Origin: Anaerobaca lacustris
Lineage (GTDB): Bacteria; Planctomycetota; Phycisphaerae; Sedimentisphaerales; Anaerobacaceae
Assembly: GCF_030012215.1 (NCBI RefSeq)
Contig: NZ_JASCXX010000020.1
Coordinates: 1 to 64,000, forward strand
Length of the DNA: 64,000 nucleotides
Direction of reading: 5' to 3'
Shown here: piece by piece, positions 1 to 64,000 of the stretch
Layout: every line of letters starts with the position of its first letter
How positions within the stretch are numbered: position 1 is the first letter of the stretch
Made by a program: the position numbers and the translations under genes
The notes under the pieces: model-generated
Databases searched by the model: none
Told to the model about the DNA's origin: nothing
What the model saw: the letters and a program-made list of their open reading frames with translations, nothing else

Positions 1-23
1 ACCGGCTGTCCAGGGAGGGCATT

Positions 24-180
24 ATGGATGTGCAGATTACTCAGGATGATGTGATTTACTTCATTGTGACGGGGTCGGTTTTTCGGCGCGAACAAGAAGA
101 GCGTCGATCCGTCGGACACGAACATTCATGGGGGCACGCTGGACGGGATCGTCGACATCTTCTGCCGCAACGGCGCGTAG
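24..180 (+). pseudogene. Remnant of a GH13 alpha-amylase N-terminus, frameshifted
   Basis: Reading from the ATG at 24, which has GGGAGG just upstream, the peptide contains DDVIYFIVT. After a one-base frame change near position 72-75 it continues as RFFGANKKSVDPSDTNIHGG, followed by TLDGIVD, and stops at 178-180. Joined, this resembles the start of a GH13 catalytic domain (VIYxIxxDRFxxGDxxN...xHGGxLxGI). Removing one G from the GGGG run at 71-74 restores a continuous frame. Only about 50 residues remain, so this is a dead fragment with no barrel. Its 3' end lies against the tail of the methyltransferase gene. The assignment rests on motif resemblance only. Confidence 0.5.
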
Positions 181-197
181 AAAGGCCCTTCACGCGG

Positions 198-845
198 TCA
201 GCGGATCTTGTAGCTGATGGACATGCCGTCGTTCTTTTCCATGGAGGCGCGGATGATGACGGTGTCGTAGTCGGGGCTGGTCTGGATGTAGTCGAGAAAG
301 TCCTTCATGGCGCGGGCCGAGGCGATGACGTTGTCGCCGACGACGACGGCGCCTTTGGCGAGCTTGGGTTCGAGGATCTTGAGGTACTTCAGATAGTCGC
401 TCTTGACCGCGTCGAGAAAGACGAAGTCGATCGGGCCTTCGATCTCGTGCAGCGTCTTGAGGGCGTCGCCCTCGATGCAGGTGACGGTGTCCTGCAGGCC
501 CATTTTCGCGACGTTCTCGCGCGTTTCGCGCACCGCTCGCGGATCGATTTCAAGGGTCCATAGGTGGCCGCCGGTCCGCTCGAAGGCGATCCCCATGTTG
601 ATCGCGCCGTACCCGCTGGCGGCGCCGACCTCGACGCCCCGCTTGGCGCCGGAGGCCTCGACGAGGATGCGCAGCATCATCGCGTCGCCGGGTGTGGTGT
701 TCAGGCCCGTCCGGCGGAAGTCGTCGATGAACTGCTTGCGAAATTCGTCGCTTGGCCTGTCCTGCTCGGCGGCGTAGACCACCAGGGCGGCGAACGAAAG
801 AACGACAACGATCAGAATACCAACGACCCAACGACGACGTCCCAT
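198..845 (-). CDS. Membrane-anchored or exported class I SAM O-methyltransferase
   Basis: The start at 845 is chosen because GGGAG lies 8 bases upstream; an in-frame ATG at 890 would add an unlikely 15-residue leader. The 215-residue product begins with a hydrophobic segment (residues about 5-25, VVGILIVVVLSFAALVVY) that should be a signal or anchor. The rest has the catechol-O-methyltransferase-like fold: motif I at VEVGAASGYGAINM (SAM binding), the acidic motif II TLEIDP, IEGDA, and FVFLDAVKSDYLKYL, where family-3 O-methyltransferases bind metal and substrate, then GDNV. The substrate cannot be told. An exported methyltransferase is odd because SAM is cytosolic, so a cytoplasm-facing anchor is more likely. 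Confidence 0.8.
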   Translation of the reverse strand: MGRRRWVVGILIVVVLSFAALVVYAAEQDRPSDEFRKQFIDDFRRTGLNTTPGDAMMLRILVEASGAKRGVEVGAASGYGAINMGIAFERTGGHLWTLEIDPRAVRETRENVAKMGLQDTVTCIEGDALKTLHEIEGPIDFVFLDAVKSDYLKYLKILEPKLAKGAVVVGDNVIASARAMKDFLDYIQTSPDYDTVIIRASMEKNDGMSISYKIR

Positions 846-876
846 ACAGCACTCCCGAATCAATCTGTGACCTGCC

Positions 877-925
877 ACTTCAAACTTCAAACTTCACGCT
901 TCACGCTTCACACTTCACACTTCAC
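877..925. repeat. Seven tandem heptamers of ACTTCAM/GCTTCAC type
   Basis: From 877 the sequence reads as seven perfect 7-base units: ACTTCAA twice, ACTTCAC, GCTTCAC twice, ACTTCAC twice, then a partial ACTTGG. It fills the gap between the reductase and methyltransferase genes. Inverted copies of the same unit occur at 26824-26905, so it is a dispersed family and not a local slippage product. It resembles the short tandemly repeated heptamers known from cyanobacteria; function unknown. Confidence 0.85.
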
Positions 926-943
926 ACTTGGCCCTATGGCCGT

Positions 944-1855
944 CTACGTCAGAACGGCCAGGGCGGCGTTGATCGTCTTGACGGCCTCGTCGATCTCCTC
1001 GGTGCTCTTGAAGCCGATGACGACGGCGTCGGTCAGGCCGGACTGCATGGCGAATCGGATCGCCGTCCGCCGGTCGGCGGCCTCGGTGAAATCGCCGTCC
1101 CCGATCAGCTTCATCCCGATGACGCCGTGGCCGTTCTGACGCATGATCCTGATCTGCTCGATCACCGGCAGCACGTGCGAGGCGTTACTGGTGGCGTTCC
1201 ACGTCAGGGCCGGCGTATCCAGGTGCGCGCCCTGAGGGTTCAGCCGCACCAGGTTGACATCGACCCAGTCCAGGCGGGCCGAGAGTTCCAGCGCCGGCAG
1301 ACTGTGGCACGAGACGCCGTGAACGCCGATGATCTTCTTTCCCTTGGCCTCTTCCAGTGCATCCATGACGCGTCTGCGCTCGTTGTCCCAGTCCGGTGTG
1401 ACGGTGCAGTGGGTCAGCACGCTGTCGATATAGTCGGTCCCCAGCTCCTGCCGGAAGCGGTCGAGCACCTCCAGCGGCTTCTCGGGGTTGCCCCCCATCT
1501 TGGTCTGGATGAAGAACTTCTCTCGCGGCAGGCCCTGGATGGCCTGGCGAATCCACTCGTGGGTCTGGTACGACTGGGCGGTGTCGAGGTAGGTCAGGCC
1601 CTGGTCGTAGGCGTATCGAATCAGACGGTTGAACCCGTCGTGGCCGAGGGCCCGCTGGACGTTGCCGCTGTGGCTGCCGCAGCCGACACCGAGCCGGCTG
1701 AGCTTCAGGCCCGTTCGGCCCAGCGCGACCTGGTCGGCGGCTGTCTTTCGGGCCGCCCTGGCCGCACCGGCGGTCAGAGGCGACAGCGCGATGCCGCTGG
1801 CGACAGCAGCGGTCGCGGCGATGAACTGGCGTCGGGAAATCTCCGGGCTATACAT
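944..1855 (-). CDS. Tat-exported aldo/keto reductase
   Basis: The 303-residue product starts with a twin-arginine leader (ISRRQFIAATAAVASGIAL), so it probably folds with its NADPH cofactor before export. The mature part is an AKR barrel: VALGRTGLKLSRLGVGCG at the start of strand 1, YLDTAQSY with the catalytic Asp and Tyr, FIQTKM with the catalytic Lys, and a His in LTHC, giving the usual Asp-Tyr-Lys-His tetrad. The start is supported by GGGAGGA upstream. Tat-tagged AKRs are common in Planctomycetota and often occur near sugar-degradation genes. The substrate is unknown. Confidence 0.88.
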   Translation of the reverse strand: MYSPEISRRQFIAATAAVASGIALSPLTAGAARAARKTAADQVALGRTGLKLSRLGVGCGSHSGNVQRALGHDGFNRLIRYAYDQGLTYLDTAQSYQTHEWIRQAIQGLPREKFFIQTKMGGNPEKPLEVLDRFRQELGTDYIDSVLTHCTVTPDWDNERRRVMDALEEAKGKKIIGVHGVSCHSLPALELSARLDWVDVNLVRLNPQGAHLDTPALTWNATSNASHVLPVIEQIRIMRQNGHGVIGMKLIGDGDFTEAADRRTAIRFAMQSGLTDAVVIGFKSTEEIDEAVKTINAALAVLT

Positions 1856-2031
1856 GGGTGTGTCCTCCCAATGGCACGATGAAGGGCTCCTTGATGGCTT
1901 CGATTGCTACCGTCCCGCCGACATCGGTCCGGCGGGACACAGAACACAACGGCCCTATGATCGCAAATTGGGCCTTGAACTGCAACGGCGTCGTTCCCGG
2001 AGAATACTGACGACGACGGCAAAGGTTCATT

Positions 2032-2988
2032 TCAGCAAACGGGATCATGATAGGGCGGTCTTTCGGCCAGGGTCGCCATATCTACCGGCGGAACCAGGGG
2101 TTTTCGGCGAGACCCGAGCAGGGGCGGCAATTGCACGACCATCAGGCCCGCCAGCATCAGGGCGCAGCCGGCCAGGCCGCGAAGACCCATGCGTTCGTGG
2201 AGGATCAGCCAGCCGGCCACGGCGGCGAAGACAGTCTCAAGGCTCATGATGATCGCCGCGTGGGCCGGCGGCGAGGTCCGCTGACAGATCACCTGGAGCG
2301 TGAAGGCCACCCCCGCCGAGAGAACCCCGCCGTAGAGAATGGGGATGGTGGCCGCGCGGATCGCGTCAGCGCCGATCGGCTCGCCGAGCAGGGCGACCAG
2401 AAAGCTCAGCGCCGAGCAGACCAGAAACTGCGCGCAGGCCAGACGCAGCGGGTCGCCCCGCTTGGCCAGATAGCCGATCACCTGCACGTGGATCGCCCAG
2501 AAAAAGGCGCTGGAAAGCACCAGCAGATCACCCTTGGCGATGGTGAACGATTCATTGACGCTGAGCAGGTATAGACCTGCCACGGTCAGGCCGACGCCGA
2601 GCCACAGCCACGGGCCGCAGCGGTGGCCCAGGAACAGGCCCATCAGGGGAACCAGGACGACGTAGAGGCTGGTGATGAACCCGGCTTTGCCGGCGGTGGT
2701 GTATTGCAGTCCCATCTGCTGGAGCGAGGCCCCGGCGAACAGGGCCGCTCCGGCTGCCAGTCCGCCCCAGAGCAGCAGACGCGGCGTGCCCGTCCGAGTG
2801 CCTGCCAGGCGAAGGTGCGGCCAGAGGATCAGAGGCGCCAGCGTGACGGCGCCGAGCAGGAAGCGCAGGGCGTTGTAGGTCATCGGACCGAGATGGTCCA
2901 TGCCCTTGCGCTGGGCGACGAAGGTCGTGCCCCAGAAGAAGGCGGCTACCAGCAACAGCGAGTCACTCTTGAGCGTCTTGGTTTGCAT
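2032..2988 (-). CDS. EamA/DMT-family transporter
   Basis: The start at 2988 gives MQTKTLKSDSLLLVAAFFWG, a typical EamA beginning; upstream in-frame codons encode an arginine-rich stretch that is not part of the family. The 318-residue protein is hydrophobic and shows two EamA repeats of about five helices each (FFWGTTFVAQ...LRFLLGA and SAFFWAIHVQVIGYLA). A YTTAGKAGFITSLYVVLVPL segment is characteristic of the family. It is the last gene of a minus-strand run with the CocE-like hydrolase and the unrecognised secreted protein, so it may export or import a product of their action. The substrate is unknown. Confidence 0.9.
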   Translation of the reverse strand: MQTKTLKSDSLLLVAAFFWGTTFVAQRKGMDHLGPMTYNALRFLLGAVTLAPLILWPHLRLAGTRTGTPRLLLWGGLAAGAALFAGASLQQMGLQYTTAGKAGFITSLYVVLVPLMGLFLGHRCGPWLWLGVGLTVAGLYLLSVNESFTIAKGDLLVLSSAFFWAIHVQVIGYLAKRGDPLRLACAQFLVCSALSFLVALLGEPIGADAIRAATIPILYGGVLSAGVAFTLQVICQRTSPPAHAAIIMSLETVFAAVAGWLILHERMGLRGLAGCALMLAGLMVVQLPPLLGSRRKPLVPPVDMATLAERPPYHDPVC

Positions 2989-3008
2989 AGGCTTGCTGCA
3001 CCCTCGCA

Positions 3009-3030
3009 GGGGCGACGCATGCGTCGTCCT
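3009..3030. repeat. GC-rich palindrome at the 3' end of a secreted-protein gene
   Basis: GGGGCGACGCATGCGTCGTC is a near-perfect palindrome centred on GCATGC, touching the stop codon of the gene at 3030-5108 and lying before the EamA start. It belongs to the GGGGCGAGGCATGCCTCG family found elsewhere in the window (14874, 16834, 20415). It could act as an mRNA hairpin between two genes of the operon, but there is no U-tract. Confidence 0.6.
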
Positions 3031-5108
3031 CACCAGATCGGCACGCCCATCTCTTTGAACTGGGCGGCGGCGTTCAGGAAATGCGCGGTGATCCAGAAGA
3101 CGGTCCACTGTTCGACGTAGTTGCCGCGTACGCCGGTGATGTCGCCGGCCTCCAACTGTCTGCGGAAGTCGCCGTGCTGGGCGTAGTTCGTGTGGTGGGG
3201 CTGCTCTCCCTGGCTGCCGAAGGGATCGATGAGCTGGCCGCAACTGCGGACCATCAGCAGGGCGGTCTTCTGGAGTTCGTCGCGGTCGAGATGCCGGCCG
3301 AGGCGGTAGATGTCTGGGGCGATGAGCACGCCGAAGACGTCGATATGCTGGTTCTGGACGGAGACGGCGGTCCAGCCGCGAGTCTTGAAGCCGTGGTCGC
3401 GGAGCCTTCCGGCCGGCAGGTCGATGTCCCAGACCACGACATAGGTCAACGCCACGTCGCCGGCGTGCGCCGCCCAGGTCAAGTACTTGGATTCACCCGT
3501 CAGCTCGTACAGGGCGAGGAAGCCCTGCAACGCGGCGAACGCGCCTTCCTTGTCTTCGCAACTGGCGTCCAGCGTGCCGCCCCAGTAGGGCTCGCGCATG
3601 TTCACGTGTCGGGAGGCGTAGACGCGTCCGGCCTTCACGGCGGCGTCGCGGTATTCCTCGACACCAAAGAGCCGATACGCCTGACACAGCGGCGCGATGA
3701 AGAACGCTTCGTTCGTGGACACGGGCCGCCACGCGTCGGACAGGATTCGCTCGGCGTGGAAATCGCAGGCGCGGCGGAGGAACGCCCCCCATCGAGTGAC
3801 ATCGAGGCCGTTGTTCCTGCCCTGGCGAATCGCGTTGGCCACGTTGAGCATGGCCTGGCCCTGCGAGAGCAGCTCGGGGTTTCCTCCGCGAACCCATTGT
3901 CGCTCGTCGGCGTTGTACCAGGTGCAGAATCCCTGGTCGTGAAACTCTGTCGTCGAGGCGAAATCGAGCGACTTCTGCGCCATCGGCAGGGCGTTGGGGT
4001 CGTTCAGTTCGTCCGCCAGGGCCTGAAACGCGTAACCACACGCGGCGGCCTGGCCGCACCAGCCCAGCACGAAGAAGTCGCGGTCGGGGTATTTCTTGAA
4101 GCCGGCCGCCGTTTCCGTCTCAAGCCACCGCGTCCTGGCGAAGCCGTATTTCGACCGAATGATCTCCGGAAATGTCGGCATTCCTTCGAGGCTGTAAGGA
4201 GTGAAGAGTTCCAGCGAGGTACGCGTGGGATGCTGGAAGCCTGAGCCCTCCGAATCGACGCTGTAGACCTGGAGGTAGAAGGTCTTCTCGATGATCGCTC
4301 CGGCGGGGATGTCGAGGTAGGCGTGGTCGTACGGAAGGAATCCGTTCTGCGTCGCCTTGACGACGCTCTTGCGGCCGTTGGAGGCGCAGGGTCCGGAGAG
4401 CAGTGCCAGTTCGGTGCCGTCGTCCCGTGCGGTCAGGCCCAACGACCACCACTGGTCCGGCCGATGGCCGAAGGGCGCAGGCGACGGCAGACTGTGCAGC
4501 GCGGCGCCCGTGCGTCCCGACGAATCGGGCCATTCGATGCTGGCGTAGGGCATCGGGAAGCGGTGCTCTTCGAAGAAGGCGATCTCGCCCGACCGGCCTT
4601 CATAGACGGGGACGCGCCCGCTCTTGGCGCCGGAAGGGTTGCCGTGATAGAGAATGCCCGGTAGCAGCACCCCGGCGCCCTTGCCGGGGCACTGGAAGCG
4701 GACAGACAGGGTCGTGCGCTTCGCGGTGTCTTCTCCCTGCCAGGTGAAGCGCCGCACGCACTGGACGAGGTCGCCTTCCAGTCGATACGCATCGCGGAGC
4801 AGCCATGTGCCCGATTTTGTGTTCAGCTTGCCCGTCAGGATCGTCCAGTCTCCCACTTGCTGCATCTCGGCTGGCCCGGCGTGGACCCAGTCGGTGGGCC
4901 AGCCGTCCTTCCAGTCGGTCGCGATCGACCAGAGCCCCTCAGGCGGCGAGGTCAGGACGGCCCGGCCGTCCAGCGCGACGCTTACGCCGTATCCAGAGCC
5001 GCTGCGCTCGAATCGCAACTGAGGAGCGGCGCCCCGGACGACGCTTGAGGTCAGGAGGCTCAGGCAGGTTGCCATGATGAGCCGGCAGGCGTGCATACGA
5101 CGGTTCAT
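3030..5108 (-). CDS. Secreted protein of unknown function with a helical-barrel-like C-terminal half
   Basis: The start at 5108 has AGGAG upstream and yields a signal peptide (CRLIMATCLSLLTSSVVRGA). The mature chain of about 665 residues begins with a beta-rich part (residues 25-300) with WSIATDWKDGWPTDW and FFEEHRFPMPYASIEWPDSSG. It continues with a helix-rich part (about 330-690) showing FVLGWCGQAAACGYAFQALAD, GFCTWYNADERQWV and WGGTLDASCEDKEGAFAALQG. That pattern resembles the alpha/alpha-barrel glycosidases and lyases, but I cannot place it in a named family. It follows the CocE-like gene by 37 bases, so both are probably co-transcribed. A carbohydrate-active role is inference from context. 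Confidence 0.75.
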   Translation of the reverse strand: MNRRMHACRLIMATCLSLLTSSVVRGAAPQLRFERSGSGYGVSVALDGRAVLTSPPEGLWSIATDWKDGWPTDWVHAGPAEMQQVGDWTILTGKLNTKSGTWLLRDAYRLEGDLVQCVRRFTWQGEDTAKRTTLSVRFQCPGKGAGVLLPGILYHGNPSGAKSGRVPVYEGRSGEIAFFEEHRFPMPYASIEWPDSSGRTGAALHSLPSPAPFGHRPDQWWSLGLTARDDGTELALLSGPCASNGRKSVVKATQNGFLPYDHAYLDIPAGAIIEKTFYLQVYSVDSEGSGFQHPTRTSLELFTPYSLEGMPTFPEIIRSKYGFARTRWLETETAAGFKKYPDRDFFVLGWCGQAAACGYAFQALADELNDPNALPMAQKSLDFASTTEFHDQGFCTWYNADERQWVRGGNPELLSQGQAMLNVANAIRQGRNNGLDVTRWGAFLRRACDFHAERILSDAWRPVSTNEAFFIAPLCQAYRLFGVEEYRDAAVKAGRVYASRHVNMREPYWGGTLDASCEDKEGAFAALQGFLALYELTGESKYLTWAAHAGDVALTYVVVWDIDLPAGRLRDHGFKTRGWTAVSVQNQHIDVFGVLIAPDIYRLGRHLDRDELQKTALLMVRSCGQLIDPFGSQGEQPHHTNYAQHGDFRRQLEAGDITGVRGNYVEQWTVFWITAHFLNAAAQFKEMGVPIW

Positions 5109-5145
5109 TGGGGTCTCCTGAGAGGTCGTCACCAGACATCCTCGA

Positions 5146-6771
5146 CTATCGCCAGACGACGGGCAGCACGATGTGCGACGGATGCTCGGCGTTGATGTAG
5201 ATCGTGTTCGTCGCCGCCTCGGCCTTGTCGTCGGCGCCCGGAGGCCGGCCCGTGTTGGGGTTGGGCTCGAAGCGCGGCGCGTTGCTGGACGATAGCGCCA
5301 CGCGGAGGCGATGGCCGGGACTGACGACCAGGCTGGTGGCCCACAGGTCGATCTCGAACTCGTAGATTTTGTCGCGCTCCAGCAGTTCGCTGGTCTCCAT
5401 CGAGTTGCGGTGGCGGGCGCGGACGATCCCGTCGAGCACGAGCATGCTGCGACCGTCCGGATAGACATCGCAGAGCTTCGCGGTGAAATCCGTGTCTGGG
5501 GCGGTCGACGACGCCCAGAGCTTGACCGTGACCGGTCCGGTGATCTCGATGTACCTGTCGAATACGGGCGAATCGAATAGCAGGACGTCGGGCCGGTCCT
5601 CGACGGGACGCTGGTCCATGGGGCCCTTGGAGATCGTCAGGTTGGCCCCGCCGATCGTAGGGACGGGGTCCTTCGGATCGTATCTATACGCAACCGAGCC
5701 GAACAGGTCCTGCGGCGGGCGGAGGCGCAGCCGCTTGTCGGTGTGGAAGTAGATCTTCCTCATGTCCGCGGGGATGGGCCAGTCGTCGGCGGTCCGCCAT
5801 TGATTGCCCGGCGTGTTCGGGTCGCCGGGGTCGCCCATGACGTAGTACTGAACGACGGGGATGTCTTCGATGCCCTGGCCGTCGTTCTTCATCCAGAGGT
5901 CGAACCAGTTCCACATGTCGGCCGCCTGCGGATGGCCGGCATCGGGGAAGACGAGCTCTTCATTGCGTCCGTGGCCGTAGGGTTCCATCACGAGCCGGCA
6001 CTTGCCACGAGCGCCCTGGTCGCCTTGTTTGTGGACCGTGACGAAACTGTTGAGCGTCCCGGCGGCGAAGATGTCGTACCAGCCGCCGACGTACATGGTT
6101 GGGACATTGACCCGGTCGGCGACGCTTTCGGGATCCAGCGCCCGCCAGAAATCGTCGTACTCCGGATGCGCCCGGAAGAGTTCGAGGTTCTTCGGCGTGA
6201 ACTTGCTCAGAGTCAGCCATGTTTCCAAAAGAGCCTTTCGGAACGCGCCGCCCTGATAGGCGGCCTGGTGGTACATGCTGGAGAACGCGACACTGACGTA
6301 GCAGCAGACCAGATGCGGCGGCCGGCTCGGGGCCATCATGTTCAGGGCGATGCCGGGGGCGCTCATGCCGAAGCCGCCGACCTTGCCGTTGGACCATTCC
6401 TGTCGGGCGATCCATTCGACGGTGTCGTAGCCGTCCTGGTGCTCGCCCCAGCCGCCGGCCAGGAAGACAGGATAGTCGTCGCCTTCGGAGTCGAACCGCC
6501 CGCGAAAGTCCTGGGCGACGAGGGCGTATCCGCGCTCGAGGGCCTGCCGGGCGAACCCCTGGGCGCCCTTGCGGCTGTACGGCGTGCAGATCAGAGCGGT
6601 CGGCCACGGCCCGCCGCCGTCGGGCACGTAAACGTCCGTGGCGAGCCGGACGCCGTCGCGCATCGGGACCATGATCGTCTGCGGCGATTGCCCCTGTGCG
6701 ATGGACGCTGCGGCCACGATCGCCAGGCCGGCTGCGATTACTGCTGCGATCCGATATGGCGAGCCCTTCAT
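5146..6771 (-). CDS. Secreted CocE/NonD-family hydrolase (X-Pro dipeptidyl-peptidase S15 fold)
   Basis: The start at 6771 is fixed by GGGAGGT upstream and by the signal peptide that follows (IAAVIAAGLAIVAAASIAQG); the 75 in-frame codons further upstream look like non-coding arginine-rich translation. The 541-residue enzyme has an alpha/beta-hydrolase domain with MVPMRDGVRLATDVYVP and AQDFRGRFDSEG, the nucleophile Ser at about residue 137 in GFGMSAPG, the Asp in GGWYDIFAAGT and the His in EPYGHGRNEEL. A C-terminal jelly-roll follows (ITGPVTVKLWASSTAPDTDF, SPGHRLRVALSSSNAPRFEP). This family hydrolyses esters and amides such as acyl-amino acids or cocaine-like esters. The natural substrate is unknown. 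Confidence 0.92.
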   Translation of the reverse strand: MKGSPYRIAAVIAAGLAIVAAASIAQGQSPQTIMVPMRDGVRLATDVYVPDGGGPWPTALICTPYSRKGAQGFARQALERGYALVAQDFRGRFDSEGDDYPVFLAGGWGEHQDGYDTVEWIARQEWSNGKVGGFGMSAPGIALNMMAPSRPPHLVCCYVSVAFSSMYHQAAYQGGAFRKALLETWLTLSKFTPKNLELFRAHPEYDDFWRALDPESVADRVNVPTMYVGGWYDIFAAGTLNSFVTVHKQGDQGARGKCRLVMEPYGHGRNEELVFPDAGHPQAADMWNWFDLWMKNDGQGIEDIPVVQYYVMGDPGDPNTPGNQWRTADDWPIPADMRKIYFHTDKRLRLRPPQDLFGSVAYRYDPKDPVPTIGGANLTISKGPMDQRPVEDRPDVLLFDSPVFDRYIEITGPVTVKLWASSTAPDTDFTAKLCDVYPDGRSMLVLDGIVRARHRNSMETSELLERDKIYEFEIDLWATSLVVSPGHRLRVALSSSNAPRFEPNPNTGRPPGADDKAEAATNTIYINAEHPSHIVLPVVWR

Positions 6772-6989
6772 TCCAGACCTCCCATCTTCTGCTGCCTTCC
6801 TGCTCGAAGCTGTCACGGGGGAGGGACGCCACGCAGCCCTCCTGCGCCGCGTCAACGCAGTCTTCGATCCACCGGTCAGCCGGGACCATTGTATGGGCCG
6901 GCCCCGTGCCGTGCAATGTCGCTTTGGTCCTGAAACATCGGCGTTCTCGAATTCCGCCGACCTGCTTTTTTCGCGGATACGGCTTTTTG

Positions 6990-7018
6990 TTGTCACCGGA
7001 CGGGGCAGGGGCTATGGT
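6990..7018 (+). promoter_or_regulatory. Sigma-70-like promoter for the GDPD-ABC operon
   Basis: TTGTCA at 6990-6995 and TATGGT at 7013-7018 are separated by 17 bases, in the 312-base divergent gap between the CocE-like gene (minus) and the phosphodiesterase gene (plus). The -10 lies about 65 bases before the ATG at 7084. No matching minus-strand promoter was recognised in the same gap. Confidence 0.45.
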
Positions 7019-7083
7019 ATGGGTTCGGAAATCCAGCGGCAGGACCGCCATGTTCTGCATGGCCTTTCTTGAGAGGGCGGCAC

Positions 7084-7884
7084 ATGACTACGGGTGTATC
7101 CATCATTCTGATGGCAGCGATGCTGGCGCAGGCGAACGTCGTTGGGCTGCCGCAGGCCCACGCGCACAACGATTATCTGCACGACCGGCCGTTGCTCGAC
7201 GCGATGGCGCACGGCTTCACGAGCGTCGAGGCCGACGTCTTTCTCGTCGGCGAAGAGCTTTGCGTCGCGCACGACGCGCCCGAGATTCGCCCGGAGCGGA
7301 CGCTCCAAAGGCTCTACCTCGATCCTCTGCGGGAACGCGCCAAGGCCAATGACGGGCGCATCTACCGGGACCACGCGCGGTTCCTGCTGCTGATCGACAT
7401 CAAGTCGGCCGCCGAGCCGACCTATCGAAGGCTGCATGAAGTTCTCGCCGAATACCGGGACCTTGTCACGTCCTTCGGGCCCGACGGACGCAGGGACAGG
7501 GCGGTGCTCGTCATCATATCGGGCAATCGGCCCTTCGAGCTGATGCGTTCGCAGCCGGTCCGCTACGCCGGCTACGACGGCCGCCTGGCGGACCTGCAAT
7601 CCGATGCGCCGGCCGAGCTGGTCGCAATGATCAGCGACCACTGGGGCCGCAACTTCACCTGGCAGGGCGAGGGGCCGATGCCCGACCCGGAGAGACAGAG
7701 GCTCAGGGACATCGTCGAGGCCGCCCACGCCAAAGGGCGCCTGGTGCGATTCTGGGCCACACCCGACGCCCGCTCCGACGCGCGGGAGACCCTGTGGAAA
7801 CAACTGCTCGCGGCCGGCGTCGATCTGATCAATACCGACGACCTTGAGGGATTGCAGGCCTTTCTGCTCGCGCATGGACGTTGA
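7084..7884 (+). CDS. Exported GDPD/PI-PLC-like phosphodiesterase
   Basis: The ATG at 7084 has GAGAGGG upstream and opens a short signal peptide (GVSIILMAAMLAQANVVG). The 266-residue product shows the TIM-barrel phosphodiesterase signature: AHAHNDY (first His and Asn), SVEADVFLV (acidic metal ligands), CVAHD (second His) and LLLIDIKS. The C-terminus has RLVRFWATPD and VDLINTDDLEGL, as in glycerophosphodiester phosphodiesterases. It probably hydrolyses phosphodiester head groups outside the cytoplasm. It overlaps the following ABC ATPase gene by 11 bases, so translation is likely coupled. Confidence 0.85.
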   Translation: MTTGVSIILMAAMLAQANVVGLPQAHAHNDYLHDRPLLDAMAHGFTSVEADVFLVGEELCVAHDAPEIRPERTLQRLYLDPLRERAKANDGRIYRDHARFLLLIDIKSAAEPTYRRLHEVLAEYRDLVTSFGPDGRRDRAVLVIISGNRPFELMRSQPVRYAGYDGRLADLQSDAPAELVAMISDHWGRNFTWQGEGPMPDPERQRLRDIVEAAHAKGRLVRFWATPDARSDARETLWKQLLAAGVDLINTDDLEGLQAFLLAHGR

Positions 7885-8581
7885 CGGTTTCATCCAGATC
7901 GAAGAGCTGACCAAGGTCTATTCGTCCGGGCCGGTGGAGGTCGTTGCCTTGCGCGACGCCACAATCTCGATCGGCCGGGGCCGGTTCGTCGGCGTCACGG
8001 GGACCTCCGGCTCGGGCAAGTCCACGCTGATGAACCTGCTCGGCGGACTCGACACGCCGTCAGCCGGCCGCATCCGCGTCGATGACCGATCGATTTCTGA
8101 CCTGAGCAAGACCGATTTGGCTTTGTTTCGCCGGCACACCATCGGGATGATCTTCCAGTCGTTCAACCTCATCCCGTCGTATTCGGCCGTTGAGAACGTG
8201 GCGTTTCCGCTGCTGTTTGCCGACGTGGCCAAGAAGGATCGCTTTCGTCGAGCAACCGAACTGCTGGCTGCGGTGGGCCTGGAATCGCGAGGCCACCACC
8301 TTCCGTCAGAACTGTCCGGCGGCGAGCAGCAGCGCGTCGCCGTCGCGCGGGCGCTTGTCAACCGGCCGGCGATCCTGCTGGCCGACGAGCCGACCGGCAA
8401 CCTCGACAGCCGGACGTCCCGCCAGATTGTCCGAATGCTCTTCGACCTCAAAGCCGAGCGGGGATTGACCATCGTGATGATCTCGCATGAAGAGGCCTTG
8501 CTGCGCGAGTTCGCCGACGAGCTGATCCGCCTCCAGGATGGGGCGGTCCTCTCGCACGAGACGTTGAGGGACCGCCCATGA
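7874..8581 (+). CDS. ABC transporter ATP-binding protein, MacB/LolD type
   Basis: The ATG at 7874 is chosen because it begins the conserved IQIEELTKVYSSGPVEVVALR segment. The 235-residue protein has Walker A GTSGSGKST, the Q-loop FQSFNLIPSYSAVENVAFPL, the signature LSGGEQQRVAVARAL, Walker B ILLADEPTGNLD and the switch His in MISHE. It overlaps the upstream gene by 11 bases, and its TGA overlaps the next ATG (ATGA at 8578). It should energise the permease encoded next to it, moving a lipid, lipoprotein or peptide across or out of the membrane. Confidence 0.95.
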   Translation: MDVDGFIQIEELTKVYSSGPVEVVALRDATISIGRGRFVGVTGTSGSGKSTLMNLLGGLDTPSAGRIRVDDRSISDLSKTDLALFRRHTIGMIFQSFNLIPSYSAVENVAFPLLFADVAKKDRFRRATELLAAVGLESRGHHLPSELSGGEQQRVAVARALVNRPAILLADEPTGNLDSRTSRQIVRMLFDLKAERGLTIVMISHEEALLREFADELIRLQDGAVLSHETLRDRP

Positions 8582-9942
8582 GAGCGAGTGATTACGTCGG
8601 ACACGCCTGGGCGAATCTGTGGAAGAAGAAACTGCGCACGGTCCTGACGACCGGCGGCGTTGTGATCGGCATCGGCGCCCTCGTCTGCATGTTCGCCTTC
8701 GGGCAGGGCATTCAGCGAAACATCAAGGACCGATTCAACGAACTGGAGCTGTTCAACTACATCAACGTCTCGCCCAGGGGCGGCGGCGGTCCGCGTTCGG
8801 CCGGTTTCCGCCGCCATGCGCGGTCCCAGCCGGTCGGCGACCCGAACGAATCGATCACGGTGCTGGACGATGACTTGCTCGAAGAACTGATGCAGATCGA
8901 GGGCGTCGAGGCGGCCTATCCGGAGATGCGCTTTCCCGCCCAGATTCGCCTGGAGACCCGAGAGCAGTTCACGCTCGTCCAGGTCGTCACGGCGAAGGCG
9001 TGCGGGTCTGCGATGGTCCAGTTGCGTGCGGGCAGGGCGTATGCGAGTGACGATGCGAACGAGGTGATGGTCAGCGATTCGCTGCTGCGCCGGCTGGACG
9101 TCAGGCAGCCGGAGGACGCCATCGGCCGCGAGATCGAAATCCGGACCGTCGTGCTGGACTTCAGCCTCCAGAGCCTGGCGCGGATGGCCTTCGCACGAGG
9201 CGATCAGAGGCTGCCCGTATCGAATCGGGTTTATTCCTTCACAATCGTAGGGGTCCTCGAACGGATGGGGTTCGGCGGTCCGCTGCCGATTCGCAGCGAC
9301 GTGTTCGTTCCGCCCGGCGCCGCCGCCGGGATGCGCAAGCTGGTCCTGACCGGCGTGTCGGATCTCTTCCAGTCTCCGGAGGAGACGGCCGGCTATTCCG
9401 CCGTGACGGTCAAGGTCGCCTCGACACGCCAGGTGATGTCCGTCAAGGCCAGGCTCGAAGAACGCGGCTTGCGGACTTTCGCGCTGATGGACCAACTGGA
9501 CGAGATGCGGAAGGGCTTCATTATCATGGACATGTTCCTGCTGGTGATCGGGATGATCGGCATCTCGGTCGCCTCGCTGGGCATCGTCAATACGATGGTG
9601 ATGTCGATCCTCGAACGCTATCGCGAGATCGGCGTCATGAAGGCGGTGGGGGCGACCGACGGGGACGTGCAGAAGATCTTCCTCTTCGAGTCGGGTATGA
9701 TCGGTCTGCTCGGCGGCGTCTTCGGCCTGGCCTTGGCGTGGGCGGTCAGCTTCGTCATCAACCAGGTCGTCAACGGCTTTGCCGCGCGCGAAGGCGTGCC
9801 CTTCATCCAGTACTTCAGCTTCCCCTGGTGGCTGTGCCTGGGCGGCATCGGCTTTTCGATTCTCGTCAGTCTGCTGGCGGGCATCTATCCCACGCGGCGC
9901 GCCGCCCGCGTCGATCCGGTGGTCGCCCTGCGGCACGATTGA
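8578..9942 (+). CDS. ABC transporter permease, MacB/FtsX family
   Basis: The 454-residue protein has a first membrane helix right after AWANLWKKKLRTVLTTGGVV, a long periplasmic MacB_PCD-type domain (about 45-310, with EGVEAAYPEMRFP), and a C-terminal FtsX domain with three helices (MDMFLLVIGMIGISVASLGI, IGLLGGVFGLALAW, WLCLGGIGFSILVSLLAGIY). NTMVMSILERYREIGVMKAVGA and PTRRAARVDPVVALR are classic FtsX-family signatures. It pairs with the ATPase upstream through an ATGA overlap. No membrane-fusion protein is encoded nearby, so the pump is incomplete or works without one. Confidence 0.94.
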   Translation: MRASDYVGHAWANLWKKKLRTVLTTGGVVIGIGALVCMFAFGQGIQRNIKDRFNELELFNYINVSPRGGGGPRSAGFRRHARSQPVGDPNESITVLDDDLLEELMQIEGVEAAYPEMRFPAQIRLETREQFTLVQVVTAKACGSAMVQLRAGRAYASDDANEVMVSDSLLRRLDVRQPEDAIGREIEIRTVVLDFSLQSLARMAFARGDQRLPVSNRVYSFTIVGVLERMGFGGPLPIRSDVFVPPGAAAGMRKLVLTGVSDLFQSPEETAGYSAVTVKVASTRQVMSVKARLEERGLRTFALMDQLDEMRKGFIIMDMFLLVIGMIGISVASLGIVNTMVMSILERYREIGVMKAVGATDGDVQKIFLFESGMIGLLGGVFGLALAWAVSFVINQVVNGFAAREGVPFIQYFSFPWWLCLGGIGFSILVSLLAGIYPTRRAARVDPVVALRHD

Positions 9943-9963
9943 CGCTCCCGACGGGGGCCTTGC

Positions 9964-10749
9964 TCAAACGATCTGCCCGGCCTCGGTGTGGATGCTCTCG
10001 GCCTGATGGGTCCGCTCCTCCAAACCGCGTTCGAGGTCAGCCGGGTCGTAGAGGAACGTCTGAATCCGTGATCGCACGCCGTGGAGCGTCGCGCCGGTGT
10101 TGTGGAACCGCAATCCCTGTTGAACAAAATTCGAATGCGGCCTGTGCGTGTGGCCGTAGTAGACATCCTGCACCTCGGCGAAGCGAGGACCCAGCTCGGC
10201 CTTGAGATACGTAATCACGTCGGCGACCGGTCGATGTCGCGGCGACAACTCGTGCACCAGACGCGGCACGCGCAGGCATGCGAACACATAGTACGCCGTG
10301 TGGACCCATGCCTTGTGGGGCGGGCCATGCCACTTCGCTCGATAGGCCGCCAGCGTCTGGGGCGTCGGTGAGTTGTGCACGTCGCCGTGCAGGAACACCT
10401 TCTCGCCGACCTTCAGGTAGAACGGGTCCCACGTCAGGTTGACATGCCGGGCCGAGAGCTCCGCGAGCAGGTCCGCATAGGCTGGCAGACTGTCGTGGTT
10501 GCCCATGATGAAGACGAATTGGCAATGCGGGTGCCGCCCGACGAGGTCGCCGATCCAGTTCTCCACGAACCACAGCGACTGGCTGAGGTCGGGATAGATG
10601 GACCACTGGAAGTCGAAGATGTCGCCGTTGAGGACGAACAGGCCGGCCTCCGAGGCCGCCTGGTGCAGACCGGACATCCTCCGTCCGGCTGAACTGCGAT
10701 TGGTCAGCAGGTGCAAATCCGATACGGTATGACCTATCGTTGTCTGCAT
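9964..10749 (-). CDS. Calcineurin-like metallophosphoesterase (LpxH-like)
   Basis: The 261-residue cytosolic protein shows all five metallophosphoesterase motifs: SDLHL, LNGDIFDF, MGNHD, FLHGDVH and YGHTHRP. These supply the Asp, His and Asn ligands for a two-metal centre. The spacing and size resemble the UDP-2,3-diacylglucosamine hydrolase group, but long inserts such as VWFVEN-like and VHTAYYVFACLRVP segments keep the substrate uncertain. It is transcribed from a good minus-strand promoter at 10822-10850 and faces the ABC permease gene convergently, 21 bases away. Confidence 0.88.
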   Translation of the reverse strand: MQTTIGHTVSDLHLLTNRSSAGRRMSGLHQAASEAGLFVLNGDIFDFQWSIYPDLSQSLWFVENWIGDLVGRHPHCQFVFIMGNHDSLPAYADLLAELSARHVNLTWDPFYLKVGEKVFLHGDVHNSPTPQTLAAYRAKWHGPPHKAWVHTAYYVFACLRVPRLVHELSPRHRPVADVITYLKAELGPRFAEVQDVYYGHTHRPHSNFVQQGLRFHNTGATLHGVRSRIQTFLYDPADLERGLEERTHQAESIHTEAGQIV

Positions 10750-10821
10750 TTCCCCGTTGATACGTCGCCATGCCCGCCGGGTTCGGGACCGCTATCCCAT
10801 ACCCCTCGGGCGAAGAACACC

Positions 10822-10850
10822 ATTATAGCGAGTCCAGGCGAGGCCCTCAA
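10822..10850 (-). promoter_or_regulatory. Sigma-70-like promoter for the metallophosphoesterase gene
   Basis: On the minus strand TTGAGG (10850-10845) and a consensus TATAAT (10827-10822) are 17 bases apart. The -10 is about 73 bases upstream of the ATG at 10749. This is one of the best promoter matches in the window. Confidence 0.6.
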
Positions 10851-10873
10851 TTGCGATTTGGCCCAAACGCAAG

Positions 10874-12589
10874 TTATGGGCCGATTCCCGACTGCACGGC
10901 GGGTACGGCCCCCTGCGGATAGCAGCCCATTGAGATCGCCAGGCTGTCGGCCGGGACTCGCAGGTCCAGGCCGAAGGGGTTTGCGAAGACGACCATGGTG
11001 ATCCGGCTGCCTTGGCCCAGTCCCAGCTTCGTTTGCACCTCTTCGATGGTCCGGTACCTTTCGTGCCGTTTCCAGGTGACGCCCCAGTGAAACAGGCCCT
11101 GGCCGGCGGCGGGGCAATAGAGGTTGTTCTCGAACGTCAGGTTCAGGTCCGCCAGCGAGCGGTCGCCGGCCTGCTCGCTCTGCATGGTCTTGGGCCAGTG
11201 CCGTTCGTCGCCGATGTCGAACCAGCCCCAGACCTGGGCGTCGCGATTGAACGCCAGCACGTTGTGGCGAACGATCTGGTCGTGGTTCCAGACGGGCTCC
11301 GAGCCGCCCCCGATTTTAGGTGTCGAACGCTGCTGCTCGCGGAAGCTGAATCCCTCCTTGTTGCCGATCAGCAGGTTCCGCTCGATCGTGCAGCCGGGCG
11401 AGCTGGACAGACTGATGCCGGCCGCGGCGCCCCACGCGCCGGGCGAATCGGCCAGGCCGTTGCCGACGATGACGTTGTCGTGGGCGTGCAGGCCGTAGGA
11501 GATTTCGTAGAAGATGCCCGCGTCTTCGTTGTCGGCGATCAGGCAATTGCGGACGACGCAATCCTCGTTGCCGATGTCGAACCAGATGCCGTTGCCGCGA
11601 TTGGCGACGAACGTGCTGTCTTCGAGGATGACCCCGCGCGCCAGGCAGATCTTGTTGCCGCCGGCTTCCCAGCCCCGGTCGAATCCTTTGGTGTTGTTGT
11701 TTCGCACGGTGCAGCCGATCATCCGCAGACCATGCGACCGGCTGGCGCCGAAGCCGAGCTGGCCGTTATGCTGGAACGTGCCGTTGCGGACGGTGATGTT
11801 CTCGCCGGTGAACTGAGCGCCGCTGGCGTTGGTGTACTCGAAGATGCAGTCCTTCACCGTGATATGATTGCCTGCGAACTCGACGGCGCCCTGCTGGGCG
11901 CGGTTGGCGGCGTAACGGAAGCGAAGGCCCTGCACGATGATGTGACTGCCCTTGACGCTCAGGATACGGTCGCGCGCGGACGCCTCGACGGCGACCTTGT
12001 TGCCCGCAATGTCACGATCGTCGTAGCCGCAGACGAACAGACGCTGTGCGTCGAGATCGACGTAGAACGTCCCGCGCGTGAGCTTATCGCGTTCGAGGAC
12101 CTGCCGCAGGGGATAGCCGCCGACGAAGACCTGCTCGCACCGGCCGATAAGGCGATGGAACTCGTCGTCGGGATGGGTGTGATTCTTGTTCCAAGACACA
12201 AACCTGTGCGGCCAGGGCGTGCTGCACACGTCTCCGTTCGGCGAGTCTTCCTTCGTCCAGTCCGTGATGCGGTCGGCCCCCGTGAGGATCACGGTCTGAC
12301 CCTCGGTCGCACGGATCGTGATGGGCTGGTCCTGCGAGCCGCTCCCGTCGATTCGGACGCTCTCGCGGTAAATGCCTGCGTGAATGACGATGGTGTCGCC
12401 CGGTTGGGCCCGCGAGACCGCCTCCGCAATGGTTCGGGACTGCTCATCCGAGGCGATCCCCGGGATCTCCTTCGGCGCGACGGTCCAGAATCTGGCCGAG
12501 GCCAGTGAGCCGCCGGCCGTGACGATCAGCAGCAGATACCCCCACAGAACACAGTTCAAACGATCGAGTGGTTTGCGGCATCCGGTCAT
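10874..12589 (-). CDS. Secreted right-handed parallel beta-helix protein
   Basis: A signal peptide (LWGYLLLIVTAGGSLASA) leads a 571-residue chain that begins RTIAEAVSRAQPGDTIVIHAGIYRESV, the hallmark N-terminal coil of DUF1565/pectate-lyase-like beta-helices. Repeating coils follow, such as HIIVQGLRFRYA, HITVKDCIFEYTNASGAQF, NITVRNGTFQHNG, MIGCTVRNNNTKGFD and VVRNCLIADNEDAG. The fold binds or cleaves polysaccharides in characterised relatives; catalytic residues cannot be assigned here. AGGAG precedes the start. It follows the GH95 gene by 9 bases in the same direction, so the two form an operon aimed at the same glycan. Confidence 0.88.
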   Translation of the reverse strand: MTGCRKPLDRLNCVLWGYLLLIVTAGGSLASARFWTVAPKEIPGIASDEQSRTIAEAVSRAQPGDTIVIHAGIYRESVRIDGSGSQDQPITIRATEGQTVILTGADRITDWTKEDSPNGDVCSTPWPHRFVSWNKNHTHPDDEFHRLIGRCEQVFVGGYPLRQVLERDKLTRGTFYVDLDAQRLFVCGYDDRDIAGNKVAVEASARDRILSVKGSHIIVQGLRFRYAANRAQQGAVEFAGNHITVKDCIFEYTNASGAQFTGENITVRNGTFQHNGQLGFGASRSHGLRMIGCTVRNNNTKGFDRGWEAGGNKICLARGVILEDSTFVANRGNGIWFDIGNEDCVVRNCLIADNEDAGIFYEISYGLHAHDNVIVGNGLADSPGAWGAAAGISLSSSPGCTIERNLLIGNKEGFSFREQQRSTPKIGGGSEPVWNHDQIVRHNVLAFNRDAQVWGWFDIGDERHWPKTMQSEQAGDRSLADLNLTFENNLYCPAAGQGLFHWGVTWKRHERYRTIEEVQTKLGLGQGSRITMVVFANPFGLDLRVPADSLAISMGCYPQGAVPAVQSGIGP

Positions 12590-12598
12590 CGGGTTCTC

Positions 12599-14956
12599 CT
12601 AACGAGGTTCGCGGATCAATCGGACTGTTTGCCCGGCCACAAGTCGAAAGATCAGGTCGGTCTCCGCAGTGCGGACGTTGTTCTTGTCCAGCCCTTGGAC
12701 GCTGAAACGCGCATCGCCGAAGGGGTTCTCCAGCCGGCATGTCCCGCTCGCCTCGGCGCGGATTTCAACGAACGTGACACGGCCGGCCCGGCGTTCGGCC
12801 GAGACCACGAAGGCGCCCTCGGCGCGGAACTTGTCGAACGAGACATCCCGCCACGTGTTGGGCACGGCGGGGAAGACGCGGATCGTCCCGCTGTAGCTCT
12901 GCAGGAGCATTTCCTGCAAGCCGGCGGCGGCGGCGAAGTTGCCTTCGAGCGTGAACGGCCGGTAGCGGAAGTTCGAGTAGCCCTTGTCCGTCTGGTCGCC
13001 GTTGCAGTGGAAGCTGTTGCGCAGACAGAACGCCGTCGAGAAGATCTCCAACGCCCGTTCGGCCTTCTCGCCGTCGCGGACCCGGGCGGCCAGACTGGCC
13101 AGCCAACTGAAACTGTACCCTGTCCACCAGGACGAGCCGTGTCGTTCCAGATCGGCCAGCGACGCCTCGATGATCGCGCGGTCGCGCGGCCCGTTCTCCC
13201 AGCGGATCAGGCCGAGCGGGTGGATCGCCATCAGGTGCGAGAAGTGCCGGTGCGAGCCGGGCAGCGGGTAGTCCCTGGCGACGAGCAGCTTGCGATCGTT
13301 CGGGTCGAGCGCCAGATCGGGCGTCTCCGCCAGAACGGCGCGCCAACGCCGGGCCTCCTGCGGGCGGTCCAGTTCATCGGCCAGTTCCGCCGTCGTTTCG
13401 AGGTTCCAGCGGATCAGCGCCAGGTCGTAGTTTGTGATCGTGGGAAACCACGCGTCGAGGCGGTTGTCGTTGATCTCCGGCGACGAACTGAGCGGCAGCG
13501 TCCGCTGGCCGTCCGGACCCTTCTCCGTGACCGCGTCAAGGAAGATCGAGACATCCCGCAGCCAGGGATAGGCGCGGTCGCGCAGGAAGTCGCGGTCCAT
13601 GCTGTACCGCCAGTGGAGATAGAAGTGGTGGGCCAGCCACGCAGCGGTGGTGGCCGAGTGGGTGTACTGGTGCCAGCCGCCGATCTGCTCCTGGTTCAGG
13701 TCGGCCGTCATCGGGACGTTCAGGCCGGGCAGATCGAAGAAGCGTTTCGTCCAGGCCTCGGCCGTCGGCTTGGTGTCCCAGAGCCACTTGACGAACCCGG
13801 CGGCGCCTTCGAGCCGGTTGCCACTGTAGGCCGGCCAGTACGAAAGCTCGGTGTTCAGGTCGTGGTGGTAATCTCCCTTCCACGGCGGGATCTTGCGGTT
13901 GTCGGCGGTCCACGGGCCTTGCAGCGTGATCGGCGGCGTGTCGGCACGGGCCGCGGCGCCAAACTTGTAGGTCTCCAGATACCACTGGCGTTCGATGATC
14001 GGGTTTGGCACGCGAACCGATGCGCCGTCCCAGTAGGTCTGCCACCAGCGAGTGTGCTGAGCGAGTGTTTCTGCGAAGCCTTGCTCGATGGCCTTGGCGC
14101 AGGTCCGGCGGGCGCGGCTCAGCGGATCGGACGACTCGTTCGATGTCGCGATCGACCAGACGCCCAGCCAGCCTCCGTCGCTCGGCCGCCACATCAGCAC
14201 GACGGCGAAACGGAACTCGCCCCAGCCCTCCTGGGCGTATCCGGTCCAGCCGTCGCCCTCGTGGATTTCGGGGGCCTTGTAACGCAGGGTGGCCAGGTCG
14301 CCGGCGCTGATCTTGTTCGCTCCGGCCTCTTCGGTGATCTCGCCGGAGAACGGCGGCGCCAGCAATGTCACTCTCTCCGGCGTCGCGCCGGTGAGCCGGA
14401 CCATACCGAACGGCTCGGTCGCGTGAACGAAGACCTCCACGACGCGTCCACCGGTGAACTTCGCCGTGGTGACGGCCGTGGCCAGGTCCAACGATGCGTC
14501 CTGGAACGCCGCGTCGAGCGACAGCTCGATCCGCCCGGCCGGAATCTTCGTCGGGCCCGGATGGCCGTACGGATCGTCGTAGAGCCTGTGCAGATCCTCG
14601 ATGCGGCCTTCGCGGACCCACTGTCGCATCGTCGCGTAGGAGTATTCTTCGGTGTGAAACTCCGGGACCGGACGCAGGTCCCACAGGTCGGTCCGGTCCA
14701 GCGAGATCCGCAGCGGCGCCCCGTCGCCCCAGACCAGCGCGCCGAGCAGCCCGTTGCCCAGGGGCATCGCCTCGTCCCAAACCGTTGCGGGACTGTCGTA
14801 ATGAAGGCCGTGCTCGGGCTTGGGGGCCCCCAAGACGGGTGACGTCAACACGGTCAGACAAAGGGTCAGGAACCGTAGGGGCGAGGCATAACTGGCCCCT
14901 ACGCCTTCGGTGCGTTTGGATCGGTGTGCGGGGCACACCCTACCGGTCTTGTTCAT
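12599..14956 (-). CDS. Secreted GH95-family glycoside hydrolase (alpha-L-fucosidase/galactosidase type)
   Basis: The 785-residue protein begins its mature part with GLHYDSPATVWDEAMPLGNGLLGALVWG, the GH95 N-terminal signature. The alpha/alpha-barrel carries WPAYSGNRLEG, LSSSPEIND (position of the general acid Glu), RHFSHLMAIHPLGL, SWLASLAARVRDGEKA and GNFAAAAGLQEMLLQS, then PAVPNTWRD and the C-terminal beta domain. The conserved DGNFG of the family reads EGNFA here, so the Asp that activates water in the characterised enzyme appears replaced by Glu. Residues about 6-30 of the leader are encoded by GC-rich palindromes (14874-14943), giving an unusually long basic n-region before FLTLCLTVLTSPVLGA. 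GTGAGGG lies upstream of the start. Confidence 0.88.
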   Translation of the reverse strand: MNKTGRVCPAHRSKRTEGVGASYASPLRFLTLCLTVLTSPVLGAPKPEHGLHYDSPATVWDEAMPLGNGLLGALVWGDGAPLRISLDRTDLWDLRPVPEFHTEEYSYATMRQWVREGRIEDLHRLYDDPYGHPGPTKIPAGRIELSLDAAFQDASLDLATAVTTAKFTGGRVVEVFVHATEPFGMVRLTGATPERVTLLAPPFSGEITEEAGANKISAGDLATLRYKAPEIHEGDGWTGYAQEGWGEFRFAVVLMWRPSDGGWLGVWSIATSNESSDPLSRARRTCAKAIEQGFAETLAQHTRWWQTYWDGASVRVPNPIIERQWYLETYKFGAAARADTPPITLQGPWTADNRKIPPWKGDYHHDLNTELSYWPAYSGNRLEGAAGFVKWLWDTKPTAEAWTKRFFDLPGLNVPMTADLNQEQIGGWHQYTHSATTAAWLAHHFYLHWRYSMDRDFLRDRAYPWLRDVSIFLDAVTEKGPDGQRTLPLSSSPEINDNRLDAWFPTITNYDLALIRWNLETTAELADELDRPQEARRWRAVLAETPDLALDPNDRKLLVARDYPLPGSHRHFSHLMAIHPLGLIRWENGPRDRAIIEASLADLERHGSSWWTGYSFSWLASLAARVRDGEKAERALEIFSTAFCLRNSFHCNGDQTDKGYSNFRYRPFTLEGNFAAAAGLQEMLLQSYSGTIRVFPAVPNTWRDVSFDKFRAEGAFVVSAERRAGRVTFVEIRAEASGTCRLENPFGDARFSVQGLDKNNVRTAETDLIFRLVAGQTVRLIREPR
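14874..14943. repeat. Two GC-rich palindromes inside the GH95 leader sequence
   Basis: GTAGGGGCGAGGCATAACTG followed by GCCCCTAC (14874-14901) is an imperfect palindrome. A second one, with GTGTGCGGGGCACACCCTAC, ends at 14943. Both types recur together at 16834-16879 inside the CCA-adding enzyme gene. Here they are translated as the extra basic n-region of a signal peptide, so the insertion kept the frame. Confidence 0.7.
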
Positions 14957-15078
14957 TCGATGCCCTCACTTTCTCGCCCGAAGCCCGGACGTTTTGCCCG
15001 TTATTGTAGCGGCATGTCTGGCATCCGCAAAGGGGGTGTCGGAGTTTGCGATAGACGGCGTTTTCGCAGGTCGATAGA

Positions 15079-15103
15079 ATCGGTTCGTTCGTTTGGAACC
15101 GAT
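15079..15103. promoter_or_regulatory. Perfect 8-base inverted repeat upstream of the Dabb lipoprotein gene
   Basis: ATCGGTTC (15079-15086) and GAACCGAT (15096-15103) flank a 9-base loop, 29 bases before the ATG at 15133. It sits in the divergent gap between the GH95 gene and the lipoprotein gene. It could be an operator or a 5' mRNA hairpin; nothing decides between them. Confidence 0.4.
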
Positions 15104-15132
15104 AGGAGTGCAATTCTTGGGAGGTTCTTTGT

Positions 15133-15570
15133 ATGGCTCGAAATCTCATTTGTCTGGTGGTCGTTTCGATTCTGCTCGGCGGATGCGTCTTTGTCAGGGA
15201 ATGCGAGCGCATTCGCGAAGACGATCGCGACCCTGCGCGGCCGGTAGCGGTGACGGCGGCCCCGAGCCGGCTCCTGCGGCACGTCGTGCTGTTCAAGTTC
15301 AAGGACGATAGCAGTGCCGCCGACATCCGTCGGATCGAGAACGCCTTCCTCGCGTTGCCCAGCCGGATCGATGCGATCTACAGCCTCGAATGGGGCACCG
15401 ATGTCAGCGTCGAGAACCTCCACAAGGGGTTCACACACTGCTTCATCGTGACGTTCCGCAGCGAGGCGGATCGGGCTACGTACATCCCTCACCCGGCCCA
15501 TAAGGAGTTCGGTGAGCTGCTCGGCCCGCACCTTGACGACGTGTTGGTGTTGGACTACTGGACGAAATGA
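15133..15570 (+). CDS. Dabb-domain lipoprotein
   Basis: The leader ICLVVVSILLGGC is a lipobox, so the 145-residue product should be a lipoprotein acylated at Cys in LLGGC. The mature part is a single Dabb (stress-responsive dimeric alpha/beta barrel) domain: RHVVLFKFKDDSSAADI, SLEWGTDVSVENLHKGFTHCFIVTF and YIPHPAHKEF. Such domains act as small dimeric barrels with varied functions. GGGAGG precedes the ATG. Its TGA overlaps the ATG of rsmD (ATGA at 15567), which is probably coincidental clustering with a housekeeping operon. Confidence 0.88.
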   Translation: MARNLICLVVVSILLGGCVFVRECERIREDDRDPARPVAVTAAPSRLLRHVVLFKFKDDSSAADIRRIENAFLALPSRIDAIYSLEWGTDVSVENLHKGFTHCFIVTFRSEADRATYIPHPAHKEFGELLGPHLDDVLVLDYWTK

Positions 15571-16151
15571 GAATCATCGCCGGCACCAAGCGGGGGATGC
15601 ACCTTCAGTGTCCCAGGACGCAGGACACCCGCCCGATCACCGACCGGGTCAAGGAGTCGCTGTTCAACATCCTGCACAACTACGGCCTGCTCGCCGATCA
15701 GCGGGTGGCCGACCTGTTCAGCGGCGTCGGCTCGCTCGGGCTGGAGGCCTTGAGCCGCGAGGCGGCGTTCGTGACATTCGTCGAGCAGGACCCGAAGATC
15801 GCCGCCTGTCTCGAAAAGAACGTCGCCCGCGCCGGCTTCGTGGCGCAGTCCCGCGTGATCCGCGCCAACGCGTTTCGCTGCGGGGCGCCGCCGGATGCGG
15901 GCGGTCTCAGGCACGACCTCGTCTTTGTCGATCCGCCCTATGCGCTGAGCCGTGAGACTGGCGTCGGCTCGCTGCTGGCGCAGTTGTTCGATGTGCTGGC
16001 CGGTCAGGTTGCCGACAAGGGGGTCGTCGTCGTGCGGACCGAAGAGGGCGTGCCGCTGCCGGATGTCTATGGGCCGTTCCGCGCGATCGACCGGAGGCAC
16101 TGGGGGAGCATGTCGATTGTCCTGTATCAGGTGCACGGCGATGGCGAATAG
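15567..16151 (+). CDS. rsmD: 16S rRNA (guanine966-N2)-methyltransferase
   Basis: The 194-residue protein begins MRIIAGTKRGMHL and RPITDRVKESLFNIL, both typical of RsmD. It has the SAM-binding motif ADLFSGVGSLGLEALSR, the acidic FVEQDP, and the catalytic LVFVDPPYA (NPPY/DPPY motif of N2-guanine methyltransferases) near residue 123. It modifies the small-subunit rRNA in assembled subunits. It is coupled to the lipoprotein gene upstream by ATGA and overlaps the CCA-adding enzyme gene downstream by 11 bases, forming an RNA-processing operon. Confidence 0.95.
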   Translation: MRIIAGTKRGMHLQCPRTQDTRPITDRVKESLFNILHNYGLLADQRVADLFSGVGSLGLEALSREAAFVTFVEQDPKIAACLEKNVARAGFVAQSRVIRANAFRCGAPPDAGGLRHDLVFVDPPYALSRETGVGSLLAQLFDVLAGQVADKGVVVVRTEEGVPLPDVYGPFRAIDRRHWGSMSIVLYQVHGDGE

Positions 16152-17373
16152 GCGGGCGGCCATCCAAATCGTCGAGCGGCTGCGTGAGAAGGGCTTCTGC
16201 GCCTTGCTGGCCGGCGGGTGCGTGCGCGACATGGTGCTGGGCCGTCGGCCGAACGACTACGATGTGGCCACCGACGCCCGCCCGGAGGACGTGATGGCCC
16301 TGTTTCCGCGCACGCTCCAAGTCGGGGCCAAATTTGGCGTCGTCATCGTCCTGGCGCGGCGCGCCCAGGTGGAGGTGGCGACATTTCGCAGCGAGGCCGG
16401 CTACCAGGACGGCCGCCATCCCGACCGCGTCGCGTTTACCGATGCGGCCAATGACGCGGCCCGCCGGGACTTCACGATCAACGGCATGTTCTTCGATCCG
16501 CTTGAAGAAAAGGTCATCGACTACGTCGGCGGCCAGGCCGACCTTCAGCGGCAAATCGTGCGGACCATCGGCGATCCCGATGAGCGGTTCGGCGAAGACT
16601 ATCTGCGGATGCTCCGTGCGATTCGCTTCTCGACGCAGCTCGATTTCGCGATCGAGCCGGAGACGTTCGCCGCCATCGGACGCAACGCCCGGCACATCAC
16701 GAAGATCAGCGGCGAACGGATCGCCACGGAATTGGAGGCGATGCTGGTCCATCCCAATCGAGGGGCCGGGGCCTCCATGTTGCTGGCGAGCGGATTAGCC
16801 GAGCAGATCTTCCCCGGCCTGCATAGCGACAGTGGGGGCGCGGCATGTCTCGCCCCTACCGGTGCGGTGCACACCCTACAGAGGTTGCGTAAGCGGGTGG
16901 ACTTCCCGTTGGCGCTGGCGGCGTTCTTTTGTGGCTGTCCGGCAAAGACGGCGCTCGAGATGTGCCACATCCTCAAGCTCAGCCGCAATCAGACCCGGCA
17001 CCTGCGATTTCTTCTGACACATCGGCGCCGCCTGCTGGATTGCGAGATGGCCCTGTCGTCCCTCAAGAAGCTGCTGGCCCAGCCCTACTATCGAGACCTC
17101 TACGAACTGGAGCGGGCCACACAGAAGGCCGTCGGCAACGAAGCGGCGCTGGCGGCCCTGGCGAAGCTGCACCGGCGGGTGCAATCCCTTCGCGGCGTCG
17201 ACGTCAGCCCGACGCCTCTTCTCGACGGCCACGACCTGATCCGTCTGGGCGCCCGGCCGGGTCCGCAGGTGGGCCAATTGGCCGAGGAACTGTACATCGC
17301 CCAATTGGAGAACCACCTCCACACCAGACGGCAGGCCGAACAGTGGGTCAAAGACTGGCTCGCCAGGCATTGA
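16141..17373 (+). CDS. CCA tRNA nucleotidyltransferase/poly(A) polymerase family
   Basis: The ATG at 16141 overlaps the end of rsmD. The 410-residue protein has the class II nucleotidyltransferase head: LAGGCVRDMVLGRRPNDYDVATDA (GG and DxD catalytic motifs), KFGVVIVL, VEVATFRSEAGYQDGRHPD, DAARRDFTINGMFFDP and EDYLRMLRAIRFSTQL. It should add or repair tRNA 3' CCA; the two tRNA genes here lack encoded CCA, which fits. Between GLAEQIFPGLHSD and RLRKRVDFPLALAAF there is an extra GGAACLAPTGAVHTL stretch encoded by dispersed palindromes (16834-16879). The insertion keeps the frame and lies after the catalytic domain. Confidence 0.93.
   Translation: MANRRAAIQIVERLREKGFCALLAGGCVRDMVLGRRPNDYDVATDARPEDVMALFPRTLQVGAKFGVVIVLARRAQVEVATFRSEAGYQDGRHPDRVAFTDAANDAARRDFTINGMFFDPLEEKVIDYVGGQADLQRQIVRTIGDPDERFGEDYLRMLRAIRFSTQLDFAIEPETFAAIGRNARHITKISGERIATELEAMLVHPNRGAGASMLLASGLAEQIFPGLHSDSGGAACLAPTGAVHTLQRLRKRVDFPLALAAFFCGCPAKTALEMCHILKLSRNQTRHLRFLLTHRRRLLDCEMALSSLKKLLAQPYYRDLYELERATQKAVGNEAALAALAKLHRRVQSLRGVDVSPTPLLDGHDLIRLGARPGPQVGQLAEELYIAQLENHLHTRRQAEQWVKDWLARH
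16834..16879. repeat. In-frame palindromic insert in the CCA-adding enzyme gene
   Basis: GGGGGCGCGGCATGTCTCGC continues into CCCTAC (16834-16859), then GGTGCGGTGCACACCCTAC follows (16860-16879). Both units match those at 14874-14943. They add about 15 codons between two helices of the enzyme without a stop codon or frameshift. Confidence 0.7.
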
Positions 17374-17398
17374 ATGCGCCGGGCGTTTCGGATATAAT
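17370..17398 (+). promoter_or_regulatory. Sigma-70-like promoter for the exported dikinase-like gene
   Basis: TTGAAT at 17370-17375 and a consensus TATAAT at 17393-17398 are 17 bases apart. The -35 overlaps the stop codon of the CCA-adding enzyme gene, and the -10 ends 26 bases before the ATG at 17425. Confidence 0.6.
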
Positions 17399-17424
17399 AA
17401 TCTTGTGGGATAGAGACAGTGCTC

Positions 17425-20418
17425 ATGGAGGGGGTGCAGAAGAATTCGGTCGAGAGAAACGAGGTGGTGTCGGTGTGCCGGTGCCTGTGTGTGCTGGTGG
17501 TTTCGGTGGTTGCCTTTGCCGGTCAGAACGATCCGGAGTTGGCTTGGAAGAACCAGATCGAGTTTCCGGACGATCCGTTCCAAAGCTGGACCTCTCCGGC
17601 CTACATCAAGTTTACGATCGTCACGACCGAGGGCTTCGACCCGAACGTTGTCTACTACCAGGATTCAAGCCGGTACGAATACCACTATGACTTCGCGGTG
17701 GAGCATCTCGATCCATTCGCGCGGATGACGATCGAGCAGTTCGACGCCGTGACGCTGTGTGCGAGCGGCCAGAAGGCGATCCTCGGGGCGGTCATCCTTC
17801 CGCCGTGGGCCGACCCACCGATCAATGAGTACGGGATTCAGCTCGTGCGCCTGGATGCCTTCTCGCGTGAAGAGGTCGTAAGGTTGTTCGGCGTGGTTCG
17901 GGCATCGGTGATCGCCGAGCCGAACGTCACGGCGTATTACTTCCCGACCTACGAGCAGTATCCGGTCGCCCAGCAGAACCGTTCGTGGTTCGAAGAGCAG
18001 GGCGTCCCCGTCGGCTCGACGGCGCGATGGAGCCGGGGCAACACGAGCTACTCCCAGGGCTGGGCCCTCGGGACGCTGCGGTTCGTCGAGGGTTCAGATA
18101 TCCAGGCGGCGTACACGCGCGGAGAACTCAGACCCGATGACATCCTTCTGACCGACGGTGTGCCGGCCGAGGTGCCGTCAGTGGCCGGGATCGTTACGCT
18201 GATGCCTGCGACGCCCAATTCGCACGTGGCGATCCTGGCGCGTTCGCAAGGCGTGCCCTTCGTCCATCTGGCCGTGATGTCTGACGTCGCCTCGGCGCAG
18301 AGCCTCACGGGCCGCACCGTCTACCTGAGCGTGACACAGGACGACTTCGGCGCGGACTGCCGGCTCAAGCTGCTCGATGCCGGCTCGCTGAGCGCCGAGC
18401 ACCGGGCGGCGCTGCTGGCCTTGAAGCAGTCGCTTCCTGTGGTGATCCGCCCGATGGTCCGTCAGGGCCGGTTCTGGGCGGATACGAACGACTTGCAGCC
18501 GGACGACATCGCCGGTTTCGGAGGCAAGGCCGCCAATTTCGGCGTCCTGCGCGATGCCATCCCCGATGACTGTCCTCGTGCGATGGCCTTCTCATTCGAT
18601 CTGTGGAACGCCGTTCTCGATCGGTCCGCATTCGATGCGCCATTGCGCGATGAGATTGCCCGGCGTCTGTCGAAATATACAGAATATCCGCCTGCAAACG
18701 TGCAGCAGCTTTCAAACGATCTGGCGCTGGTTCGCGATCTGTTCACCGATTCTCGGGCTGTTTCGTTTGGCGATGAGCTGGAGGCGGTTGTCTTGGGGGC
18801 GCTCAGCGAGTTCGGATTCGACCCGATGCAGAAGATTCGCTTTCGCAGTTCGACGAACGTCGAGGACAGCGACCGGTTCACGGGCGCGGGGCTGTATGAC
18901 AGTTTCAGCGGGTGTCTGGCCGACGATCTCGACGGCGATGCGGCCGGCCCGTGCGCGTGCGACCCGACCGAGAGCAAGGAACGCGGCGTCTTTCGCGCCA
19001 TCCGCAAGGTCTTTGCCAGCTTCTATAACGACAACGCCTTCCTCGAACGGCTCAAACACGGAATCGATGAATCGTACGTCGGTATGGCGTTGCTCGTGCA
19101 CCATTCCTTTCCCGACGAGATCGAGTTGGCCAACGGGGTCGTGACGATGGAGCGCCGTTGGGGCGAGAGTTGGAGCATCGAGATCGTGTCCCAGAAGGGG
19201 GCGGTCTCCGTGACGAACCCGCCCGCCGACGCGGTGCCGGAGATCGTGCAGGTCAGCGGCACGTCCTGGGGGCCCATGCCGTGGGTGGTGCAGCGGTCGA
19301 GTCTGGTCTCGCTTCGCGACGACACCGTGCTTGTGTGGGAAGGCGACTATGTGCGCCTGTACGAACTGGTCGTCGTGGCGGCCGAGCGATACTGTCAGGT
19401 CAAGCCGGCCGACAGTCCCATGCTCGATCTGGAGTTTAAGAAGCTTGCGCCCGACGGCCGGCTCATCGTCAAGCAGATTCGAGAGATCCCCCAAGCCGGC
19501 GCGGGCGAATACGCGACGCCGTTCCTGCTCGGTCAATCCAGACAGTATCACACGTTGCAGGGCCGGGGCAGCAACGTCTTCACCAACCACCGCCTCAAAT
19601 CGCGATGGACGCTGACGCCCGCAAGCACATGGCTCGACGAAGGCACGCTGCAAAGATGCCTTTACGACGATGTGAGAATCGAGTACGTCGCGGATGGGCG
19701 AGTACAGGAAGTCACGGGGCCGATGTCGCTGCTGCCTGGCGCCCGACACGAGTATGCGGCGCCGCAATGGGATTGGGACCGGTACAACCTGATCGACAAT
19801 TGGCGCCTCGATGACCCGTGCAATCCTCGGACGCTCCGTCTTCGCACCACGCCGGCGTTCCAGGCGACGGTGCCCGACCCCGTCGTCACGATGGACGATC
19901 TGCGGCTGACGGTCGAAGTCGAGTATGACCGGCCCGTGCCGACAGGCGAAACGGATGTGACGTTTGTGGAAGAGACCACGCTCTACCGGCCCTGGGAGCC
20001 GGGCGGGCAGGACTGGCTCGATGCGTGCGAGTTCGGCGATCCCAATACGGGCGTCTCGATTCGGGTCCAGTTCTACATGCGATGGAGCTGGGACCCATCA
20101 TCTCCCACTTCGATCCAGATCGAGCGGACACAAATCGCGGGCCTCACCAGTGAGCCCATCGTCCTGGCCGGGTTCTTCTCGCAGAGCGTCGGCGGCGGGG
20201 CGCATCTTTGCCCGAAGAACTTCCTCTTCGAGCCCCGACTGGAGTCCGGGATCTCGCAAGAGATTCTGGATGAGTTGAGAGCCAGAGACATCCGGCTGAT
20301 CTACTTCACCACCGGCGCCCGTGAGTGCCGTCCGACCGAGTGGGAAGACACGCCGCCGGCAATCTGCTTCTACGGCTTCGACGACCCCGTCGAGGCTCCT
20401 GATGGCACGCCGTTGTAG
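17425..20418 (+). CDS. Exported PEP-synthase/glucan-dikinase-like protein with swapped domain order
   Basis: The 997-residue protein has a hydrophobic leader (CRCLCVLVVSVVAFAG). The start could also be a GTG at 17464 or 17467. Residues about 235-300 form a phosphohistidine mobile domain (GIVTLMPATPNSHVAILARS, with the His of NSH near residue 266). An ATP-grasp PPDK_N-like domain follows (about 350-720: GKAANFGVLRDAIPDDCP, IRFRSSTNVEDSDRFTGAG, ESYVGMALLVHHSF). PEP synthase has the opposite order; His domain before ATP domain is the order in alpha-glucan, water dikinases. The C-terminal 250 residues are beta-rich and unrecognised. Export is puzzling for an ATP enzyme. The stop codon TAG is part of a dispersed palindrome at 20415. 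Confidence 0.75.
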   Translation: MEGVQKNSVERNEVVSVCRCLCVLVVSVVAFAGQNDPELAWKNQIEFPDDPFQSWTSPAYIKFTIVTTEGFDPNVVYYQDSSRYEYHYDFAVEHLDPFARMTIEQFDAVTLCASGQKAILGAVILPPWADPPINEYGIQLVRLDAFSREEVVRLFGVVRASVIAEPNVTAYYFPTYEQYPVAQQNRSWFEEQGVPVGSTARWSRGNTSYSQGWALGTLRFVEGSDIQAAYTRGELRPDDILLTDGVPAEVPSVAGIVTLMPATPNSHVAILARSQGVPFVHLAVMSDVASAQSLTGRTVYLSVTQDDFGADCRLKLLDAGSLSAEHRAALLALKQSLPVVIRPMVRQGRFWADTNDLQPDDIAGFGGKAANFGVLRDAIPDDCPRAMAFSFDLWNAVLDRSAFDAPLRDEIARRLSKYTEYPPANVQQLSNDLALVRDLFTDSRAVSFGDELEAVVLGALSEFGFDPMQKIRFRSSTNVEDSDRFTGAGLYDSFSGCLADDLDGDAAGPCACDPTESKERGVFRAIRKVFASFYNDNAFLERLKHGIDESYVGMALLVHHSFPDEIELANGVVTMERRWGESWSIEIVSQKGAVSVTNPPADAVPEIVQVSGTSWGPMPWVVQRSSLVSLRDDTVLVWEGDYVRLYELVVVAAERYCQVKPADSPMLDLEFKKLAPDGRLIVKQIREIPQAGAGEYATPFLLGQSRQYHTLQGRGSNVFTNHRLKSRWTLTPASTWLDEGTLQRCLYDDVRIEYVADGRVQEVTGPMSLLPGARHEYAAPQWDWDRYNLIDNWRLDDPCNPRTLRLRTTPAFQATVPDPVVTMDDLRLTVEVEYDRPVPTGETDVTFVEETTLYRPWEPGGQDWLDACEFGDPNTGVSIRVQFYMRWSWDPSSPTSIQIERTQIAGLTSEPIVLAGFFSQSVGGGAHLCPKNFLFEPRLESGISQEILDELRARDIRLIYFTTGARECRPTEWEDTPPAICFYGFDDPVEAPDGTPL

Positions 20419-20442
20419 GGGCGAGGCATGCCTCGCCCTTGC
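20415..20442. repeat. GC-rich palindrome that supplies a stop codon
   Basis: GTAGGGGCGAGGCATGCCTC followed by GCCCTTGC is a nearly perfect palindrome centred on GGCATGCC. The TAG at its left end (20416-20418) is the stop codon of the dikinase-like gene, so the element may have changed that protein's C-terminus when it arrived. Confidence 0.7.
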
Positions 20443-20540
20443 GCGAAAAGACGTGGCCGCGCGGGGCTTGTCTTGCTATGATGAACCCCTGGACGTGTAT
20501 GCGCGTCGCCTGACGAAACGGGCCGCAGAAGGAGATGCCG

Positions 20541-21944
20541 ATGAACGCACGATTTCGCCTTCCAACAAGGTCGATCTGCATGGTGGTCGTGTTGTGGATC
20601 TGCTGCATGGCCCGGGCCCAGCAGGCGGTTCCGGGGCCGGTCATCGAGCCGTGGCGGTTTCAGGTGGGGGTGTGCACGCATTTCTGCCAGGGCAAGGGCA
20701 TCGTCGAACGTAATCTCGACGGTATCAAGAGCGCCGGGATCGGTGCGATTCGCGACGAAGTCCCGTGGGGCGCGATTGAGCGGGAGAAGGGCCGGCTCGA
20801 AATGCCCGAGTCGTTCGACACCTACGTCCGTCGGGCGGCGGCGAGGCGGGTCAACGTCATGCTCATCCTCAATTACGGCAATCGCTTCTACGACGACGCC
20901 GACCGACCGCAGTCGCCCGAGGCCATCGAAGGCTTCTGCCGGTACAGCGAGTTCGTCGTGCGTCACTTCGGCGCCGACGTGCGGCTGTACGAGATCTGGA
21001 ACGAATGGGACATCCCCATCGGGTTGCCCGAGCGGCATCGCAAGCCCGGCACGCCGGAGAGCTATTTCAACCTGCTTAAGGCGGTTTATCCGAGGATCAA
21101 GGCGGCCGATCCCGATGTCACGGTGATTGCCGGGGCGCCGACCAGCGGGGGCGTCAAGAGGGGCTGGCTCGAAGAGATCGTCAAGCTCGGCGCCCTGAAG
21201 TACTGCGACGCCATCTCGATCCACAGCTACAATTACAGCGAGTCATTCCCGCAGCGCGGTCCCGAGGCCTGCTCGGTCTGGATGACGAGCGTGCAGCAGA
21301 TGCTCCGCCGCTACAATGGCGACAAGGACGTGCCGTTCTACGTGACTGAGATGGGCTGGCCGACGCACGTGACCAAAGGGGGCACCGATCCGGAGTTGGC
21401 GGCGTCGTATCTGGCCCGGCTCTATCTGCTGGCCCGCACGTCAACGTCGTTCGAGGGGTTGTGGTGGTACGACTTCCAGGACGACGGCTGGGACCCGAAG
21501 TACAACGAGGACAATTTCGGCCTGGTGCGGCCCGACCTGACGCCCAAGCCGGCGTACTACGTGATGGCGGACATTTCGCAGCTCGTTGGCAAAGGGCAGT
21601 ACGCCGGCCGGATCGAGACGTCCGACGAGCACGTGCAGGGATTGCGTTTCACGCGAGGGGACCGCGACTACTGGACCATATGGTCGGAAGACGACCGGGA
21701 CCGCCAGATCGTCCTGCAAACCGAGCACCCTGAGACGCCCGTGCTGGTTCGGCAGTTGGGCCACGACGCCAGCCTCGTGCAGTGGGGCTTTCGCGACTGG
21801 GCACAGCGACGCAACAGCGAGCTGGTTCCCAATCGGATGTCGATCGTCGTCGGGCACCGGCCCTTCATGCTCAGCGGCGACCTGTCGGGCATCTCCATCG
21901 CCGAGGTGATCCCACGCTTTCGCCAATCAGAGGAAGAGAGGTAA
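20541..21944 (+). CDS. Secreted TIM-barrel glycosidase, clan GH-A (GH39/GH5-like)
   Basis: The ATG at 20541 is preferred over one at 20535 because AAGGAG ends directly before the latter and sits 6 bases from the former. A signal peptide (SICMVVVLWICCMARAQQ) leads a 467-residue chain. The barrel shows GIGAIRDEVPWGAIEREKG, VNVMLILNYGN, LYEIWNEWDIP (acid/base Glu), CDAISIHSYNYSE, FYVTEMGWPTH (nucleophile Glu) and GLWWYDFQDDGWDP, the clan GH-A order. A short C-terminal beta domain follows. It heads an operon with a sulfatase, a heparinase-like lyase and a sulfatase-maturating enzyme, so it likely trims a sulfated glycan. Confidence 0.88.
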   Translation: MNARFRLPTRSICMVVVLWICCMARAQQAVPGPVIEPWRFQVGVCTHFCQGKGIVERNLDGIKSAGIGAIRDEVPWGAIEREKGRLEMPESFDTYVRRAAARRVNVMLILNYGNRFYDDADRPQSPEAIEGFCRYSEFVVRHFGADVRLYEIWNEWDIPIGLPERHRKPGTPESYFNLLKAVYPRIKAADPDVTVIAGAPTSGGVKRGWLEEIVKLGALKYCDAISIHSYNYSESFPQRGPEACSVWMTSVQQMLRRYNGDKDVPFYVTEMGWPTHVTKGGTDPELAASYLARLYLLARTSTSFEGLWWYDFQDDGWDPKYNEDNFGLVRPDLTPKPAYYVMADISQLVGKGQYAGRIETSDEHVQGLRFTRGDRDYWTIWSEDDRDRQIVLQTEHPETPVLVRQLGHDASLVQWGFRDWAQRRNSELVPNRMSIVVGHRPFMLSGDLSGISIAEVIPRFRQSEEER

Positions 21945-21948
21945 CGAT

Positions 21949-23391
21949 ATGAATGCACTGAATCGTACCCGGCGTGACTTCCTCAGGACCCTGGGGCAGG
22001 GGGCGCTGGCTCTGGCCCTGCCAGGGATGCTCTCGGCGGCAGAAAGGCCGACGAGAAAGCCCAACGTCCTGTTCATTGCGGTCGACGATCTGCGTCCGCA
22101 ATTGGGCTGCTACGGCCACGAGCAGATGATCTCACCCCACATCGATCGACTCGCAGCGGATGGAGTCGTGTTCAATCGCGCCTACTGCCAGTCGCCCGTT
22201 TGCGGCGCATCGCGTGCCAGCCTGCTGTCGGGCATCCGCGCCACGCGGGACCGTTCGTTCAACGGCTATCTGCATCACGCGGACAAGGACTGGGGCGCGC
22301 CGCTATCGCTGCCGAAGCACTTTCGCAATCATGGCTACCATACGATCTCCAACGGGAAGATCTACCACCATCGCGACGACGGCGCGGGCAGTTGGAGCGA
22401 GCCGGCATGGGGCCCCAAGGGGCCGTGGGCCGGTCGCGGGTATCTCGTCCAGGCGAACCAGGAGACCGCCCGCGCGCGGAACGGACTTGGTCCGGCGTAC
22501 GAATGTGCCGAATGCGACGACAGCGAATATGCGGACGGCAAGACGGCGGACAAGGCGATCTCCGATCTGAACCGGCTTGCGAAGATGGACCGGCCGTTCT
22601 TCCTGGCGGTTGGTTTCATGAAGCCGCACCTGCCGTTCAACGCGCCGAAGAAGTACTGGGACCTGTACGACGCGAGGAAGATCGAACTGGCAGACAATCC
22701 GTATCGGCCCAAGGACGCTCCCGATGCCGCCATCCACAACTGGGGCGAGCTGAGAGCCTACCACGAGATTCCCGAGAAGGGCCCGCTGCCGGAGGAGATG
22801 GCTCGCACGCTCATTCATGGCTACTACGCGTGCACGAGCTATATCGACGCACAGGTCGGCCGCGTTCTGGGCGAGTTGGATCGGCTTGATCTGGCGGACG
22901 ACACCATCGTCGTGCTGTGGGGCGACCACGGCTGGAATCTGGGCGAGCACACCCTCTGGTGCAAGCACTGTCACTTTCAGACGTCGCTGATCGCCCCCTT
23001 GATCGTCCGCATCCCGTGGCTCAAAGGGGGCGTCAGGACCGACGGCCTGACGGAGTTTGTGGACCTGTACCCGTCGCTGTGCGAACTGGCGGGCCTGCCT
23101 GTGCCGGATCACATCGAGGGACGCAGCTTCGTGCCGTTGGTGAAGGAGCCCGACCGGGCGTGGAAGGAGGCGGTTCACAGCCGGTTCCACAGCGGCGACT
23201 CGGTGCGCACCGACCGGTATTGTTACACCGAGTGGACGGGCAAGGACGGGAAGATGTATGCCCGCATGTTGTACGACCAGAAGCTCGATCCCGACGAGAA
23301 CGTCAACATCTCCGAACGGCCGGAGAATGCGCAACTCGTCAAGGAGCTTTCGGAGAGGCTGCATCAGTTCCGTGCCGGCTACGTCTACTGA
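21949..23391 (+). CDS. Type I sulfatase, iduronate-2-sulfatase-like, exported
   Basis: The leader carries a twin-arginine-like TRRDFLRTLGQGALALALPGM and GAGAGG-type ribosome binding upstream. The 480-residue enzyme starts KPNVLFIAVDDLRPQLGCYG (metal-binding Asp pair) and contains SPVCGASRASLLSG, where the Cys of CxASR must be oxidised to formylglycine. Further sites are FLAVGFMKPHLPFNAPKKYW, VLWGDHGWNLGEH (metal Asp and His) and HCHFQTS. The FGly motif matches substrates of the maturating enzyme encoded 2.2 kb downstream in the same direction. Similarity is to the S1 iduronate-2-sulfatase group; the true substrate is likely a sulfated plant, algal or animal glycan. Confidence 0.93.
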   Translation: MNALNRTRRDFLRTLGQGALALALPGMLSAAERPTRKPNVLFIAVDDLRPQLGCYGHEQMISPHIDRLAADGVVFNRAYCQSPVCGASRASLLSGIRATRDRSFNGYLHHADKDWGAPLSLPKHFRNHGYHTISNGKIYHHRDDGAGSWSEPAWGPKGPWAGRGYLVQANQETARARNGLGPAYECAECDDSEYADGKTADKAISDLNRLAKMDRPFFLAVGFMKPHLPFNAPKKYWDLYDARKIELADNPYRPKDAPDAAIHNWGELRAYHEIPEKGPLPEEMARTLIHGYYACTSYIDAQVGRVLGELDRLDLADDTIVVLWGDHGWNLGEHTLWCKHCHFQTSLIAPLIVRIPWLKGGVRTDGLTEFVDLYPSLCELAGLPVPDHIEGRSFVPLVKEPDRAWKEAVHSRFHSGDSVRTDRYCYTEWTGKDGKMYARMLYDQKLDPDENVNISERPENAQLVKELSERLHQFRAGYVY

Positions 23392-23424
23392 CAGGATATA
23401 GGATTGATTCTTGTGCTCTGCTTC

Positions 23425-23522
23425 GTCATTCCGAGCGCAGTCGAGGAATCTGGCAGCGGATCAGGCCCGGACCTGGTCTCTGGCCAGATGCTTCGACTGC
23501 GCTTCGCTTCGCTCAGCATGAC
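23425..23522. repeat. Long inverted repeat, MITE-like intergenic element
   Basis: The left arm GTCATTCCGAGCGCAGTCGA (to 23454) pairs with the right arm ending CTTCGCTCAGCATGAC (23483-23522), with an inner GGCCCGGACCTGG stretch. The right arm carries an extra CGCTT duplication. It fills the 187-base gap between the sulfatase and heparinase genes and could form a long cruciform or mRNA hairpin. It has no coding capacity. Confidence 0.75.
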
Positions 23523-23584
23523 AAGGGGCCCATTGTGTGGGAAGTACTTCGGGTTGGTATGAGTGAATCGCGCTTGATATGGAG

Positions 23585-25561
23585 ATGAATGTGAACGACA
23601 AACGCACACGCTGGATGATATTCGTGATTGTTGCATTGATGCTTCCCGCCTCGGCCTATGGCCGACAGGGACGCTTCAAGTTGGGCGAACTGGTTCCGCA
23701 GGAGAGGATTCAGCAGGTGCTCCTGTCGCGAGATCAGTGGCGCCCTTGGCCCAAGTGGAGCGAGCGGCAGGCGTGGGAGGGGCTGCCCGCAGAGGTTCGC
23801 AAGGACCTGATCGTCGGCGGCGAGGCGTATCTCGGCTATGACTGGCCCGCACTGCCGGCGACGCTGTTCCTCGAATTTGCGCGCAACGGCAATCGCAGTC
23901 GCTACGAACGGGAGCATTTTGCCCGGCGCAGCGCGCTGACCGCCTTGGCGATCGCCGAGTGCGTCGAAGGCAAGGGACGTTTTCTCGACGACGTCGCCAA
24001 CGGCGTCTGGGCCCTGTGTGAGGAATCGTTCTGGGGTGTGCCCGCTCACATCGGCGCTCAGAAAGCCGGCTCGGGCCTGCCCGACTATGACGAGCCGATC
24101 GTCGATCTGTTCGCGGCCGAGACCTCCGAGAGCCTCGCCTGGACGAGCTATCTGCTGGGCGAGCGGCTCGATACGGTCTCGCCCCTGATTCGCCGGCGGA
24201 TCGCTCTGGAGATCGACCGGCGCATTCTGACGCCGTGCCTGGAGCGCGACTTCGGATGGATGGGCTTTCGAGGCGGGCGCGTCAACAACTGGAACCCCTG
24301 GTGCAACTCGAACTGGCTGGTCTCGGCGCTTCTGATCGAGCCCGACGAGGGTCGGCGCGTCGCGGCAGTGGCGAAGATCGTCCGCAGCCTCGATCATTTC
24401 CTCGACGCCTACGAAGACGATGGAGGCTGCGACGAGGGGCCGGGCTACTGGGGCCGGGCGGGGGCGTCGCTCTACGATTGTCTTGAGCTGCTGCACAGTG
24501 CCAGCGACGGTGCCATCGACGTATACGACAGGTCGCTGGTCCAGGAGATCGGGCGGTACATCTATCGCGTCCATATCGCCGACCGCTACTTCGTCAACTT
24601 CGCCGACGCCTCGGCGCGCGTCGGGATCGCCGCTTCGCTCGTCTATCGGTATGGCAAGAGCATCGGCGACGAGAAACTCATGGCCTTCGGCGCCCACGCT
24701 TTCGCCGAATCGGGAGGCATGGCCGAGGCGTTCGAGGGCAAGCCGGGCTATGGAATCGGGCGGTATCTGGCGGAGATATTCGGTGCTGCTGAGATCGAGC
24801 GGGCCAACGCGTATGCGCCTCTGGTGCGCGACGTCTGGATGGACGGGATCCAGGTCATGACCGCGCGCGACCGCGAAGGCAGCACGAAGGGCCTGTATCT
24901 GGCCGCCAAGGGTGGGCACAACGCCGAGAGCCACAACCACAACGACGTGGGCAACTTCATCGTCTACGTCGATGGCAAACCGGTCATTATCGACATCGGC
25001 GTCGAGACCTACAGCCGCAAGACGTTCAGCTCGCAACGGTACGAGATCTGGACGATGCAGTCGGCGTATCACAGCCTGCCGACCATCGATGGCGTCATGC
25101 AGGCGCCGGGCAGCCAATTCGCCGCACGGGATGTCCGTTACAAGAGCGACGATCGGATGGCGCAGCTTCGTCTCGACATCGCCGGGGCATATCCCGAACA
25201 GGCCCATCTGAAATCCTGGGTCCGCACGATCACGTTGAATCGGGGTCGTGAGGTCACGGTCGTCGAGGACTACGCGCTGACCCAGCCGGTGGGGCAAATC
25301 ACGCTCAGTCTGCTGACGCCGTGCAGGGCCGAGGTGCGTAAGCCGGGGCAGATCTTGCTCTCGCCGCCCGACGTCAATGCTGCCTCGGCGCAAGTGACCT
25401 ATGACGCGGCCACGCTGGCCGCGACCATCGAGGTGATTGACGTGGAAGATGGACGGCTTCGCTCGGTCTGGCCCGAGCAGATCGCGAGGATTCTACTGAC
25501 CGCAAAGAAGCCTGCGCTCAAAGATACATGGACGTTCAAGATCGAGCCGACGAACCCATAG
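23585..25561 (+). CDS. Secreted heparinase II/III-family polysaccharide lyase
   Basis: The start is uncertain: ATG at 23579, ATG at 23585 or GTG at 23591; GGAG at 23581-23584 is best spaced for the GTG. A signal peptide (WMIFVIVALMLPASAYG) follows. The chain of about 655 residues has an alpha/alpha toroid (WEGLPAEVRKDLIVGGEAYLGY, VNNWNPWCNSNWLVSALL, DDGGCDEGPGYWGRAGASLYD) and the beta-sandwich signature SHNHNDVGNFIVYVDGKPVI. The conserved Asn-Asn-Trp-Asn, Tyr and His positions are those used by this lyase fold. It probably cleaves uronic-acid polysaccharides beside the sulfatase. Confidence 0.9.
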   Translation: MNVNDKRTRWMIFVIVALMLPASAYGRQGRFKLGELVPQERIQQVLLSRDQWRPWPKWSERQAWEGLPAEVRKDLIVGGEAYLGYDWPALPATLFLEFARNGNRSRYEREHFARRSALTALAIAECVEGKGRFLDDVANGVWALCEESFWGVPAHIGAQKAGSGLPDYDEPIVDLFAAETSESLAWTSYLLGERLDTVSPLIRRRIALEIDRRILTPCLERDFGWMGFRGGRVNNWNPWCNSNWLVSALLIEPDEGRRVAAVAKIVRSLDHFLDAYEDDGGCDEGPGYWGRAGASLYDCLELLHSASDGAIDVYDRSLVQEIGRYIYRVHIADRYFVNFADASARVGIAASLVYRYGKSIGDEKLMAFGAHAFAESGGMAEAFEGKPGYGIGRYLAEIFGAAEIERANAYAPLVRDVWMDGIQVMTARDREGSTKGLYLAAKGGHNAESHNHNDVGNFIVYVDGKPVIIDIGVETYSRKTFSSQRYEIWTMQSAYHSLPTIDGVMQAPGSQFAARDVRYKSDDRMAQLRLDIAGAYPEQAHLKSWVRTITLNRGREVTVVEDYALTQPVGQITLSLLTPCRAEVRKPGQILLSPPDVNAASAQVTYDAATLAATIEVIDVEDGRLRSVWPEQIARILLTAKKPALKDTWTFKIEPTNP

Positions 25562-25570
25562 AGGATGTCG

Positions 25571-26815
25571 ATGCAGCCATTCACGCTTCTGATCAAACCA
25601 TCCGGCTCCGACTGCAACGTCGATTGTGAGTACTGCTTCTATAAGTGCCGCGCGCCGGAGATCGGACAGGGCCGCCAGCGGATGAGCGACGAGGTGCTCC
25701 ATACGCTCGTCAAGGACTACATGGAACTGCGGTTTCCCGTGTCGGGCTTCGCCTGGCAGGGGGGCGAGCCGACGCTGATGGGCCTGGACTTCTATCGCAA
25801 GACGGTTGAGTGGCAGGTCCAGTACGGCGTTTCCGGCCAGGAGGTGGGCAATTCGCTCCAGACCAACGCGATTCTCCTCGATAGCGACGAGTGGGGCAAA
25901 TTCCTGCACGAGGCCAGATTCCTCGTCGGCATCAGCATCGACGGGCCCAAGGAATTGCACGACCGCTATCGGCTCGACCTCGGCGGCCACGGCACGTGGG
26001 ACCGCGTCATGCGGGCGATCGATTGCTGCAAGCGGCATGACGTCGAATTCAACACGCTGACACTGATCAACAACCTGACGGCCGAGCATCCCGACGAGGT
26101 GTTCGATTTCCTGCTCGACTTGGGCGTTCGCTACCTGCAGTTCATTCCATGTGTCGAGGTCGATCCGCAGACCGGCCAGATCGCCGAGTTCTCCGTCTCG
26201 CCCGAGCAATATGGTGAATTTCTATGCCGGATATTCGATCGCTGGCTGGCCGTCGGGCCCGACAAGCTCAGCATCCGCGATTTCGATTCGCTGTTGAGCT
26301 ACTGCATCGGCGGGCGCCACACGATCTGCACCTTCGACCGCCAGTGCAGCCAGTACATTGTCATCGAGCACTCCGGCGACGTCTTCCCGTGCGATTTCTT
26401 CGTCGAACCGCAATGGAAGTTGGGCAACATTGTCGAGACGCCCATTCAGGAGCTGGCGGCGTCGGCAAAGAAGAGGGCGTTCGCCCGCAGGAAGCAGAAC
26501 CTGAACAACAGGTGCCTGGTCTGTCGGCACCTGGCGGTCTGTCGCGGCGGCTGCATGAAGGATCGCGCCCCTCGTGGCGAGGGTGTCCCGCCCTTGCGTC
26601 CCGTCGGCATCGTGCCGGTGAGAGAAGAACAAGGGCAGGATGCCCTCGCCACAGAAGACAAGGGCAGGATGCCCTCGCCACGGGACGATCAGGGGCGCGA
26701 GAGCTATTTCTGCGAGAGCTATCAGCGGTTCTTCGATTACGCACTGCCGAAGCTGATGCAGGTGGCGGCGAAAATTCGGTCGGGGTCACTTGTCCGGCCG
26801 CAGCAATTGACGTAA
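25571..26815 (+). CDS. Anaerobic sulfatase-maturating radical SAM enzyme with a repeat-derived insert
   Basis: AGAGG sits 6 bases before the ATG at 25571, so that start is preferred over 25565. The 414-residue protein has the radical SAM CxxxCxxC (CNVDCEYC), FAWQGGEPTLMG, SLQTNAIL and SIDGPKELHD. The SPASM domain with auxiliary clusters follows (CTFDRQCSQYIVIEHSGDVF, CDFFV, NNRCLVCRHLAVCRGGC, YFCESYQRFFDY). It converts the Cys of CxASR in the co-encoded sulfatase to formylglycine without oxygen. Between CMKD and SYFCES about 40 residues are encoded by three dispersed GC-rich repeat units (26572-26682), which normal homologues should lack. The last cluster Cys remains in frame after the insert. 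Confidence 0.92.
   Translation: MQPFTLLIKPSGSDCNVDCEYCFYKCRAPEIGQGRQRMSDEVLHTLVKDYMELRFPVSGFAWQGGEPTLMGLDFYRKTVEWQVQYGVSGQEVGNSLQTNAILLDSDEWGKFLHEARFLVGISIDGPKELHDRYRLDLGGHGTWDRVMRAIDCCKRHDVEFNTLTLINNLTAEHPDEVFDFLLDLGVRYLQFIPCVEVDPQTGQIAEFSVSPEQYGEFLCRIFDRWLAVGPDKLSIRDFDSLLSYCIGGRHTICTFDRQCSQYIVIEHSGDVFPCDFFVEPQWKLGNIVETPIQELAASAKKRAFARRKQNLNNRCLVCRHLAVCRGGCMKDRAPRGEGVPPLRPVGIVPVREEQGQDALATEDKGRMPSPRDDQGRESYFCESYQRFFDYALPKLMQVAAKIRSGSLVRPQQLT
26572..26682. repeat. Three repeat units inserted in frame in the radical SAM gene
   Basis: CGTGGCGAGGGTGTCCCGCC begins the first unit (about 26573-26596). Two direct copies of AAGGGCAGGATGCCCTCGCC follow at 26631 and 26660, in inverse orientation to the first. 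They encode low-complexity Pro/Arg/Gly-rich sequence between two cysteine motifs of the SPASM domain. The host reading frame is intact. Confidence 0.75.
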
Positions 26816-26823
26816 GATGGCGA

Positions 26824-26905
26824 GTTTGAAGTGGTAAGTTTGAAGTGTGAAGCGAAGATGCAGGGCGGCGCCTTTGGCTCTCCACTTCACCCTTCAAACT
26901 TGAGA
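26824..26905. repeat. Inverted pair of heptamer repeats
   Basis: TTTGAAGTGGTAAGTTTGAA with further GTGTGAAG (26824-26855) faces CCACTTCACCCTTCAAACTT (26882-26902). The units are the ACTTCAA/ACTTCAC heptamers seen at 877-925, here arranged so the two halves can pair over a short GC-rich loop between the radical SAM and isomerase genes. Confidence 0.7.
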
Positions 26906-26939
26906 CTCCGGCTCCGGCCGGTGAGAAAGGACAGGCGCG

Positions 26940-27887
26940 ATGAAGGCAGTGAATCGAAGGGCGTTTCTGGCGGGCGCCGGTGCGGCGCTGGCGGGTGCGG
27001 CAGTGACGAATCCGGTGGCGGCGCAATCCTCGACCTCGAACGGCAATCACGGCGGGCGGGGCAATCCGATCGCGGTGGCGACGTATTCGTTCTGGCGGTT
27101 CAAACGCGATATGAAGATGCCCATCGTCGAGTGCATCGACCACGCCGCCCGGATGGGGTTCGACGGTGTGGACATTCTGCTGATCCAGATGGACGACCAG
27201 AGCACCGGCGCGCTCAATAAGATCAAACGTCACGCCCTGATCAACGGCCTGGACCTGTGCTGCATGTCCACGCACCAGGGGTTCGTCTCGCCCGACGAGG
27301 CCCGGCGGCAGAAGAACGTCGATCTGACGATCAACCAGATCGAGATCGCCTACCAGCTTGGCGTTCCGATCGTTCGCATCAACACGGGGCGATGGGGCAC
27401 CAGCGGCAACTTCGACGAACTGATGGCCAATCGCGGCATCGAGCCCGTCCTGCCGGGCCACACCGAGGACGAGGGCTTCAAGTGGGTGATCGATGCGATC
27501 GAGAAATGCCTGCCCAAGGCCGAGGAGTGCGGCGTAATACTCGGGCTGGAGAACCACTGGGGCTTGGCCCGGACGCCCGAAGGGCTGCTGCGGATCGTCA
27601 ACGCGATCGATTCGCCCTGGCTCCAGGTCCTGCTCGACACGGGCAACTTCCTCGAAGACCCCTATGACAAGCTGGAGATGTGCGCCCCGCAGACGGTGTT
27701 CATGCAGGCCAAGACCTATTACGGCGGGGGTCTTTGGTACACGCTCGATCTGGACTACCCGCGAATCGCCCGGATCATGCGGAAGCACGACTTCAAGGGC
27801 TACGTCTCGCTCGAATTCGAGGGCAACGAGGACTGGCAGGCCGCTGTCCCCAAGGGGCTGAAGCTCCTGCGCGACGCATTTGGTTGA
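26940..27887 (+). CDS. Tat-exported xylose-isomerase-like TIM-barrel protein
   Basis: The leader NRRAFLAGAGAALAGAAV is a twin-arginine signal. The 315-residue protein is an AP-endonuclease-2/xylose-isomerase-like barrel: VATYSFWRFKRDMKMPIVEC, GFDGVDILLIQMD, VPIVRINTGRWG, LGLENHWGLARTPEGLL (metal Glu), LQVLLDTGNF (metal Asp), VFMQAKTYY and YVSLEFEGNEDW (metal Glu). These are sugar isomerase or epimerase features. Such exported isomerases are frequent in planctomycete glycan loci. The exact reaction is unknown. Confidence 0.88.
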   Translation: MKAVNRRAFLAGAGAALAGAAVTNPVAAQSSTSNGNHGGRGNPIAVATYSFWRFKRDMKMPIVECIDHAARMGFDGVDILLIQMDDQSTGALNKIKRHALINGLDLCCMSTHQGFVSPDEARRQKNVDLTINQIEIAYQLGVPIVRINTGRWGTSGNFDELMANRGIEPVLPGHTEDEGFKWVIDAIEKCLPKAEECGVILGLENHWGLARTPEGLLRIVNAIDSPWLQVLLDTGNFLEDPYDKLEMCAPQTVFMQAKTYYGGGLWYTLDLDYPRIARIMRKHDFKGYVSLEFEGNEDWQAAVPKGLKLLRDAFG

Positions 27888-28016
27888 TCGCAGCGGCACA
27901 CGCCGGGCGTTGGGGGGCTGGCAATCGGGCCGTTCATCTGCTATGATGGTCAGTGAAGGGTTTGTGTATGCGCTGATCGAAACAGCTCCCGGCGAGATGC
28001 ACGGTCGGAGGTAGCG

Positions 28017-28910
28017 ATGAACCAATACAACGCAGGTCGGACCGTCCCAGGAACGCAGGCCGTGGCACGCGGGTTGGTCGGTTTGTTCCTGTGGGGTGCT
28101 TTTGTTGTCGCGCCGTCTCCGGCGGGATACGCCGGGCCCCAGACCCTCGTGCCTGACGCCAACGTGGTCGTCTTCTCCTACGACTTTCTGGATCTGGACG
28201 ATCCCCGTGTCGTGTCAGATGGCGATGGAACGCCGAAACTGACCTTCGCCTGCTTCGACGAGGATCATAACCTCGTCTGGACGCGGGGCTTTGCAGATAT
28301 TGACGCCTGGTGCGAGTATGCCCGTAACGATCCGGATCTGTCGGCCCGCAAGACAGAACTGACCGGCTGGGCGATGAGTCAGGGCAATGAGGAGATCTTC
28401 TGGCCGCTTCAGGCGCTGATGGTCCTTTGTCCGGCTGTGCGCGACACGGTGGCGGCTGTGGAGAGTCGGCCTCTCGTATTCGACCGGTTCGCCAGAACGT
28501 GGAAGACGCCGCACATCGAGTTCACCACTGGGGAGAACTTCTGCCATCAGCCCTCGGCGACCGTCTTCTGGAACCCGACCATTACCCGCGCGTATGGGTC
28601 GCCGATGGCCTGGGATATGTTCCCGCCGCTGGTCAGTCTGGCCCACGAACTGGTCCATGCCTGGCAGCGCGTAGTCGAGGAGAGACAGATCTACGGCGCC
28701 AGTCTCGAAATCGGCGCCATCAGGGGCGAGAACCTCGTGCGCCATGCGTTTTATCGCAAGGTGCCGGGCCACGACTGGCTGCGGCCTCGTCCGGGCAACC
28801 GGGGATACTACGTCAACGGCACGTTCACGACGTATTTCGAGGACATGGAGTGGTCGGAATGGTGGCCGGGCTTCTCGCCGGCACTCGATACGTTCGTGGA
28901 GGATCGATGA
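28017..28910 (+). CDS. Secreted M91-like zinc metallopeptidase
   Basis: CGGAGG lies just upstream of the ATG. A signal-like segment (GLVGLFLWGAFVVAPSPAGYA) leads a 297-residue chain with the zinc motif LAHELVHAWQ near residue 205-215. The following GASLEIGAIRGENLVRHAFY matches the downstream Glu and ENxxR pattern of the M91 (NleD-like) group, seen in bacterial effectors and in uncharacterised secreted proteins. The fourteen residues before HELVH (GSPMAWDMFPPLVS) also fit. Its TGA overlaps the start of the GLUG-repeat gene, so the two are made together. The target is unknown. Confidence 0.72.
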   Translation: MNQYNAGRTVPGTQAVARGLVGLFLWGAFVVAPSPAGYAGPQTLVPDANVVVFSYDFLDLDDPRVVSDGDGTPKLTFACFDEDHNLVWTRGFADIDAWCEYARNDPDLSARKTELTGWAMSQGNEEIFWPLQALMVLCPAVRDTVAAVESRPLVFDRFARTWKTPHIEFTTGENFCHQPSATVFWNPTITRAYGSPMAWDMFPPLVSLAHELVHAWQRVVEERQIYGASLEIGAIRGENLVRHAFYRKVPGHDWLRPRPGNRGYYVNGTFTTYFEDMEWSEWWPGFSPALDTFVEDR

Positions 28911-31147
28911 TGACCTCATGCGCGTGGAAGAGGGGCTGCTGCGGCGTATGGCTCGTTGCGGCGCTCGCCTGGACGACCGCGGCCGCTGAGTTCGCCGGCG
29001 GCACGGGCGAGCCGGCCGATCCCTATCGCATCGCCACCGTCGAACAGCTCGTCTCCATCAGTGACGACGCGGAACTGCTCGACAAGCACTTTCTTCTCGT
29101 CAGCGACGTCGATCTGGATCCGAACCTGCCCGGCGGGCGGGTCTTCGACGGCGCTGTGATCGCACACGATGGCCAGCCCAATGCCGCGCCGTATCCGGCC
29201 TTCAGCGGACGCTTCTACGGCGACGGCCATACGATTCGCAATCTGACGATCCGCACCGAGACGCTTCAGTATCTGGGCCTGTTCGGGGCCATCGGATCGG
29301 CCGGCCGCGTCTACGATCTGCACCTGGAGGATGCCTCGGTCGAAGGGCCTGGGCGGATCGGCGCCCTGGCCGGGTCCAGCGACGGCTCGATTGTCAATTG
29401 TCACGTCAGCGGCTCGATCCGAACGGGCGATGAGGGCAGTTGGATTGGCGGCCTGGTTGGGACGAACAGGGGTGGCATCAGCGGTTGTCATGCGGCAGTG
29501 ACGGTAACTGCCGGCCACGGTGGCTTCCAGATCGGCGGGCTGGTCGGCGCGCATCGCGGACGCATTGTCGATGGCAGCGTGACGGGCGATGTCTCTGTCG
29601 GGCGCAGGAGCTTCGATGTGGGCGGCCTTGTGGGCGGGTGCCTCGGGGGCGCCGTTGAAAACAGCCATGCCGCCGGCCATGTTATCGCCTCCGACGGCGG
29701 TTGGAGTGTCGGAGGGCTTGTCGGCGGCGCCGATTCCAGCGCCTGGATCGTCTTCTGCCATGTCGGCGGCCGCGTGTCGGGGGGCCTTGCTTGTCGCGAT
29801 CTTGGCGGTCTGGTCGGACATCTGCGAGGCGAGGTGAGCGGCTGCTATGCGACCGGTGACGTCGACGCCACCGACGGCAGCCACGGTCTCGGTGGCCTGG
29901 TCGGCTCGCTGCTTGGCGGCACGGTCGGCGACAGCTACGCCACAGGGGTCGTTTCCGGCGGCTTGGGCAGTCGCTCTCTCGGCGGGCTGATCGGGCAGAT
30001 CCGCACGGCCGGCGATGTCACGAACTGTTATGCAGCGGGGCATCTCATGCGAGCCGGCTATCCCCACGATCGGGGTGGGCTGGTCGGCCATGTCGAGAAC
30101 GCCCCACGTATTCGGGTCGTGCAATCGTTCTGGGACCGCCAGAGCAGCGGGGCGGTGGAGAGCGCCGCCGGTGCAGGGTTGGACACGGCGCAGATGCACG
30201 ACGTCGAGACCTTCCGCGGGGCGGGGTGGGACCTTGCCGGCATTCGTTCGGACGGTACGATGGACACCTGGCGAATGCCGGACAATGGGGGCTATCCACA
30301 ACTGGCCGCCTTCGACGATCCGAACGATCTGCACGTGCTGGAAGGGGCGGGCACGTCGTACGATCCTTACCAAATCGCCACGGCCGAGGACCTCGGCGCC
30401 GTCGGACGGTACAGCCGATACGCTTGGTACAGGCTCGTCGAGGACATCGACCTGGCGGGCATCACATGGTCCCGCGCCCCGATCCCGGTCCTGCGCGGGT
30501 ACTTCAACGGCAATGGCCGCCGCATCATGAACCTGACGGTCGAGAGTGGCCCGGCGGGTAACCTGGGTCTGTTCGGACGTATCGAGAGCGGGGCATGGGT
30601 TTACGATCTCGGCCTGGACAACGTTTCGATCGCCGCCGCTGACGGAGTCACCAATGTCGGCGGATTGGCGGGGACCAACGGCGGCACCATCGTTGGCTGC
30701 TATGTGACGGGGACGGTCTCGGCCGGGGCAGGCAGCCTTGCCGTCGGTGGCATCGTCGGTTCGAACCACCGGGGCGTAGTGGCCGACAGCTATGCGACTG
30801 CCGGCGTTTCGGTTGGTGCAGCAGATACCCGAGCGGGAGGCTTGGTGGGCTTCAACTACAGCGGGACTCTCTCCGGCTGTTACGCGACGGGTTTGGTGAC
30901 GCACGCGGACGGCGGCCGGTTCGGCGGGCCCCTCGTGGGCAGGGACCTCCAATTCTCGCGGATCGCCGGATGCTATTTCCTGGCCTCCGCCACAGGACTG
31001 GACAACGGTCTCGGGGCGGCCTTGACCGCTGAACAGATGAAACAGCAGGCCAGCTTCGTCGGCTGGAATTTCACCAGGACCTGGGCCATCTGCGAAGACC
31101 GGACCCACCCCCAACTCCAATGGGAACAGATCCCCTGCGACCCCTGA
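28907..31147 (+). CDS. Secreted GLUG-motif repeat protein
   Basis: The start ATG at 28907 overlaps the peptidase stop (ATGA); an ATG at 28910 is possible. The 746-residue protein has a signal peptide (CCGVWLVAALAWTTAAAEF). Two similar halves each begin with a GTGEPADPYRIATVEQL-type or GTSYDPYQIATAEDL-type segment and an FSGRFYGDGHTIRNLTI-type strand pair. They continue with tandem GLUG repeats such as IGGLVGTNRGGISGCHA, VGGLVGGCLGGAVENSHA and LGGLVGHLRGEVSGCYATG. The repeats make a beta-solenoid of the kind found in surface adhesins and IgA-peptidase-like proteins. No anchor or sorting signal is seen at the C-terminus. Confidence 0.88.
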   Translation: MMTSCAWKRGCCGVWLVAALAWTTAAAEFAGGTGEPADPYRIATVEQLVSISDDAELLDKHFLLVSDVDLDPNLPGGRVFDGAVIAHDGQPNAAPYPAFSGRFYGDGHTIRNLTIRTETLQYLGLFGAIGSAGRVYDLHLEDASVEGPGRIGALAGSSDGSIVNCHVSGSIRTGDEGSWIGGLVGTNRGGISGCHAAVTVTAGHGGFQIGGLVGAHRGRIVDGSVTGDVSVGRRSFDVGGLVGGCLGGAVENSHAAGHVIASDGGWSVGGLVGGADSSAWIVFCHVGGRVSGGLACRDLGGLVGHLRGEVSGCYATGDVDATDGSHGLGGLVGSLLGGTVGDSYATGVVSGGLGSRSLGGLIGQIRTAGDVTNCYAAGHLMRAGYPHDRGGLVGHVENAPRIRVVQSFWDRQSSGAVESAAGAGLDTAQMHDVETFRGAGWDLAGIRSDGTMDTWRMPDNGGYPQLAAFDDPNDLHVLEGAGTSYDPYQIATAEDLGAVGRYSRYAWYRLVEDIDLAGITWSRAPIPVLRGYFNGNGRRIMNLTVESGPAGNLGLFGRIESGAWVYDLGLDNVSIAAADGVTNVGGLAGTNGGTIVGCYVTGTVSAGAGSLAVGGIVGSNHRGVVADSYATAGVSVGAADTRAGGLVGFNYSGTLSGCYATGLVTHADGGRFGGPLVGRDLQFSRIAGCYFLASATGLDNGLGAALTAEQMKQQASFVGWNFTRTWAICEDRTHPQLQWEQIPCDP

Positions 31148-31151
31148 CGCG

Positions 31152-31191
31152 TGCCGGGTGGCAGCCTCAAGCTCAACGGGCTTGGGGATGG
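31152..31191. repeat. Copy A of a 40-base intergenic repeat with an inner palindrome
   Basis: GCCGGGTGGCAGCCTCAAGC runs on through a CAAGC...GCTTG dyad to GGGCTTGGGGATGG. A near-identical copy lies at 49575-49614 in the other large intergenic gap. It starts a few bases after the stop codon of the GLUG protein, and the dyad could serve as a weak terminator-like hairpin. Confidence 0.7.
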
Positions 31192-31607
31192 GAAGAGCCG
31201 GAGGCAGTCTTTGCAGTAGACGCGGGATTGAGGATTGCCGAACGAATTCAGAAGGGGAGTCGAATCAAGCCCGAATACGAATGGCATCCTGTTGGTCGGG
31301 AGGCATAGCCGATCTCTCGCGCGTTCCGTTCTCGTGCGGCCCGCTCTGTTCGCCTGCCTCACGCCACGCGGCGGCACCACCGGTGGGGCATCCGCAGGAT
31401 CGACCAGCAGATAGGCCGGAGCGGCAAGTGGAACTCGCAACTATTTTCTCTTGTACACCAGGCTGCTTCAGTGTACACTCGCAGGACATCGGTCGCCTTT
31501 TCCGGGCCGGTGTGGGCTTGTGCTGGCCGCCGGGTGTCGCTGGGCTGCGTTCACCCGTCAATTGAATGCCTTCGAATCCAGCGCAAGTCGTTACAAATAA
31601 ACACCTT
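31192..31607. other. Intergenic stretch with no recognised gene
   Basis: About 415 bases between the GLUG-repeat gene and tRNA-Ser. Short open frames here have no recognisable motif, start signal or codon pattern. A TGTACACCAGGCTGCTTCAG region with repeated GTGTACA is present near 31454-31481 (TTGTACAC and GTGTACAC about 20 bases apart), a possible small dyad. Otherwise I see nothing. Confidence 0.5.
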
Positions 31608-31698
31608 GGAGAGGTGGCCGAGTGGCTGAAGGCAACGGTTTGCTAAACCGTCGTAGGGGTATAAACCCCTACCGCGGGTTCGAATCCCGCCCTCTCCG
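31608..31698 (+). tRNA. tRNA-Ser(GCU)
   Basis: GGAGAGG at 31608 pairs with CCTCTCC at 31691-31697, followed by discriminator G at 31698. The anticodon arm ACGGT-TTGCTAA-ACCGT has anticodon GCT. A long variable arm (GTAGGGGTATAAACCCCTAC region) marks it as a class II serine tRNA, and GGTTCGAATCC is the T arm. No CCA is encoded, in keeping with the CCA-adding enzyme at 16141. Confidence 0.96.
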
Positions 31699-31962
31699 AT
31701 CCCCGCCGTTTTCGGGGCGAAATCGCTGTTTTTCGCCTCAAAACGGCTTTTCTTTTGCGGTTCGCCTATCACGTTCGCGCCTCGCCCGGTCCGTTCACCG
31801 CCAGCCTCGGCTTGAAATCCGGGAGGAAACCGGCCCGGACCCCTTGCTTCCCTGGCCGGAAGAGTCTACTCTGTAGGGGTGGTTGGTACGCTGATCGCCA
31901 TCGCAGATGCGTGGTGCCACGACTGACCGGTGGTCGGAGTACAGAACAGAAAGGAAGCCGCG

Positions 31963-32328
31963 ATGACAACCGAAGAACGCCTGGAAAAGTTGGAGAGGGA
32001 ACTGAGCCGTGCGAGACGCCACAATCGCTGGCTGCTTGCCGGGGCGGCTCTGTGCCTCGGGATCGGCGGCCTCGTCTGGGCCTTTGGGCCCGACACGGTG
32101 GTGGCGCAGTTGGATGCGACCGCACCGAGCGAGGTCCGGGCCAGCAGGCTCGTTATCGAGGACGAGGATGGCACGACCCGCGCCCTGCTGGAAGCGACCA
32201 AAGGCGGGACGACACTGCGTCTGTCCGACGAGAACGGTACGCTTCGCATCGGGCTGGGTGCGTTCGGAGACGGACCGGCGCTGGGCCTGTATGATGAAAG
32301 GGGCACGGTCATCTGGTCTGCCCCATAA
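31963..32328 (+). CDS. Small membrane-anchored protein with coiled coil and beta repeats
   Basis: AAGGAAG precedes the ATG at 31963. The 121-residue product has an N-terminal heptad helix (TEERLEKLERELSRARRHNR), one hydrophobic span (WLLAGAALCLGIGGLVWAF), then an exported tail. The tail has a repeated beta pattern of the form RASRLVIEDEDGTTRALLEA, TTLRLSDENGTLRIGLG and ALGLYDERGTVIW. Proteins of this build are common and uncharacterised in Planctomycetota. It is followed by a weak hairpin at 32372-32389 and by the ECF sigma factor gene; a functional link is not shown. Confidence 0.75.
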   Translation: MTTEERLEKLERELSRARRHNRWLLAGAALCLGIGGLVWAFGPDTVVAQLDATAPSEVRASRLVIEDEDGTTRALLEATKGGTTLRLSDENGTLRIGLGAFGDGPALGLYDERGTVIWSAP

Positions 32329-32508
32329 TGCCGGGATGTTCGGGCCATCTGGTCTGATGCTCGCCGGCCCGACGGCCTTTTTCGGCCGTGTGGTTGGAGC
32401 CGTGACATAAGCTGCGGATTCGCCTTCCGCATCGGCAAAGTGCTTGCATTCGCCCCGCATTTCCTGGAAAATAGGCCCGTTTGAAACGCAGGATGGTGGG
32501 GAGTATGC

Positions 32509-33063
32509 ATGACTGACGTCACGCGCATGTTGAACGCCATCGAACGGGGGGATGCCAGGGCTACGGACGAACTTCTGCCCTTGGTCTATGAGGAACTGCG
32601 ACTTCTTGCCGCCCAGAAGCTCTCACATGAATCCCCGGGGCAGACGCTCCAGGCCACGGCTCTGGTCCATGAGGCGTACATCCGTCTGGTGGGCGAACAG
32701 AACCAGAATTGGACGGGTCGCCTTCACTTCTTCCGAGCGGCCGCCGAGGCGATGCGCCGTATCCTCATCGACAACGCGCGCCGCAAGAAGAGCGACAAAC
32801 GCGGCGGCAATCATCAGAGGGTCGAGGCCCAGGACGCGGTTCTCTGCATTCGCGAGACCTGCTCTCCCGAGAATCTGATTGCCCTGGATGAGGCCCTGGC
32901 CAGACTTGCCGAAGCCGATTGGGCCAAGGCCGAGGTGGTCAAGCTCCGCTATTTCGCAGGCTTGACCGTGGAGCAGACGGCCGAGGTCCTGGGGATCGGC
33001 GCCACAACGGCAAAGCTGCACTGGGCTTACGCACGCGCCTGGCTGCTGCGGGAGATCGGATAG
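32509..33063 (+). CDS. ECF sigma factor, planctomycete/acidobacterial type
   Basis: The 184-residue protein has region 2 (ATDELLPLVYEELRLLAAQKL, ALVHEAYIRLVG, FFRAAAEAMRRILIDNARRKKSDKRGG) and region 4 (VVKLRYFAGLTVEQTAEVLGIGATTAKLHWAYARAWL). These are hallmarks of the ECF subfamily linked to Ser/Thr kinases in Planctomycetota and Acidobacteria. There is no anti-sigma factor gene beside it. Instead, a kinase gene follows 110 bases downstream, so activity is probably set by phosphorylation. GGGGAG precedes the ATG. Confidence 0.94.
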   Translation: MTDVTRMLNAIERGDARATDELLPLVYEELRLLAAQKLSHESPGQTLQATALVHEAYIRLVGEQNQNWTGRLHFFRAAAEAMRRILIDNARRKKSDKRGGNHQRVEAQDAVLCIRETCSPENLIALDEALARLAEADWAKAEVVKLRYFAGLTVEQTAEVLGIGATTAKLHWAYARAWLLREIG

Positions 33064-33173
33064 CGGGCGCGTCTGGCAGTCCAAGCAACTTTTTCTGCGA
33101 TTCTTCGAAAATTCTCCGTCCCATCGTGGGCTCGATTACGCGTTGTTAGTAGGCCGGCTTCAAAAGGAGTCCG

Positions 33174-35717
33174 ATGGTCCAGTACGAAGAGAATTCGGAA
33201 GAGACGATCTTCAAGGTCGCCATCCAACGCCATGACCGCGATGAGCGTCAGGCTTATGTTCTGGAGGCTTGCGGCGACGACCGACGACTATTGGCCGACG
33301 TCGAGACGCTGCTGCAATACCACGATTCGACGAGCTTTCTCGATGCGCCCGTGTTTGACACCGATGGCGGCCTGGATGAGCCTCTGGTGACCGAGGGCCC
33401 CGGCACGGTCATCGGGCGGTATAGGCTGCTGGAAAGGATTGGCGAGGGGGGGATGGCGGTGGTGTATATGGCCGAACAGGAGCGGCCGATCCGGCGGAAG
33501 GTGGCCCTGAAGATCATCAAACTGGGGATGGACACCCGGCAGGTGATCGCTCGTTTTGAGGCCGAGCGGCAGGCCCTGGCCATGATGGACCACCCGAGTA
33601 TCGCCAAGGTGCTGGACGCCGGAGCGACGGAGACCGGCCGGCCCTACTTTGTCATGGAACTCGTCCAGGGCGTCTCGATTACCAAGTATTGCGATGGGAA
33701 TAATCTGAGCACCAGGGAGCGATTGGCTTTGTTCGTCCAGGTCTGCCATGCCGTCCAGCACGCCCACCAGAAGGGCATCATCCATCGCGATCTGAAGCCC
33801 TCCAACGTCATGGTGACGCACCACGACGGCAAGCCCGTGCCCAAGGTGATCGATTTCGGCATCGCCAAGGCCACGAACCAGCGTCTGACGGAGAAGACGC
33901 TGTTCACCCGCTACGCCCACATCATCGGCACTCCCGCCTACATGAGTCCGGAGCAGGCGGAACTGAGCGACGTGGATATCGACACGCGCTCGGACATCTA
34001 CTCGCTGGGCGTACTGCTCTACGAGTTGTTGACCGGGACCACACCGTTTGGCGAGGAGGAACTCCGCAAGGCCGGGTACATCGAGATGCAGCGGGTGATC
34101 CGCGAACAGGAGCCCGCCAAACCCTCTACGCGCATCCGGACGGCCACCCGGGAACACCGATCTGTAGGGGCAGGCCCCCGTGCCTGCCCAACATCGGGCG
34201 GCCATGGGGGGCCGCCCCTACGAGAGGTTCGGGGCGACCTCGATTGGATCGTGATGAAGTCGCTGGAGAAGGACCGCGCCCGGCGGTACGAAACCGCCAG
34301 CGGTCTGGCCGAGGACGTCCGCCGGCATCTGGAACACGAACCGGTATCAGCCGGACCGCCGCGCGCCTGGTACCGAACGAAGAAGTCCGTCCAGCGGCAT
34401 GCCATGCTCGCGGTCTCTGTCGTCGCCGTGGGGATCGCCCTTCTGGTGGGCCTGGTTTCGAGCATGGCGATGTACCTCCGGGCCGAACGGGCGCGTGCCG
34501 AGACCGAGGCTGTCACCGCATTTCTCACCAACGACCTGCTCGCGTCGGTGTATCCAGAACGCGCCAAGGGCCAGGAGGTGACCGTCCGCTACCTTCTCGA
34601 AACGGCCTCCACAAACCTGGACGGCAAGTTCGCCGGCAGTCCGCTCGTCGAGGCGCAGGTCCGCCAGACACTGGGGTCGACGTACGCAAGGATGGGAGAC
34701 TACGAGGCCGCGCAGCCGCACCTGGAACGCGTTCTGGAGATCCGGCGCGAACGACTGGGCCGAGAGCACCCGGCCACGCTGGCTTCGCTGGATCAGCTTG
34801 GCATGCTCTTCTGCAACTGGGGCCGGTATGGGCAGGCCGAGCCGCTTCTTGTCGAGACGCTCGCCGTCCGACGGCGCGTCCTGGGCGAGAGACATCACGA
34901 CACGCTGGAATCTATGGCCCATCTGGCCTGGCAGTACATGTGCGAGGCCCGTTTCGAGGAGGGCATGGCCCTGGCCGCCGAAGCACTGGAGGCCGGCCGC
35001 TCCATCCTGACCGAGGCCGACCCGATCCTGCTACGGTCCAAAGGTATTCTCGCGACCGGATACGTGACCACCATGCGGCACGCTGAGGCGATTTCCCTGG
35101 CCCGCGAGGGTTACGAAATCAGCCGTCGCGCTTTGGCGGACGAACATGAGATCACGCTGTTCCTGGCCAACGTGTTGAGTTGGGCTTTGGAGGGCGACGG
35201 GCAGCTTGATGCGGCGACGGCGTTGGCCGCCCGGACGGTGGAGCTTGCCCGGCGGATCGTGGGCGAGGAACACAGTGTTACCGCTTGGGCAATGAGCAAT
35301 CTGGGGGCGGCCTACCGCGCCCAGGGACGCTACGACGAGGCCGAGCCGTTCCTGGCCCGATCGTTCGAAGTCGCCACGAAACTGGGCGGGCTGGACCATA
35401 CGGGCACGATCCTCTTCGGGCTCAGGCTTGCCAGACTCTATCACGCGCAGGAGCGGCTTGCTGAGCACGAGGAGCTGATCGTCCGGCTGGTGGAGGCCAG
35501 CCGCCGGACGCACGGAGAGAACCACCCACAGACCGGGTACATCAAGTACTGGCTGCGCATTCGCGCTGAGCAGCTTGAGGCGCTGGTGCACGAGCAGCGC
35601 GACGCCGGGGATCACGATGCCGCCCAGGCAACCGCGGCCCGGCTTCTGGCGGTCCGAGAAGCTTGGCACGGCGACAACGGCGGACAGCCCCCGTCCGCAG
35701 GCGGCTCGAGTCCGTAG
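33174..35717 (+). CDS. Transmembrane Ser/Thr protein kinase with C-terminal TPRs
   Basis: AAAAGGAG sits just before the ATG. The 847-residue protein has a complete kinase domain (residues about 80-385): GEGGMAVVYMAEQ, VALKIIK (ATP Lys), HRDLKPSNVM (catalytic Asp near 206), KVIDFGIAKA, GTPAYMSPEQAEL and SDIYSLGVLLYELLTG. A membrane helix follows (MLAVSVVAVGIALLVGLVSSMAMYL), then about 400 residues of TPR repeats of the YEAAQPHLERVLEIRRERLG / HPATLASLDQLGMLF type. It should sense an extracytoplasmic or protein signal and act on the ECF sigma factor encoded upstream. Within the C-lobe, about 21 residues come from dispersed palindromes (34162-34223). Confidence 0.94.
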   Translation: MVQYEENSEETIFKVAIQRHDRDERQAYVLEACGDDRRLLADVETLLQYHDSTSFLDAPVFDTDGGLDEPLVTEGPGTVIGRYRLLERIGEGGMAVVYMAEQERPIRRKVALKIIKLGMDTRQVIARFEAERQALAMMDHPSIAKVLDAGATETGRPYFVMELVQGVSITKYCDGNNLSTRERLALFVQVCHAVQHAHQKGIIHRDLKPSNVMVTHHDGKPVPKVIDFGIAKATNQRLTEKTLFTRYAHIIGTPAYMSPEQAELSDVDIDTRSDIYSLGVLLYELLTGTTPFGEEELRKAGYIEMQRVIREQEPAKPSTRIRTATREHRSVGAGPRACPTSGGHGGPPLREVRGDLDWIVMKSLEKDRARRYETASGLAEDVRRHLEHEPVSAGPPRAWYRTKKSVQRHAMLAVSVVAVGIALLVGLVSSMAMYLRAERARAETEAVTAFLTNDLLASVYPERAKGQEVTVRYLLETASTNLDGKFAGSPLVEAQVRQTLGSTYARMGDYEAAQPHLERVLEIRRERLGREHPATLASLDQLGMLFCNWGRYGQAEPLLVETLAVRRRVLGERHHDTLESMAHLAWQYMCEARFEEGMALAAEALEAGRSILTEADPILLRSKGILATGYVTTMRHAEAISLAREGYEISRRALADEHEITLFLANVLSWALEGDGQLDAATALAARTVELARRIVGEEHSVTAWAMSNLGAAYRAQGRYDEAEPFLARSFEVATKLGGLDHTGTILFGLRLARLYHAQERLAEHEELIVRLVEASRRTHGENHPQTGYIKYWLRIRAEQLEALVHEQRDAGDHDAAQATAARLLAVREAWHGDNGGQPPSAGGSSP
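34162..34223. repeat. In-frame double palindrome inside the kinase gene
   Basis: TGTAGGGGCAGGCCCCCGTG with CCTGCCC forms the first dyad; GGGCGGCCATGGGGGGCCGC with CCCTACGAG forms the second. They are translated as VGAGPRACPTSGGHGGPPLR between the kinase-typical STRIRTATREH and VRGDLDWIVMKSLEKD segments, a surface loop before the last C-lobe helices. Confidence 0.75.
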
Positions 35718-35944
35718 CAGGGTCTGCCGTACGCTGACGGGGATCGACGCAAGAAGAGTCTTCTGAAATCACGGGAGCGTGATCGTGGCGCAGAGGGTCT
35801 GCGCGCACAACGGTCGCTGTGGGCGATGTCCGTCATGCTGCCCCGGCAATAGGGGAGATGAAACCGCTGGACAAGTGAAAGTGGCGTCCGCCGCGTGTGC
35901 GGGTGTTGAAGTGCTGCAACTGTCTTAGAGAAGGAGGTGTCAAC

Positions 35945-36568
35945 ATGGTCACAAGAAGGAACGTCGTCGTGCTGAGTTCCCTGGTTTTCGCTGTGCTCCT
36001 GTTCACAACGGCCTGGAGCGTCCTTGCCGTCGGTGAGGACGGTGCGGCGTGGCCGCCGGACACGGGTCCGCGATTCGATGGGGCCTGGATCGTGGCCGCC
36101 CCGTCGCCTTCGGGGAGCACGATCATACACACTTCGTTTCAAACCGCTCAGGACGTCCATGGCCTGCGCTATACGGTGGTGATGGAGCACTCTCAATGCT
36201 CCCCCACGGTGTGGGGAATGTTCCCCGAAGCGAACAAGCAGACCAATATGGTCGGGTATTCGGAAAAGACCGGCCCCACAACCACCCGGGGGACGATGAT
36301 CGGTTATGGCATCAAGACGGGCGAAGTGGAGGATGAACTGATCTACATCGAGGTTTGCTCCTACGAATCAGAGTTGGTCTGTGACAACACCGCCGTCAAT
36401 ACCGCGACCCAGTCTTTCTATACGCCCGACCAGGACGCCGATGGTGATGGATTCCCGGATGAAGGGCAGGAACCGGTCCTGTGCATGCCCTATACGGTCA
36501 ATGTGAAACGAGTCACATTCGTTCCGATGTGCGTGCCGACTCCGATGCCGGAGGATGGCGGGCAATAG
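35945..36568 (+). CDS. Secreted protein of unknown function with a calcium-loop-like motif
   Basis: A strong ribosome binding site (AGAAGGAGGTG) precedes the ATG. The 207-residue product has a signal peptide (VVVLSSLVFAVLLFTTAWSVLA). Its mature part contains several Cys residues and, near residue 160, DQDADGDGFPDEG, which matches the DxDxDGxxD calcium-binding loops of thrombospondin type 3 and dockerin-like repeats. I do not recognise the rest. It lies between the kinase and the LuxR regulator; co-regulation is only a guess. Confidence 0.7.
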   Translation: MVTRRNVVVLSSLVFAVLLFTTAWSVLAVGEDGAAWPPDTGPRFDGAWIVAAPSPSGSTIIHTSFQTAQDVHGLRYTVVMEHSQCSPTVWGMFPEANKQTNMVGYSEKTGPTTTRGTMIGYGIKTGEVEDELIYIEVCSYESELVCDNTAVNTATQSFYTPDQDADGDGFPDEGQEPVLCMPYTVNVKRVTFVPMCVPTPMPEDGGQ

Positions 36569-36715
36569 CAGTGCAGATTATGTGAACGACCTGCGAGGGG
36601 CTGTGATGCAGGCATGGTCGCAGCCCCTCCTCGGCTGGCCGATACGACCGGCCTTTCGAACGCGGTCCTGCCCATTGAACTGGTTTGCTGGTGGAGTCAG
36701 GTCGGAGATGTGAAG

Positions 36716-37378
36716 ATGCGAAGCACGGAAGTTGAGGGGCGCAGGCGGCAGGCCGGCTCCAGGGGTTTGGCGATGCAGGTGTTCTATGCCGATGGCGAGA
36801 AGGCATGCACGGAGAAGGTCCAGGCCGTGCTCGATCGATTCGACGTGGAAGTCACACGGTTCGACAACGCACCCGACTGTCTCCATTCCCTGAAGACTCG
36901 CGAATGTCATCTGCTCATCAGCAATGCGCGGCGTCCACACGTCGAGGGCATGGAACTCCTGCGGGGTGCCAGAGACATCATTCCGCCGGTGCCTGTGGTT
37001 GTCCTGGTGGACCGCGGCGATATCGATGCCGCCGTGTGGGCCATGAAGGGCGGCGCCGTCGACTGTCTGGAGAGACCGCCCGAAACAGTGTCTCTCGTTT
37101 CTGCGATCGACTCCGCTCTCCAGGTGGCCGTCCGGAATGACTTGCCGCCGAAGCGTCCTTTGTCGGAAACGGAGGAACAGGTGCTTCGGCTGATCCTGCA
37201 GGGCCACACAACCAACGAAATCGCACGGAGACTTCACCGTTCGCCCAGGACCATCGAAGTGCACCGCCACCACATCATGCGGAAACTCAACGCGAGTAGC
37301 ATGGTTGGTCTCGTGAAGAGTTGCGTTCGGAAGGGCCTTCTCCCGGAGTGGCCCTGTTCCCGTCGTTCGGAGCAATAG
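36716..37378 (+). CDS. LuxR/FixJ-type regulator with degenerate receiver domain
   Basis: GGAG lies 9 bases before the ATG at 36716; an upstream in-frame ATG at 36614 lacks such a site. The 220-residue protein is a FixJ-like two-domain regulator. The receiver (about 20-140) aligns well, but the phospho-acceptor Asp is Asn70 (HLLISNARRP), the acidic pocket reads YADGE, and the conserved Lys is Arg120 (CLERPPE). The DNA-binding domain is intact: LSETEEQVLRLILQGHTTNE, IARRLHRSPRTIEVHRHHIM, RKLNASSMVGLV. No partner histidine kinase gene is adjacent. It probably works without phosphorylation. Confidence 0.88.
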   Translation: MRSTEVEGRRRQAGSRGLAMQVFYADGEKACTEKVQAVLDRFDVEVTRFDNAPDCLHSLKTRECHLLISNARRPHVEGMELLRGARDIIPPVPVVVLVDRGDIDAAVWAMKGGAVDCLERPPETVSLVSAIDSALQVAVRNDLPPKRPLSETEEQVLRLILQGHTTNEIARRLHRSPRTIEVHRHHIMRKLNASSMVGLVKSCVRKGLLPEWPCSRRSEQ

Positions 37379-37559
37379 GCCGTCCCCACAGTGGCGGTGT
37401 ATTGGCGTTCCTTGCTATCGTCCTGGTCTTGGCCTCCGAAGTGTTGCCGGGGCGGTCCCTTCCATGTATAGTGACGCGTGGGGTCCGGACTATCGGATGA
37501 GCCGTTCGCTGGATCTGCCTCGCGAGGTCGAGGCAAGCCGACACAGGAAAGGATGGGCC

Positions 37560-38357
37560 ATGAGTCATCGCCGCACCGCTGTCGCCGTCGTCATCACATC
37601 CGTTTTCGCCTTCTGTTTGTTGTATGCTGCACGTGTCGTTGCGGCCGAACTGGTCAAGGCCAGAGACGGCTCCGGCATCTTCGGGTACAAGGACACGCCT
37701 ATTCTGCCCTGGTGCGGGTATCACGTACACGACCCGGACCGCCCCGCGCCGCCGGTCGTCACGCCGGGATCGCGGGGTCGCGCCCCATCCGATGCGATCG
37801 TCCTGTTCGACGGCACGGACCTGTCGAAGTGGAATGCCTCAGACTGGAAGATCGATGACGGTGAGTTGATCGCCGTCTCAGGCCACCTGCGGACGAAGGA
37901 ATCGTTCGGCGATTGCCAGCTCCATCTCGAATGGCAGGCGCCGGACCCGCCGATCGGCGACTGGTCGGACCGTGGCAACAACGGCGTGCTGCTGATGGGT
38001 CTGTACGAGATCCAGATCTACGATTCGTACGAGACGCTGCTGTACCCCGACGGTCAGGCGGCTGCGGTCTACGGACAGACCCCGCCGCTGGTCAATGCCT
38101 GCCGCCCGCCGGGCCGGTGGCAAAGCTACGACATCATCTTCTACGCCCCGGTCTTTCAGGACGGCAAGCTCGAACGGCCGGCCCGCATCACGATGCTGCA
38201 CAACGGCCTGCTCGTTCACCACAACCAGGAGATCTACGGCCCCACCGGCCATCGCAACATACCGCAGTATCGCGGCCCCGTCGGGCCCGGGCCGCTCGGC
38301 CTGATGAGCCATAACAACCCGGTCCGCTTTCGCAACATCTGGATTCGCCCGTTGTAA
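37560..38357 (+). CDS. Secreted DUF1080 (3-keto-disaccharide hydrolase-like) protein
   Basis: AAAGGA upstream supports the ATG at 37560. A signal peptide (VAVVITSVFAFCLLYAARVVAA) leads a 265-residue chain with the DUF1080 concanavalin-like sandwich: DAIVLFDGTDLSKWNASDWKI, GHLRTKESFGDCQLHLEWQA, NNGVLLMGLYEIQIYDSY, ACRPPGRWQSYDIIFYAPVF, LLVHHNQEIYGPTGH and PVRFRNIWIRPL. Members bind or hydrolyse sugars, some acting on 3-keto-glycosides. It is 26 bases before the SGNH-GH29 gene, so likely co-transcribed. Confidence 0.92.
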   Translation: MSHRRTAVAVVITSVFAFCLLYAARVVAAELVKARDGSGIFGYKDTPILPWCGYHVHDPDRPAPPVVTPGSRGRAPSDAIVLFDGTDLSKWNASDWKIDDGELIAVSGHLRTKESFGDCQLHLEWQAPDPPIGDWSDRGNNGVLLMGLYEIQIYDSYETLLYPDGQAAAVYGQTPPLVNACRPPGRWQSYDIIFYAPVFQDGKLERPARITMLHNGLLVHHNQEIYGPTGHRNIPQYRGPVGPGPLGLMSHNNPVRFRNIWIRPL

Positions 38358-38383
38358 GCAACGCATGGACAAGGAATACCGCG

Positions 38384-40501
38384 ATGATCCGCAAACGTAT
38401 GGTCCTGCTCTCGCTTCTGGCCGCTTCATTGGCAGCGGCAGCCGACGACGGCTATATCCTCCGCCAGAACGAAAGGACGCTCGAACAGATCGAGGCGGCC
38501 TGCAGTCAGATGCCGCCGGTGTGCTACAGCCCTTCGGCCGACCGTTGGGACCGGCTGGACCGCGCCAGAGAGCGACTCGCCAAGGGCGGCACGTTACGCG
38601 TGGTCATGCTGGGCGACAGCATCGTCAACGACACCAGCCGATTGGCGTGGGACCTTGTGCTGACGCAACGTTACCCCAACTGTCGGATCGAGAAGGTCAC
38701 CTCCGTACGCGGCTCGACGGGCTGCTGGTGGTACAAGGGGCCCGGACGGGTGCAGAAATTCGTGCTCGATCACGATCCCGACCTCGTCGTCATTGGGGGC
38801 ATCAGCCAGCGCGACGATCTGGCGTCGATTCGCGATGTGATCGGGCAAATCCGCGACAAGTCGAGCCCAGACTTCCTGTTGATGAGCGGCGCATTCGGAA
38901 GCGTCGATCCGTACGATCAACAGCAGTGGCGCCGAATCATCGACCCTGACCACTACAGCGACTACCGCCAGGGGCTCGAAGGTCTCGCAGGCGAATTGAA
39001 TGCCGCCTTTCTCGATATGGAGGCGCATTGGGCCATCTACGTTCGCAACAGCGGCAAAGAACTGGACTGGTTCAAGCGCGACCCGGTCCACGCCAACGAG
39101 CGAGGCGAGCAGATTCTCGGCCGCATCCTCGCCAACTACCTCTCGCTTGATCCCGTAATACCAGCCGCGTGCGACAAGGAGACCGATCCGCTGGTCCTGG
39201 CGAAGCTGGAGCAGTTTCAGGACTGGAAGTTCGGGTTCATGGTCCATTGGGGCATCTACAGCCAGTGGGGCTGCATCGAGTCGTGGCCGCTGGTCGAGGT
39301 CGATACGTGGGCGCGGCCCGATGATCTGAAGGCCTGGACCGAGCGGGACAAGGACTTCGCCCGCTTCTCACGCGATTATGTCGCGCTGAACCGGACATTC
39401 GATCCACAGCATTTCGACCCGCAAGCCTGGGCGCAAGCCGCCAAGGGCGCTGGGATGCGGTATACCGTCTTCACCTCCAAGCACCACGATGGCTTTTGCA
39501 TGTTCGACACGAACCGGACCACCTATCGGACAACCGACCCATCGTGTCCGTTCCACACGAATCCGAAGGCCGATTTCGTCAAAGAGATGACCGACGCATT
39601 CCGCGAAGAGGGGTTCGGGATCGGCGTCTATTACTCCAAGAGCGACTGGCACCATCCGGGATACTGGGCCCCTGAGTGGCCGCATCGCGACCGCAACGTC
39701 AACTACGACATCAAGGAACATCCGGACAAATGGGCGACGTTCGTCGACTTCACGCACGGCGTGGTCGAGGAACTGATGAGCGGCTATGGTCCCGTGGAGA
39801 TCCTCTGGCTCGACGGCGGCCAGGTCCGCCCGCCGTCGCAGGACATCGACATGCCGAGGCTGGCCGCAATGGCCCGCCGCCATCAGCCGGGACTGATCGT
39901 CGTCGATCGCACCGTGGGCGGCCGCTATGAGAACTACCTGACGCCCGAGCAGGAGGTGCCCGATGAACCGTTGCCGTACGTTTGGGAGACGTGCATGACA
40001 ATGGGCGATCAGTGGTCGTACAAGCCTGACGACCGATACAAATCGACGCGTCAGCTCATCCACTTGCTGGTCAACATCGTCGCCAAAGGCGGCAACTTCC
40101 TTCTCAACGTCGGCCCCGACGCCGAGGGCCGGCTCCCTGAGCCGGCGCTCGTGCGGATGAGGGAAATCGGTGAGTGGATGGCCGTCAACGGCAGCGCCCT
40201 TTACGGTACGCGCCCGACGCCTCCTTACAGGATTGGCGATGCCTGCCTGACGAAGAAGGGCGACACGGTCTACGCGATCGTTCTGGCTGCCGAAGGACGG
40301 GATGCCCCGCCCCAGGAAATAGCCCTGCCCGGAATCCGCGCGGTTCAATCGGCCCGCGTGCTCGGAACCGATGCACCCGTGACGTGGACCATCGGTGAGG
40401 CCGGCTTGGTCCTTCATGTTCCCGCAGTGGTTCGAGTCTCACCACCGTGCCGGCACGCGTGGTCGTTCGAACTGGTCGCTGCGAAGATCGCCGCCGATTA
40501 G
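38384..40501 (+). CDS. Secreted SGNH-hydrolase/GH29 alpha-L-fucosidase fusion
   Basis: The 705-residue protein starts with a signal peptide (MVLLSLLAASLAAAA). Residues about 65-250 form an SGNH/GDSL hydrolase: VVMLGDSIVND (Ser79), VIGGISQRDD and WFKRDPVHANERGEQIL (Asp/His pair near 232-235). Residues about 260-700 form a GH29 fucosidase: WKFGFMVHWGIYSQWG, MRYTVFTSKHHDGFCMFDT, GIGVYYSKSDWHHPGYW, VEILWLDGGQ (nucleophile Asp477), LLVNIVAKGGNFLLNVGPDAEG. The two activities suggest removal of acyl groups and of L-fucose from the same polysaccharide. It is convergent with the DUF2961 gene, 18 bases away. Confidence 0.93.
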   Translation: MIRKRMVLLSLLAASLAAAADDGYILRQNERTLEQIEAACSQMPPVCYSPSADRWDRLDRARERLAKGGTLRVVMLGDSIVNDTSRLAWDLVLTQRYPNCRIEKVTSVRGSTGCWWYKGPGRVQKFVLDHDPDLVVIGGISQRDDLASIRDVIGQIRDKSSPDFLLMSGAFGSVDPYDQQQWRRIIDPDHYSDYRQGLEGLAGELNAAFLDMEAHWAIYVRNSGKELDWFKRDPVHANERGEQILGRILANYLSLDPVIPAACDKETDPLVLAKLEQFQDWKFGFMVHWGIYSQWGCIESWPLVEVDTWARPDDLKAWTERDKDFARFSRDYVALNRTFDPQHFDPQAWAQAAKGAGMRYTVFTSKHHDGFCMFDTNRTTYRTTDPSCPFHTNPKADFVKEMTDAFREEGFGIGVYYSKSDWHHPGYWAPEWPHRDRNVNYDIKEHPDKWATFVDFTHGVVEELMSGYGPVEILWLDGGQVRPPSQDIDMPRLAAMARRHQPGLIVVDRTVGGRYENYLTPEQEVPDEPLPYVWETCMTMGDQWSYKPDDRYKSTRQLIHLLVNIVAKGGNFLLNVGPDAEGRLPEPALVRMREIGEWMAVNGSALYGTRPTPPYRIGDACLTKKGDTVYAIVLAAEGRDAPPQEIALPGIRAVQSARVLGTDAPVTWTIGEAGLVLHVPAVVRVSPPCRHAWSFELVAAKIAAD

Positions 40502-40519
40502 GCAGAAGCGGCAGGGCGG

Positions 40520-42121
40520 CTAATTGTAGAGCACCGGCTCCTTGCGCCAGTCCTTGTCGATGTCGTGGCCGTATGTGGTGACGCGGGGGCGTCGCTCTCG
40601 CAGGCGGACGGATTCGATGCCGAGATAGTGGCCGGTCGAAAGCGGGTTCTTGCCGACACATTCGAGCCGCAGCGTGTACGTGCCCGGTTCCGGCCAGAAG
40701 TCCAGCAGATGGAACTCGCGCGTCGCGATTTCCTTGTTGTACAGGTCCATGACGCTGCCCAGCTTGACGCCGTTGAGGTAGGCCTGATATCGGCCGTAGT
40801 CGTAGGATTGCGTGAGGACCAGCAGCAGCCGCTTGGGCTCTTTCTTCTTGACTTCGAACGGAATCTCCGCCCACGCATTCTCGTCGCTTTCGGGCCTATA
40901 GAACAGGTGCCCGTCGGGGTACACGTCCAGGTTTTGCGGCTGGGCCTGACCCTGGCCGTGGTGCTCCTCGTCCGTGAACGCTCGGGCGGCGATGATGCGG
41001 TCGAGATTGGGCAGCGTCCGCTCGCGGGGGGCACGCGCCGCGAACGTGGGCCGGCCCGTCTGGTACCAGAACGCGACGCTGGAATAATCGTCCTCTCGCT
41101 CGTTCCAGCTATGCGATTGGTACTGCGGGTTCTCGTCGGGCGACATCCAGCCGAAGTGCTCGAATGTCACCTTGATCCCCGTGTTGAAGACCAGCGGGTC
41201 CGTGATGTGCCAGCGGTACGCGGAGGTATGCCCGCCCACGATGCCCCATTGGTCGAAGTACGGCACACCGAAATAGGGTGTGCTCGTCATCTTGAGGCCC
41301 CAGGCCGAGAGAAAGTAGTCCTCGGTTCCGGTACCCCAGATGGACGCCTTCGCTTCGCCGTCGATGTAGATCTTTTCATCGCCTTCGCCGAACCAGGAGG
41401 GGCTGCGCGTCCGCACGCTCAGCACGGTGCCGACGTAATGTCCCTTGCCCTGCGTATCGAGGACCACATAGTCCTTGCCCTTTTCGACCGGGTATTCCTG
41501 GCGGTACTGGGCGTAGAAGTAGGGGGTGTCCTCGTCGATTCTGTCCTTCTTGATCCAGTCGATGTTGTAGTAGAGCAAACTGATGGGCTTGTCGCTCTGG
41601 TTGACCACTTCGACGCGGGCGGACTTGCGGAAGGGCATGTGCCAGAAGCAGTTGTAGGAGTCGGCGTCCTCGACGATCACCGGCAGGCTGATGACCTCGC
41701 TGCGTCTGCCGAAGCTGTTGGCGAAGAAATCGCCGACGGGGGCCTCGACGCCCGGCCGCTCGTCGCCGTCCCAGTAGATCCGCAGCAGCATCTCCTGGTG
41801 GTTGGCCGAGCCGTCCTTGGCCCAGGGGTGCGGCTCGGGCCCGAGGAACGTCATCCAGATGTGGGTGATGACGCCGGGACCCTCGACGTCCATCAGGACC
41901 TTCGTCTGGCCCGGCAGGACGTTGCTGTTGTCGCGATTGCTGTTCGGGTCGGGTTCGCCATCCCATTCGCGCGGGTTTGGGCCCAGTTTGTAGGTCGAGG
42001 TGGCCCGCATGCTCCGCCCCTCATGCGGCTTGGCCAACCCGGCCAGAAAATCCGCCCAGCCGACCGTGCACAGACCGAGAACCAACAGAACCGCCACCAG
42101 TTTGATCCGCTCGCTCGCCAT
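40520..42121 (-). CDS. Secreted DUF2961/GH172-family glycosidase
   Basis: AGGAG precedes the start, and the leader (IKLVAVLLVLGLCTVGWADF) is a signal peptide. The 533-residue chain shows the DUF2961 pattern: VLMDVEGPGVITHIWMTFLG, LRIYWDGDERPGVEAPVGDF, YNCFWHMPFRKSARVEVVNQ, GEGDEKIYIDGEAKASIWGTGTEDYF and HTSAYRWHITDPLVF. The two jelly-roll halves and the Glu of GTGTEDYF are diagnostic. Characterised members of GH172 act on fructofuranosides and arabinofuranosides. An extra C-terminal beta domain (RLLLVLTQSYDYGRYQAYLNG) may bind carbohydrate. Confidence 0.9.
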   Translation of the reverse strand: MASERIKLVAVLLVLGLCTVGWADFLAGLAKPHEGRSMRATSTYKLGPNPREWDGEPDPNSNRDNSNVLPGQTKVLMDVEGPGVITHIWMTFLGPEPHPWAKDGSANHQEMLLRIYWDGDERPGVEAPVGDFFANSFGRRSEVISLPVIVEDADSYNCFWHMPFRKSARVEVVNQSDKPISLLYYNIDWIKKDRIDEDTPYFYAQYRQEYPVEKGKDYVVLDTQGKGHYVGTVLSVRTRSPSWFGEGDEKIYIDGEAKASIWGTGTEDYFLSAWGLKMTSTPYFGVPYFDQWGIVGGHTSAYRWHITDPLVFNTGIKVTFEHFGWMSPDENPQYQSHSWNEREDDYSSVAFWYQTGRPTFAARAPRERTLPNLDRIIAARAFTDEEHHGQGQAQPQNLDVYPDGHLFYRPESDENAWAEIPFEVKKKEPKRLLLVLTQSYDYGRYQAYLNGVKLGSVMDLYNKEIATREFHLLDFWPEPGTYTLRLECVGKNPLSTGHYLGIESVRLRERRPRVTTYGHDIDKDWRKEPVLYN

Positions 42122-42204
42122 ACCTCACGCTCCTGACTCGACGTTGTGGTTTCCCAATGAAGCCGCACACACTGGGATAACGGTAGCGACTTGGGGTGCC
42201 GACG

Positions 42205-42543
42205 TCAAGCCAGCGCGCCGCCGAGGATGGCGCCGATCAGCAGGGGGGCGCTGACGAAAGCGACGGCGGCGATGAAACCTCCCGCCCCTGCCATCGCTCC
42301 GACCAGCGGCATGAACGTCACAGCGGTGCCGAACACGAAGAACAGCATGCCGAGCAGAATAGCCGGAAGGAAGACAGCCCCCAGCGCCGAGCCGACAGTG
42401 CCGGCTTGCTTGCCCCCGACGAACCCGGCGATCAGCGGGCCGAAGAAAGGAAGCCAGAACAGCAGCAGCGAGATCACCGCGATCCAGACCGCCCCGACGA
42501 CAGCGCCGCCGCTTTTGCGATACCCAACCACTTGCCGCGTCAT
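42205..42543 (-). CDS. Small Gly-rich membrane protein
   Basis: AGGAGG lies upstream of the ATG at 42543. The 112-residue product has about four hydrophobic spans (GAVVGAVWIAVISLLLFWLP, GPLIAGFVGGKQAGTVGSAL, AILLGMLFFVFGTAVTF, LVGAMAGAGGFIAAVAFVSA). The phrase FFGPLIAGFVGGKQAG is typical of small DUF5518-like membrane proteins. Function unknown. Confidence 0.7.
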   Translation of the reverse strand: MTRQVVGYRKSGGAVVGAVWIAVISLLLFWLPFFGPLIAGFVGGKQAGTVGSALGAVFLPAILLGMLFFVFGTAVTFMPLVGAMAGAGGFIAAVAFVSAPLLIGAILGGALA

Positions 42544-42674
42544 AATGGCCTCCTATTCGATCGTTGTTTTCAATACTATCCCATGGTCTCACATCCGCCA
42601 AGGCTCTTGACAACATTCGCCCAATGACGTCTAATCCACAGGTGCAATAGGTCCCGAGATGTCAGGAAACTTGA

Positions 42675-42962
42675 ATGAGCGCGGTCACCGAACAGATCAG
42701 GCAGGCAACTCTGGCGATACTCCAGCGCTACGGCGTGGCGCGAGCCGCCCTTTTCGGCTCCGCAACAGGGAACCGTCTGCGACCGGACAGCGACGTTGAT
42801 ATCCTGGTCCAGATCGATCGCGACATTGGCTTGCTCGATTTCGTCGCACTTAAGATGGAATTGCAGGATGCGCTGGGTAGGAAGGTCGATCTGGTGGAAT
42901 ATGATGCGATCAAGCCGCGTCTGAGAGACAGCATCCTGAGCAATCAGGAACCCATCCTATGA
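42675..42962 (+). CDS. MNT-domain minimal nucleotidyltransferase
   Basis: The 95-residue protein has GSATGNRLRPDSDVDILVQI, the GSxxxG and DxD catalytic motifs of MNT nucleotidyltransferases, then KMELQDALGRKVDLVEYDAI. In MNT-HEPN pairs this protein is the antitoxin that AMPylates the HEPN toxin. Here no intact HEPN gene follows: the ATGA overlap at 42959 opens a frame that reads MTRDVR, like a DUF86 start, and then stops. The toxin therefore seems lost. Confidence 0.88.
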   Translation: MSAVTEQIRQATLAILQRYGVARAALFGSATGNRLRPDSDVDILVQIDRDIGLLDFVALKMELQDALGRKVDLVEYDAIKPRLRDSILSNQEPIL

Positions 42963-42968
42963 CCAGGG

Positions 42969-43082
42969 ATGTTCGTGGTCGAGGATGTTCCCGTCTTGAG
43001 AGAGGAGATCAAGAGAGTCCTGGACGCCATTGAGAAGGATCGCAGCAGCCAGCGCGGTCTGTGGGACCGTTCGGAGGACTGA
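42969..43082 (+). pseudogene. Possible HEPN/DUF86 remnant downstream of the MNT gene
   Basis: An ATG at 42959 gives MTRDVRGRGCSRLE and stops early. A second frame from 42969 reads MFVVEDVPVLREEIKRVLDA and ends at 43082 after 37 codons. The MTRDVR start plus the VEDV...VLDAIE helix of the shifted frame loosely resemble the beginning of DUF86 HEPN proteins. It may be a frameshifted stub, or the 37-codon frame may be a small gene of unknown role. Confidence 0.3.
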
Positions 43083-43096
43083 TTGGAGCCATGATT

Positions 43097-44092
43097 ATGA
43101 AGAGACTGTGGGTGAATGTGAATCCGTACGAGAAGGAGATCGCCATCGCGGCGTTGGAGAGCGGCGCCGAGGCGGTCGTCCTGCCGGATGGGCAGAGCGG
43201 TGCTGTGCGGCAGTTCGGCAAGATCAAGACGGTCGAGGCCGGCGGCGATCTCAAGCCCGGCGTAGACGTCGAGTTCATCGATATCAGCGGCAAGGCCGAC
43301 GAGGACCGAGCCACTGCCGTACCTGCCGACAAGCTCGTGGTCCTGAAGATGCTCGACTGGACGATCATCCCCATCGAGAACCTGCTGGCCCGGCGGGGCG
43401 GCAACCTGATCGTCCGGGTCGAAAACAGCGAGCAGGCCCGCCTGATGGTCGAGATCCTGGAGAAGGGCGTCGATGGCGTCCTGCTCGACACGACCGACGT
43501 CAACGAGATCAAAAAGACCGCGCAGATCGTCCAGGGGGTCAGTGAGAGAGTCGGCCTGGTCGAGGCCACGATCACCGCCGTCCGGCAACTCGGCATGGGC
43601 GACCGCGCGTGCCTGGACACCTGCACGCAGATGACGCTCGGCGAGGGCATGCTGGTCGGCAACACGGCTTCGGGCTTTTTCCTCGTGCATTCCGAATCGA
43701 TCGACAATCCCTACGTCGCCTCGCGCCCGTTCCGCGTCAACGCCGGCGCGATCCACGCCTACGCAATGGCGCCCGGCGGCAAGACGAAATATCTGGCCGA
43801 TCTGAAGACCGGCGACGAGGTCCTGCTCGTCGATTGGCAGGGGCGCAGCCAGGTCGCGTACATGGGCCGCAACAAGATCGAACGAAGGCCCATGATGCTG
43901 ATCGAGGCCGAAGCCGATGGGCAGCCCGTCAGTCTGGTCCTCCAGAACGCCGAGACCATCCGCCTGGTCGATCCGCAGGGCAAGGCCATCGCGGTCACCA
44001 GTCTCAAGCCCGGCGACAAGGTCCTCGCCCACACCACCCACGGCGGCCGCCATTTCGGCATGAAGGTCGACGAGTCCCTTACCGAACGATGA
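43097..44092 (+). CDS. aroB': 3-dehydroquinate synthase II (archaeal-type)
   Basis: GGAG is 8 bases before the ATG at 43097, so that start is preferred over 43091. The 331-residue protein starts MKRLWVNVNPYEKEIAIAAL and shows the family signatures ALESGAEAVVLPDG, NLIVRVENSEQARLMVEILE, GVDGVLLDTTDVNEIKK, CLDTCTQMTLGEGMLVGNTA, SRPFRVNAGAIHAY, LADLKTGDEVLLVDWQGRSQ and RKIERRPMMLIEAEADG-like. It converts 2-amino-3,7-dideoxy-D-threo-hept-6-ulosonate to 3-dehydroquinate by NAD-dependent deamination, feeding aromatic amino acid synthesis. This replaces the usual DAHP/AroB entry. The partner ADH synthase gene is not in the window. Confidence 0.93.
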   Translation: MKRLWVNVNPYEKEIAIAALESGAEAVVLPDGQSGAVRQFGKIKTVEAGGDLKPGVDVEFIDISGKADEDRATAVPADKLVVLKMLDWTIIPIENLLARRGGNLIVRVENSEQARLMVEILEKGVDGVLLDTTDVNEIKKTAQIVQGVSERVGLVEATITAVRQLGMGDRACLDTCTQMTLGEGMLVGNTASGFFLVHSESIDNPYVASRPFRVNAGAIHAYAMAPGGKTKYLADLKTGDEVLLVDWQGRSQVAYMGRNKIERRPMMLIEAEADGQPVSLVLQNAETIRLVDPQGKAIAVTSLKPGDKVLAHTTHGGRHFGMKVDESLTER

Positions 44093-44106
44093 CCGGCAAA
44101 GCGGTC

Positions 44107-44415
44107 CTACGCTTCATTCGCCCGACGGTCATGTGGTTCCTCGGGAAGCTGGGCCCCATGCCAGACAGCGACGATCCAGGCGGTCTTGCCCTCTGTGCGG
44201 TAGAAAAAGCGATACGGTGGGACGACGATCTCTCGGAACGGAAGATCGGGGAATTCGGGTAGCGTACGTCCGCTGCGAGGGAACTTGTGAAGTCTGGATA
44301 GACGCTTCTGAGCCTTGCGCCGGAATGCATCTGCGGCTGCCGGGCTGTCGCGACAGATGTAGGCGATGACGCGCAGGAATTGGTCGCGGGCCGACGGAGT
44401 GAAGCGGACGGTCAC
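44107..44415 (-). CDS. RelE/ParE-family toxin
   Basis: The 102-residue protein begins with GTG overlapping the antitoxin stop (GTGA). It carries FTPSARDQFLRVIAYICRDS, RLSRLHKFPRSGRTLPEFP, LPFREIVVPPYRFFYRTEGK and WIVAVWHGAQLP, typical of ParE/RelE toxins with a Tyr-Arg and C-terminal His region. It would poison gyrase or translation when free. The pair lies between aroB' and gcvT, a stable chromosomal setting. Confidence 0.9.
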   Translation of the reverse strand: MTVRFTPSARDQFLRVIAYICRDSPAAADAFRRKAQKRLSRLHKFPRSGRTLPEFPDLPFREIVVPPYRFFYRTEGKTAWIVAVWHGAQLPEEPHDRRANEA

Positions 44416-44693
44416 CGCGGAGCCTCCTGCAAGAGGGCTTCCGCCTCTGCCATTACCGCGTCGAGTTCGAAACCTCTGCCTGCGGCGATTTCCTTCTCGC
44501 CTCGTGCCAAAAGCCTTAGCAGTTCCAGTTCGTGCTGGGAACGCTCATAGGTTTCGATGCCAACCATCACAGCGGCTGGTCGACCCCGCTGCGTGATCAC
44601 GATGGGCTCCGCCGTGGTCGAAGCACGCTCCACGATCGAGGTGGCGTCCTGCCGCAGGTCTGTGATCGGAACGATCTGAGGAATCTTTCCCAT
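44412..44693 (-). CDS. Phd/YefM-family antitoxin
   Basis: The ATG at 44693 has GGAG ten bases upstream. The 93-residue protein starts MGKIPQIVPITDLRQDATSI and continues RASTTAEPIVITQRGRPAAV and MVGIETYERSQHELELLRLL, the classic Phd/YefM DNA-binding N-half and toxin-binding tail. It is the first gene of the pair and should repress its own promoter. Confidence 0.92.
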   Translation of the reverse strand: MGKIPQIVPITDLRQDATSIVERASTTAEPIVITQRGRPAAVMVGIETYERSQHELELLRLLARGEKEIAAGRGFELDAVMAEAEALLQEAPR

Positions 44694-44861
44694 TTGTGCT
44701 ATCTCCAATGCTAATGTTAATGATACCATTCACATGAGGAGTCAGCAAGCAAAACTTCGCCGATTCGTGGACTAAGGTGGTGTGCCCGGTCCCTGGGACG
44801 GAGGCGGCGGATTGCCCCCGTGCCCCGTGCCCCTGCGCTGGCGGAATTGCGGAGAAGGGGC

Positions 44862-44889
44862 TTGACGGCGGGGTGGATTGTCCTATTCT
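44862..44889 (+). promoter_or_regulatory. Sigma-70-like promoter of the glycine cleavage operon
   Basis: TTGACG at 44862-44867 and TATTCT at 44884-44889 are 16 bases apart and end 34 bases before the GTG start of gcvT. I looked for a glycine riboswitch in the 130 bases upstream and did not see its conserved core. Confidence 0.5.
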
Positions 44890-44923
44890 ATGGCTTTTCA
44901 CGTCCTGGAAAGGAGTCAACCAA

Positions 44924-46219
44924 GTGCAGGGAAGTACGCCTTCGGGCCAGTTCGTCTTCGAGCCAGCCGCGACCGAGCCTGTGCCGAGCGTGCTGTACGA
45001 CGAGCATCTCAAGCGGACGAGCAAGTCGCGGATGAGTCCCTTCGCGGGGTACGTGATGCCGCTGTGGTATTCGTCGATCGCCGCCGAGCACCAGGCCGTT
45101 CGTGAGGCGGCCGGACTGTTCGATTGCACCCATATGGGTGTCCTGGAGTTCTCCGGCGGCGGGGCGGCCGAGTTCCTCTACGCCGCCACCACCAACGACG
45201 TTCAGAAGCTTGCCGTCGGGCGGGCCCAATACAGTTACCTCCTCGACGCCGCCGGCAATATCCTCGACGACATCATCGTCTATCGCCGGGCCGAGACGCT
45301 CTACATGGTCGTCGTCAACGCGGCCAACGAGCCGAAGGTCAAGGCCTATCTGACCGAGTTGCTGGCCGGACGGGTCGTGATCGAGGTCGAGCCCCAACGG
45401 ACGGGATTCCGTCCCTCCGAGCCGTGCATCTTCCGCGACATGCGGGATACGGCTGCCGAGGCGGACTGCCGCGTTGATATCGCTTTGCAGGGGCCCGCGT
45501 CCATCGATGTGCTGGCGAAGCTGTCCACAGATGGGTCGATCGCCGAGAAGCTGTCGGGCCTGAAGGGGTTCGCGTTCTTCGAGCAGGAGTTGAGCGGCAT
45601 CGACTGCCTGATCTGCCGGACCGGGTATACCGGATCGAAGGTCGGTTTCGAGCTGTTCGTGCATCCCGATCAAGCCCCCCGGCTCTGGAACCTGATCCTG
45701 GAAGCGGGCGAGCCGCTGGGCGTGCTGCCGTGTGGGCTGGGCGCCCGCGACAGTCTGCGGATCGAGGCGGGCCTGCCGCTGTATGGGCACGAACTGGACG
45801 GTCCGTTTGGAATCTCGCCTTTCGAGGCCGGCTATGGATGGGCCGTCAAGCTCGACAAGGCGTTCTTCGTGGGCAAGGCGCCGATGGCGAAGATCGCCCA
45901 GACGTATGACATGCAGGTGGCGCGTCTGGCGTTCAGTGCGATGAAGGGGATTCGGCCGGTCCGGCCGGACGACCCGATCATCGACGGTTGCGGCGTCTGC
46001 GTCGGCTGGGTGCTCAGCAGCGCCAAGGCCGACGAGAAACAGTATGCCCTTGCCTACGTCAGCCGCAATGCGGCGACCGAAGGCAACGCCCTGGGCACCT
46101 ACTACCTGGCGCGAAGCCCCAGCCAGGTCCAGCAGGGCCGGGCCGAACGCATGGACAGAGGACAACAGGCACAGGCCGATCTGACGGGGATCGTCGTCGG
46201 CCGATTCGAGAAGTTTTGA
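44924..46219 (+). CDS. gcvT: Glycine cleavage system T protein (aminomethyltransferase)
   Basis: The GTG at 44924 is chosen because AAGGAG lies about 9 bases upstream. The 431-residue protein has LYDEHLKRTSKSRMSPFAGYVMPLWYSS, EHQAVREAAGLFDCTHMGVL, TNDVQKLAVGRAQYSYLLDA, GNILDDIIVYR, RTGYTGSKVGFELF, LPCGLGARDSLRIEAGLPLYGHEL and the C-terminal YALAYVSRNAATEG. It transfers the methylene unit from the lipoyl arm of H protein to tetrahydrofolate, releasing ammonia. It leads the cluster gcvT-gcvH-gcvPA-gcvPB. The lipoamide dehydrogenase (L protein) is not in the window. Confidence 0.95.
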   Translation: MQGSTPSGQFVFEPAATEPVPSVLYDEHLKRTSKSRMSPFAGYVMPLWYSSIAAEHQAVREAAGLFDCTHMGVLEFSGGGAAEFLYAATTNDVQKLAVGRAQYSYLLDAAGNILDDIIVYRRAETLYMVVVNAANEPKVKAYLTELLAGRVVIEVEPQRTGFRPSEPCIFRDMRDTAAEADCRVDIALQGPASIDVLAKLSTDGSIAEKLSGLKGFAFFEQELSGIDCLICRTGYTGSKVGFELFVHPDQAPRLWNLILEAGEPLGVLPCGLGARDSLRIEAGLPLYGHELDGPFGISPFEAGYGWAVKLDKAFFVGKAPMAKIAQTYDMQVARLAFSAMKGIRPVRPDDPIIDGCGVCVGWVLSSAKADEKQYALAYVSRNAATEGNALGTYYLARSPSQVQQGRAERMDRGQQAQADLTGIVVGRFEKF

Positions 46220-46233
46220 CGGGAGATAATGCA

Positions 46234-46614
46234 ATGGTCGTCGAGGGTTTGCTTTACACCAAAGACCACGAATGGGCGAAGGTCGAAGGCGACGTCGTCA
46301 CGATGGGAATCACCGACTATGCGCAGGAGCAGTTGGGCGAACTCGTGTTCGTTGAGTTGCCTGATGTGGGCAAGGAAATCGCGGCACGCAAGGAGATCGC
46401 CGTGGTGGAAAGCTCCAAGGCCGCCGGCGATGTCTACAGCCCTGTGGCCGGCACGGTCACCGAGGTCAACTCCGAGCTGACTACCCAACCCGAGCGGATC
46501 AACGGGGACTGCTACAACGGCGGGTGGATCTGCAAGCTGAAGATCACCGACAAGAAGTCACTCGACAACCTGATGGACGCCAAGAAGTACCAGGAATACC
46601 TCGACACACTATAG
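46234..46614 (+). CDS. gcvH: Glycine cleavage system H protein
   Basis: The 126-residue protein starts MVVEGLLYTKDHEWAKVEGD and contains ITDYAQEQLGELVFVELPDVG, then the lipoyl-Lys in VVESSKAAGDVYSPVAG and INGDCYNGGWICKLKI. It shuttles the aminomethyl group between P and T proteins. GGGAG lies upstream and the gene follows gcvT by 14 bases. Confidence 0.96.
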   Translation: MVVEGLLYTKDHEWAKVEGDVVTMGITDYAQEQLGELVFVELPDVGKEIAARKEIAVVESSKAAGDVYSPVAGTVTEVNSELTTQPERINGDCYNGGWICKLKITDKKSLDNLMDAKKYQEYLDTL

Positions 46615-46645
46615 GTCCAATCGGTCCTATAGGTCCTATGGACCT
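46614..46645. repeat. Short tandem GGTCCTATA-type repeat between gcvH and gcvPA
   Basis: TAGGTCCAATCGGTCCTATA and GGTCCTATGGACC form two to three imperfect copies of a 9-10 base unit with an internal GGTCC...GGACC dyad. It fills nearly the whole 47-base gap and touches the gcvH stop codon. Confidence 0.55.
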
Positions 46646-46661
46646 GTTGTCCGGAGCGAAG

Positions 46662-47993
46662 ATGGAATTCATCCCACACACAGAACAGCAGCAGCAGGAG
46701 ATGCTTGCCGAGATCGACCTGACGATGGACGGCCTGTTCGCCGACATCCCCGCCGATCTGAAGGCCAAGTCGTTCAATCTGCCGGCGGGTCTGAGCGAGA
46801 TGGAGGCCCGCAATCGTCTCGCCGAGTTGGCGGGCAAGAACTCGATCGACCTGACGCTGTTTCTGGGCGGCGGGTTCTACGATCATTTCATCCCGTCGGC
46901 CGTCTATTCGATCATCTCTCGCAGTGAATTCTACACGGCCTACACGCCGTATCAGCCCGAACTGTCGCAGGGGACGTTGCAGGCAATCTACGAGTACCAG
47001 TCCGCCATCTGCCGGCTCACCGACATGGAGGTCTCCAACGCCTCGCTCTACGACGGGGGCACCGCCATGTACGAGGCGATGATGATGGCCCTGCGCATTA
47101 CGGGCCGCAACAAGGTCATCATCGACGACAGCGTCAACCCGATCTATCGCGTGATGATCCACTCGTACACGCGAAATCTCCAGATCGACCTGGACGAGAC
47201 CCACTGCACTGACGGGCTGGCCAACCGCGCTGAGATTCTCGACAAACTCGACGACCAGACCGCCGCGATCATCGTTCAGAACCCGAACTTCTTCGGCTGC
47301 ATCGACGACTTCACCGACCTGGCCAAGGCCGCTCACGCTAAGGGGACGCTGCTGCTGGTCTCGTGCTACCCGATCTCGCTGGGCATCCTCAAGACGCCCG
47401 GTGCGATGGGCGCCGATATCGTCACGGGCGAAGGCCAGAGTCTGGGCATGCCGATGTCGTTCGGCGGTCCGTACCTCGGCTTCATGGCCGCCCGCAAGGA
47501 GCACGTGCGCAAGATGCCCGGCCGCGTCGTCGGCGAGACGACCGATCGCGAAGGCCGCCGCGCGTTTGTTCTGACGCTCCAGGCTCGCGAACAGCACATC
47601 CGACGCGACAAGGCGACCTCAAACATCTGCTCGAACGAGGCGCTCTGTGCCCTGACGGCGCTGGTGTACCTGTCGCTGCTGGGCAAGGAAGGGCTCAAGG
47701 AAACCGCCCAGCGCTGCGCCGACAAGGCCAGCTACGCTTACCAGAGGTTGGCCGCCATCGCGGGTGTTCAACCCCGCTTCAAGACCCGGTGGTTCTTCAA
47801 CGAGTTCGTCGTCGATCTGCCTCGCGAGGCGGCGGACGTGATCGCCAGTCTCATCGAGAGGGGTTTTGCCGCCGGTTTTCCGCTGAGCCGATATTATGAA
47901 GGAATGGAAAACTCCATGCTGATCTGCGTGACCGAGAAGCGCACCAAGCAGGAGATCGGCATGCTGGCCGAAGCGCTGGAAAGCGTACTGTAG
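46662..47993 (+). CDS. gcvPA: Glycine dehydrogenase (decarboxylating) subunit 1
   Basis: CGGAG precedes the ATG at 46662. The 443-residue protein shows MEFIPHTEQQQQEMLAEIDL, FLGGGFYDHFIPSAVYSIIS, FYTAYTPYQPELSQGTLQAI, EYQSAICRLTDMEVSNASLYDGGTA and RRAFVLTLQAREQHIRRDKATSNICSN. It is the non-PLP half of the split P protein and combines with GcvPB to decarboxylate glycine. The split form, not the single-chain GcvP, is used here. Confidence 0.95.
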   Translation: MEFIPHTEQQQQEMLAEIDLTMDGLFADIPADLKAKSFNLPAGLSEMEARNRLAELAGKNSIDLTLFLGGGFYDHFIPSAVYSIISRSEFYTAYTPYQPELSQGTLQAIYEYQSAICRLTDMEVSNASLYDGGTAMYEAMMMALRITGRNKVIIDDSVNPIYRVMIHSYTRNLQIDLDETHCTDGLANRAEILDKLDDQTAAIIVQNPNFFGCIDDFTDLAKAAHAKGTLLLVSCYPISLGILKTPGAMGADIVTGEGQSLGMPMSFGGPYLGFMAARKEHVRKMPGRVVGETTDREGRRAFVLTLQAREQHIRRDKATSNICSNEALCALTALVYLSLLGKEGLKETAQRCADKASYAYQRLAAIAGVQPRFKTRWFFNEFVVDLPREAADVIASLIERGFAAGFPLSRYYEGMENSMLICVTEKRTKQEIGMLAEALESVL

Positions 47994-47997
47994 AATC

Positions 47998-48095
47998 AAG
48001 AATCAAACATGAAAGATCAGAATTGTGGAATCGCCTTCGGCGAAGGTCTTTTTGGGTTTGTGATTTTGATCTTTGCTTTTTACATTTTGATCTGC
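47998..48095. repeat. AT-rich heptamer-type repeat with central GC hairpin
   Basis: Units AATCAAG, AATCAAA, CATGAAA and GATCAGA run from 47996. On the far side of a CGCCTTCGGCGAAGG hairpin, the complements GATCAAA, ATGTAAA, AAGCAAA and GATCAAA run in reverse (48061-48094). The 7-base periodicity matches the ACTTCAA family at 877, though the unit differs. It separates gcvPA from gcvPB. Confidence 0.65.
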
Positions 48096-48109
48096 CTTAT
48101 GGGTGTGCT

Positions 48110-49558
48110 ATGAAGTTGCTGTTCGAGAAGAGCGTGCCGGGCCGTCGGGGCGTCTGCCCCGGGCCGAGCGACGTGCCCACATCGGTCAATATCAAGGACG
48201 ACCTGTTGCGCGACAGCAGTGCGGCGTTGCCGGAGCTGAGCGAACTGGACGTCGTGCGTCACTTCACCGAACTGTCCCGGCGCAACTTCGGCGTCGATAC
48301 GAACTTCTACCCGCTCGGTTCCTGCACGATGAAGTACAACCCCAAGGTCGCCGAGCGCATCGCGACCTATCCCGGCTTCGCGCATCTGCACCCGCTGCTG
48401 CCGCAGTTGCGCATGGGCGGCATGCTCACCCAGGGTGCCCTGGCAATCCTCTACGAGATGGACCTGCTGCTGCGCGAAATCACGGGCATGGCGGGCTTCA
48501 CGATGCAGCCGATGGCCGGCGCGCACGGCGAGCTGACCGGCATGATGATCATGGCCGCCTACCATCGCGACAAAGGCAACAAGAAGACCGTCCTGCTGGC
48601 CCCCGACAGCGCCCACGGCACCAACCCCGCCAGTGCCGCCATCGCAGGCTATCGCGTCGTCTCGATCCCCAGCGATGCCGACGGTGTGATGGACCTTAAA
48701 GCCCTCAAGCAGGCGATCAACGACGAGGTCGCCGGCGTGATGCTGACGTGCCCCAACACGCTGGGCCTGTTCAACCCGCACATCCGCGAGATCTGCGACC
48801 TGATCCACAGTGTCGACGGTCTGGCTTATTACGACGGCGCCAACCTCAATGCCATCGTGGGCAAGGCCCGCCCGGGCGATTTCGGCTTCGACATCGTCCA
48901 CCTGAACCTGCACAAGACCTTCGCTACGCCCCATGGCGGCGGCGGCCCCGGAGCCGGACCGGTCGGTGTCCGCGACCATCTCGCTCCGTTCCTGCCCGTT
49001 TCGATCGTGGTCAAACGCGCCGACGGCACCTATGCACTGGAGTACGACCGGCCCAAGTCCATCGGCTACGTCGCGCCGTTCTATGGCAACTTTGCGATCG
49101 TATTGCGGGCCTACGTTTACATCCTGCTATTGGGCAAGCAAGGCCTGGCGCACGTGGCCGAGAACGCGGTGCTCAACGCCAACTACATCCGCTGCAAGCT
49201 CAAGGACTACTATGCGCCTGCGTTCGATAAGCTCTGCAAGCACGAGTGTGTCTTCAGCACGACCGAGACGATGGCCGCCAACGGCGTGCACGCCATCGAT
49301 ATCGCCAAGGCCCTGATCGATCGCGGCTTCCATCCGCCCACGGTCTACTTCCCGACCATCGTCAAAGAGGCGATGATGATCGAGCCGACCGAGACCGAGA
49401 GCAAGGAGACGCTCGACGCATTCATCGCCGCGATGATCGAGATCGCCGAGCTGGCGCAGAAGGACCCCGAGGCGCTCAAGGCTGCCCCCATCACCACGCC
49501 CGTCTCGCGCCCCAACGAAACCGCCGCCGCCAAGAACCTCAACATCGCCTGTCTGTGA
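48110..49558 (+). CDS. gcvPB: Glycine dehydrogenase (decarboxylating) subunit 2, PLP-binding
   Basis: The 482-residue protein begins MKLLFEKSVPGRRGVCPGPS. It has NFGVDTNFYPLGSCTMKYNP, MAGAHGELTGMMIMAAYH, APDSAHGTNPASAAIAGY, YYDGANLNAIVGKARPGDFG and FDIVHLNLHKTFATPHGGGG, where the Lys of LHKT forms the PLP Schiff base. YVAPFYGNFAIVLRAYVYI and HECVFSTTETMAANGVHAID complete it. It decarboxylates glycine and loads the aminomethyl group on GcvH. Confidence 0.96.
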   Translation: MKLLFEKSVPGRRGVCPGPSDVPTSVNIKDDLLRDSSAALPELSELDVVRHFTELSRRNFGVDTNFYPLGSCTMKYNPKVAERIATYPGFAHLHPLLPQLRMGGMLTQGALAILYEMDLLLREITGMAGFTMQPMAGAHGELTGMMIMAAYHRDKGNKKTVLLAPDSAHGTNPASAAIAGYRVVSIPSDADGVMDLKALKQAINDEVAGVMLTCPNTLGLFNPHIREICDLIHSVDGLAYYDGANLNAIVGKARPGDFGFDIVHLNLHKTFATPHGGGGPGAGPVGVRDHLAPFLPVSIVVKRADGTYALEYDRPKSIGYVAPFYGNFAIVLRAYVYILLLGKQGLAHVAENAVLNANYIRCKLKDYYAPAFDKLCKHECVFSTTETMAANGVHAIDIAKALIDRGFHPPTVYFPTIVKEAMMIEPTETESKETLDAFIAAMIEIAELAQKDPEALKAAPITTPVSRPNETAAAKNLNIACL

Positions 49559-49574
49559 CATAGGCCTGGCGCGG

Positions 49575-49614
49575 GCCGGGTAGCAGCCTCAAGCCCGCAG
49601 GGCTTGGGGATGGC
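49575..49614. repeat. Copy B of the 40-base intergenic repeat
   Basis: GCCGGGTAGCAGCCTCAAGC followed by CCGCAGGGCTTGGGGATGGC differs from the copy at 31152-31191 at only a few positions, mostly inside the dyad loop and with compensating changes in the CAAGCCC/GGGCTTG stem. It follows the gcvPB stop by 16 bases. Confidence 0.75.
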
Positions 49615-49650
49615 CGATGGAGCCTCGCGGGAGGGCGAACGGACGACGCG

Positions 49651-49984
49651 CTATTTCTGGCGGAAGTAGTCGCCTGTCGATTTGGTGAACAGCTTCCATC
49701 CGTCAGCGGTTCCGTGGAACAGCAGGGCAGGCCTGTCCGTGAAAACCACGATCGTGGTCCCTTCCACATCAAACGCCTCTGTCGGCGACCGTTGGCACGC
49801 GAGCCGGATGCCCTCGGTAGAGCCCAGCATGTCCATTCTCAGAGCCGCACAACGCGCCGATGCGGTACCACGGAGTCATGACCCGCCAAAGAAGAAACCC
49901 CGGCTTGGTCTCAACGAGGCTGCCACCAAGAACCGGAACATCGCCTTGCTCTCGCACCGGCCATGTCGCAGGCGGGGTGGGCAA
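49651..49984 (-). pseudogene. Possible broken gene in the gap after gcvPB
   Basis: On the minus strand one frame reads GSLVETKPGFLLWRVMTPWY and RIGALCGSE. After a one-base shift near 49838 a second frame reads MDMLGSTEGIRLACQRSPTE, DVEGTTIVVFTDRPALLFHG and TADGWKLFTKSTGDYFRQK, with a stop at 49651. The second part looks protein-like. I do not recognise the family. The rest of the 518-base stretch 49559-50076 holds only the 40-base repeat. Confidence 0.3.
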
Positions 49985-50076
49985 AGGCGGGCATGCTTAA
50001 GGTCGGCCGCATGAAAGAGAAAAGTGCCACCCCTCAGCCCTTCCGGCCGATCACGGCATGGCACGTCAGAAACGAT

Positions 50077-50147
50077 TGGAGACGAAGGGAATCGAACCCT
50101 CATTCCTGCGATGCGACCGCAGTGTGCTCCCGTTACACCACGTCCCC
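50077..50147 (-). tRNA. tRNA-Ala(CGC)
   Basis: On the minus strand the gene runs GGGGACG (acceptor), D arm with GGTGTAACGGGAGC, anticodon arm CTGCG-GTCGCAT-CGCAG with anticodon CGC, T arm GGGTTCGATTCCC, and CGTCTCC plus discriminator A. The acceptor has a G3-U70 pair, the alanine identity element, agreeing with the anticodon. No CCA is encoded. Length is 71 bases. Confidence 0.9.
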
Positions 50148-50231
50148 GTGTTCAACGCCATCTATTTTAGCTACAATCGGCGAAGTGTCAACGTTTTCTT
50201 AAGTGCCTTTCGAAAAATCACTTAAGCACTG

Positions 50232-50744
50232 TCAGAATCGCCACTTCTCGAAACAGACGATAGATTCCATCGGTTCACGACGGTGTTCCTTGAACGAGTC
50301 GGCCGGGTAGCCCAGCGCCAGAAGCTCGATGATCTCGATGCCTTCCGGAATCCCGACCACGGTGCGGACCTTGTCGGGGTAGAACGAGCCGATCCAGCAG
50401 GTGGCAAGCCCTAACTCTGTGGCCTGCAAGCACATATGTTCTATCGCGATGGCCACGTCGATCGGGCCGATCGCTTGGCCGCACCGCATCACGTGTTCGC
50501 TGACGGTGCACGCGACGATGATCGCGCCGGCATTTTCGATGAACGTCTGATCGTTGGCGGCGACGGCGAGCTTCTTACGGGCCGCCTTGTCCGTGACCAC
50601 GACGAAACGCCAGTCCTGGAGGTTCTTCGCCGACGGGGCCTGCCGGGCCGCTTCAAGGATTGCCACCAGCTTCTCCTGCTCCAGCGGCCTGTCTTCATAG
50701 TTTCGACACGAATAGCGACGGCGAATTGCCTCGTATACATCCAT
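50232..50744 (-). CDS. Nitroreductase-family flavoprotein
   Basis: The ATG at 50744 (or 50747) follows GAGAAAGG. The 170-residue protein shows MDVYEAIRRRYSCRNYEDRP, LEAARQAPSAKNLQDWRFVVV, AIAIEHMCLQATELGLATCWIG and IPEGIEIIELLALGYPAD, the FMN-binding and dimer signatures of small nitroreductases. It probably reduces a quinone, nitro or flavin-like substrate with NAD(P)H. It is the last host gene before the tRNA-Val stub. Confidence 0.93.
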   Translation of the reverse strand: MDVYEAIRRRYSCRNYEDRPLEQEKLVAILEAARQAPSAKNLQDWRFVVVTDKAARKKLAVAANDQTFIENAGAIIVACTVSEHVMRCGQAIGPIDVAIAIEHMCLQATELGLATCWIGSFYPDKVRTVVGIPEGIEIIELLALGYPADSFKEHRREPMESIVCFEKWRF

Positions 50745-50821
50745 CATCGGGCCTTTCTCGATCGTGACTCCTGCATGGGTACTGTACCTATGGGATGGTT
50801 GAATATACGGCAACCGCCCGC

Positions 50822-50850
50822 TTGACGCAAGGGCCAAGCCGCGATATCCT
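50822..50850 (+). promoter_or_regulatory. Promoter of the truncated tRNA-Val gene
   Basis: TTGACG at 50822-50827 and TATCCT at 50845-50850 are 17 bases apart and end 13 bases before the tRNA 5' end, the spacing expected for a stable-RNA promoter. It shows that the tRNA was once a functional gene on this strand. Confidence 0.55.
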
Positions 50851-50862
50851 CACACACCAGCC

Positions 50863-50901
50863 GGGCGGTTAGCTCAGTCGGCTAGAGCACCTGCTTTACA
50901 C
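50863..50901 (+). pseudogene. 5' half of tRNA-Val(UAC), cut in the anticodon loop; likely attachment site
   Basis: GGGCGGTTAGCTCAGTCGGC and TAGAGCACCTGCTTTACAC give the acceptor 5' strand, a perfect D arm and the 5' half of the anticodon arm with anticodon TAC. After TTTACAC the expected GCAGG never appears; the sequence turns AT-richer (AATTCCGGAG...). No T arm or 3' acceptor strand is found downstream within the window. Anticodon loops of tRNA genes are standard integration sites, so 50895-50901 is the probable crossover. Confidence 0.7.
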
Positions 50902-51045
50902 AATTCCGGAGAATTGAGGCTATTTCGCAACTTCTTTTGATTTCAGCATTTACAGACTATCGGATATCGCAAGAATCGCCACTTTAGCACCTTTTGGTTG
51001 TAGTTTGGTTGTAGTTTTTTCGCGACAACCGGGAGTCAAAAAGGC

Positions 51046-51450
51046 TCATAATCCAAGGTGATTTTTGACCTTGGGAAACCGCCGGGGAGGGAGGGAGCGA
51101 GCAGGCGGCTTAAGTAGAGGTCTGACTTTCTTGGCTTCGAGATACTGGTTGAGGGCCGAGCGCCTGATCCGGTAGTGGCCTTTCTTTGCTGTGTCTCCGT
51201 CTTCACCGACAACAAGATCGACGGCTTCGAGTTCACCGTTGCGGATGAGCCGGTAGATGATACTCTTCGACAGCTTGAGTTCCTGAGAGATTTCATCGAC
51301 CGTCAGCCAATCTGACCGCTGTGGGGGTGACGCTGCTTGGATCATATCAAAGAAGCGGCCCAGGCTGTTCAGAAGATCTCTGCACACCGAGCAGCCGCCG
51401 GTATCTGCCGGGTAGTGTTCGTTCTTGTTGTCAAGGGATTGCGGTTTCAT
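51046..51450 (-). CDS. Small HTH (excisionase-like) protein
   Basis: The start at 51450 (ATG) is preferred over a GTG at 51480; neither has a strong ribosome site. The product of about 134 residues has an N-terminal part with CSVCRDLLNSLGRFFDMI. A helix-turn-helix of the excisionase/MerR-like type follows: WLTVDEISQELKLSKSIIYR, LIRNGELEAVDL, then GHYRIRRSALNQYLEAKK. Such proteins direct excision or repress element genes. Its 3' end contains a CCAAGGT/ACCTTGG hairpin (51055-51076). Confidence 0.8.
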   Translation of the reverse strand: MKPQSLDNKNEHYPADTGGCSVCRDLLNSLGRFFDMIQAASPPQRSDWLTVDEISQELKLSKSIIYRLIRNGELEAVDLVVGEDGDTAKKGHYRIRRSALNQYLEAKKVRPLLKPPARSLPPRRFPKVKNHLGL

Positions 51451-51554
51451 TGTTGTTGGTTGTCGTCTGGCGGCACCCACACATCAAAATCGCACTGTAC
51501 ACGCTGCTGCATGATTGAGTTGTTTCAACATCGTTCATCCGCCTGGCGAAGCCC

Positions 51555-52613
51555 TCATCCTGTCGGGCGTTGCTGGGATTCAAGCAATGTGCAGCCACCG
51601 TCCGGACAATACTGCTGCAACGCCGTACCGCAGGGTGGATAAGAAGGGTGCTGGCAGCCGTATCCGGCAGCCTTCTCGATGTCGTTGGGATCAAGTACCA
51701 GGTTGGGATCGTCGATCGCCCTAAGCCGGGCGATTATCTCCAGATAGTGCATATTCAGACCGGCGTAAGCACTGGCGAGACTGTAATACGTCGCATACCT
51801 GGTCCCATCGACAAGCACAGCGGATTCAATGGCTTGAACGCACGGCAGCATCGCCCGATGGTGCGTATGCTCTGCCGAGCCCTCGCTGCACTTTGGACAT
51901 CTGGTACGCTCTTGCTCAATGCGTTTGAGTTCGGCCGTGAACCACCAGGGCGCGTATTTGCCGATGCATGCCTCAAGATAGGAGTCCTCTGGGCGAGGCG
52001 ATGCCGCCATCGCCAGGATCTCATCGACCGGAAGCTCAGCGATGTCGGCTTCGGTCAGGGGGATCTTATACAATCCGCCTGGGCGACGAGAATTCGGAAA
52101 CGTCCATGCGTAGTCTGGTGAGTAGATGCTCAGATCGAGGCAACCAGGTTGAAAGTGGTCCCAGTGGGTGGCGATGTCGGCATAAAGGTCAAAGATCCAC
52201 GGCGAGTAAAAGGCGTCGAAGGTCTGCCAGGGTATGAGCAGTTCGAAGCCGTTTCGGCCATCGAAATACCAATGGCCACAGTCTTCTGGGGCCTGCATCG
52301 CAATAAGGATCTGTTCGTTTGCCTTGAGGAGGCAGCGTTTTGGCTCCTCCAGGTTGTCTTTTGAACGGGCGTGCAGATAAAAGGGGGCCACATACCTCGC
52401 TTGACGATTCGGTTCAGCATAGACACAGATGGAGTGCGACACTGCCGCGTTGTTGAACCGTTTCGGCCATGCCTCCATCGCTTCGTGATCATCGCTTCGG
52501 ATGAAGGCCCGTGCGACAATGGCGCCGCTGGGAGATTGTGCGATCAACTCAATCCAATCGAACTTGTCGTTGTGTCCGGTCAGTTCGTAACCGGTCGCTC
52601 GTTCACAGTCCAT
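51555..52613 (-). CDS. Catalytically degenerate PriS-PriL primase paralogue
   Basis: GGAGGA lies upstream of the ATG at 52613. The 352-residue protein aligns along its whole length with the primase encoded upstream. The catalytic DxD is replaced by His81-Ala-Arg83 (APFYLHARSKDNLEE), and the SGHKGFH motif by DGRNGFE (118-124), so both metal ligands and the nucleotide-binding His are gone. Asp160, LYKIPL and NPRPED-like blocks remain. The C-terminal PriL-type domain keeps its four Cys: Cys258 (MLPCVQAIES), Cys328, Cys336 (QQYC) and Cys341. An extra CPKC (239-242) near His residues may bind zinc. It probably serves as a structural or RNA/DNA-positioning partner. It follows the primase gene by 46 bases. 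Confidence 0.8.
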   Translation of the reverse strand: MDCERATGYELTGHNDKFDWIELIAQSPSGAIVARAFIRSDDHEAMEAWPKRFNNAAVSHSICVYAEPNRQARYVAPFYLHARSKDNLEEPKRCLLKANEQILIAMQAPEDCGHWYFDGRNGFELLIPWQTFDAFYSPWIFDLYADIATHWDHFQPGCLDLSIYSPDYAWTFPNSRRPGGLYKIPLTEADIAELPVDEILAMAASPRPEDSYLEACIGKYAPWWFTAELKRIEQERTRCPKCSEGSAEHTHHRAMLPCVQAIESAVLVDGTRYATYYSLASAYAGLNMHYLEIIARLRAIDDPNLVLDPNDIEKAAGYGCQHPSYPPCGTALQQYCPDGGCTLLESQQRPTG

Positions 52614-52659
52614 TGTGTGTTCCTCCTGGTTGTGTAGTGCACTTGCATGCTCGTGAAGA

Positions 52660-53724
52660 TCACTCCCCCGAAGCTTTGGCACTGTGCTTTCTGTTGTTCT
52701 TCAGCTTGGCATAGAAGCATTTCTCGGGCCGACAGTACTGGCGCAGTGATTCATCATCGCATCCCGGGAACCCGGAATGGTCGCTGGCCCATGCCACGGT
52801 TCGCTCAATATAGTCGGGATCCCGGATAGGATGCCGGCCATCAAGAGCTTCGATTTGTTCGTGGATCTCGTCCGGATGCATGCCAATGTACCGGTAGAAG
52901 CGGGCGAGGGATAAGTACGTCTGATGCCGTATCCCATCAGGAAGAGTAACCTCCTGGATAGCCTTGATGCACGGAGGCATGCGCCAACCGTCACGGAATG
53001 GTTTTGTGGTGCTCACCTGTCCTCTGGAGCCTCCATCCAGCTTTGCAGAAACAGCCAGCGCCCGCCTGTACCATTCAACGGCTTCCTCACACACTTGATG
53101 TCGGGCGAGCGAATCTTCAGGTCGTGGGTTCGCGGCCAGTTTCTTAATGCCATCAATGCTGATGTCCCGCAACTCTTCGTAGGACAGGGGGATCTTGAAC
53201 AGGCCACTCTTACTGTGCCTGGAAAGCAAAATTCTCCAGATTCGTTTACGGGTATATATGCTCTCATCGATGTGACACACACCGGCATCGCGAGCTCGGC
53301 GGGCCATTCTCCTATAGAGGCCCAGCGTGTAGGGCGAATGGAAGGCTCGAAATATCTCGGGGGCAACACTGATATGGAATCCTTTATGGCCGGAGAATGC
53401 GATATCCAGATTGTCTTGCGATAGCCGGATTCTATCCATAAGCATTTCGCACAAAGTGAGCGCGCTTCTCCGCGCCGCCTCGAGATCATCAGGGCAATCG
53501 ATGTCGAAGTGCATGGGAAGAATAAAAGGTGAGTTGTTATTCGGTTCCATATAGATGCCGACTGAACCGAACACGTTCGTGTTGAGGAAACGCCTTCTCC
53601 ATCCCGAAATACCAGTGTAATCGCCTTTGCGGACATAATGGCCCCGCACCATCTTGCCGTTGGGCAGGAGGGCGGCCAGCTCGATGTAGCCATAGGACAT
53701 GCTGTTCGCAAAGATATTTGTCAT
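52660..53724 (-). CDS. Fused PriS-PriL archaeo-eukaryotic primase
   Basis: The 354-residue protein has the AEP catalytic core: PMHFDIDCPDD with Asp74/Asp76, FSGHKGFHISV (111-120) with the nucleotide-binding His, and HIDESIYTRKRIWRI with Asp153. This continues as LLSRHSKSGLFKIPLSYEEL, matching the PriS consensus of Ser-Leu-His-x-Lys-Thr-Gly-Leu. From residue 248 the chain matches the PriL iron-sulfur domain: MPPCIKAIQEV (Cys252), GIRHQTYLSLARFYRYIGMH, PDEIHEQIEAL, then Cys322, Cys331 and Cys336 (QYCRPEKC). Both subunits of a eukaryal-type primase thus lie in one short chain, as in some plasmid primases. It should make primers for element replication. No helicase domain is fused. Confidence 0.85.
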   Translation of the reverse strand: MTNIFANSMSYGYIELAALLPNGKMVRGHYVRKGDYTGISGWRRRFLNTNVFGSVGIYMEPNNNSPFILPMHFDIDCPDDLEAARRSALTLCEMLMDRIRLSQDNLDIAFSGHKGFHISVAPEIFRAFHSPYTLGLYRRMARRARDAGVCHIDESIYTRKRIWRILLSRHSKSGLFKIPLSYEELRDISIDGIKKLAANPRPEDSLARHQVCEEAVEWYRRALAVSAKLDGGSRGQVSTTKPFRDGWRMPPCIKAIQEVTLPDGIRHQTYLSLARFYRYIGMHPDEIHEQIEALDGRHPIRDPDYIERTVAWASDHSGFPGCDDESLRQYCRPEKCFYAKLKNNRKHSAKASGE

Positions 53725-53791
53725 TGTCTTGCCTGGCGCTTTCCAAGCCTCAACCGAGGTCTTCTACCAGCGTCAATTGTCTCTTATCCGA

Positions 53792-54013
53792 GGCATGTCA
53801 CGTTGGACATGCCACTGCCATACGACTGATTTTCACATGACCGGGGCCAATGACCCCGGTGTCAGCGCTGACTGGCAAAGGTGATCTGTTTCGTTCACCG
53901 GCGGACACATCATTTTCGGCGCAGCATTCCTCTTTTTTCAGTGGACCAGCGCCACGCCGGCGGGTCGCTGCAATTCGACATGAAGTTCACACAAACGGGA
54001 CATCATTCGGACA
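53792..54013. other. Palindrome and repeat cluster, candidate replication origin
   Basis: The gap upstream of the primase gene carries three dyads. GGCATGTC/GACATGCC spans 53792-53813 with a 6-base loop, ACCGGGG/CCCCGGT spans 53840-53860, and the perfect palindrome GTCAGCGCTGAC spans 53861-53872. Two iteron-like copies follow: GTTCACCGGCGGACACATCA at 53893 and GTTCACACAAACGGGACATC at 53985. A third, GTTTACGCAAATTACACATC, lies at 54673. No coding sequence occupies 53725-54002. The arrangement fits an origin or a primase-gene operator region. Confidence 0.45.
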
Positions 54014-54344
54014 GTACCGATGGAGGAGCCTCGGAGCCATCAGTATCGGTCTGCGATGGGCCAACTCCTCTGTTTCTTTCCTCTATCGTGCTCGCCTGTT
54101 GTGATGCAGGAAGCCCATCGTATTCGTGACTGTGGTGATCTCTACGGACCGGCCCATACACCAGGAACAGCGCACACAAGCTGACGATACAGGCGGTAAT
54201 GATCGATGTTACGCCCATCAGACCAACCACGTCACAGACACGGTACTCACGGCCCATGGATTCCAGCAGGACGGCCAGGAGCACCATCATTATGAGCATC
54301 AGCGTCACAAGGACGACGACGATTGCAGACACGTACTCTTCCAT
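54003..54344 (-). CDS. Small two-TM protein of the element
   Basis: An excellent ribosome site (AAGGAG) sits before the ATG at 54344. The 113-residue product has two hydrophobic helices (VSAIVVVLVTLMLIMMVLLA and GVTSIITACIVSLCALFLVY) and a hydrophilic Ser/Thr/Glu-rich tail. I do not recognise a family. The stop codon at 54003 lies inside an iteron-like repeat copy. Confidence 0.7.
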   Translation of the reverse strand: MEEYVSAIVVVLVTLMLIMMVLLAVLLESMGREYRVCDVVGLMGVTSIITACIVSLCALFLVYGPVRRDHHSHEYDGLPASQQASTIEERNRGVGPSQTDTDGSEAPPSVLSE

Positions 54345-54683
54345 CTCTATCTCCTTCTTTTTGCTTTTCCAAAGTCTGGTTCTGTGGCACAACCCGATCC
54401 CCATGACGCGGGTGCTCTGTGTGCCGATGTGCAAGTTGGCTCGGCCATAGACCCATCATCGCAGATTTCCAACCGACCCAGCCGACACACGGCTGTCGTG
54501 AAACTGACTTCTGTGTGACTGGAAGGGGTGCTGCCGTTATCGGTATTGACAGGGCGGATGTGGTTTGTTTGGGCGGTTGTAGCGCTGAGGCATTTGACCA
54601 CAGAGACGCCGCTTCGCAGAATCTCCCTGTGAGCTGAATCAGCGAGGGAGGGGTGTTGGAATTTGACACGAAGTTTACGCAAA
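54345..54683. other. Non-coding stretch between element genes
   Basis: About 340 bases upstream of the two-TM gene. No frame in either strand shows motifs or a start signal. It ends with the third iteron-like repeat (54673-54700), which overlaps the 3' end of the next gene. A minus-strand promoter for the two-TM gene should lie here but none is convincing. Confidence 0.5.
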
Positions 54684-55133
54684 TTACACATCATTTTGAC
54701 GGTCCTGGTGTAAGTGGCGGAACAGATCCCGCAGGACTTCTCCTGGAGGTTGGCTTTTATTCAATCCGGTTGGGTATAAGTCGCGCATGGCCTGCCCGAC
54801 GGCCTTGGCGTTTACCTTGAGCCCCATGTTTCTGAGAGCCACTACCAGGTCATGATATTCGGCCCGGCGCTCGGTCCGAGCCGGGCGGCGGGTGCGGCGC
54901 TTATTGAACAGCACCGGCCGACCATGGAGACCAATGCCGGTCTTGCGGATGCGGAGGCATTCTTTCTGGAGATCGGACGGGTAGAAGGCCCGGTGCGTGC
55001 CCGAGCGGACTGGCGGCGGGAAGACCCCTTTCTTCACGAGTTGGTAGAGTCGTGCTCGGGAGAAGCCGAGCTTGCGGGCCATTTCTGTTACAGAGCATAT
55101 GGCCACACAGTCGCGATTCGCAGGTGCATCCAT
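54684..55133 (-). CDS. HTH DNA-binding protein of the element
   Basis: GGAG lies 8 bases before the ATG at 55133. The 149-residue protein has an N-terminal helix-turn-helix of the excisionase/AlpA type: CSVTEMARKLGFSRARLYQL, VKKGVFPPPVRSGTHRAFYP. A basic linker (LFNKRRTRRPARTERR) and a C-terminal helical part (LVVALRNMGLKVNAKAVGQA) follow. It probably regulates the element or binds the repeats. It is 13 bases downstream of the RuvB-like gene, so both share a transcript. The same fold occurs at 51046. Confidence 0.82.
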   Translation of the reverse strand: MDAPANRDCVAICSVTEMARKLGFSRARLYQLVKKGVFPPPVRSGTHRAFYPSDLQKECLRIRKTGIGLHGRPVLFNKRRTRRPARTERRAEYHDLVVALRNMGLKVNAKAVGQAMRDLYPTGLNKSQPPGEVLRDLFRHLHQDRQNDV

Positions 55134-55146
55134 GTTGTATACTCCG

Positions 55147-55840
55147 TTATCTGATGAGCCAGGCGGTCGTCTCGATGTGCCCACGGCCCTTGTCCGTAAG
55201 GATTCGTGTGGATGATTTGCCTTTGGTGATGAGATCTTCCCGAATCAGGTAGGGCTCGATGACTCCCTGGACGGTCAACGGCGGAAGCCCGAGTTTGGCG
55301 CTCAGAGTTCCCAGCGGGGCAGGGCCGCCCCGAGCCAGGATGCTGAGATAGCGACGGTCCGTCTCATCCAGTCCGAGTTCGTCAATCTCCATGTGATGGA
55401 AAGCCTCCTGTGCATCCACCAGCGTGATGATATTGCGGTCATGGCTGACGGCGACCTCCCAGCACGTTTGCAGGTTCCGGTGTAGGGCCTGGCGTGGCAT
55501 GGCTTTGGCACGGCGGGCGATCATCTGTAAGACCTCGTCGGACTCGTACTGCCAGCGGAGAGCGACTGCTCGCTGGCGTACAACCTCCACCAGGTCCTCG
55601 ACGGAGTAGTAATCGAATCGACAATGGATTCGCATTCGATCCCTCAACGCCTCCTGGAGCAAGTACTCGTGCGTCGTCGCGAGGATCATTGTGAACGGGG
55701 CGAGGCGCATAGCGTATCGGTGGCCCGAAGCGACAAAGCCCGGCACTCGTACGATCCCTTCGGAAAGGGCCGTCAGGAGCACATACTGGGCCTCTGAGTT
55801 CAAGCCCTGAGCCTCATCGATGAAGATGGTGGTGCCGGGG
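55147..55840 (-). pseudogene. RuvB-like Holliday-junction ATPase, 5'-truncated
   Basis: From about 55833 the minus strand reads TTIFIDEAQGLNSEAQYVLL (Walker B), FTMILATTHEYLLQEALRDR (sensor 1 and arginine finger), IARRAKAMPRQALHRNLQ (sensor 2), IDELGLDETDRRYLSILARG and VIEPYLIREDLITKG, the RuvB C-terminal winged helix. The normal first 100 residues with Walker A (GPPGLGKT) are absent. The in-frame codons upstream are the antisense of a FecR gene and carry no RuvB motif. The gene is therefore cut at the element boundary and should not hydrolyse ATP as it stands. RuvB on a mobile element points to its own recombination or replication needs. Confidence 0.8.
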
Positions 55841-56913
55841 CCAGAGGTTCCGTCTCCGTTCGGGTAGCCAAGGGTTCTTCCGGATTCATCGTCAGGACGC
55901 CGACGGGCACCGTCGTGGACTACGGTACGGAGTTTGGGGTCGTGGTGAACGGGTACGGCGAGACGGAGGCGTTCGTCTATGAAGGGAAGATCGGCCTTCG
56001 CAGTGGCTCGGACCCTGTGCGTTCCCTGGCTTCGCGCATTCTCACCCAGGGGCAAGCCGGAGCCGTGGATGCCTCCGGCAGGATTGTCGATCGGGACTTT
56101 CAGTCACGACAGGTGATTCGAGAAATGCCGGAGACCAGCGGCTTTGGCATTCCCGGCAAACGGTTCGACCTCGCGGATGCACTGGCAGGAGGCAACGGCT
56201 TTGGTACCGCAGATCCGAACCAGAAGGTGGATCTCCGGACGGCAAGTGTTTCCGGGCTCCGGCACAACGACGTCAATCCTCCGATTGTGGGAATCGTCGG
56301 TACGCCGGCCCCTGCCATACCCTTTGTCGACTTCCTGTTCATCGCCGATGGTAGCTCGGGCCCGGTTCCGGTCAGTTCTACAGGCCAGCGGTTCAGGGAA
56401 TGCCCCGACACGGACGGCAATGCGTTCGCCTACATCACCAACGGCAACTTCCCACGCCACATCCCCGGCGAGTTGATGGAGCAGGTTCTTGGTGGCGTCC
56501 GGTACGGCACACGCAGCAAACCGGCGATATCCATTCACGCCAATGCTGGGGTTACGTTTGATTTGCAGGCGATTCGCGCCAGTATGTCCGGCGTCCGCCT
56601 GGCGCAGTTTACGGGTTTATGCGGAATATCAAAGACGGCCGAGGCGACCCTACGGCGCGAAGGAGAACATGCCAGCCGGACCCGGGCCGACTTTTGGGTC
56701 CTGGTGGATGGTCAAGTCCGATTCCGTCGACAGGAAACGGAGGTACTGTCCGGTGTGACACGGGTCAGCGTCGAACTGCAGGATGACCATCGCTTCCTGA
56801 GCCTCATCGTGACGGATGGTGGCAACGGAAATGGCTTTGACTGGGGCATCTTTGCCGAGCCGGCCCTGAAACTGACACTGGATGAACAAGTGACGGATGG
56901 GTTGGGCGTGTAA
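55840..56913 (+). pseudogene. FecR/NPCBM-domain protein, 5'-truncated
   Basis: The frame is open from 55798, but FecR-like sequence begins near 55843 (GSVSVRVAKGSSGFIVRTPT, then VVDYGTEFGVVVNGYGETEA, VYEGKIGLRSG, LTQGQAGAVDASG). The C-terminal third is NPCBM-like (VSVELQDDHRFLSLIVTDGG, NGFDWGIFAEPALKLT). Planctomycete FecR proteins normally start with a cytoplasmic anti-sigma-like part and a membrane helix; both are missing. The GTG at 55915 lies inside the FecR domain and has no ribosome site. The loss coincides with the point where the RuvB-like gene is cut. Downstream host genes follow in the same direction. Confidence 0.78.
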
Positions 56914-56925
56914 CGAGGCAACACT

Positions 56926-57828
56926 ATGGATACGAACGACAGATGGCACGGCAGGGTCGCGAGATGTCGGACGGTCAGGCCATCTCGTAGACGCAGTTTT
57001 GGACTAAGGGCGTCAGGCTTCACTCTCATCGAGTTGTTGGTGGTCATCTCCATTATTGCTCTGCTGATGGGCATCCTGCTGCCCAGCCTGCAGAAGGCGC
57101 GAAAGATGGGACAGGCGGCGGTCTGCCAGGCCCACCTGCGGCAGTGGGGCACAACCTTTCACATGTATGCTTCCGACTACAACAACCGATTGTGGACCGA
57201 GCAGAACGTCTGGCAGACGGGGGAACCGCAGGGCAACTGGATGCTGATGTTGTCTGCCATGTACGGTGACGTCGACAAGGCCCGGCTGTGCCCCTCGGCC
57301 AATAAACTGAACGGGCCGGTCGGGGGTATCGGGACGACGTTCTGCCGGTGGGGACCGGGCCCCATCATGAACAGTCACCAGTTCATCGACGATCCGGATA
57401 AGATCTACGGCAGCTATGGCATCAATCTCTGGATCAACTCGGTCGAGCCTCCCTCGACCGGAGGATGGAGGGGCCAGCCGGATCGACAGTGGAAGACCAC
57501 CGACGTCAAACATCCCGCGAACGTTCCCATGGTGGGTGACTGCACCTGGTTTGGGGCCAATCCCTACAGTTATAAGGATACGTCCTTCAGCGCAAACGCC
57601 GGCAAGCCCGCCCCGACCCGAGAGTGGTGGGAGAGCAAAGATCCAATCGGATTCGGTGATTGGGATTGGGATATGGCCCGGTATACACTCGATCGTCACA
57701 GCCGGGGCATCCATCTCACTTTCATGGATGGTTCAGCGCGAAAGATCGTGCTCACCGATCTGTGGAGCTTGAAATGGCACCGGCAATTCGAACTGCTCTA
57801 CGACATCAAAATCCCCTGGCTCAAGTAG
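56926..57828 (+). CDS. Type II pseudopilin with H-X9-DG motif
   Basis: GAGG precedes the ATG. The 300-residue protein has a long basic leader and the prepilin cleavage site at GFTLIELLVVISIIALLMG, followed by ILLPSLQKARKMGQAAVCQA. The globular part ends with HSRGIHLTFMDG, the His-X9-Asp-Gly signature of the large planctomycete pseudopilin group. KINDLRQWGTTFHMYASDYN-type sequence (HLRQWGTTFHMYASDYNNRL) is also typical. It would be processed by a prepilin peptidase and join a type II secretion-like fibre, probably linked to export of the glycan enzymes nearby. Confidence 0.93.
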   Translation: MDTNDRWHGRVARCRTVRPSRRRSFGLRASGFTLIELLVVISIIALLMGILLPSLQKARKMGQAAVCQAHLRQWGTTFHMYASDYNNRLWTEQNVWQTGEPQGNWMLMLSAMYGDVDKARLCPSANKLNGPVGGIGTTFCRWGPGPIMNSHQFIDDPDKIYGSYGINLWINSVEPPSTGGWRGQPDRQWKTTDVKHPANVPMVGDCTWFGANPYSYKDTSFSANAGKPAPTREWWESKDPIGFGDWDWDMARYTLDRHSRGIHLTFMDGSARKIVLTDLWSLKWHRQFELLYDIKIPWLK

Positions 57829-58020
57829 ATCGCAATGTTCAATCCGGAGGACCACGGCCACTGAAGCCAGATTGATGAGCGGCCATCGCTTGGTTCGCGA
57901 ATGGAAAGGAGATGAGACGAAACAGTGGCATGAATCGTATGGTACCGAGCACGTAGAAATGACAGGGGGGGTTGAAGAATCACAGGGCATAATGGCCCAC
58001 ATTCGAGAAGGAGGATTGAT

Positions 58021-60873
58021 ATGTTTCCGAGACAGATTGGACTAACCTCATTGATGCTCAGTGTTGTTCTGGGGACCGCGGTGCTGGCTGGAATCGGAGC
58101 CGGACAGAAGGTTGGCATTGATCTAGGCCCGACGGCGACCGACAACTGGAACAACATCACCGGGAACGGCACGACTCCTGCCGGCTCCGTCCTCACACTG
58201 GATGGCACGATACTGGCCGGCGTCAGCATCACCGTGGCCGACGGCCGCTTCTTCAACAACGATGGTGCGGACAATTGGGTCGGACTGGCCACCAATGGAG
58301 GAGCGGCACCGCCCGAGTTCGTCGACAGCGTCACGACTGATATTGCCGGCACCTACGGCACAGAAGTGCCTTTCCGCATTGAGATAGCGGGTCTGAATGA
58401 CGCCCTGACTTATGATATCGTTGCCGTTTGTACCTCGATTCCACCCTATGCCAATGTCGAAACAGTCACGATCAACGATAACGTGAGCCTGTCCGTCGCA
58501 CGCGATGACTCTCGTGAGAATGGAGTGTTTCACAGTTTCACAGCGGTGTCGACCGACGGCGCTGGCAATATCGAGTTGGTCTTTACCAATGAGCCAGAAC
58601 ACAACCCGATCGTCTGTGGCATTCTCATTACGGCGGTCGCCATGGGACAGGCGAGCGGTCCACAGCCGGATGTGGAGGCCACGGATGTATTGCGTGATAC
58701 GGCTTTGACGTGGGTGCCGGGTCTCTATGCCGCGACGCACGATGTGTATTTCGGGACCAGCTTCGACGACGTCAACGATGCCAGCCGGTCCAATCCGATG
58801 GGCGTCTTGGTCAGCCAGGGGCAGACCACTGCCAGCTACGATCCCGCTGGCGTGCTCGATTTCGAGACGATCTATTACTGGCGCATCGATGAGGTCAATG
58901 CTCTGCCCGACAGTACGATCTTCAAGGGCACAGTCTGGAGTTTCACAACCGAGCCGTTCGCCTACCCCATCGAGACGATCGTCGCCACGAGCAACAGGAT
59001 CTCGGATGAGGGCGCCGGACCGGAGAACACGGTCGACGGCTCCGGGCTCGATGAGGCAGATCGACATTCCGTCGATAGCGCCGACATGTGGGTGGCGAAA
59101 GCCCCGGACGATGAAGATCTGTACATCCAGTACGAGTTTGACCGCATCTACAAGCTCTACGAGATGCTCGTCTGGAACTACAACGTTCAGTTCGAGCTGA
59201 TGCTCGGCTTCGGCGTCAAAGACGTTACGATCGAGTATTCCGAAGACGGCCAAGCGTGGGTCGACCTGAGCGACGTCGAGCTGAACCAGGCCACGGCGAC
59301 GTCCACGTACACCTACAACACGACGGTGGACCTGCAAGGCGTCGCGGCCCGATTCGTCCGGCTGACCGTCAATAGTGCCTTCGGCGCGACGGGCCAGTAC
59401 GGCCTCAGCGAGGTGCGCTTCACGCACGTTCCCGCTCACGCCCGTGAACCGCAGCCGGCGGATGGCGCGGCGGACGTGGGTGTCGATGCGACCCTCGGCT
59501 GGCGCGCCGGTCGCGACGCGGTCTCGCACGAGGTGTACGTTGGCACCGACGCCGAGGCACTGGATCTGGCAGCGACGGTCGAGGCTGCGAGCTACGACCC
59601 CGGCGCGCTGAATCTCGGCGCCACGTACTACTGGCAGGTCAACGCCGTCCAGGAGACCGAGTCGTGGGAAGGCGATCTCTGGAGCTTTGCCACACAGCCG
59701 TACCTGGTCGTCGATGATTTTGAGAGCTACACCGACGACATCGACGCCGGCGAGGCGATCTTCGACACCTGGCTCGATGGCTGGGTCAACGACACCGGCT
59801 CGACCGTCGGCCACATGACCTCGCCGTTTGCCGAGCGGAACGTCGTGCGCAGCGGCAGCCAGTCCATGCCACTGTTCTATGACAACACGACAGCCACCGT
59901 CTCGGAGGCCGAGCTCGAGCTGGTGGCGGACTGGACGACCAATGGGATCCGGAGCCTGTCGCTCTATTTCTACGGCGATCCGGACAACACCGGGCAGTTG
60001 TACGTCAAGATCAACGGTACCAAGGTGCCCTACGACGGCGACGCCGACGATATCACGCGGTCCGTATGGCAGCCGTGGAACATTGACCTGTCGGCAATCG
60101 GCAACGTCGGCAACGTCCGGTCGCTGACGATCGGCATCGAAGGCGCGGGGGCCACCGGTGTGGTGTACATCGACGACATCCGGTTGTATCCGCACGCCCC
60201 TGAGTTCATCGTGCCTGCCGAGCCGGACACGGCCAATCTGGTGGCGCAGTACGCATTCGACGGCAACGCTAACGACGCTTCGGGCAACGGCTTCCACGGG
60301 ACGGTCCACGGCAACGTAACCTACCGCGAGGGTATCGTCGGTTCTGCTGCCGACTTCGACGGTATCGACTCACTGATCGACTGTGGCGACGTTCCCGTCG
60401 GGGCTGTTGGTGCAATCAGTGTCTCCTTGTGGGTTCACCCGCGCAACATTAATCAGAATTGGGCCGGATACGTCTCCAAGTGGACCCTGGATAATTCACA
60501 ATGTACCTTCTGGCTTGGCCAGCACTCGACCGACGGCTGGCTTCGCTTCAGTATCTATCCGGGTGGTCCCACTGCCGAGACGGCCGTTGACAGCGGCCGA
60601 GCCATTCTGAGGGATGGGGAGTGGACCCATATCGTTTGCACGTACGACGGAGACATCCAGAAGATCTATGCCGATGGCGTCGAAATCGTGGCCAGTCCCG
60701 CAAGAGATGCCGGCCTAATTGACCGGGGAGGCAACCTGCGATTGGGAATCGTGGCTACGGCCAATTTCTTCGATGGGCTCATGGATGATGTCCGGATTTA
60801 CGATTGTGCTCTGTCGTCTGAAGAGGCGGCCTGGCTCGCCGGCAGGAGAGCGCCTATGCACAAGTCGTTCTGA
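58021..60873 (+). CDS. Large secreted multi-domain carbohydrate-binding protein (discoidin, LamG)
   Basis: AAGGAGG precedes the ATG. A signal peptide (LTSLMLSVVLGTAVLAGIGAG) leads 950 residues. Domains in order: a beta domain (25-210, GIDLGPTATDNWNNI); an FN3-like module (220-310, ALTWVPGLYAATHDVYFGTS); an F5/8 type C discoidin domain (320-470, YIQYEFDRIYKLYEMLVWNY, ARFVRLTVN); a second FN3-like module (475-560, LGWRAGRDAVSHEVYVGT). Then a CBM-like sandwich (565-725, YLVVDDFESYTDDIDAGEAI, SLSLYFYGDPDNTGQLYV) and a LamG domain (740-945, AQYAFDGNANDASGNGFHGT, GEWTHIVCTYDG). No enzyme motif is seen. It probably binds polysaccharide at the cell surface. Confidence 0.88.
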   Translation: MFPRQIGLTSLMLSVVLGTAVLAGIGAGQKVGIDLGPTATDNWNNITGNGTTPAGSVLTLDGTILAGVSITVADGRFFNNDGADNWVGLATNGGAAPPEFVDSVTTDIAGTYGTEVPFRIEIAGLNDALTYDIVAVCTSIPPYANVETVTINDNVSLSVARDDSRENGVFHSFTAVSTDGAGNIELVFTNEPEHNPIVCGILITAVAMGQASGPQPDVEATDVLRDTALTWVPGLYAATHDVYFGTSFDDVNDASRSNPMGVLVSQGQTTASYDPAGVLDFETIYYWRIDEVNALPDSTIFKGTVWSFTTEPFAYPIETIVATSNRISDEGAGPENTVDGSGLDEADRHSVDSADMWVAKAPDDEDLYIQYEFDRIYKLYEMLVWNYNVQFELMLGFGVKDVTIEYSEDGQAWVDLSDVELNQATATSTYTYNTTVDLQGVAARFVRLTVNSAFGATGQYGLSEVRFTHVPAHAREPQPADGAADVGVDATLGWRAGRDAVSHEVYVGTDAEALDLAATVEAASYDPGALNLGATYYWQVNAVQETESWEGDLWSFATQPYLVVDDFESYTDDIDAGEAIFDTWLDGWVNDTGSTVGHMTSPFAERNVVRSGSQSMPLFYDNTTATVSEAELELVADWTTNGIRSLSLYFYGDPDNTGQLYVKINGTKVPYDGDADDITRSVWQPWNIDLSAIGNVGNVRSLTIGIEGAGATGVVYIDDIRLYPHAPEFIVPAEPDTANLVAQYAFDGNANDASGNGFHGTVHGNVTYREGIVGSAADFDGIDSLIDCGDVPVGAVGAISVSLWVHPRNINQNWAGYVSKWTLDNSQCTFWLGQHSTDGWLRFSIYPGGPTAETAVDSGRAILRDGEWTHIVCTYDGDIQKIYADGVEIVASPARDAGLIDRGGNLRLGIVATANFFDGLMDDVRIYDCALSSEEAAWLAGRRAPMHKSF

Positions 60874-60914
60874 GACATCTGCACGCCAGGCACACACAGA
60901 TGATGGGAACTCCG

Positions 60915-60941
60915 AGGCCCACGCCGTACTGGTGTGGGCCT
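60915..60941 (+). terminator. Strong hairpin after the LamG protein gene
   Basis: AGGCCCACGCC and GGTGTGGGCCT pair over a 4-5 base loop, giving an 11-pair stem 42 bases after the stop codon. No U-run follows, so it may be a Rho-independent terminator lacking the tract, or an mRNA-stabilising hairpin. Confidence 0.5.
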
Positions 60942-61088
60942 TGGGGCGTGGCGCGGTTTTGAATTCTGGCGCGTGGTCGAACGATTCTTGACCGGCGGGG
61001 ATTCTGCCGGGAGGATGGGCATCGCCCATATCAGAAGAAAGGTACATGAAGTCACGATACCGTCGATGTGAAGAAAAGGATGCCGGAA

Positions 61089-64000
61089 ATGGAGCATGAA
61101 CGGAGTAGATCAACAGAGCAACGGCCCCCAAGTAGTATCTCCTCGTCGGCCCTCTCACGGCGAGAATTCATGCAGGCCACCGGGGCAGTCGCAGCTGGAC
61201 TGGTGGCCGGCAGCATGGCTCAACCGGTCATGGCGGGGCCCTTTGACAACGAATACCTCAAGATCATTCCGGCGGACAAGAAGCTTGATCCGGCTTGGGT
61301 TCGTTCGTTGTATGAGCCTGGTCATAAGCAGACCTACTCTACAGGACAGCTCAAGTATATCGGCATGCCTGTCGGGGGAATCGGAGCCGGACACGTTTAT
61401 CTCGGCGGCGATGGACGACTGTGGCTATGGGAAATCTTCAACAAGTCCTACCCGCGAGGATTTCTGGGCAAAGGGGCCGGCGGTGAGACTTTCCGAAACC
61501 CCTTCGAGCAGATCCATCCGTTTCAGCAAGGATTCAGCTTGCGCTTGCGTGGCGCCGGAGTGCAGCAAGTTCGTTCGTTAGACAGCCAGGGTTTTGCCCA
61601 CGTGACGTTCGATGGACGTTATCCCATGGGATGGGTCCACTACAGCGATCCCGCCTGTCCGGTCGAGGTTTCGCTGGAGGCGTTCAGCCCCTTCATCCCT
61701 CTGGATCTGGAGAACTCCGGGTACCCGGGCACGGTCATGCGCTATACCGTGCAGAACACCGGTGCCGACGCTGTCGAGGTCACGCTCGCTGGCTGGACGG
61801 ACAATCCGGTGTGTCTCTACAGCGGTCAGCCGGGTGATACCTTGCGTCGCAACCGGATCGAACGTGGCGACCGTTGGACCGTTCTGCAGTGCACTGCCGA
61901 ACGGCCGCCTCAGACACAGGCCGTTCGGAAGCGGCCGGATATTCTTTTCGAAGATTTCGAGAAAACTACCTATGAGGGCTGGACGGTCGAAGGACAAGCC
62001 TTTGGCGCGGGCCCTGTCGCGATCGAGGACATTCCCAGCTACCAGGGAGATGTCAGAGGCAGCGGTCGACGCGTCGTCAACTCGCACGCCTCGGCCCCGG
62101 GGGATTCGGTGGGCAGTAAGGATTCGGCGACTGGTTCGCTCCTGAGTCGTCCGTTCACGATCGAACGGCACTACATCAGCTTCCGTATTGGTGGGGGCAA
62201 CCACAACCCGCAGGCCGATATCAACATGCTGACCGGCAAAGGTGACGCCGGTGGTACGGGCATGGAATTATGGGTCGACGGCAAGGTCGTCCGCTTCGTC
62301 ACCGGACATGATGCCAACCAGACGCGCATCGAATCAATGGATGTGACCGACCTGGAGGGTAAGACGGCGCAACTAAAGATCGTCGACCGCGAGTCAGGTG
62401 GCTGGGGCAACGTCGGAGTCGACGAGGTCATCTTCACAGATGAGAGAAAGACTGAGGACGCCGGCCCCCTGGAACAACGCTACGATTTCGGCACACTGGC
62501 CTTGGCGCTCGTCGGTCAAGCCGATCACGCCGCCGCCGGCACAACCCAACACGAGATCTTCGCGACGGATAACTCTGATGCTACTGGACCGTGGGGGGAA
62601 CGTCTGACGGGGGCTCTGAGTAAGTCGGTCACACTCGATTCCGGAGAACGCAAGACGGTGACCTTTGTGTTCGCTTGGTACTTCCCCCATCTGTCGCTGG
62701 CCCGGCTGGGCCACGTGGGGCGTTATTATACCCGGCGATTTGCGGACGCGGCCGCCGTGGCCAGGCACGTCGCTGGCGATGTCGACCGGCTCTACGACCT
62801 CACCCGGCGATGGACCGATACCTGGTACGACTCCACGCTGCCATGTTGGCTTCTCGATCGGACGATGGCCAATACCTCCATATTGGCCACCAATACCTTT
62901 TACCACTTCGAGAATGGACGATTCTACGGTTGGGAAGGGATCAACTGTTGCGAAGGAACCTGTGCCCATGTCTGGCACTATGCCCAGGCCCCCGGTCGCT
63001 TGTTCCCCGAGATCGAGCGCAGTATACGGCAGCGCGTGGACTTCGGGCTGGCCTTTGGCGAAGACGGGGCAATCCACTACCGGGGCGAATTCCACGACCA
63101 TCACGCCGATGACGGTCAGTGTGGTCGCATCCTCGGCCTACTGCGCGAACATCAGATGTCTGCCGATGACACCTTCTTGCGCCGGCTGTGGCCGAAGGTG
63201 AAGAAGTCGATTGAGTTCATGATCGAGCGTGACGCCGATGCAGACGGCTTGCTCAACGGCGCCCAGCCGAATACCCTGGACGCCAATTGGTATGGCAAAA
63301 TCAGCTTCACCAGTTCGCTCTACCTGGCCGCACTGAAGGCGGGTGAACAGATGGCTCTGGAGGTTGACGACCGTGCCTTTGCCGAACGGTGTCGTACGAT
63401 TGCTGCCAACGGAGCACAGAACATTCTGCAAACCTACAATGGTGAGTACTTCCACCAGATCGAGGACCCAGCCCACCAGGACAAGATCGGCGTGGGACCG
63501 GGTTGCTACATCGACCAGATCTTCGGGCAGACCTGGGCGCACTGGGTGACTCTCGGTCGCCTCTTCGATCGTGAGAAACAACTGTCTGCTCTACGGGCCT
63601 TATGGAAGTATAACTTCGTTCCCGACGTTGGTCCCTTCCGCGAACATTTTCAGCGCGGCCGCTGGTATGCCATGGCCGGTGACGCCGGACTGATCATGTG
63701 CTCCTGGCCCAAGGGCGGGAAGAATCCAAACTTCGCCAAGCACTGGCAATACGGATACTTCAACGAATGTATGAGCGGCTTCGAATGGCAGGCGGCTGCC
63801 CACATGATCTGGGAGAGCCACGATCAACCCGATCTCCTGGAAAAGGGCCTGGCCGTCGGCCGGGCCATTTATGACCGCTACGACGGACGCCGCCGCAATC
63901 CCTATAATGAAATTGAGTGCTCCGACCACTATGCCAGGTCCATGGCCAGCTACGGCGTGTTTCTGGCGGCATGTGGATTCGAGTACCACGGCCCCAAGGG
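61089..64000 (+). CDS. Tat-exported GH116-family glycosidase, incomplete at the right edge
   Basis: The ATG at 61089 opens a twin-arginine leader (ALSRREFMQATGAVAAGLVA). At least 970 residues are encoded before the window ends without a stop. The GH116 N-domain shows YIGMPVGGIGAGHVYLGGDG, GRLWLWEIFN, VSLEAFSPFIPLD and MRYTVQNTGA. The catalytic barrel shows NCCEGTCAHVWHYAQ, AIHYRGEFHDHHADDGQCGR and GAQPNTLDANWYGKISFTSS, where the Asp of NTxD is the general acid, and CMSGFEWQAAAHMI. An extra domain of about 150 residues (about 275-425; DFEKTTYEGWTVEGQAFGAG ... SRPFTIERHYISFRIGGGNH) interrupts the N-domain and resembles the beta-sandwich found in levanase-type enzymes. Members cleave beta-glucosides, beta-xylosides or glucosylceramide. 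Confidence 0.9.
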   Translation, partial: MEHERSRSTEQRPPSSISSSALSRREFMQATGAVAAGLVAGSMAQPVMAGPFDNEYLKIIPADKKLDPAWVRSLYEPGHKQTYSTGQLKYIGMPVGGIGAGHVYLGGDGRLWLWEIFNKSYPRGFLGKGAGGETFRNPFEQIHPFQQGFSLRLRGAGVQQVRSLDSQGFAHVTFDGRYPMGWVHYSDPACPVEVSLEAFSPFIPLDLENSGYPGTVMRYTVQNTGADAVEVTLAGWTDNPVCLYSGQPGDTLRRNRIERGDRWTVLQCTAERPPQTQAVRKRPDILFEDFEKTTYEGWTVEGQAFGAGPVAIEDIPSYQGDVRGSGRRVVNSHASAPGDSVGSKDSATGSLLSRPFTIERHYISFRIGGGNHNPQADINMLTGKGDAGGTGMELWVDGKVVRFVTGHDANQTRIESMDVTDLEGKTAQLKIVDRESGGWGNVGVDEVIFTDERKTEDAGPLEQRYDFGTLALALVGQADHAAAGTTQHEIFATDNSDATGPWGERLTGALSKSVTLDSGERKTVTFVFAWYFPHLSLARLGHVGRYYTRRFADAAAVARHVAGDVDRLYDLTRRWTDTWYDSTLPCWLLDRTMANTSILATNTFYHFENGRFYGWEGINCCEGTCAHVWHYAQAPGRLFPEIERSIRQRVDFGLAFGEDGAIHYRGEFHDHHADDGQCGRILGLLREHQMSADDTFLRRLWPKVKKSIEFMIERDADADGLLNGAQPNTLDANWYGKISFTSSLYLAALKAGEQMALEVDDRAFAERCRTIAANGAQNILQTYNGEYFHQIEDPAHQDKIGVGPGCYIDQIFGQTWAHWVTLGRLFDREKQLSALRALWKYNFVPDVGPFREHFQRGRWYAMAGDAGLIMCSWPKGGKNPNFAKHWQYGYFNECMSGFEWQAAAHMIWESHDQPDLLEKGLAVGRAIYDRYDGRRRNPYNEIECSDHYARSMASYGVFLAACGFEYHGPK

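Follow-up and report, generated by a model that had tools for sequence, protein, structure and literature searches.

The locus analyzed here raised the question of how a tRNA gene came to be cut in half and what kind of DNA was joined to it. Near the right end of the window (the whole stretch of 64,000 nucleotides analyzed, from contig C20 of Anaerobaca lacustris), a segment of almost 5 kb lies between a partial tRNA-Val gene and two truncated protein-coding genes. The first-pass annotation had read it as integrated replicative DNA that had lost its recombinase end, as a deletion junction, or as the product of a chimeric assembly join.

An Attachment-Site Scar Marks the Left Limit

The 5' half of a tRNA-Val(UAC) gene (nt 1–39) was found on the plus strand at 50863–50901. 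It was 100% identical to the same nucleotides of an intact tRNA-Val(UAC) located on another contig (C15:3353–3426) and diverged from it from nt 40 on, which refined the left boundary of the element to 50901/50902. No tRNA was called at 50863–50901 in the window because the 3' half is absent. The native host promoter of the gene (–35 TTGACG and –10 TATCCT, 17 bp apart; 50822–50850, plus strand) was also present, and it is kept at the uninterrupted loci of two congeners, G001 and G003. Hence, the half tRNA with its own promoter was as initially described, with the cut placed just after the anticodon loop, the cut position in all seven pairs of scar and restored ends.

The sequence immediately inside this cut (50902–51015, plus strand) forms the left arm of the element, a conserved spacer followed at its end by a pair of 9-bp repeats, GGTTGTAGT-TT-GGTTGTAGT (50996–51004 and 51007–51015), which are putative integrase arm sites. 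Eight scar ends of other genomes show this arm, again at the same distance. Comparison with related genomes, proposed at the outset, revealed the empty site: G001 and G003 carry an uninterrupted tRNA-Val and share the left flank with C20. The left limit is therefore the attachment-site scar of an integrated element. This junction must be biological, because the same anatomy recurs in many genomes, and a chimeric join does not explain it. The scar is a 5' half, which ruled out a standard island of the 3'-restoring type.

The Element Interior Encodes Replication Genes

All of the plausible genes inside the element part are on the minus strand, and its GC content was 0.555, versus 0.620 in the left flank and 0.597 in the right flank, so that the contrast in strand bias and composition reported in the first pass was reproduced. 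The gene closest to the arm (51046–51480) encodes an excisionase-like helix-turn-helix protein (HTH_17, TIGR01764), assigned by profile matches and homologues; one homologue, 65% identical, adjoins an integrase gene in another genome (G072), and another, 63% identical, is carried by the scar end of L085.

It is followed by two overlapping genes (23 bp) whose products are 30% identical. The product of the second (52660–53724) is an archaeo-eukaryotic-type primase with the acidic motif I (HFDIDC) and the SGxxGFH motif II (SGHKGFHISV); it matched a PHROG primase profile (4.9e-25) and a phage “eukaryotic type DNA primase small subunit.” The product of the first (51555–52682) lacks both motifs and was considered a degenerate paralogue. 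The predicted structure of the primase was too poor for use (pLDDT 48). A small membrane protein adjoining the primase (54003–54434, start codon uncertain) has a 43% identical homologue in G072, which is also next to a primase. Profile matches identified a MerR/AlpA-type helix-turn-helix protein (54684–55184) and the C-terminal part of a RuvB-like AAA+ protein (55147–55841, outer limit approximate), with Walker B, lid and winged helix. These results supported the idea of integrated mobile DNA with replication genes.

The Probable Recombinase End Lies on a Second Contig

A search for the missing 3' half of tRNA-Val located it on C15, within the rebuilt gene, the only tRNA-Val(UAC) found in the genome (assembly 97.9% complete). 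The 3.35 kb preceding it (C15:1–3352) are element-like, with a GC content of 0.551 versus 0.640 outside, and contain a second paired-repeat arm, GGTTGTAGTCAAGGTTGTAGT, 57 bp before the intact tRNA. The scan for sigma-70-type promoters detected no site between this arm and the restored tRNA. This DNA also encodes AbiEi/AbiEii, a large serine recombinase, whose C-terminus is missing from the assembly, and the N-terminus only of a tyrosine integrase, 50.5% identical to the full-length integrase of G072. With its integrase cut down to the N-terminal domain, this copy may be immobile; whole integrases were found at the restored ends of relatives.

The Val pair of C20 and C15 thus displays an intact tRNA and a fragment in the same orientation at its two ends, as expected for an integrative element. 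Given this intact tRNA with its element-like DNA and the uninterrupted tRNA-Val of the congeners, the recombinase end of the element was probably not lost, as had been suggested, and very likely lies on C15.

The Same Anatomy Recurs Across Planctomycetota

Both types of end were observed in other Planctomycetota genomes. In all 11 restored ends the arm repeats precede an intact tRNA by 53–64 bp, and in 13 of the 16 assessable scar ends they lie about 95–105 bp inside a tRNA 5' half; the scar-type arms of L086, L135, and L207 showed no recognisable tRNA half. Twelve isoacceptors were targeted. Within single genomes, seven pairs of scar and restored ends were recovered (C20/C15 and six more), the match breaking off at nt 40–41 in every pair; only two of them are on a single contig, Arg UCU in L109 and Cys GCA in L229. 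In G072, contig C277 carries the 5' half of tRNA-Tyr together with the left arm seen on C20, and C165 carries an intact tRNA-Tyr, an arm and a full integrase. The restored half was the 5' half, the rare orientation, in all of the resolved cases: the displaced fragment is a 5' half with its native promoter, and the rebuilt gene is preceded by element sequence.

The integrases of this family keep the catalytic Lys, Arg II, His/Trp III, and Tyr. Nevertheless, Arg I and His II were replaced in the five whole integrases (5/5), which sets them apart from canonical tyrosine recombinases: Gly takes the place of the GLR-box Arg (Val does so in the Kuenenia-type protein), and the HxLR box has Tyr or Ala instead of its His. 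Judging from sequence comparison, a Planctomycetota lineage appears, on balance, to have fixed a reversed tRNA logic, always supplying the promoter-side half, moving among at least 12 isoacceptors and relying on a tyrosine recombinase devoid of Arg I. No relatives of the integrase were found among phages, plasmids or IMG/VR, nor of the primase among IMG/VR viral contigs, the middle of the element being missing. The arm pattern had no tRNA-linked end in viral contigs, and no excised circular form was found.

The Junction Near 55840 Is a Break Inside the Element

At the right limit (55830–55845), element DNA meets unrelated chromosomal DNA, and two genes are truncated there, as the first-pass annotation had stated. 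The RuvB_N profile was matched only from position 86 on, and therefore Walker A is missing; the product has the lid and the winged helix without the complete AAA domain of a RuvB protein. On the other side, a host-type FecR-NPCBM gene outside the element (55846–56913, plus strand; assigned by profile and congener homologues) lacks its 5' part: the match covers positions 56–96 of the 97 in the FecR profile, and the congener homologues, some with an upstream ECF-type sigma gene, are about 270 residues longer at the N-terminus. Nucleotide homology to FecR begins at about 55845 and similarity to the RuvB-like protein extends to about 55830–55841. Neither an arm repeat nor a tRNA is present at 55830–55845. 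This junction is a break inside the RuvB-like gene of the element, not an attachment site or an element end.

A simple deletion, as considered at the outset, was disfavoured, because the distal end of the element survives on C15. This leaves a misjoin or a rearrangement as the explanation. The break may well be a chimeric join of the element contig to a chromosomal contig that is unrelated to it but comes from the same organism, so that this earlier proposal, which failed for the left junction, applies here only. The two truncations lie no more than about 16 bp apart, in a place with no attachment site, the distal element end sits on a different contig, and the C-terminus of the serine recombinase is likewise unbinned. 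Furthermore, the search for the 5' part of the RuvB-like gene returned no separate copy anywhere in the assembly, and the FecR 5' part, expected at about 78% identity, is absent from the rest of it. However, the junction shows no repeat that could have led to a misjoin.

A genuine rearrangement of the chromosome, by inversion or translocation, with one break in the element and another in a FecR gene, is possible but rather doubtful. Three congeners differ in gene order around tRNA-Val, indicating that rearrangement is common here, and one unbinned contig with both missing 5' parts would be sufficient; nevertheless, the reciprocal product was not found in the assembly, and the distal end that C15 retains would have been lost in a simple deletion.

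The Two Ends as a Probable Single Insertion

Contigs C20 and C15 are not connected by sequence in the assembly. In G001 and G003, hisA does not lie to the right of tRNA-Val and the right flank differs; therefore, synteny gives no confirmation of C15 as the right flank. This lack of right-flank synteny would suit two separate insertions of related elements, in which the partner ends of both the scar and the restored tRNA are missing; one tRNA can be used repeatedly, and the region upstream of the L229 scar itself looks element-derived. Such a scenario is unlikely, given that just one scar and just one restored end in the genome carry these arms, and a single tRNA-Val(UAC) was found. We infer instead that C20 and C15 hold parts of a single insertion.

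The element very probably entered tRNA-Val and rebuilt the gene from its own copy of the 5' half, leaving the scar on C20 and the restored end on C15. The attachment site of the circular form would contain, in order, the integrase-side arm with paired GGTTGTAGT, an upstream leader, the copy of the tRNA 5' half, the crossover in the anticodon loop and the second paired-repeat arm. Strand exchange in the anticodon loop would be catalysed by the tyrosine recombinase. The host promoter and 5' half would then be left on one side as a dead scar (50822–50901), and on the other side the element 5' half joined to the host 3' half would give an intact tRNA, presumably driven by element sequence (C15:3275–3426). 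The element would here be split over C20 and C15, with an unbinned middle.

Group I introns occupy the anticodon-adjacent position in some bacterial tRNAs. An intron in place of an element is barely conceivable, even though the cut adjoins the anticodon, since the window has no 3' half and no Rfam intron match, an intact gene exists elsewhere and the arm repeats indicate an attachment site.

Discussion

In the usual class of the Islander catalogue (3760 of 3919 islands) a 3' fragment is left and the native promoter is kept, and a 5' tDNA fragment was recorded in 159 of the 3919 (PMC4383910). The elements described here resemble this 5'-fragment class in having an intact tRNA and a same-orientation fragment at their ends, a crossover at the anticodon and a tyrosine integrase beside the intact gene, but they represent one Planctomycetota integrase family in which all resolved cases have the 5' fragment, over twelve isoacceptors. 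In the archaeal plasmid pTN3, the attachment site is also a tRNA 5' half, with 41 bp shared up to the anticodon, and lies within the integrase gene, which is split upon integration (PMC5495485, PMC8371274). There, as here, the rebuilt tRNA is separated from its own promoter. In contrast, the hosts here are bacterial, one lineage uses many different tRNAs, and four relatives (L055, L071, L132, and L208) have an undivided integrase gene beside the restored tRNA, unlike the suicide integrase of the pTN3 type.

The family shares with lambda-type tyrosine integrases (PF00589, PHROG 1) the arm repeats on both sides of the core and the N-terminal, SAM-like and catalytic domains, but differs from them in the substituted GLR-box Arg and HxLR-box His. 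Primases of Thermus, Moorella, and Bacillus phages are 24–30% identical to the 52660–53724 product and share its catalytic-type motifs (HFDIDC and SGHKGFH); in contrast to these archaeo-eukaryotic-type proteins, the primase here is a short stand-alone protein beside an overlapping paralogue without either motif.

In fragmented genomes, the arm-repeat pair serves as a precise tag by which both ends of these elements can be found. The lack of Arg I in a tyrosine recombinase family that seems to be mobile poses another puzzle that can be tested. Elements that integrate into tRNA genes almost always supply the 3' half, and therefore the host promoter still drives the essential tRNA. The Planctomycetota lineage has repeatedly done the opposite, which would bring an essential tRNA under the control of the element in each host entered. 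With many independent target switches by one integrase lineage and both ends readable, the cause of this orientation and the sequence that drives the tRNA become testable.

The tRNA-Val Locus and Its Probable Partner End

The assembly comprised 5.73 Mb in 117 contigs (completeness 97.9%, contamination 2.2%), and contig C20, whose bases 1-64000 form the window, was 113,495 bases long. The first 39 bases of tRNA-Val(UAC) were found at 50863-50901, preceded by TTGACG-17-TATCCT. The tRNA match ended past the anticodon loop, and tRNA searches detected no 3' half downstream of 50901 in the window. The genes after this scar, all on the minus strand, encoded in order an HTH protein resembling excisionases, a pair of primase-like proteins (overlapping genes), a small membrane protein, another HTH protein and one similar to RuvB. 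Domain matches showed that the RuvB-like gene ended short of Walker A and that the start of the plus-strand FecR-NPCBM gene fell within the FecR domain. The GC content of the element segment was 0.555 vs 0.620 and 0.597 in the flanks. The split tRNA with its promoter, the two truncated genes at the right limit and the contrast in gene content, strand bias and GC, all described in the first-pass annotation, were therefore confirmed.

The 39 scar bases recurred once in the genome, at C15:3353-3391 on a second contig, where they open an intact tRNA-Val(UAC) complete with the missing 3' half; no further copy of this tRNA was found elsewhere in the assembly. The segment upstream of it (C15:1-3352) was element-like, with a GC content of 0.551 vs 0.640 beyond the tRNA, and carried a large serine recombinase truncated where the contig ends. 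It also encoded a winged-helix protein, the toxin-antitoxin pair AbiEi/AbiEii and only the N-terminal ~80 residues of a tyrosine integrase oriented away from the tRNA. The sequence upstream of this tRNA differed from the native promoter, and a promoter scan of the C15 leader revealed no clear sigma-70 site. A near-palindrome of the AAGTCTTTGTTTTAAAAGAACTT type, which may be an operator, part of a promoter or an additional recombinase site, directly adjoined base 1 of the restored tRNA (L010:3296-3352 on C15; also the restored ends of L132, L137 and L212). Serine recombinase and winged-helix genes shared the element end with a tyrosine integrase remnant (L010:1-1120; L054:2845-5091), reflecting either two recombinase types per element or a nested element.

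In two congeners, G001 and G003, an uninterrupted tRNA-Val followed the left flank known from C20 (tRNA-Ala, nitroreductase), and a homology search found neither the primase nor the serine recombinase in them. The G003 assembly was broken in this region; since contigs C41 (L047:7531-7657) and C68 (L048:9235-9361) ended in a common ~127-base stretch spanning tRNA-Val, they are neighbours, and nothing interrupts the locus in this genome.

Neither an arm repeat nor a tRNA was present at the junction near 55840, and the 5' parts of the FecR and RuvB-like genes and the serine recombinase C-terminus were not found elsewhere in the assembly. This junction may be an assembly misjoin, which requires no additional assumption. 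It may also be a reciprocal rearrangement, but one unbinned contig would then be required. A simple deletion, the form of the proposed deletion junction considered here, was disfavoured because it would have removed the distal element end, which still exists on C15.

Recurrence of the Arrangement in Planctomycetota

By its sequence, a tRNA-Tyr(GUA) locus in G072, from another genus of the same family, is a second, independent case. The intact tRNA, its 5' end toward the element, was adjoined by a full-length gene for the same type of integrase and accompanied by an excisionase-like gene 65% identical to that of the window, a primase-like gene and a counterpart of the window's small membrane protein. 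A search with the intact tRNA-Tyr located its nt 1-43 (98%) on a different contig. The sequence GCACCTTTTGGTTGTAGTTTGGTTGTAGT lay ~90 bases past this 5' half, matching the window arrangement exactly, and GGTTGTAGTCAAGGTTGTAGT, identical to the C15 arm, lay 54 bp upstream of the intact tRNA. The G072 serine recombinase was 88% identical to that of C15, and a RepB/ParB-type gene came after it.

Searches for the arm pattern (paired short repeats, putative integrase arm sites), GGTTGTAGTN{2,3}GGTTGTAGT, covered 84,980 species genomes, with counts given among the matches listed, and 397 genomes from the class, of which 13 were positive. The reversed control pattern gave just a few scattered single matches. 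Among the matches listed, all 11 distinct restored-type arms in Planctomycetota lay 53-64 bp 5' of a same-strand intact tRNA, and 13 of 18 distinct scar-type arms were preceded by a tRNA 5' half; two others reached a contig end and three lacked a clear half. These three (L086:4013-4035, L135:4243, L207:1520) may represent secondary sites, internal copies or scars that have decayed. Outside Planctomycetota, the arm-tRNA arrangement was not seen among the matches listed, which were mostly simple-repeat-like.

The isoacceptors occupied, among the matches listed, were Val UAC, Tyr GUA, Ser UGA, Ser GCU, Ser CGA, Arg ACG, Arg UCG, Arg UCU, Arg CCU, Cys GCA, Lys UUU and Gln CUG, the anticodon of lone 5' halves being taken directly from the sequence. 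For at least seven scar/restored pairs within one genome, identity ended at tRNA nt 40 or 41, directly past the anticodon loop. In two pairs among the matches listed, both members lay on one contig. The Arg UCU pair of L109 is a decayed remnant containing an insertion sequence. In the Cys GCA pair of L229, scar and intact tRNA stood 10.4 kb apart (L229:20-10566) with hydrogenase-type (NuoEFG-like) genes between them. Since both tRNA-Cys copies had similar upstream DNA with a degenerate arm, repeated insertion into an already rebuilt tRNA-Cys is likely at this locus.

Integrases and Primases

The integrase of the element lineage was a PF00589/PHROG 1 protein for which neither phage and plasmid collections nor IMG/VR searches gave a match. 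In all five whole integrases (L055:11124-12425, L221:219-1361, L222:1137-2297, L232:1262-2365, L067:585-1715), the GLR-box Arg (Arg I) was replaced, by Gly in four and Val in one, and the HxLR His (His II) by Tyr or Ala; Lys, Arg II, His III and Tyr were retained in all five. The placement of these positions was consistent when the proteins were profile-aligned with IntI4, XerA and a XerC-like protein from archaea. Many tRNA genes are nonetheless occupied by elements whose putative integrase lacks canonical Arg I and His II.

The primase at 52660-53724, with HFDIDC and SGHKGFHISV motifs, matched phage proteins whose annotation is eukaryotic-type primase small subunit. Its paralogue (51555-52682), 30% identical and without these motifs, overlapped it in the window (51555-53724), and both types also co-occurred in L056 (44-1234, 3238-4308); the two may work as a pair. 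Motif-poor relatives adjoined the integrase in G072 and an integrase in G055, another genome compared, and recurred next to integrase/excisionase genes (L055:13047-14180, L057:5391-6518). The predicted primase structure was of too low model quality for interpretation.

Proposed Mechanism and Relation to Known Systems

The anatomy observed comprised paired-repeat arms on either side of the tRNA 5' half with an anticodon-loop crossover, a scar of native promoter and 5' half left behind, and, at the opposite end, an intact tRNA preceded by element sequence and a divergent integrase gene. The arms would be brought together in a circular form of the element, a tyrosine recombinase would exchange strands across the ~7-bp anticodon loop, and the restored tRNA would be driven by element sequence.

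In the Islander catalogue of tRNA-gene islands, 159 of 3919 had a 5' fragment (PMC4383910). The use of a tRNA 5' half is described as peculiar to the plasmid pTN3 in archaea, and as rarely encountered among bacteria, in a review passage citing Williams 2002 (PMC8371274). In pTN3, 41 bp are shared, the tRNA is parted from its promoter and the plasmid's own integrase gene is split (PMC5495485). Separation of the tRNA from its native promoter is common to pTN3 and the Planctomycetota lineage, whereas the integrase gene is split only in pTN3. Given the Islander 5'-fragment minority and the pTN3 comparison, restoration by a 5' half is a rare kind of integration, already known, to which the Planctomycetota lineage adds a variant, as judged against the few papers on Planctomycetota islands that were covered.

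What the first reader, a model, noticed from the sequence alone, without database searches (positions are those of the whole stretch)
51555..53724. Tandem active and inactive PriS-PriL fusion primases
Two adjacent, co-oriented genes encode full-length paralogues that fuse a PriS-like catalytic part with a PriL-like four-cysteine domain. The upstream copy has the DxD, SGHKGFH and Asp153 sites. The downstream copy has replaced DxD by HAR and SGHKGFH by DGRNGFE, but has kept all four PriL cysteines and gained a CPKC pair. A duplication followed by loss of catalysis, with both genes maintained, suggests a heterodimeric primase in which one chain polymerises and the other holds the iron-sulfur or template-binding role. 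That mirrors the eukaryal PriS/PriL split, re-evolved from a fused ancestor. Fused PriS-PriL primases are known from archaeal plasmids such as pTN2; a paired dead copy in a bacterial element is, to my knowledge, undescribed.
Basis: partly seen in the sequence, partly recalled or inferred. Interest (0 to 1): 0.92.

Follow-up and report, generated by a model that had tools for sequence, protein, structure and literature searches.

The report
Dead primase beside a live primase
In a truncated mobile element of a planctomycete bacterium, a gene for a DNA-priming enzyme sits next to an old relative whose catalytic site has been replaced but whose gene shows long-standing selection, which points to a primase-shaped protein doing a job that is not catalysis.

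Summary
P1 (52660-53724, minus strand) is an intact archaeo-eukaryotic primase (AEP) with a PriCT-1/PriL-like four-cysteine domain. P2 (best start 52613, not 52682) has the same layout but HAR for DID, DGRNGFE for SGHKGFH and no motif-IV arginine; it keeps the third aspartate, the lysine and all four cysteines. Both models have the AEP fold (Z 14.5-14.9 to archaeal PriS). The proposed history does not hold: P2 is not a local duplicate of P1 (AU p = 5e-8). It belongs to an older dead lineage with a frameshifted homologue and a fragment in two other genera; a second dead pair occurs in two more genomes (one loss or two: unresolved). Dead genes show constraint comparable to live ones and share new residues at lost catalytic sites. 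Dead copies also occur without an orthologous live partner, so an obligate P1-P2 heterodimer is not the rule; the pair exists in one genome only. The window element is a tRNA-Val-integrated remnant without integrase. Best reading: P2 is a pseudo-primase with a non-catalytic DNA- or partner-binding role; a heterodimer with P1 is possible, untested. No published inactive AEP paralogue was found in the library searched.

The parts
52660..53724 (-). P1: live AEP primase with C-terminal PriCT-1/PriL-like four-Cys domain (354 aa)
   Evidence: motifs DID, SGHKGFH, D153, R164, K177, C252/C322/C331/C336; PHROG_16345 E 5e-25; AF2 model pLDDT 88, Z 14.9 to PriS 1zt2
51555..52613 (-). P2: catalytically dead AEP homologue (352 aa), four Cys kept, CPKC-x6-HxH insert
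   Evidence: D74H, D76R, S111D, H117E, R164T relative to P1; AF2 model pLDDT 84, Z 14.5 to PriS 1zt2; SD AGGAGG before ATG 52613
52614..52659 (-). 46-nt P1-P2 intergenic gap with ribosome-binding site AGGAGG for P2
   Evidence: sequence
51861..51899 (-). codons of P2 CPKC-x6-HxH (residues 239-251), possible zinc knuckle
   Evidence: pattern shared with the G125 dead homologue, absent from the other ingroup sequences compared
51046..51480 (-). HTH_17 excisionase-like protein of the element
   Evidence: Pfam E 1e-12, PHROG excisionase; 65% identical to the HTH next to a lone dead AEP in G119
54003..54434 (-). small membrane protein of the element
   Evidence: 43% identical to the protein upstream of the dead AEP in G119
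54684..55184 (-). AlpA/MerR-type HTH regulator of the element
   Evidence: Pfam Phage_AlpA, MerR_1; homologue in the L008 element, E 2e-19
55147..55840 (-). RuvB-like AAA+ gene, 5' (Walker A) half missing
   Evidence: RuvB_C E 1e-15; RuvB_N match starts at profile position 86 of 159
50863..50901 (+). 5' half of tRNA-Val(TAC), interrupted at the anticodon loop: integration site
   Evidence: intact tRNA-Val beside the same nitroreductase and tRNA-Ala in G005, G002, G119
55830..55868 (.). breakpoint: element fused to a FecR-like gene lacking its 5' end
   Evidence: FecR homology starts at 55846-55868; no tRNA-Val 3' half found in the window

Best explanation
P1 is the live primase of a tRNA-integrated element of Planctomycetota. 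P2 is a pseudo-primase: a member of an old, non-catalytic AEP lineage that keeps the AEP fold and the four-Cys PriCT/PriL-like domain. The two genes probably came together by shuffling between elements rather than by duplication in place, and lie where they can be translated from one transcript. Shown: motif loss, fold, four Cys, shared replaced residues, past constraint, tRNA site, truncation. Inferred: P2 binds single-stranded or primer-template DNA through its PriCT domain and modulates or recruits a live AEP (P1 here, possibly other primases elsewhere) without polymerising. A P1-P2 complex is plausible but not shown. In this genome the element has lost its integrase and much else, so the pair may no longer serve replication.
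For: Catalytic residues: both metal Asp of motif I, Ser/His of motif II and Arg of motif IV changed; D153 and K177 kept. Changing DID to LIL, or the motif-IV Arg alone, abolished PolpTN2 activity (PMC5862659). Fold kept. The four Cys are the only invariant columns in 21 four-Cys domains including three dead ones; family members match PriCT_1 (E 7e-10) and PriL (E 9e-5). P2 and G125 form a 100/100 clade and share D74H, D76R, S111D and CPKC-x6-HxH, so their ancestor was most simply already dead; since then dN 0.50 with saturated dS, as in live pairs (0.49-0.55). The PriCT part is more conserved than the AEP part in dead pairs (0.55 vs 0.39; 0.49 vs 0.40). Adjacency, 46-nt gap and strong SD. Genomes with a dead copy often also hold a second AEP-like gene of another family (3 of 4, against 5 of 161 in the order; p = 6e-5, confounded by phylogeny).
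Against: The pair is in one genome. Dead copies stand without an orthologous live AEP in G119 and G125. One dead homologue is frameshifted (G125) and one is a fragment (G029), so the gene is often lost. The window element is a remnant. No complex, DNA binding or expression was tested. dS is saturated, so dN/dS is only bounded, and present-day selection on the window copy is not measured.
Confidence: 0.5

Rival explanations
1. P2 acts on its own or against competitors: a dominant-negative or regulatory decoy that binds origins, primers or the primases of other elements and limits their replication (element incompatibility).
For: A dead copy without an orthologous live partner, next to excisionase-like HTH and integrase, in G119; in G125 a different AEP-like gene lies in the same stretch, and G000 and G119 carry that gene in separate tRNA elements.
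Against: In the window P2 directly follows a live relative; no test of interference; co-occurrence may only reflect genomes rich in such elements.
Confidence: 0.25
2. P2 is a decaying relic without function.
For: Element truncated and without integrase; related copies frameshifted (G125) or reduced to a fragment (G029).
Against: Intact 352-codon ORF with strong SD; two diverged dead pairs keep 42% identity at saturated dS; new residues shared at lost catalytic positions; all four Cys kept in three of four.
Confidence: 0.17
3. P2 keeps or regained nucleotide binding or another chemistry: H/R in place of the metal Asp and acidic residues in place of Ser/His form a remodelled pocket that binds a nucleotide without metal or catalyses something else.
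For: D74H, D76R and S111D are identical and H117 is acidic in P2 and G125, with D153 and K177 kept.
Against: Only two sequences, one from a frameshifted gene; the second dead clade has other replacements and lacks the lysine; no structure with ligand.
Confidence: 0.08

Closest known systems
PolpTN2 (Thermococcus nautilus pTN2) and PrimPol-PV1 AEPs of bacterial mobile elements (PMC3973330, PMC5862659)
   Same: AEP domain followed by a PriL/PriCT-like domain, with four Fe-S-type cysteines in PolpTN2; carried by mobile elements
   Different: PolpTN2 is active and much longer; the P1 family here is about 350 aa with nothing beyond the two domains; P2 has lost the catalytic residues
Archaeal/eukaryal primase PriS-PriL (with PriX in Sulfolobus, PMC5700102)
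   Same: a catalytic AEP chain works with non-catalytic chains; the C-terminal domain resembles the PriL Fe-S region
   Different: PriL is not a dead copy of PriS; here both chains carry both domains; no complex has been shown
Phage and plasmid primases matched by PHROG_16345/18685 (Bacillus phage KLEB27-3, Moorella phage MTATph1, Thermus phages, Bacillus plasmids)
   Same: P1 aligns over about 75-84% of its length at 22-30% identity
   Different: they match the live copy far better than P2, which finds only partial weak matches there

Membership tests
AEP superfamily (P1) | AEP fold | tested here: met
   Z 14.9, rmsd 2.4, 174 residues to PriS 1zt2
AEP superfamily (P1) | motifs I (DxD), II (SxxxxxH), III (Asp) and motif-IV Arg | tested here: met
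   D74, D76, S111, H117, D153, R164
AEP superfamily (P2) | AEP fold | tested here: met
   Z 14.5, rmsd 2.7, 174 residues to PriS 1zt2
Active AEP primase (P2) | catalytic motifs I, II and IV | tested here: not met
   H/R, D/E and T at these positions
PriL/PriCT Fe-S domain (P1, P2) | four conserved cysteines | tested here: met
   four invariant columns in A6 (members were picked with a four-Cys pattern)
PriL/PriCT Fe-S domain (P1, P2) | significant profile match | tested here: inconclusive
   family members reach PriCT_1 E 7e-10 and DNA_primase_lrg E 9e-5; P1 itself 0.007 and 0.019, below cut-off; P2 gave no such match in the full-length scan
PriL/PriCT Fe-S domain (P1, P2) | bound 4Fe-4S cluster | not testable with these tools
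   needs purified protein
Heterodimeric primase | P1-P2 complex | not testable with these tools
   no complex prediction available here
tRNA-integrated element | tRNA gene split, against an intact empty site in relatives | tested here: met
tRNA-integrated element | own tyrosine integrase | tested here: not met
   no candidate ORF between 50901 and 55840 in the window; integrase ORFs beside the homologues in L008, L009, L010 and L115

The most novel reading that the evidence does not exclude
A two-chain primase in a bacterial element in which one AEP chain polymerises and a dead AEP homologue supplies the template or Fe-S function, with the dead chain's former metal site remodelled to basic residues and kept by selection.
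Probability: 0.25. Interest if true: 0.8.

Novelty: new variant of a known kind. Interest (0 to 1): 0.55.

Why it matters
A conserved pseudo-primase lineage would show that the AEP fold can serve mobile-element biology without catalysis. It would give a small testable system for how catalytic and accessory primase functions divide between chains, and for competition between replicating elements. No inactive AEP paralogue turned up in the open-access library searched.

Tried and rejected
Local tandem duplication: rejected by tree test. One origin for all dead copies: neither supported nor rejected (AU p = 0.42). Viral contigs for further dead copies with P2 alone, the G119+G030 pair and the P2+G125 pair: none. 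Plasmids and phages with P2: only partial, weak matches to primases. The genome-contig scan used live-motif patterns, so its all-live result is biased and is not used as a census; the profile searches are. A sequence search of the PDB with P2 found no credible match; the fold search did. The fold matches span about residues 7-225 only, so the C-terminal domain has no structural test of its own. The second AEP-like gene (AEP2) has only weak profile support (phrog_2478 E 4e-4). Searches failed on coordinates: 81 and 84 were redone; the PADLOC scan (89) and the AEP2 alignment (96) were not redone.

Full report
OBSERVATION. The two genes exist as described. P1 is 52660-53724 on the minus strand. 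P2 is best read from ATG 52613, behind AGGAGG, 46 nt after the P1 stop; the listed GTG at 52682 would overlap P1. Motif positions: P1 DID 74-76, SGHKGFH 111-117, D153; P2 HAR 81-83, DGRNGFE 118-124, CPKC 239-242.

WHAT THEY ARE. PHROG profiles match both to primase (E 5e-25 and 3e-12). AlphaFold2 models (pLDDT 88 and 84) match archaeal PriS 1zt2 with Z 14.9 (rmsd 2.4, 174 residues) and 14.5 (rmsd 2.7, 174 residues); these matches span about residues 7-225 only. The C-terminal domain is PriCT-1/PriL-like: in 21 family members the only invariant columns are the four cysteines (members were chosen by a four-Cys pattern), with PriCT_1 matches up to E 7e-10 and PriL up to E 9e-5 in single members. 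Kazlauskas and co-workers argued that PriCT and the PriL Fe-S domain are related (PMC5862659), and PolpTN2 is a characterised PriS-PriL fusion (PMC3973330). So fused AEPs in mobile elements are known; the dead copy is the new part.

THE DEAD LINEAGE. Profile searches over all 161 held genomes of the order and samples of 397 (class) and 392 (phylum) genomes found dead copies in four genomes of one family: G000 (window), G125, G030 and G119. G029 has a C-terminal fragment that matches P2 (50% over 64 aa, E 1e-16) far better than P1. Live close relatives are single copies. P2 and G125 share D74H, D76R and S111D, have an acidic residue for H117, keep D153 and K177, and share CPKC-x6-HxH; G030 and G119 have basic residues at D74, an insert in motif II and no K177. 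The G125 copy is frameshifted and lacks the last Cys; its two reading-frame pieces were joined with an X for the comparison only.

HISTORY. P2+G125 and G030+G119 are each 100/100 clades. P1 and P2 as sisters is rejected (AU p = 5e-8); all four dead copies as one clade is not rejected (p = 0.42); P1+P2+G125 is not rejected (p = 0.36). These groups were named after the first tree was seen, which the tests do not allow for. So the dead lineage is older than the present neighbourhood, but whether catalysis was lost once or twice is open. The arrangement membrane protein - dead AEP - HTH - integrase in G119 resembles the window with P1 lying between the membrane protein and P2, which suggests assembly by recombination; this is inference.

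SELECTION. dS is saturated in every pair, so only bounds are possible. dN is 0.50 (P2/G125) and 0.56 (G030/G119), against 0.49-0.55 for live pairs, and third positions differ most. The PriCT part is more conserved than the AEP part in dead pairs (0.55 vs 0.39; 0.49 vs 0.40), as in live ones (0.58 vs 0.50). The dead form was under constraint; whether the window copy still is cannot be measured here.

THE ELEMENT. The 5' half of tRNA-Val(TAC) lies at 50863-50901; three related genomes have the intact gene beside the same nitroreductase and tRNA-Ala. The far end is a breakpoint near 55830-55868, where a RuvB-like gene without its Walker A half meets a FecR-like gene without its 5' end. There is no integrase. 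Relatives' elements sit beside tRNA genes, with integrase ORFs and, in several, DnaK-like and vWA genes. The window element is therefore a remnant, or its end is an assembly fault; I could not tell which.

PARTNERS. G119 has a dead copy with HTH and integrase but no live relative of P1 in the genome by profile search. G125 has a different AEP-like gene (AEP2: FFDID, GSGNGHY) in the same stretch. AEP2 occurs in 5 of 161 genomes of the order and in 3 of the 4 with dead copies (hypergeometric p = 6e-5), but two of these share a genus and all concern the same kind of element, so this is a lead only. For G030 the contig ends about 250 bp upstream of the dead gene, so a neighbour there cannot be excluded.

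MECHANISM. Shown: loss of the residues AEP catalysis needs, fold, four cysteines, past constraint. Inferred: P2 does not polymerise and acts through DNA or partner binding. A P1-P2 heterodimer would fit the gene order here but cannot be the general rule for the dead lineage. Rivals are a decoy or regulator, a relic, and a remodelled nucleotide pocket.

VERDICT. Confirmed observation, partly supported interpretation, new variant of a known kind. Searches for inactive AEP paralogues in the library gave nothing relevant, which is not proof of absence.

Noticed in passing
L213:8888-9991 (G000 C9), L116:44-1234, L214:8694-10115: A second AEP-like family (AEP2, FFDID and GSGNGHY motifs in L116) with weak profile support, in tRNA-associated elements of the same order, followed by a small conserved protein and, in two of three, a radical SAM gene.
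   Followed up: partly
L008, L009, L010, L118, L119, L213, L214: Elements next to tRNA genes carry DnaK-like (Hsp70) ATPases, mostly with vWA proteins, near the primase; one literature search found no description.
   Followed up: partly
window 55830-55868: Head-to-head fusion of 5'-truncated RuvB-like and FecR-like genes: deletion scar or assembly join.
   Followed up: partly
L215:5191-5592, L216:5340-5747: G119 has two more copies of the window-type HTH excisionase (62-66% identical) on contigs where no AEP was found.
   Followed up: no
L131:8384-9436: A close live P1 homologue (44-45%) on a contig labelled Bacteroidales: transfer or misbinning; the contig ends 121 bp after the gene.
   Followed up: no
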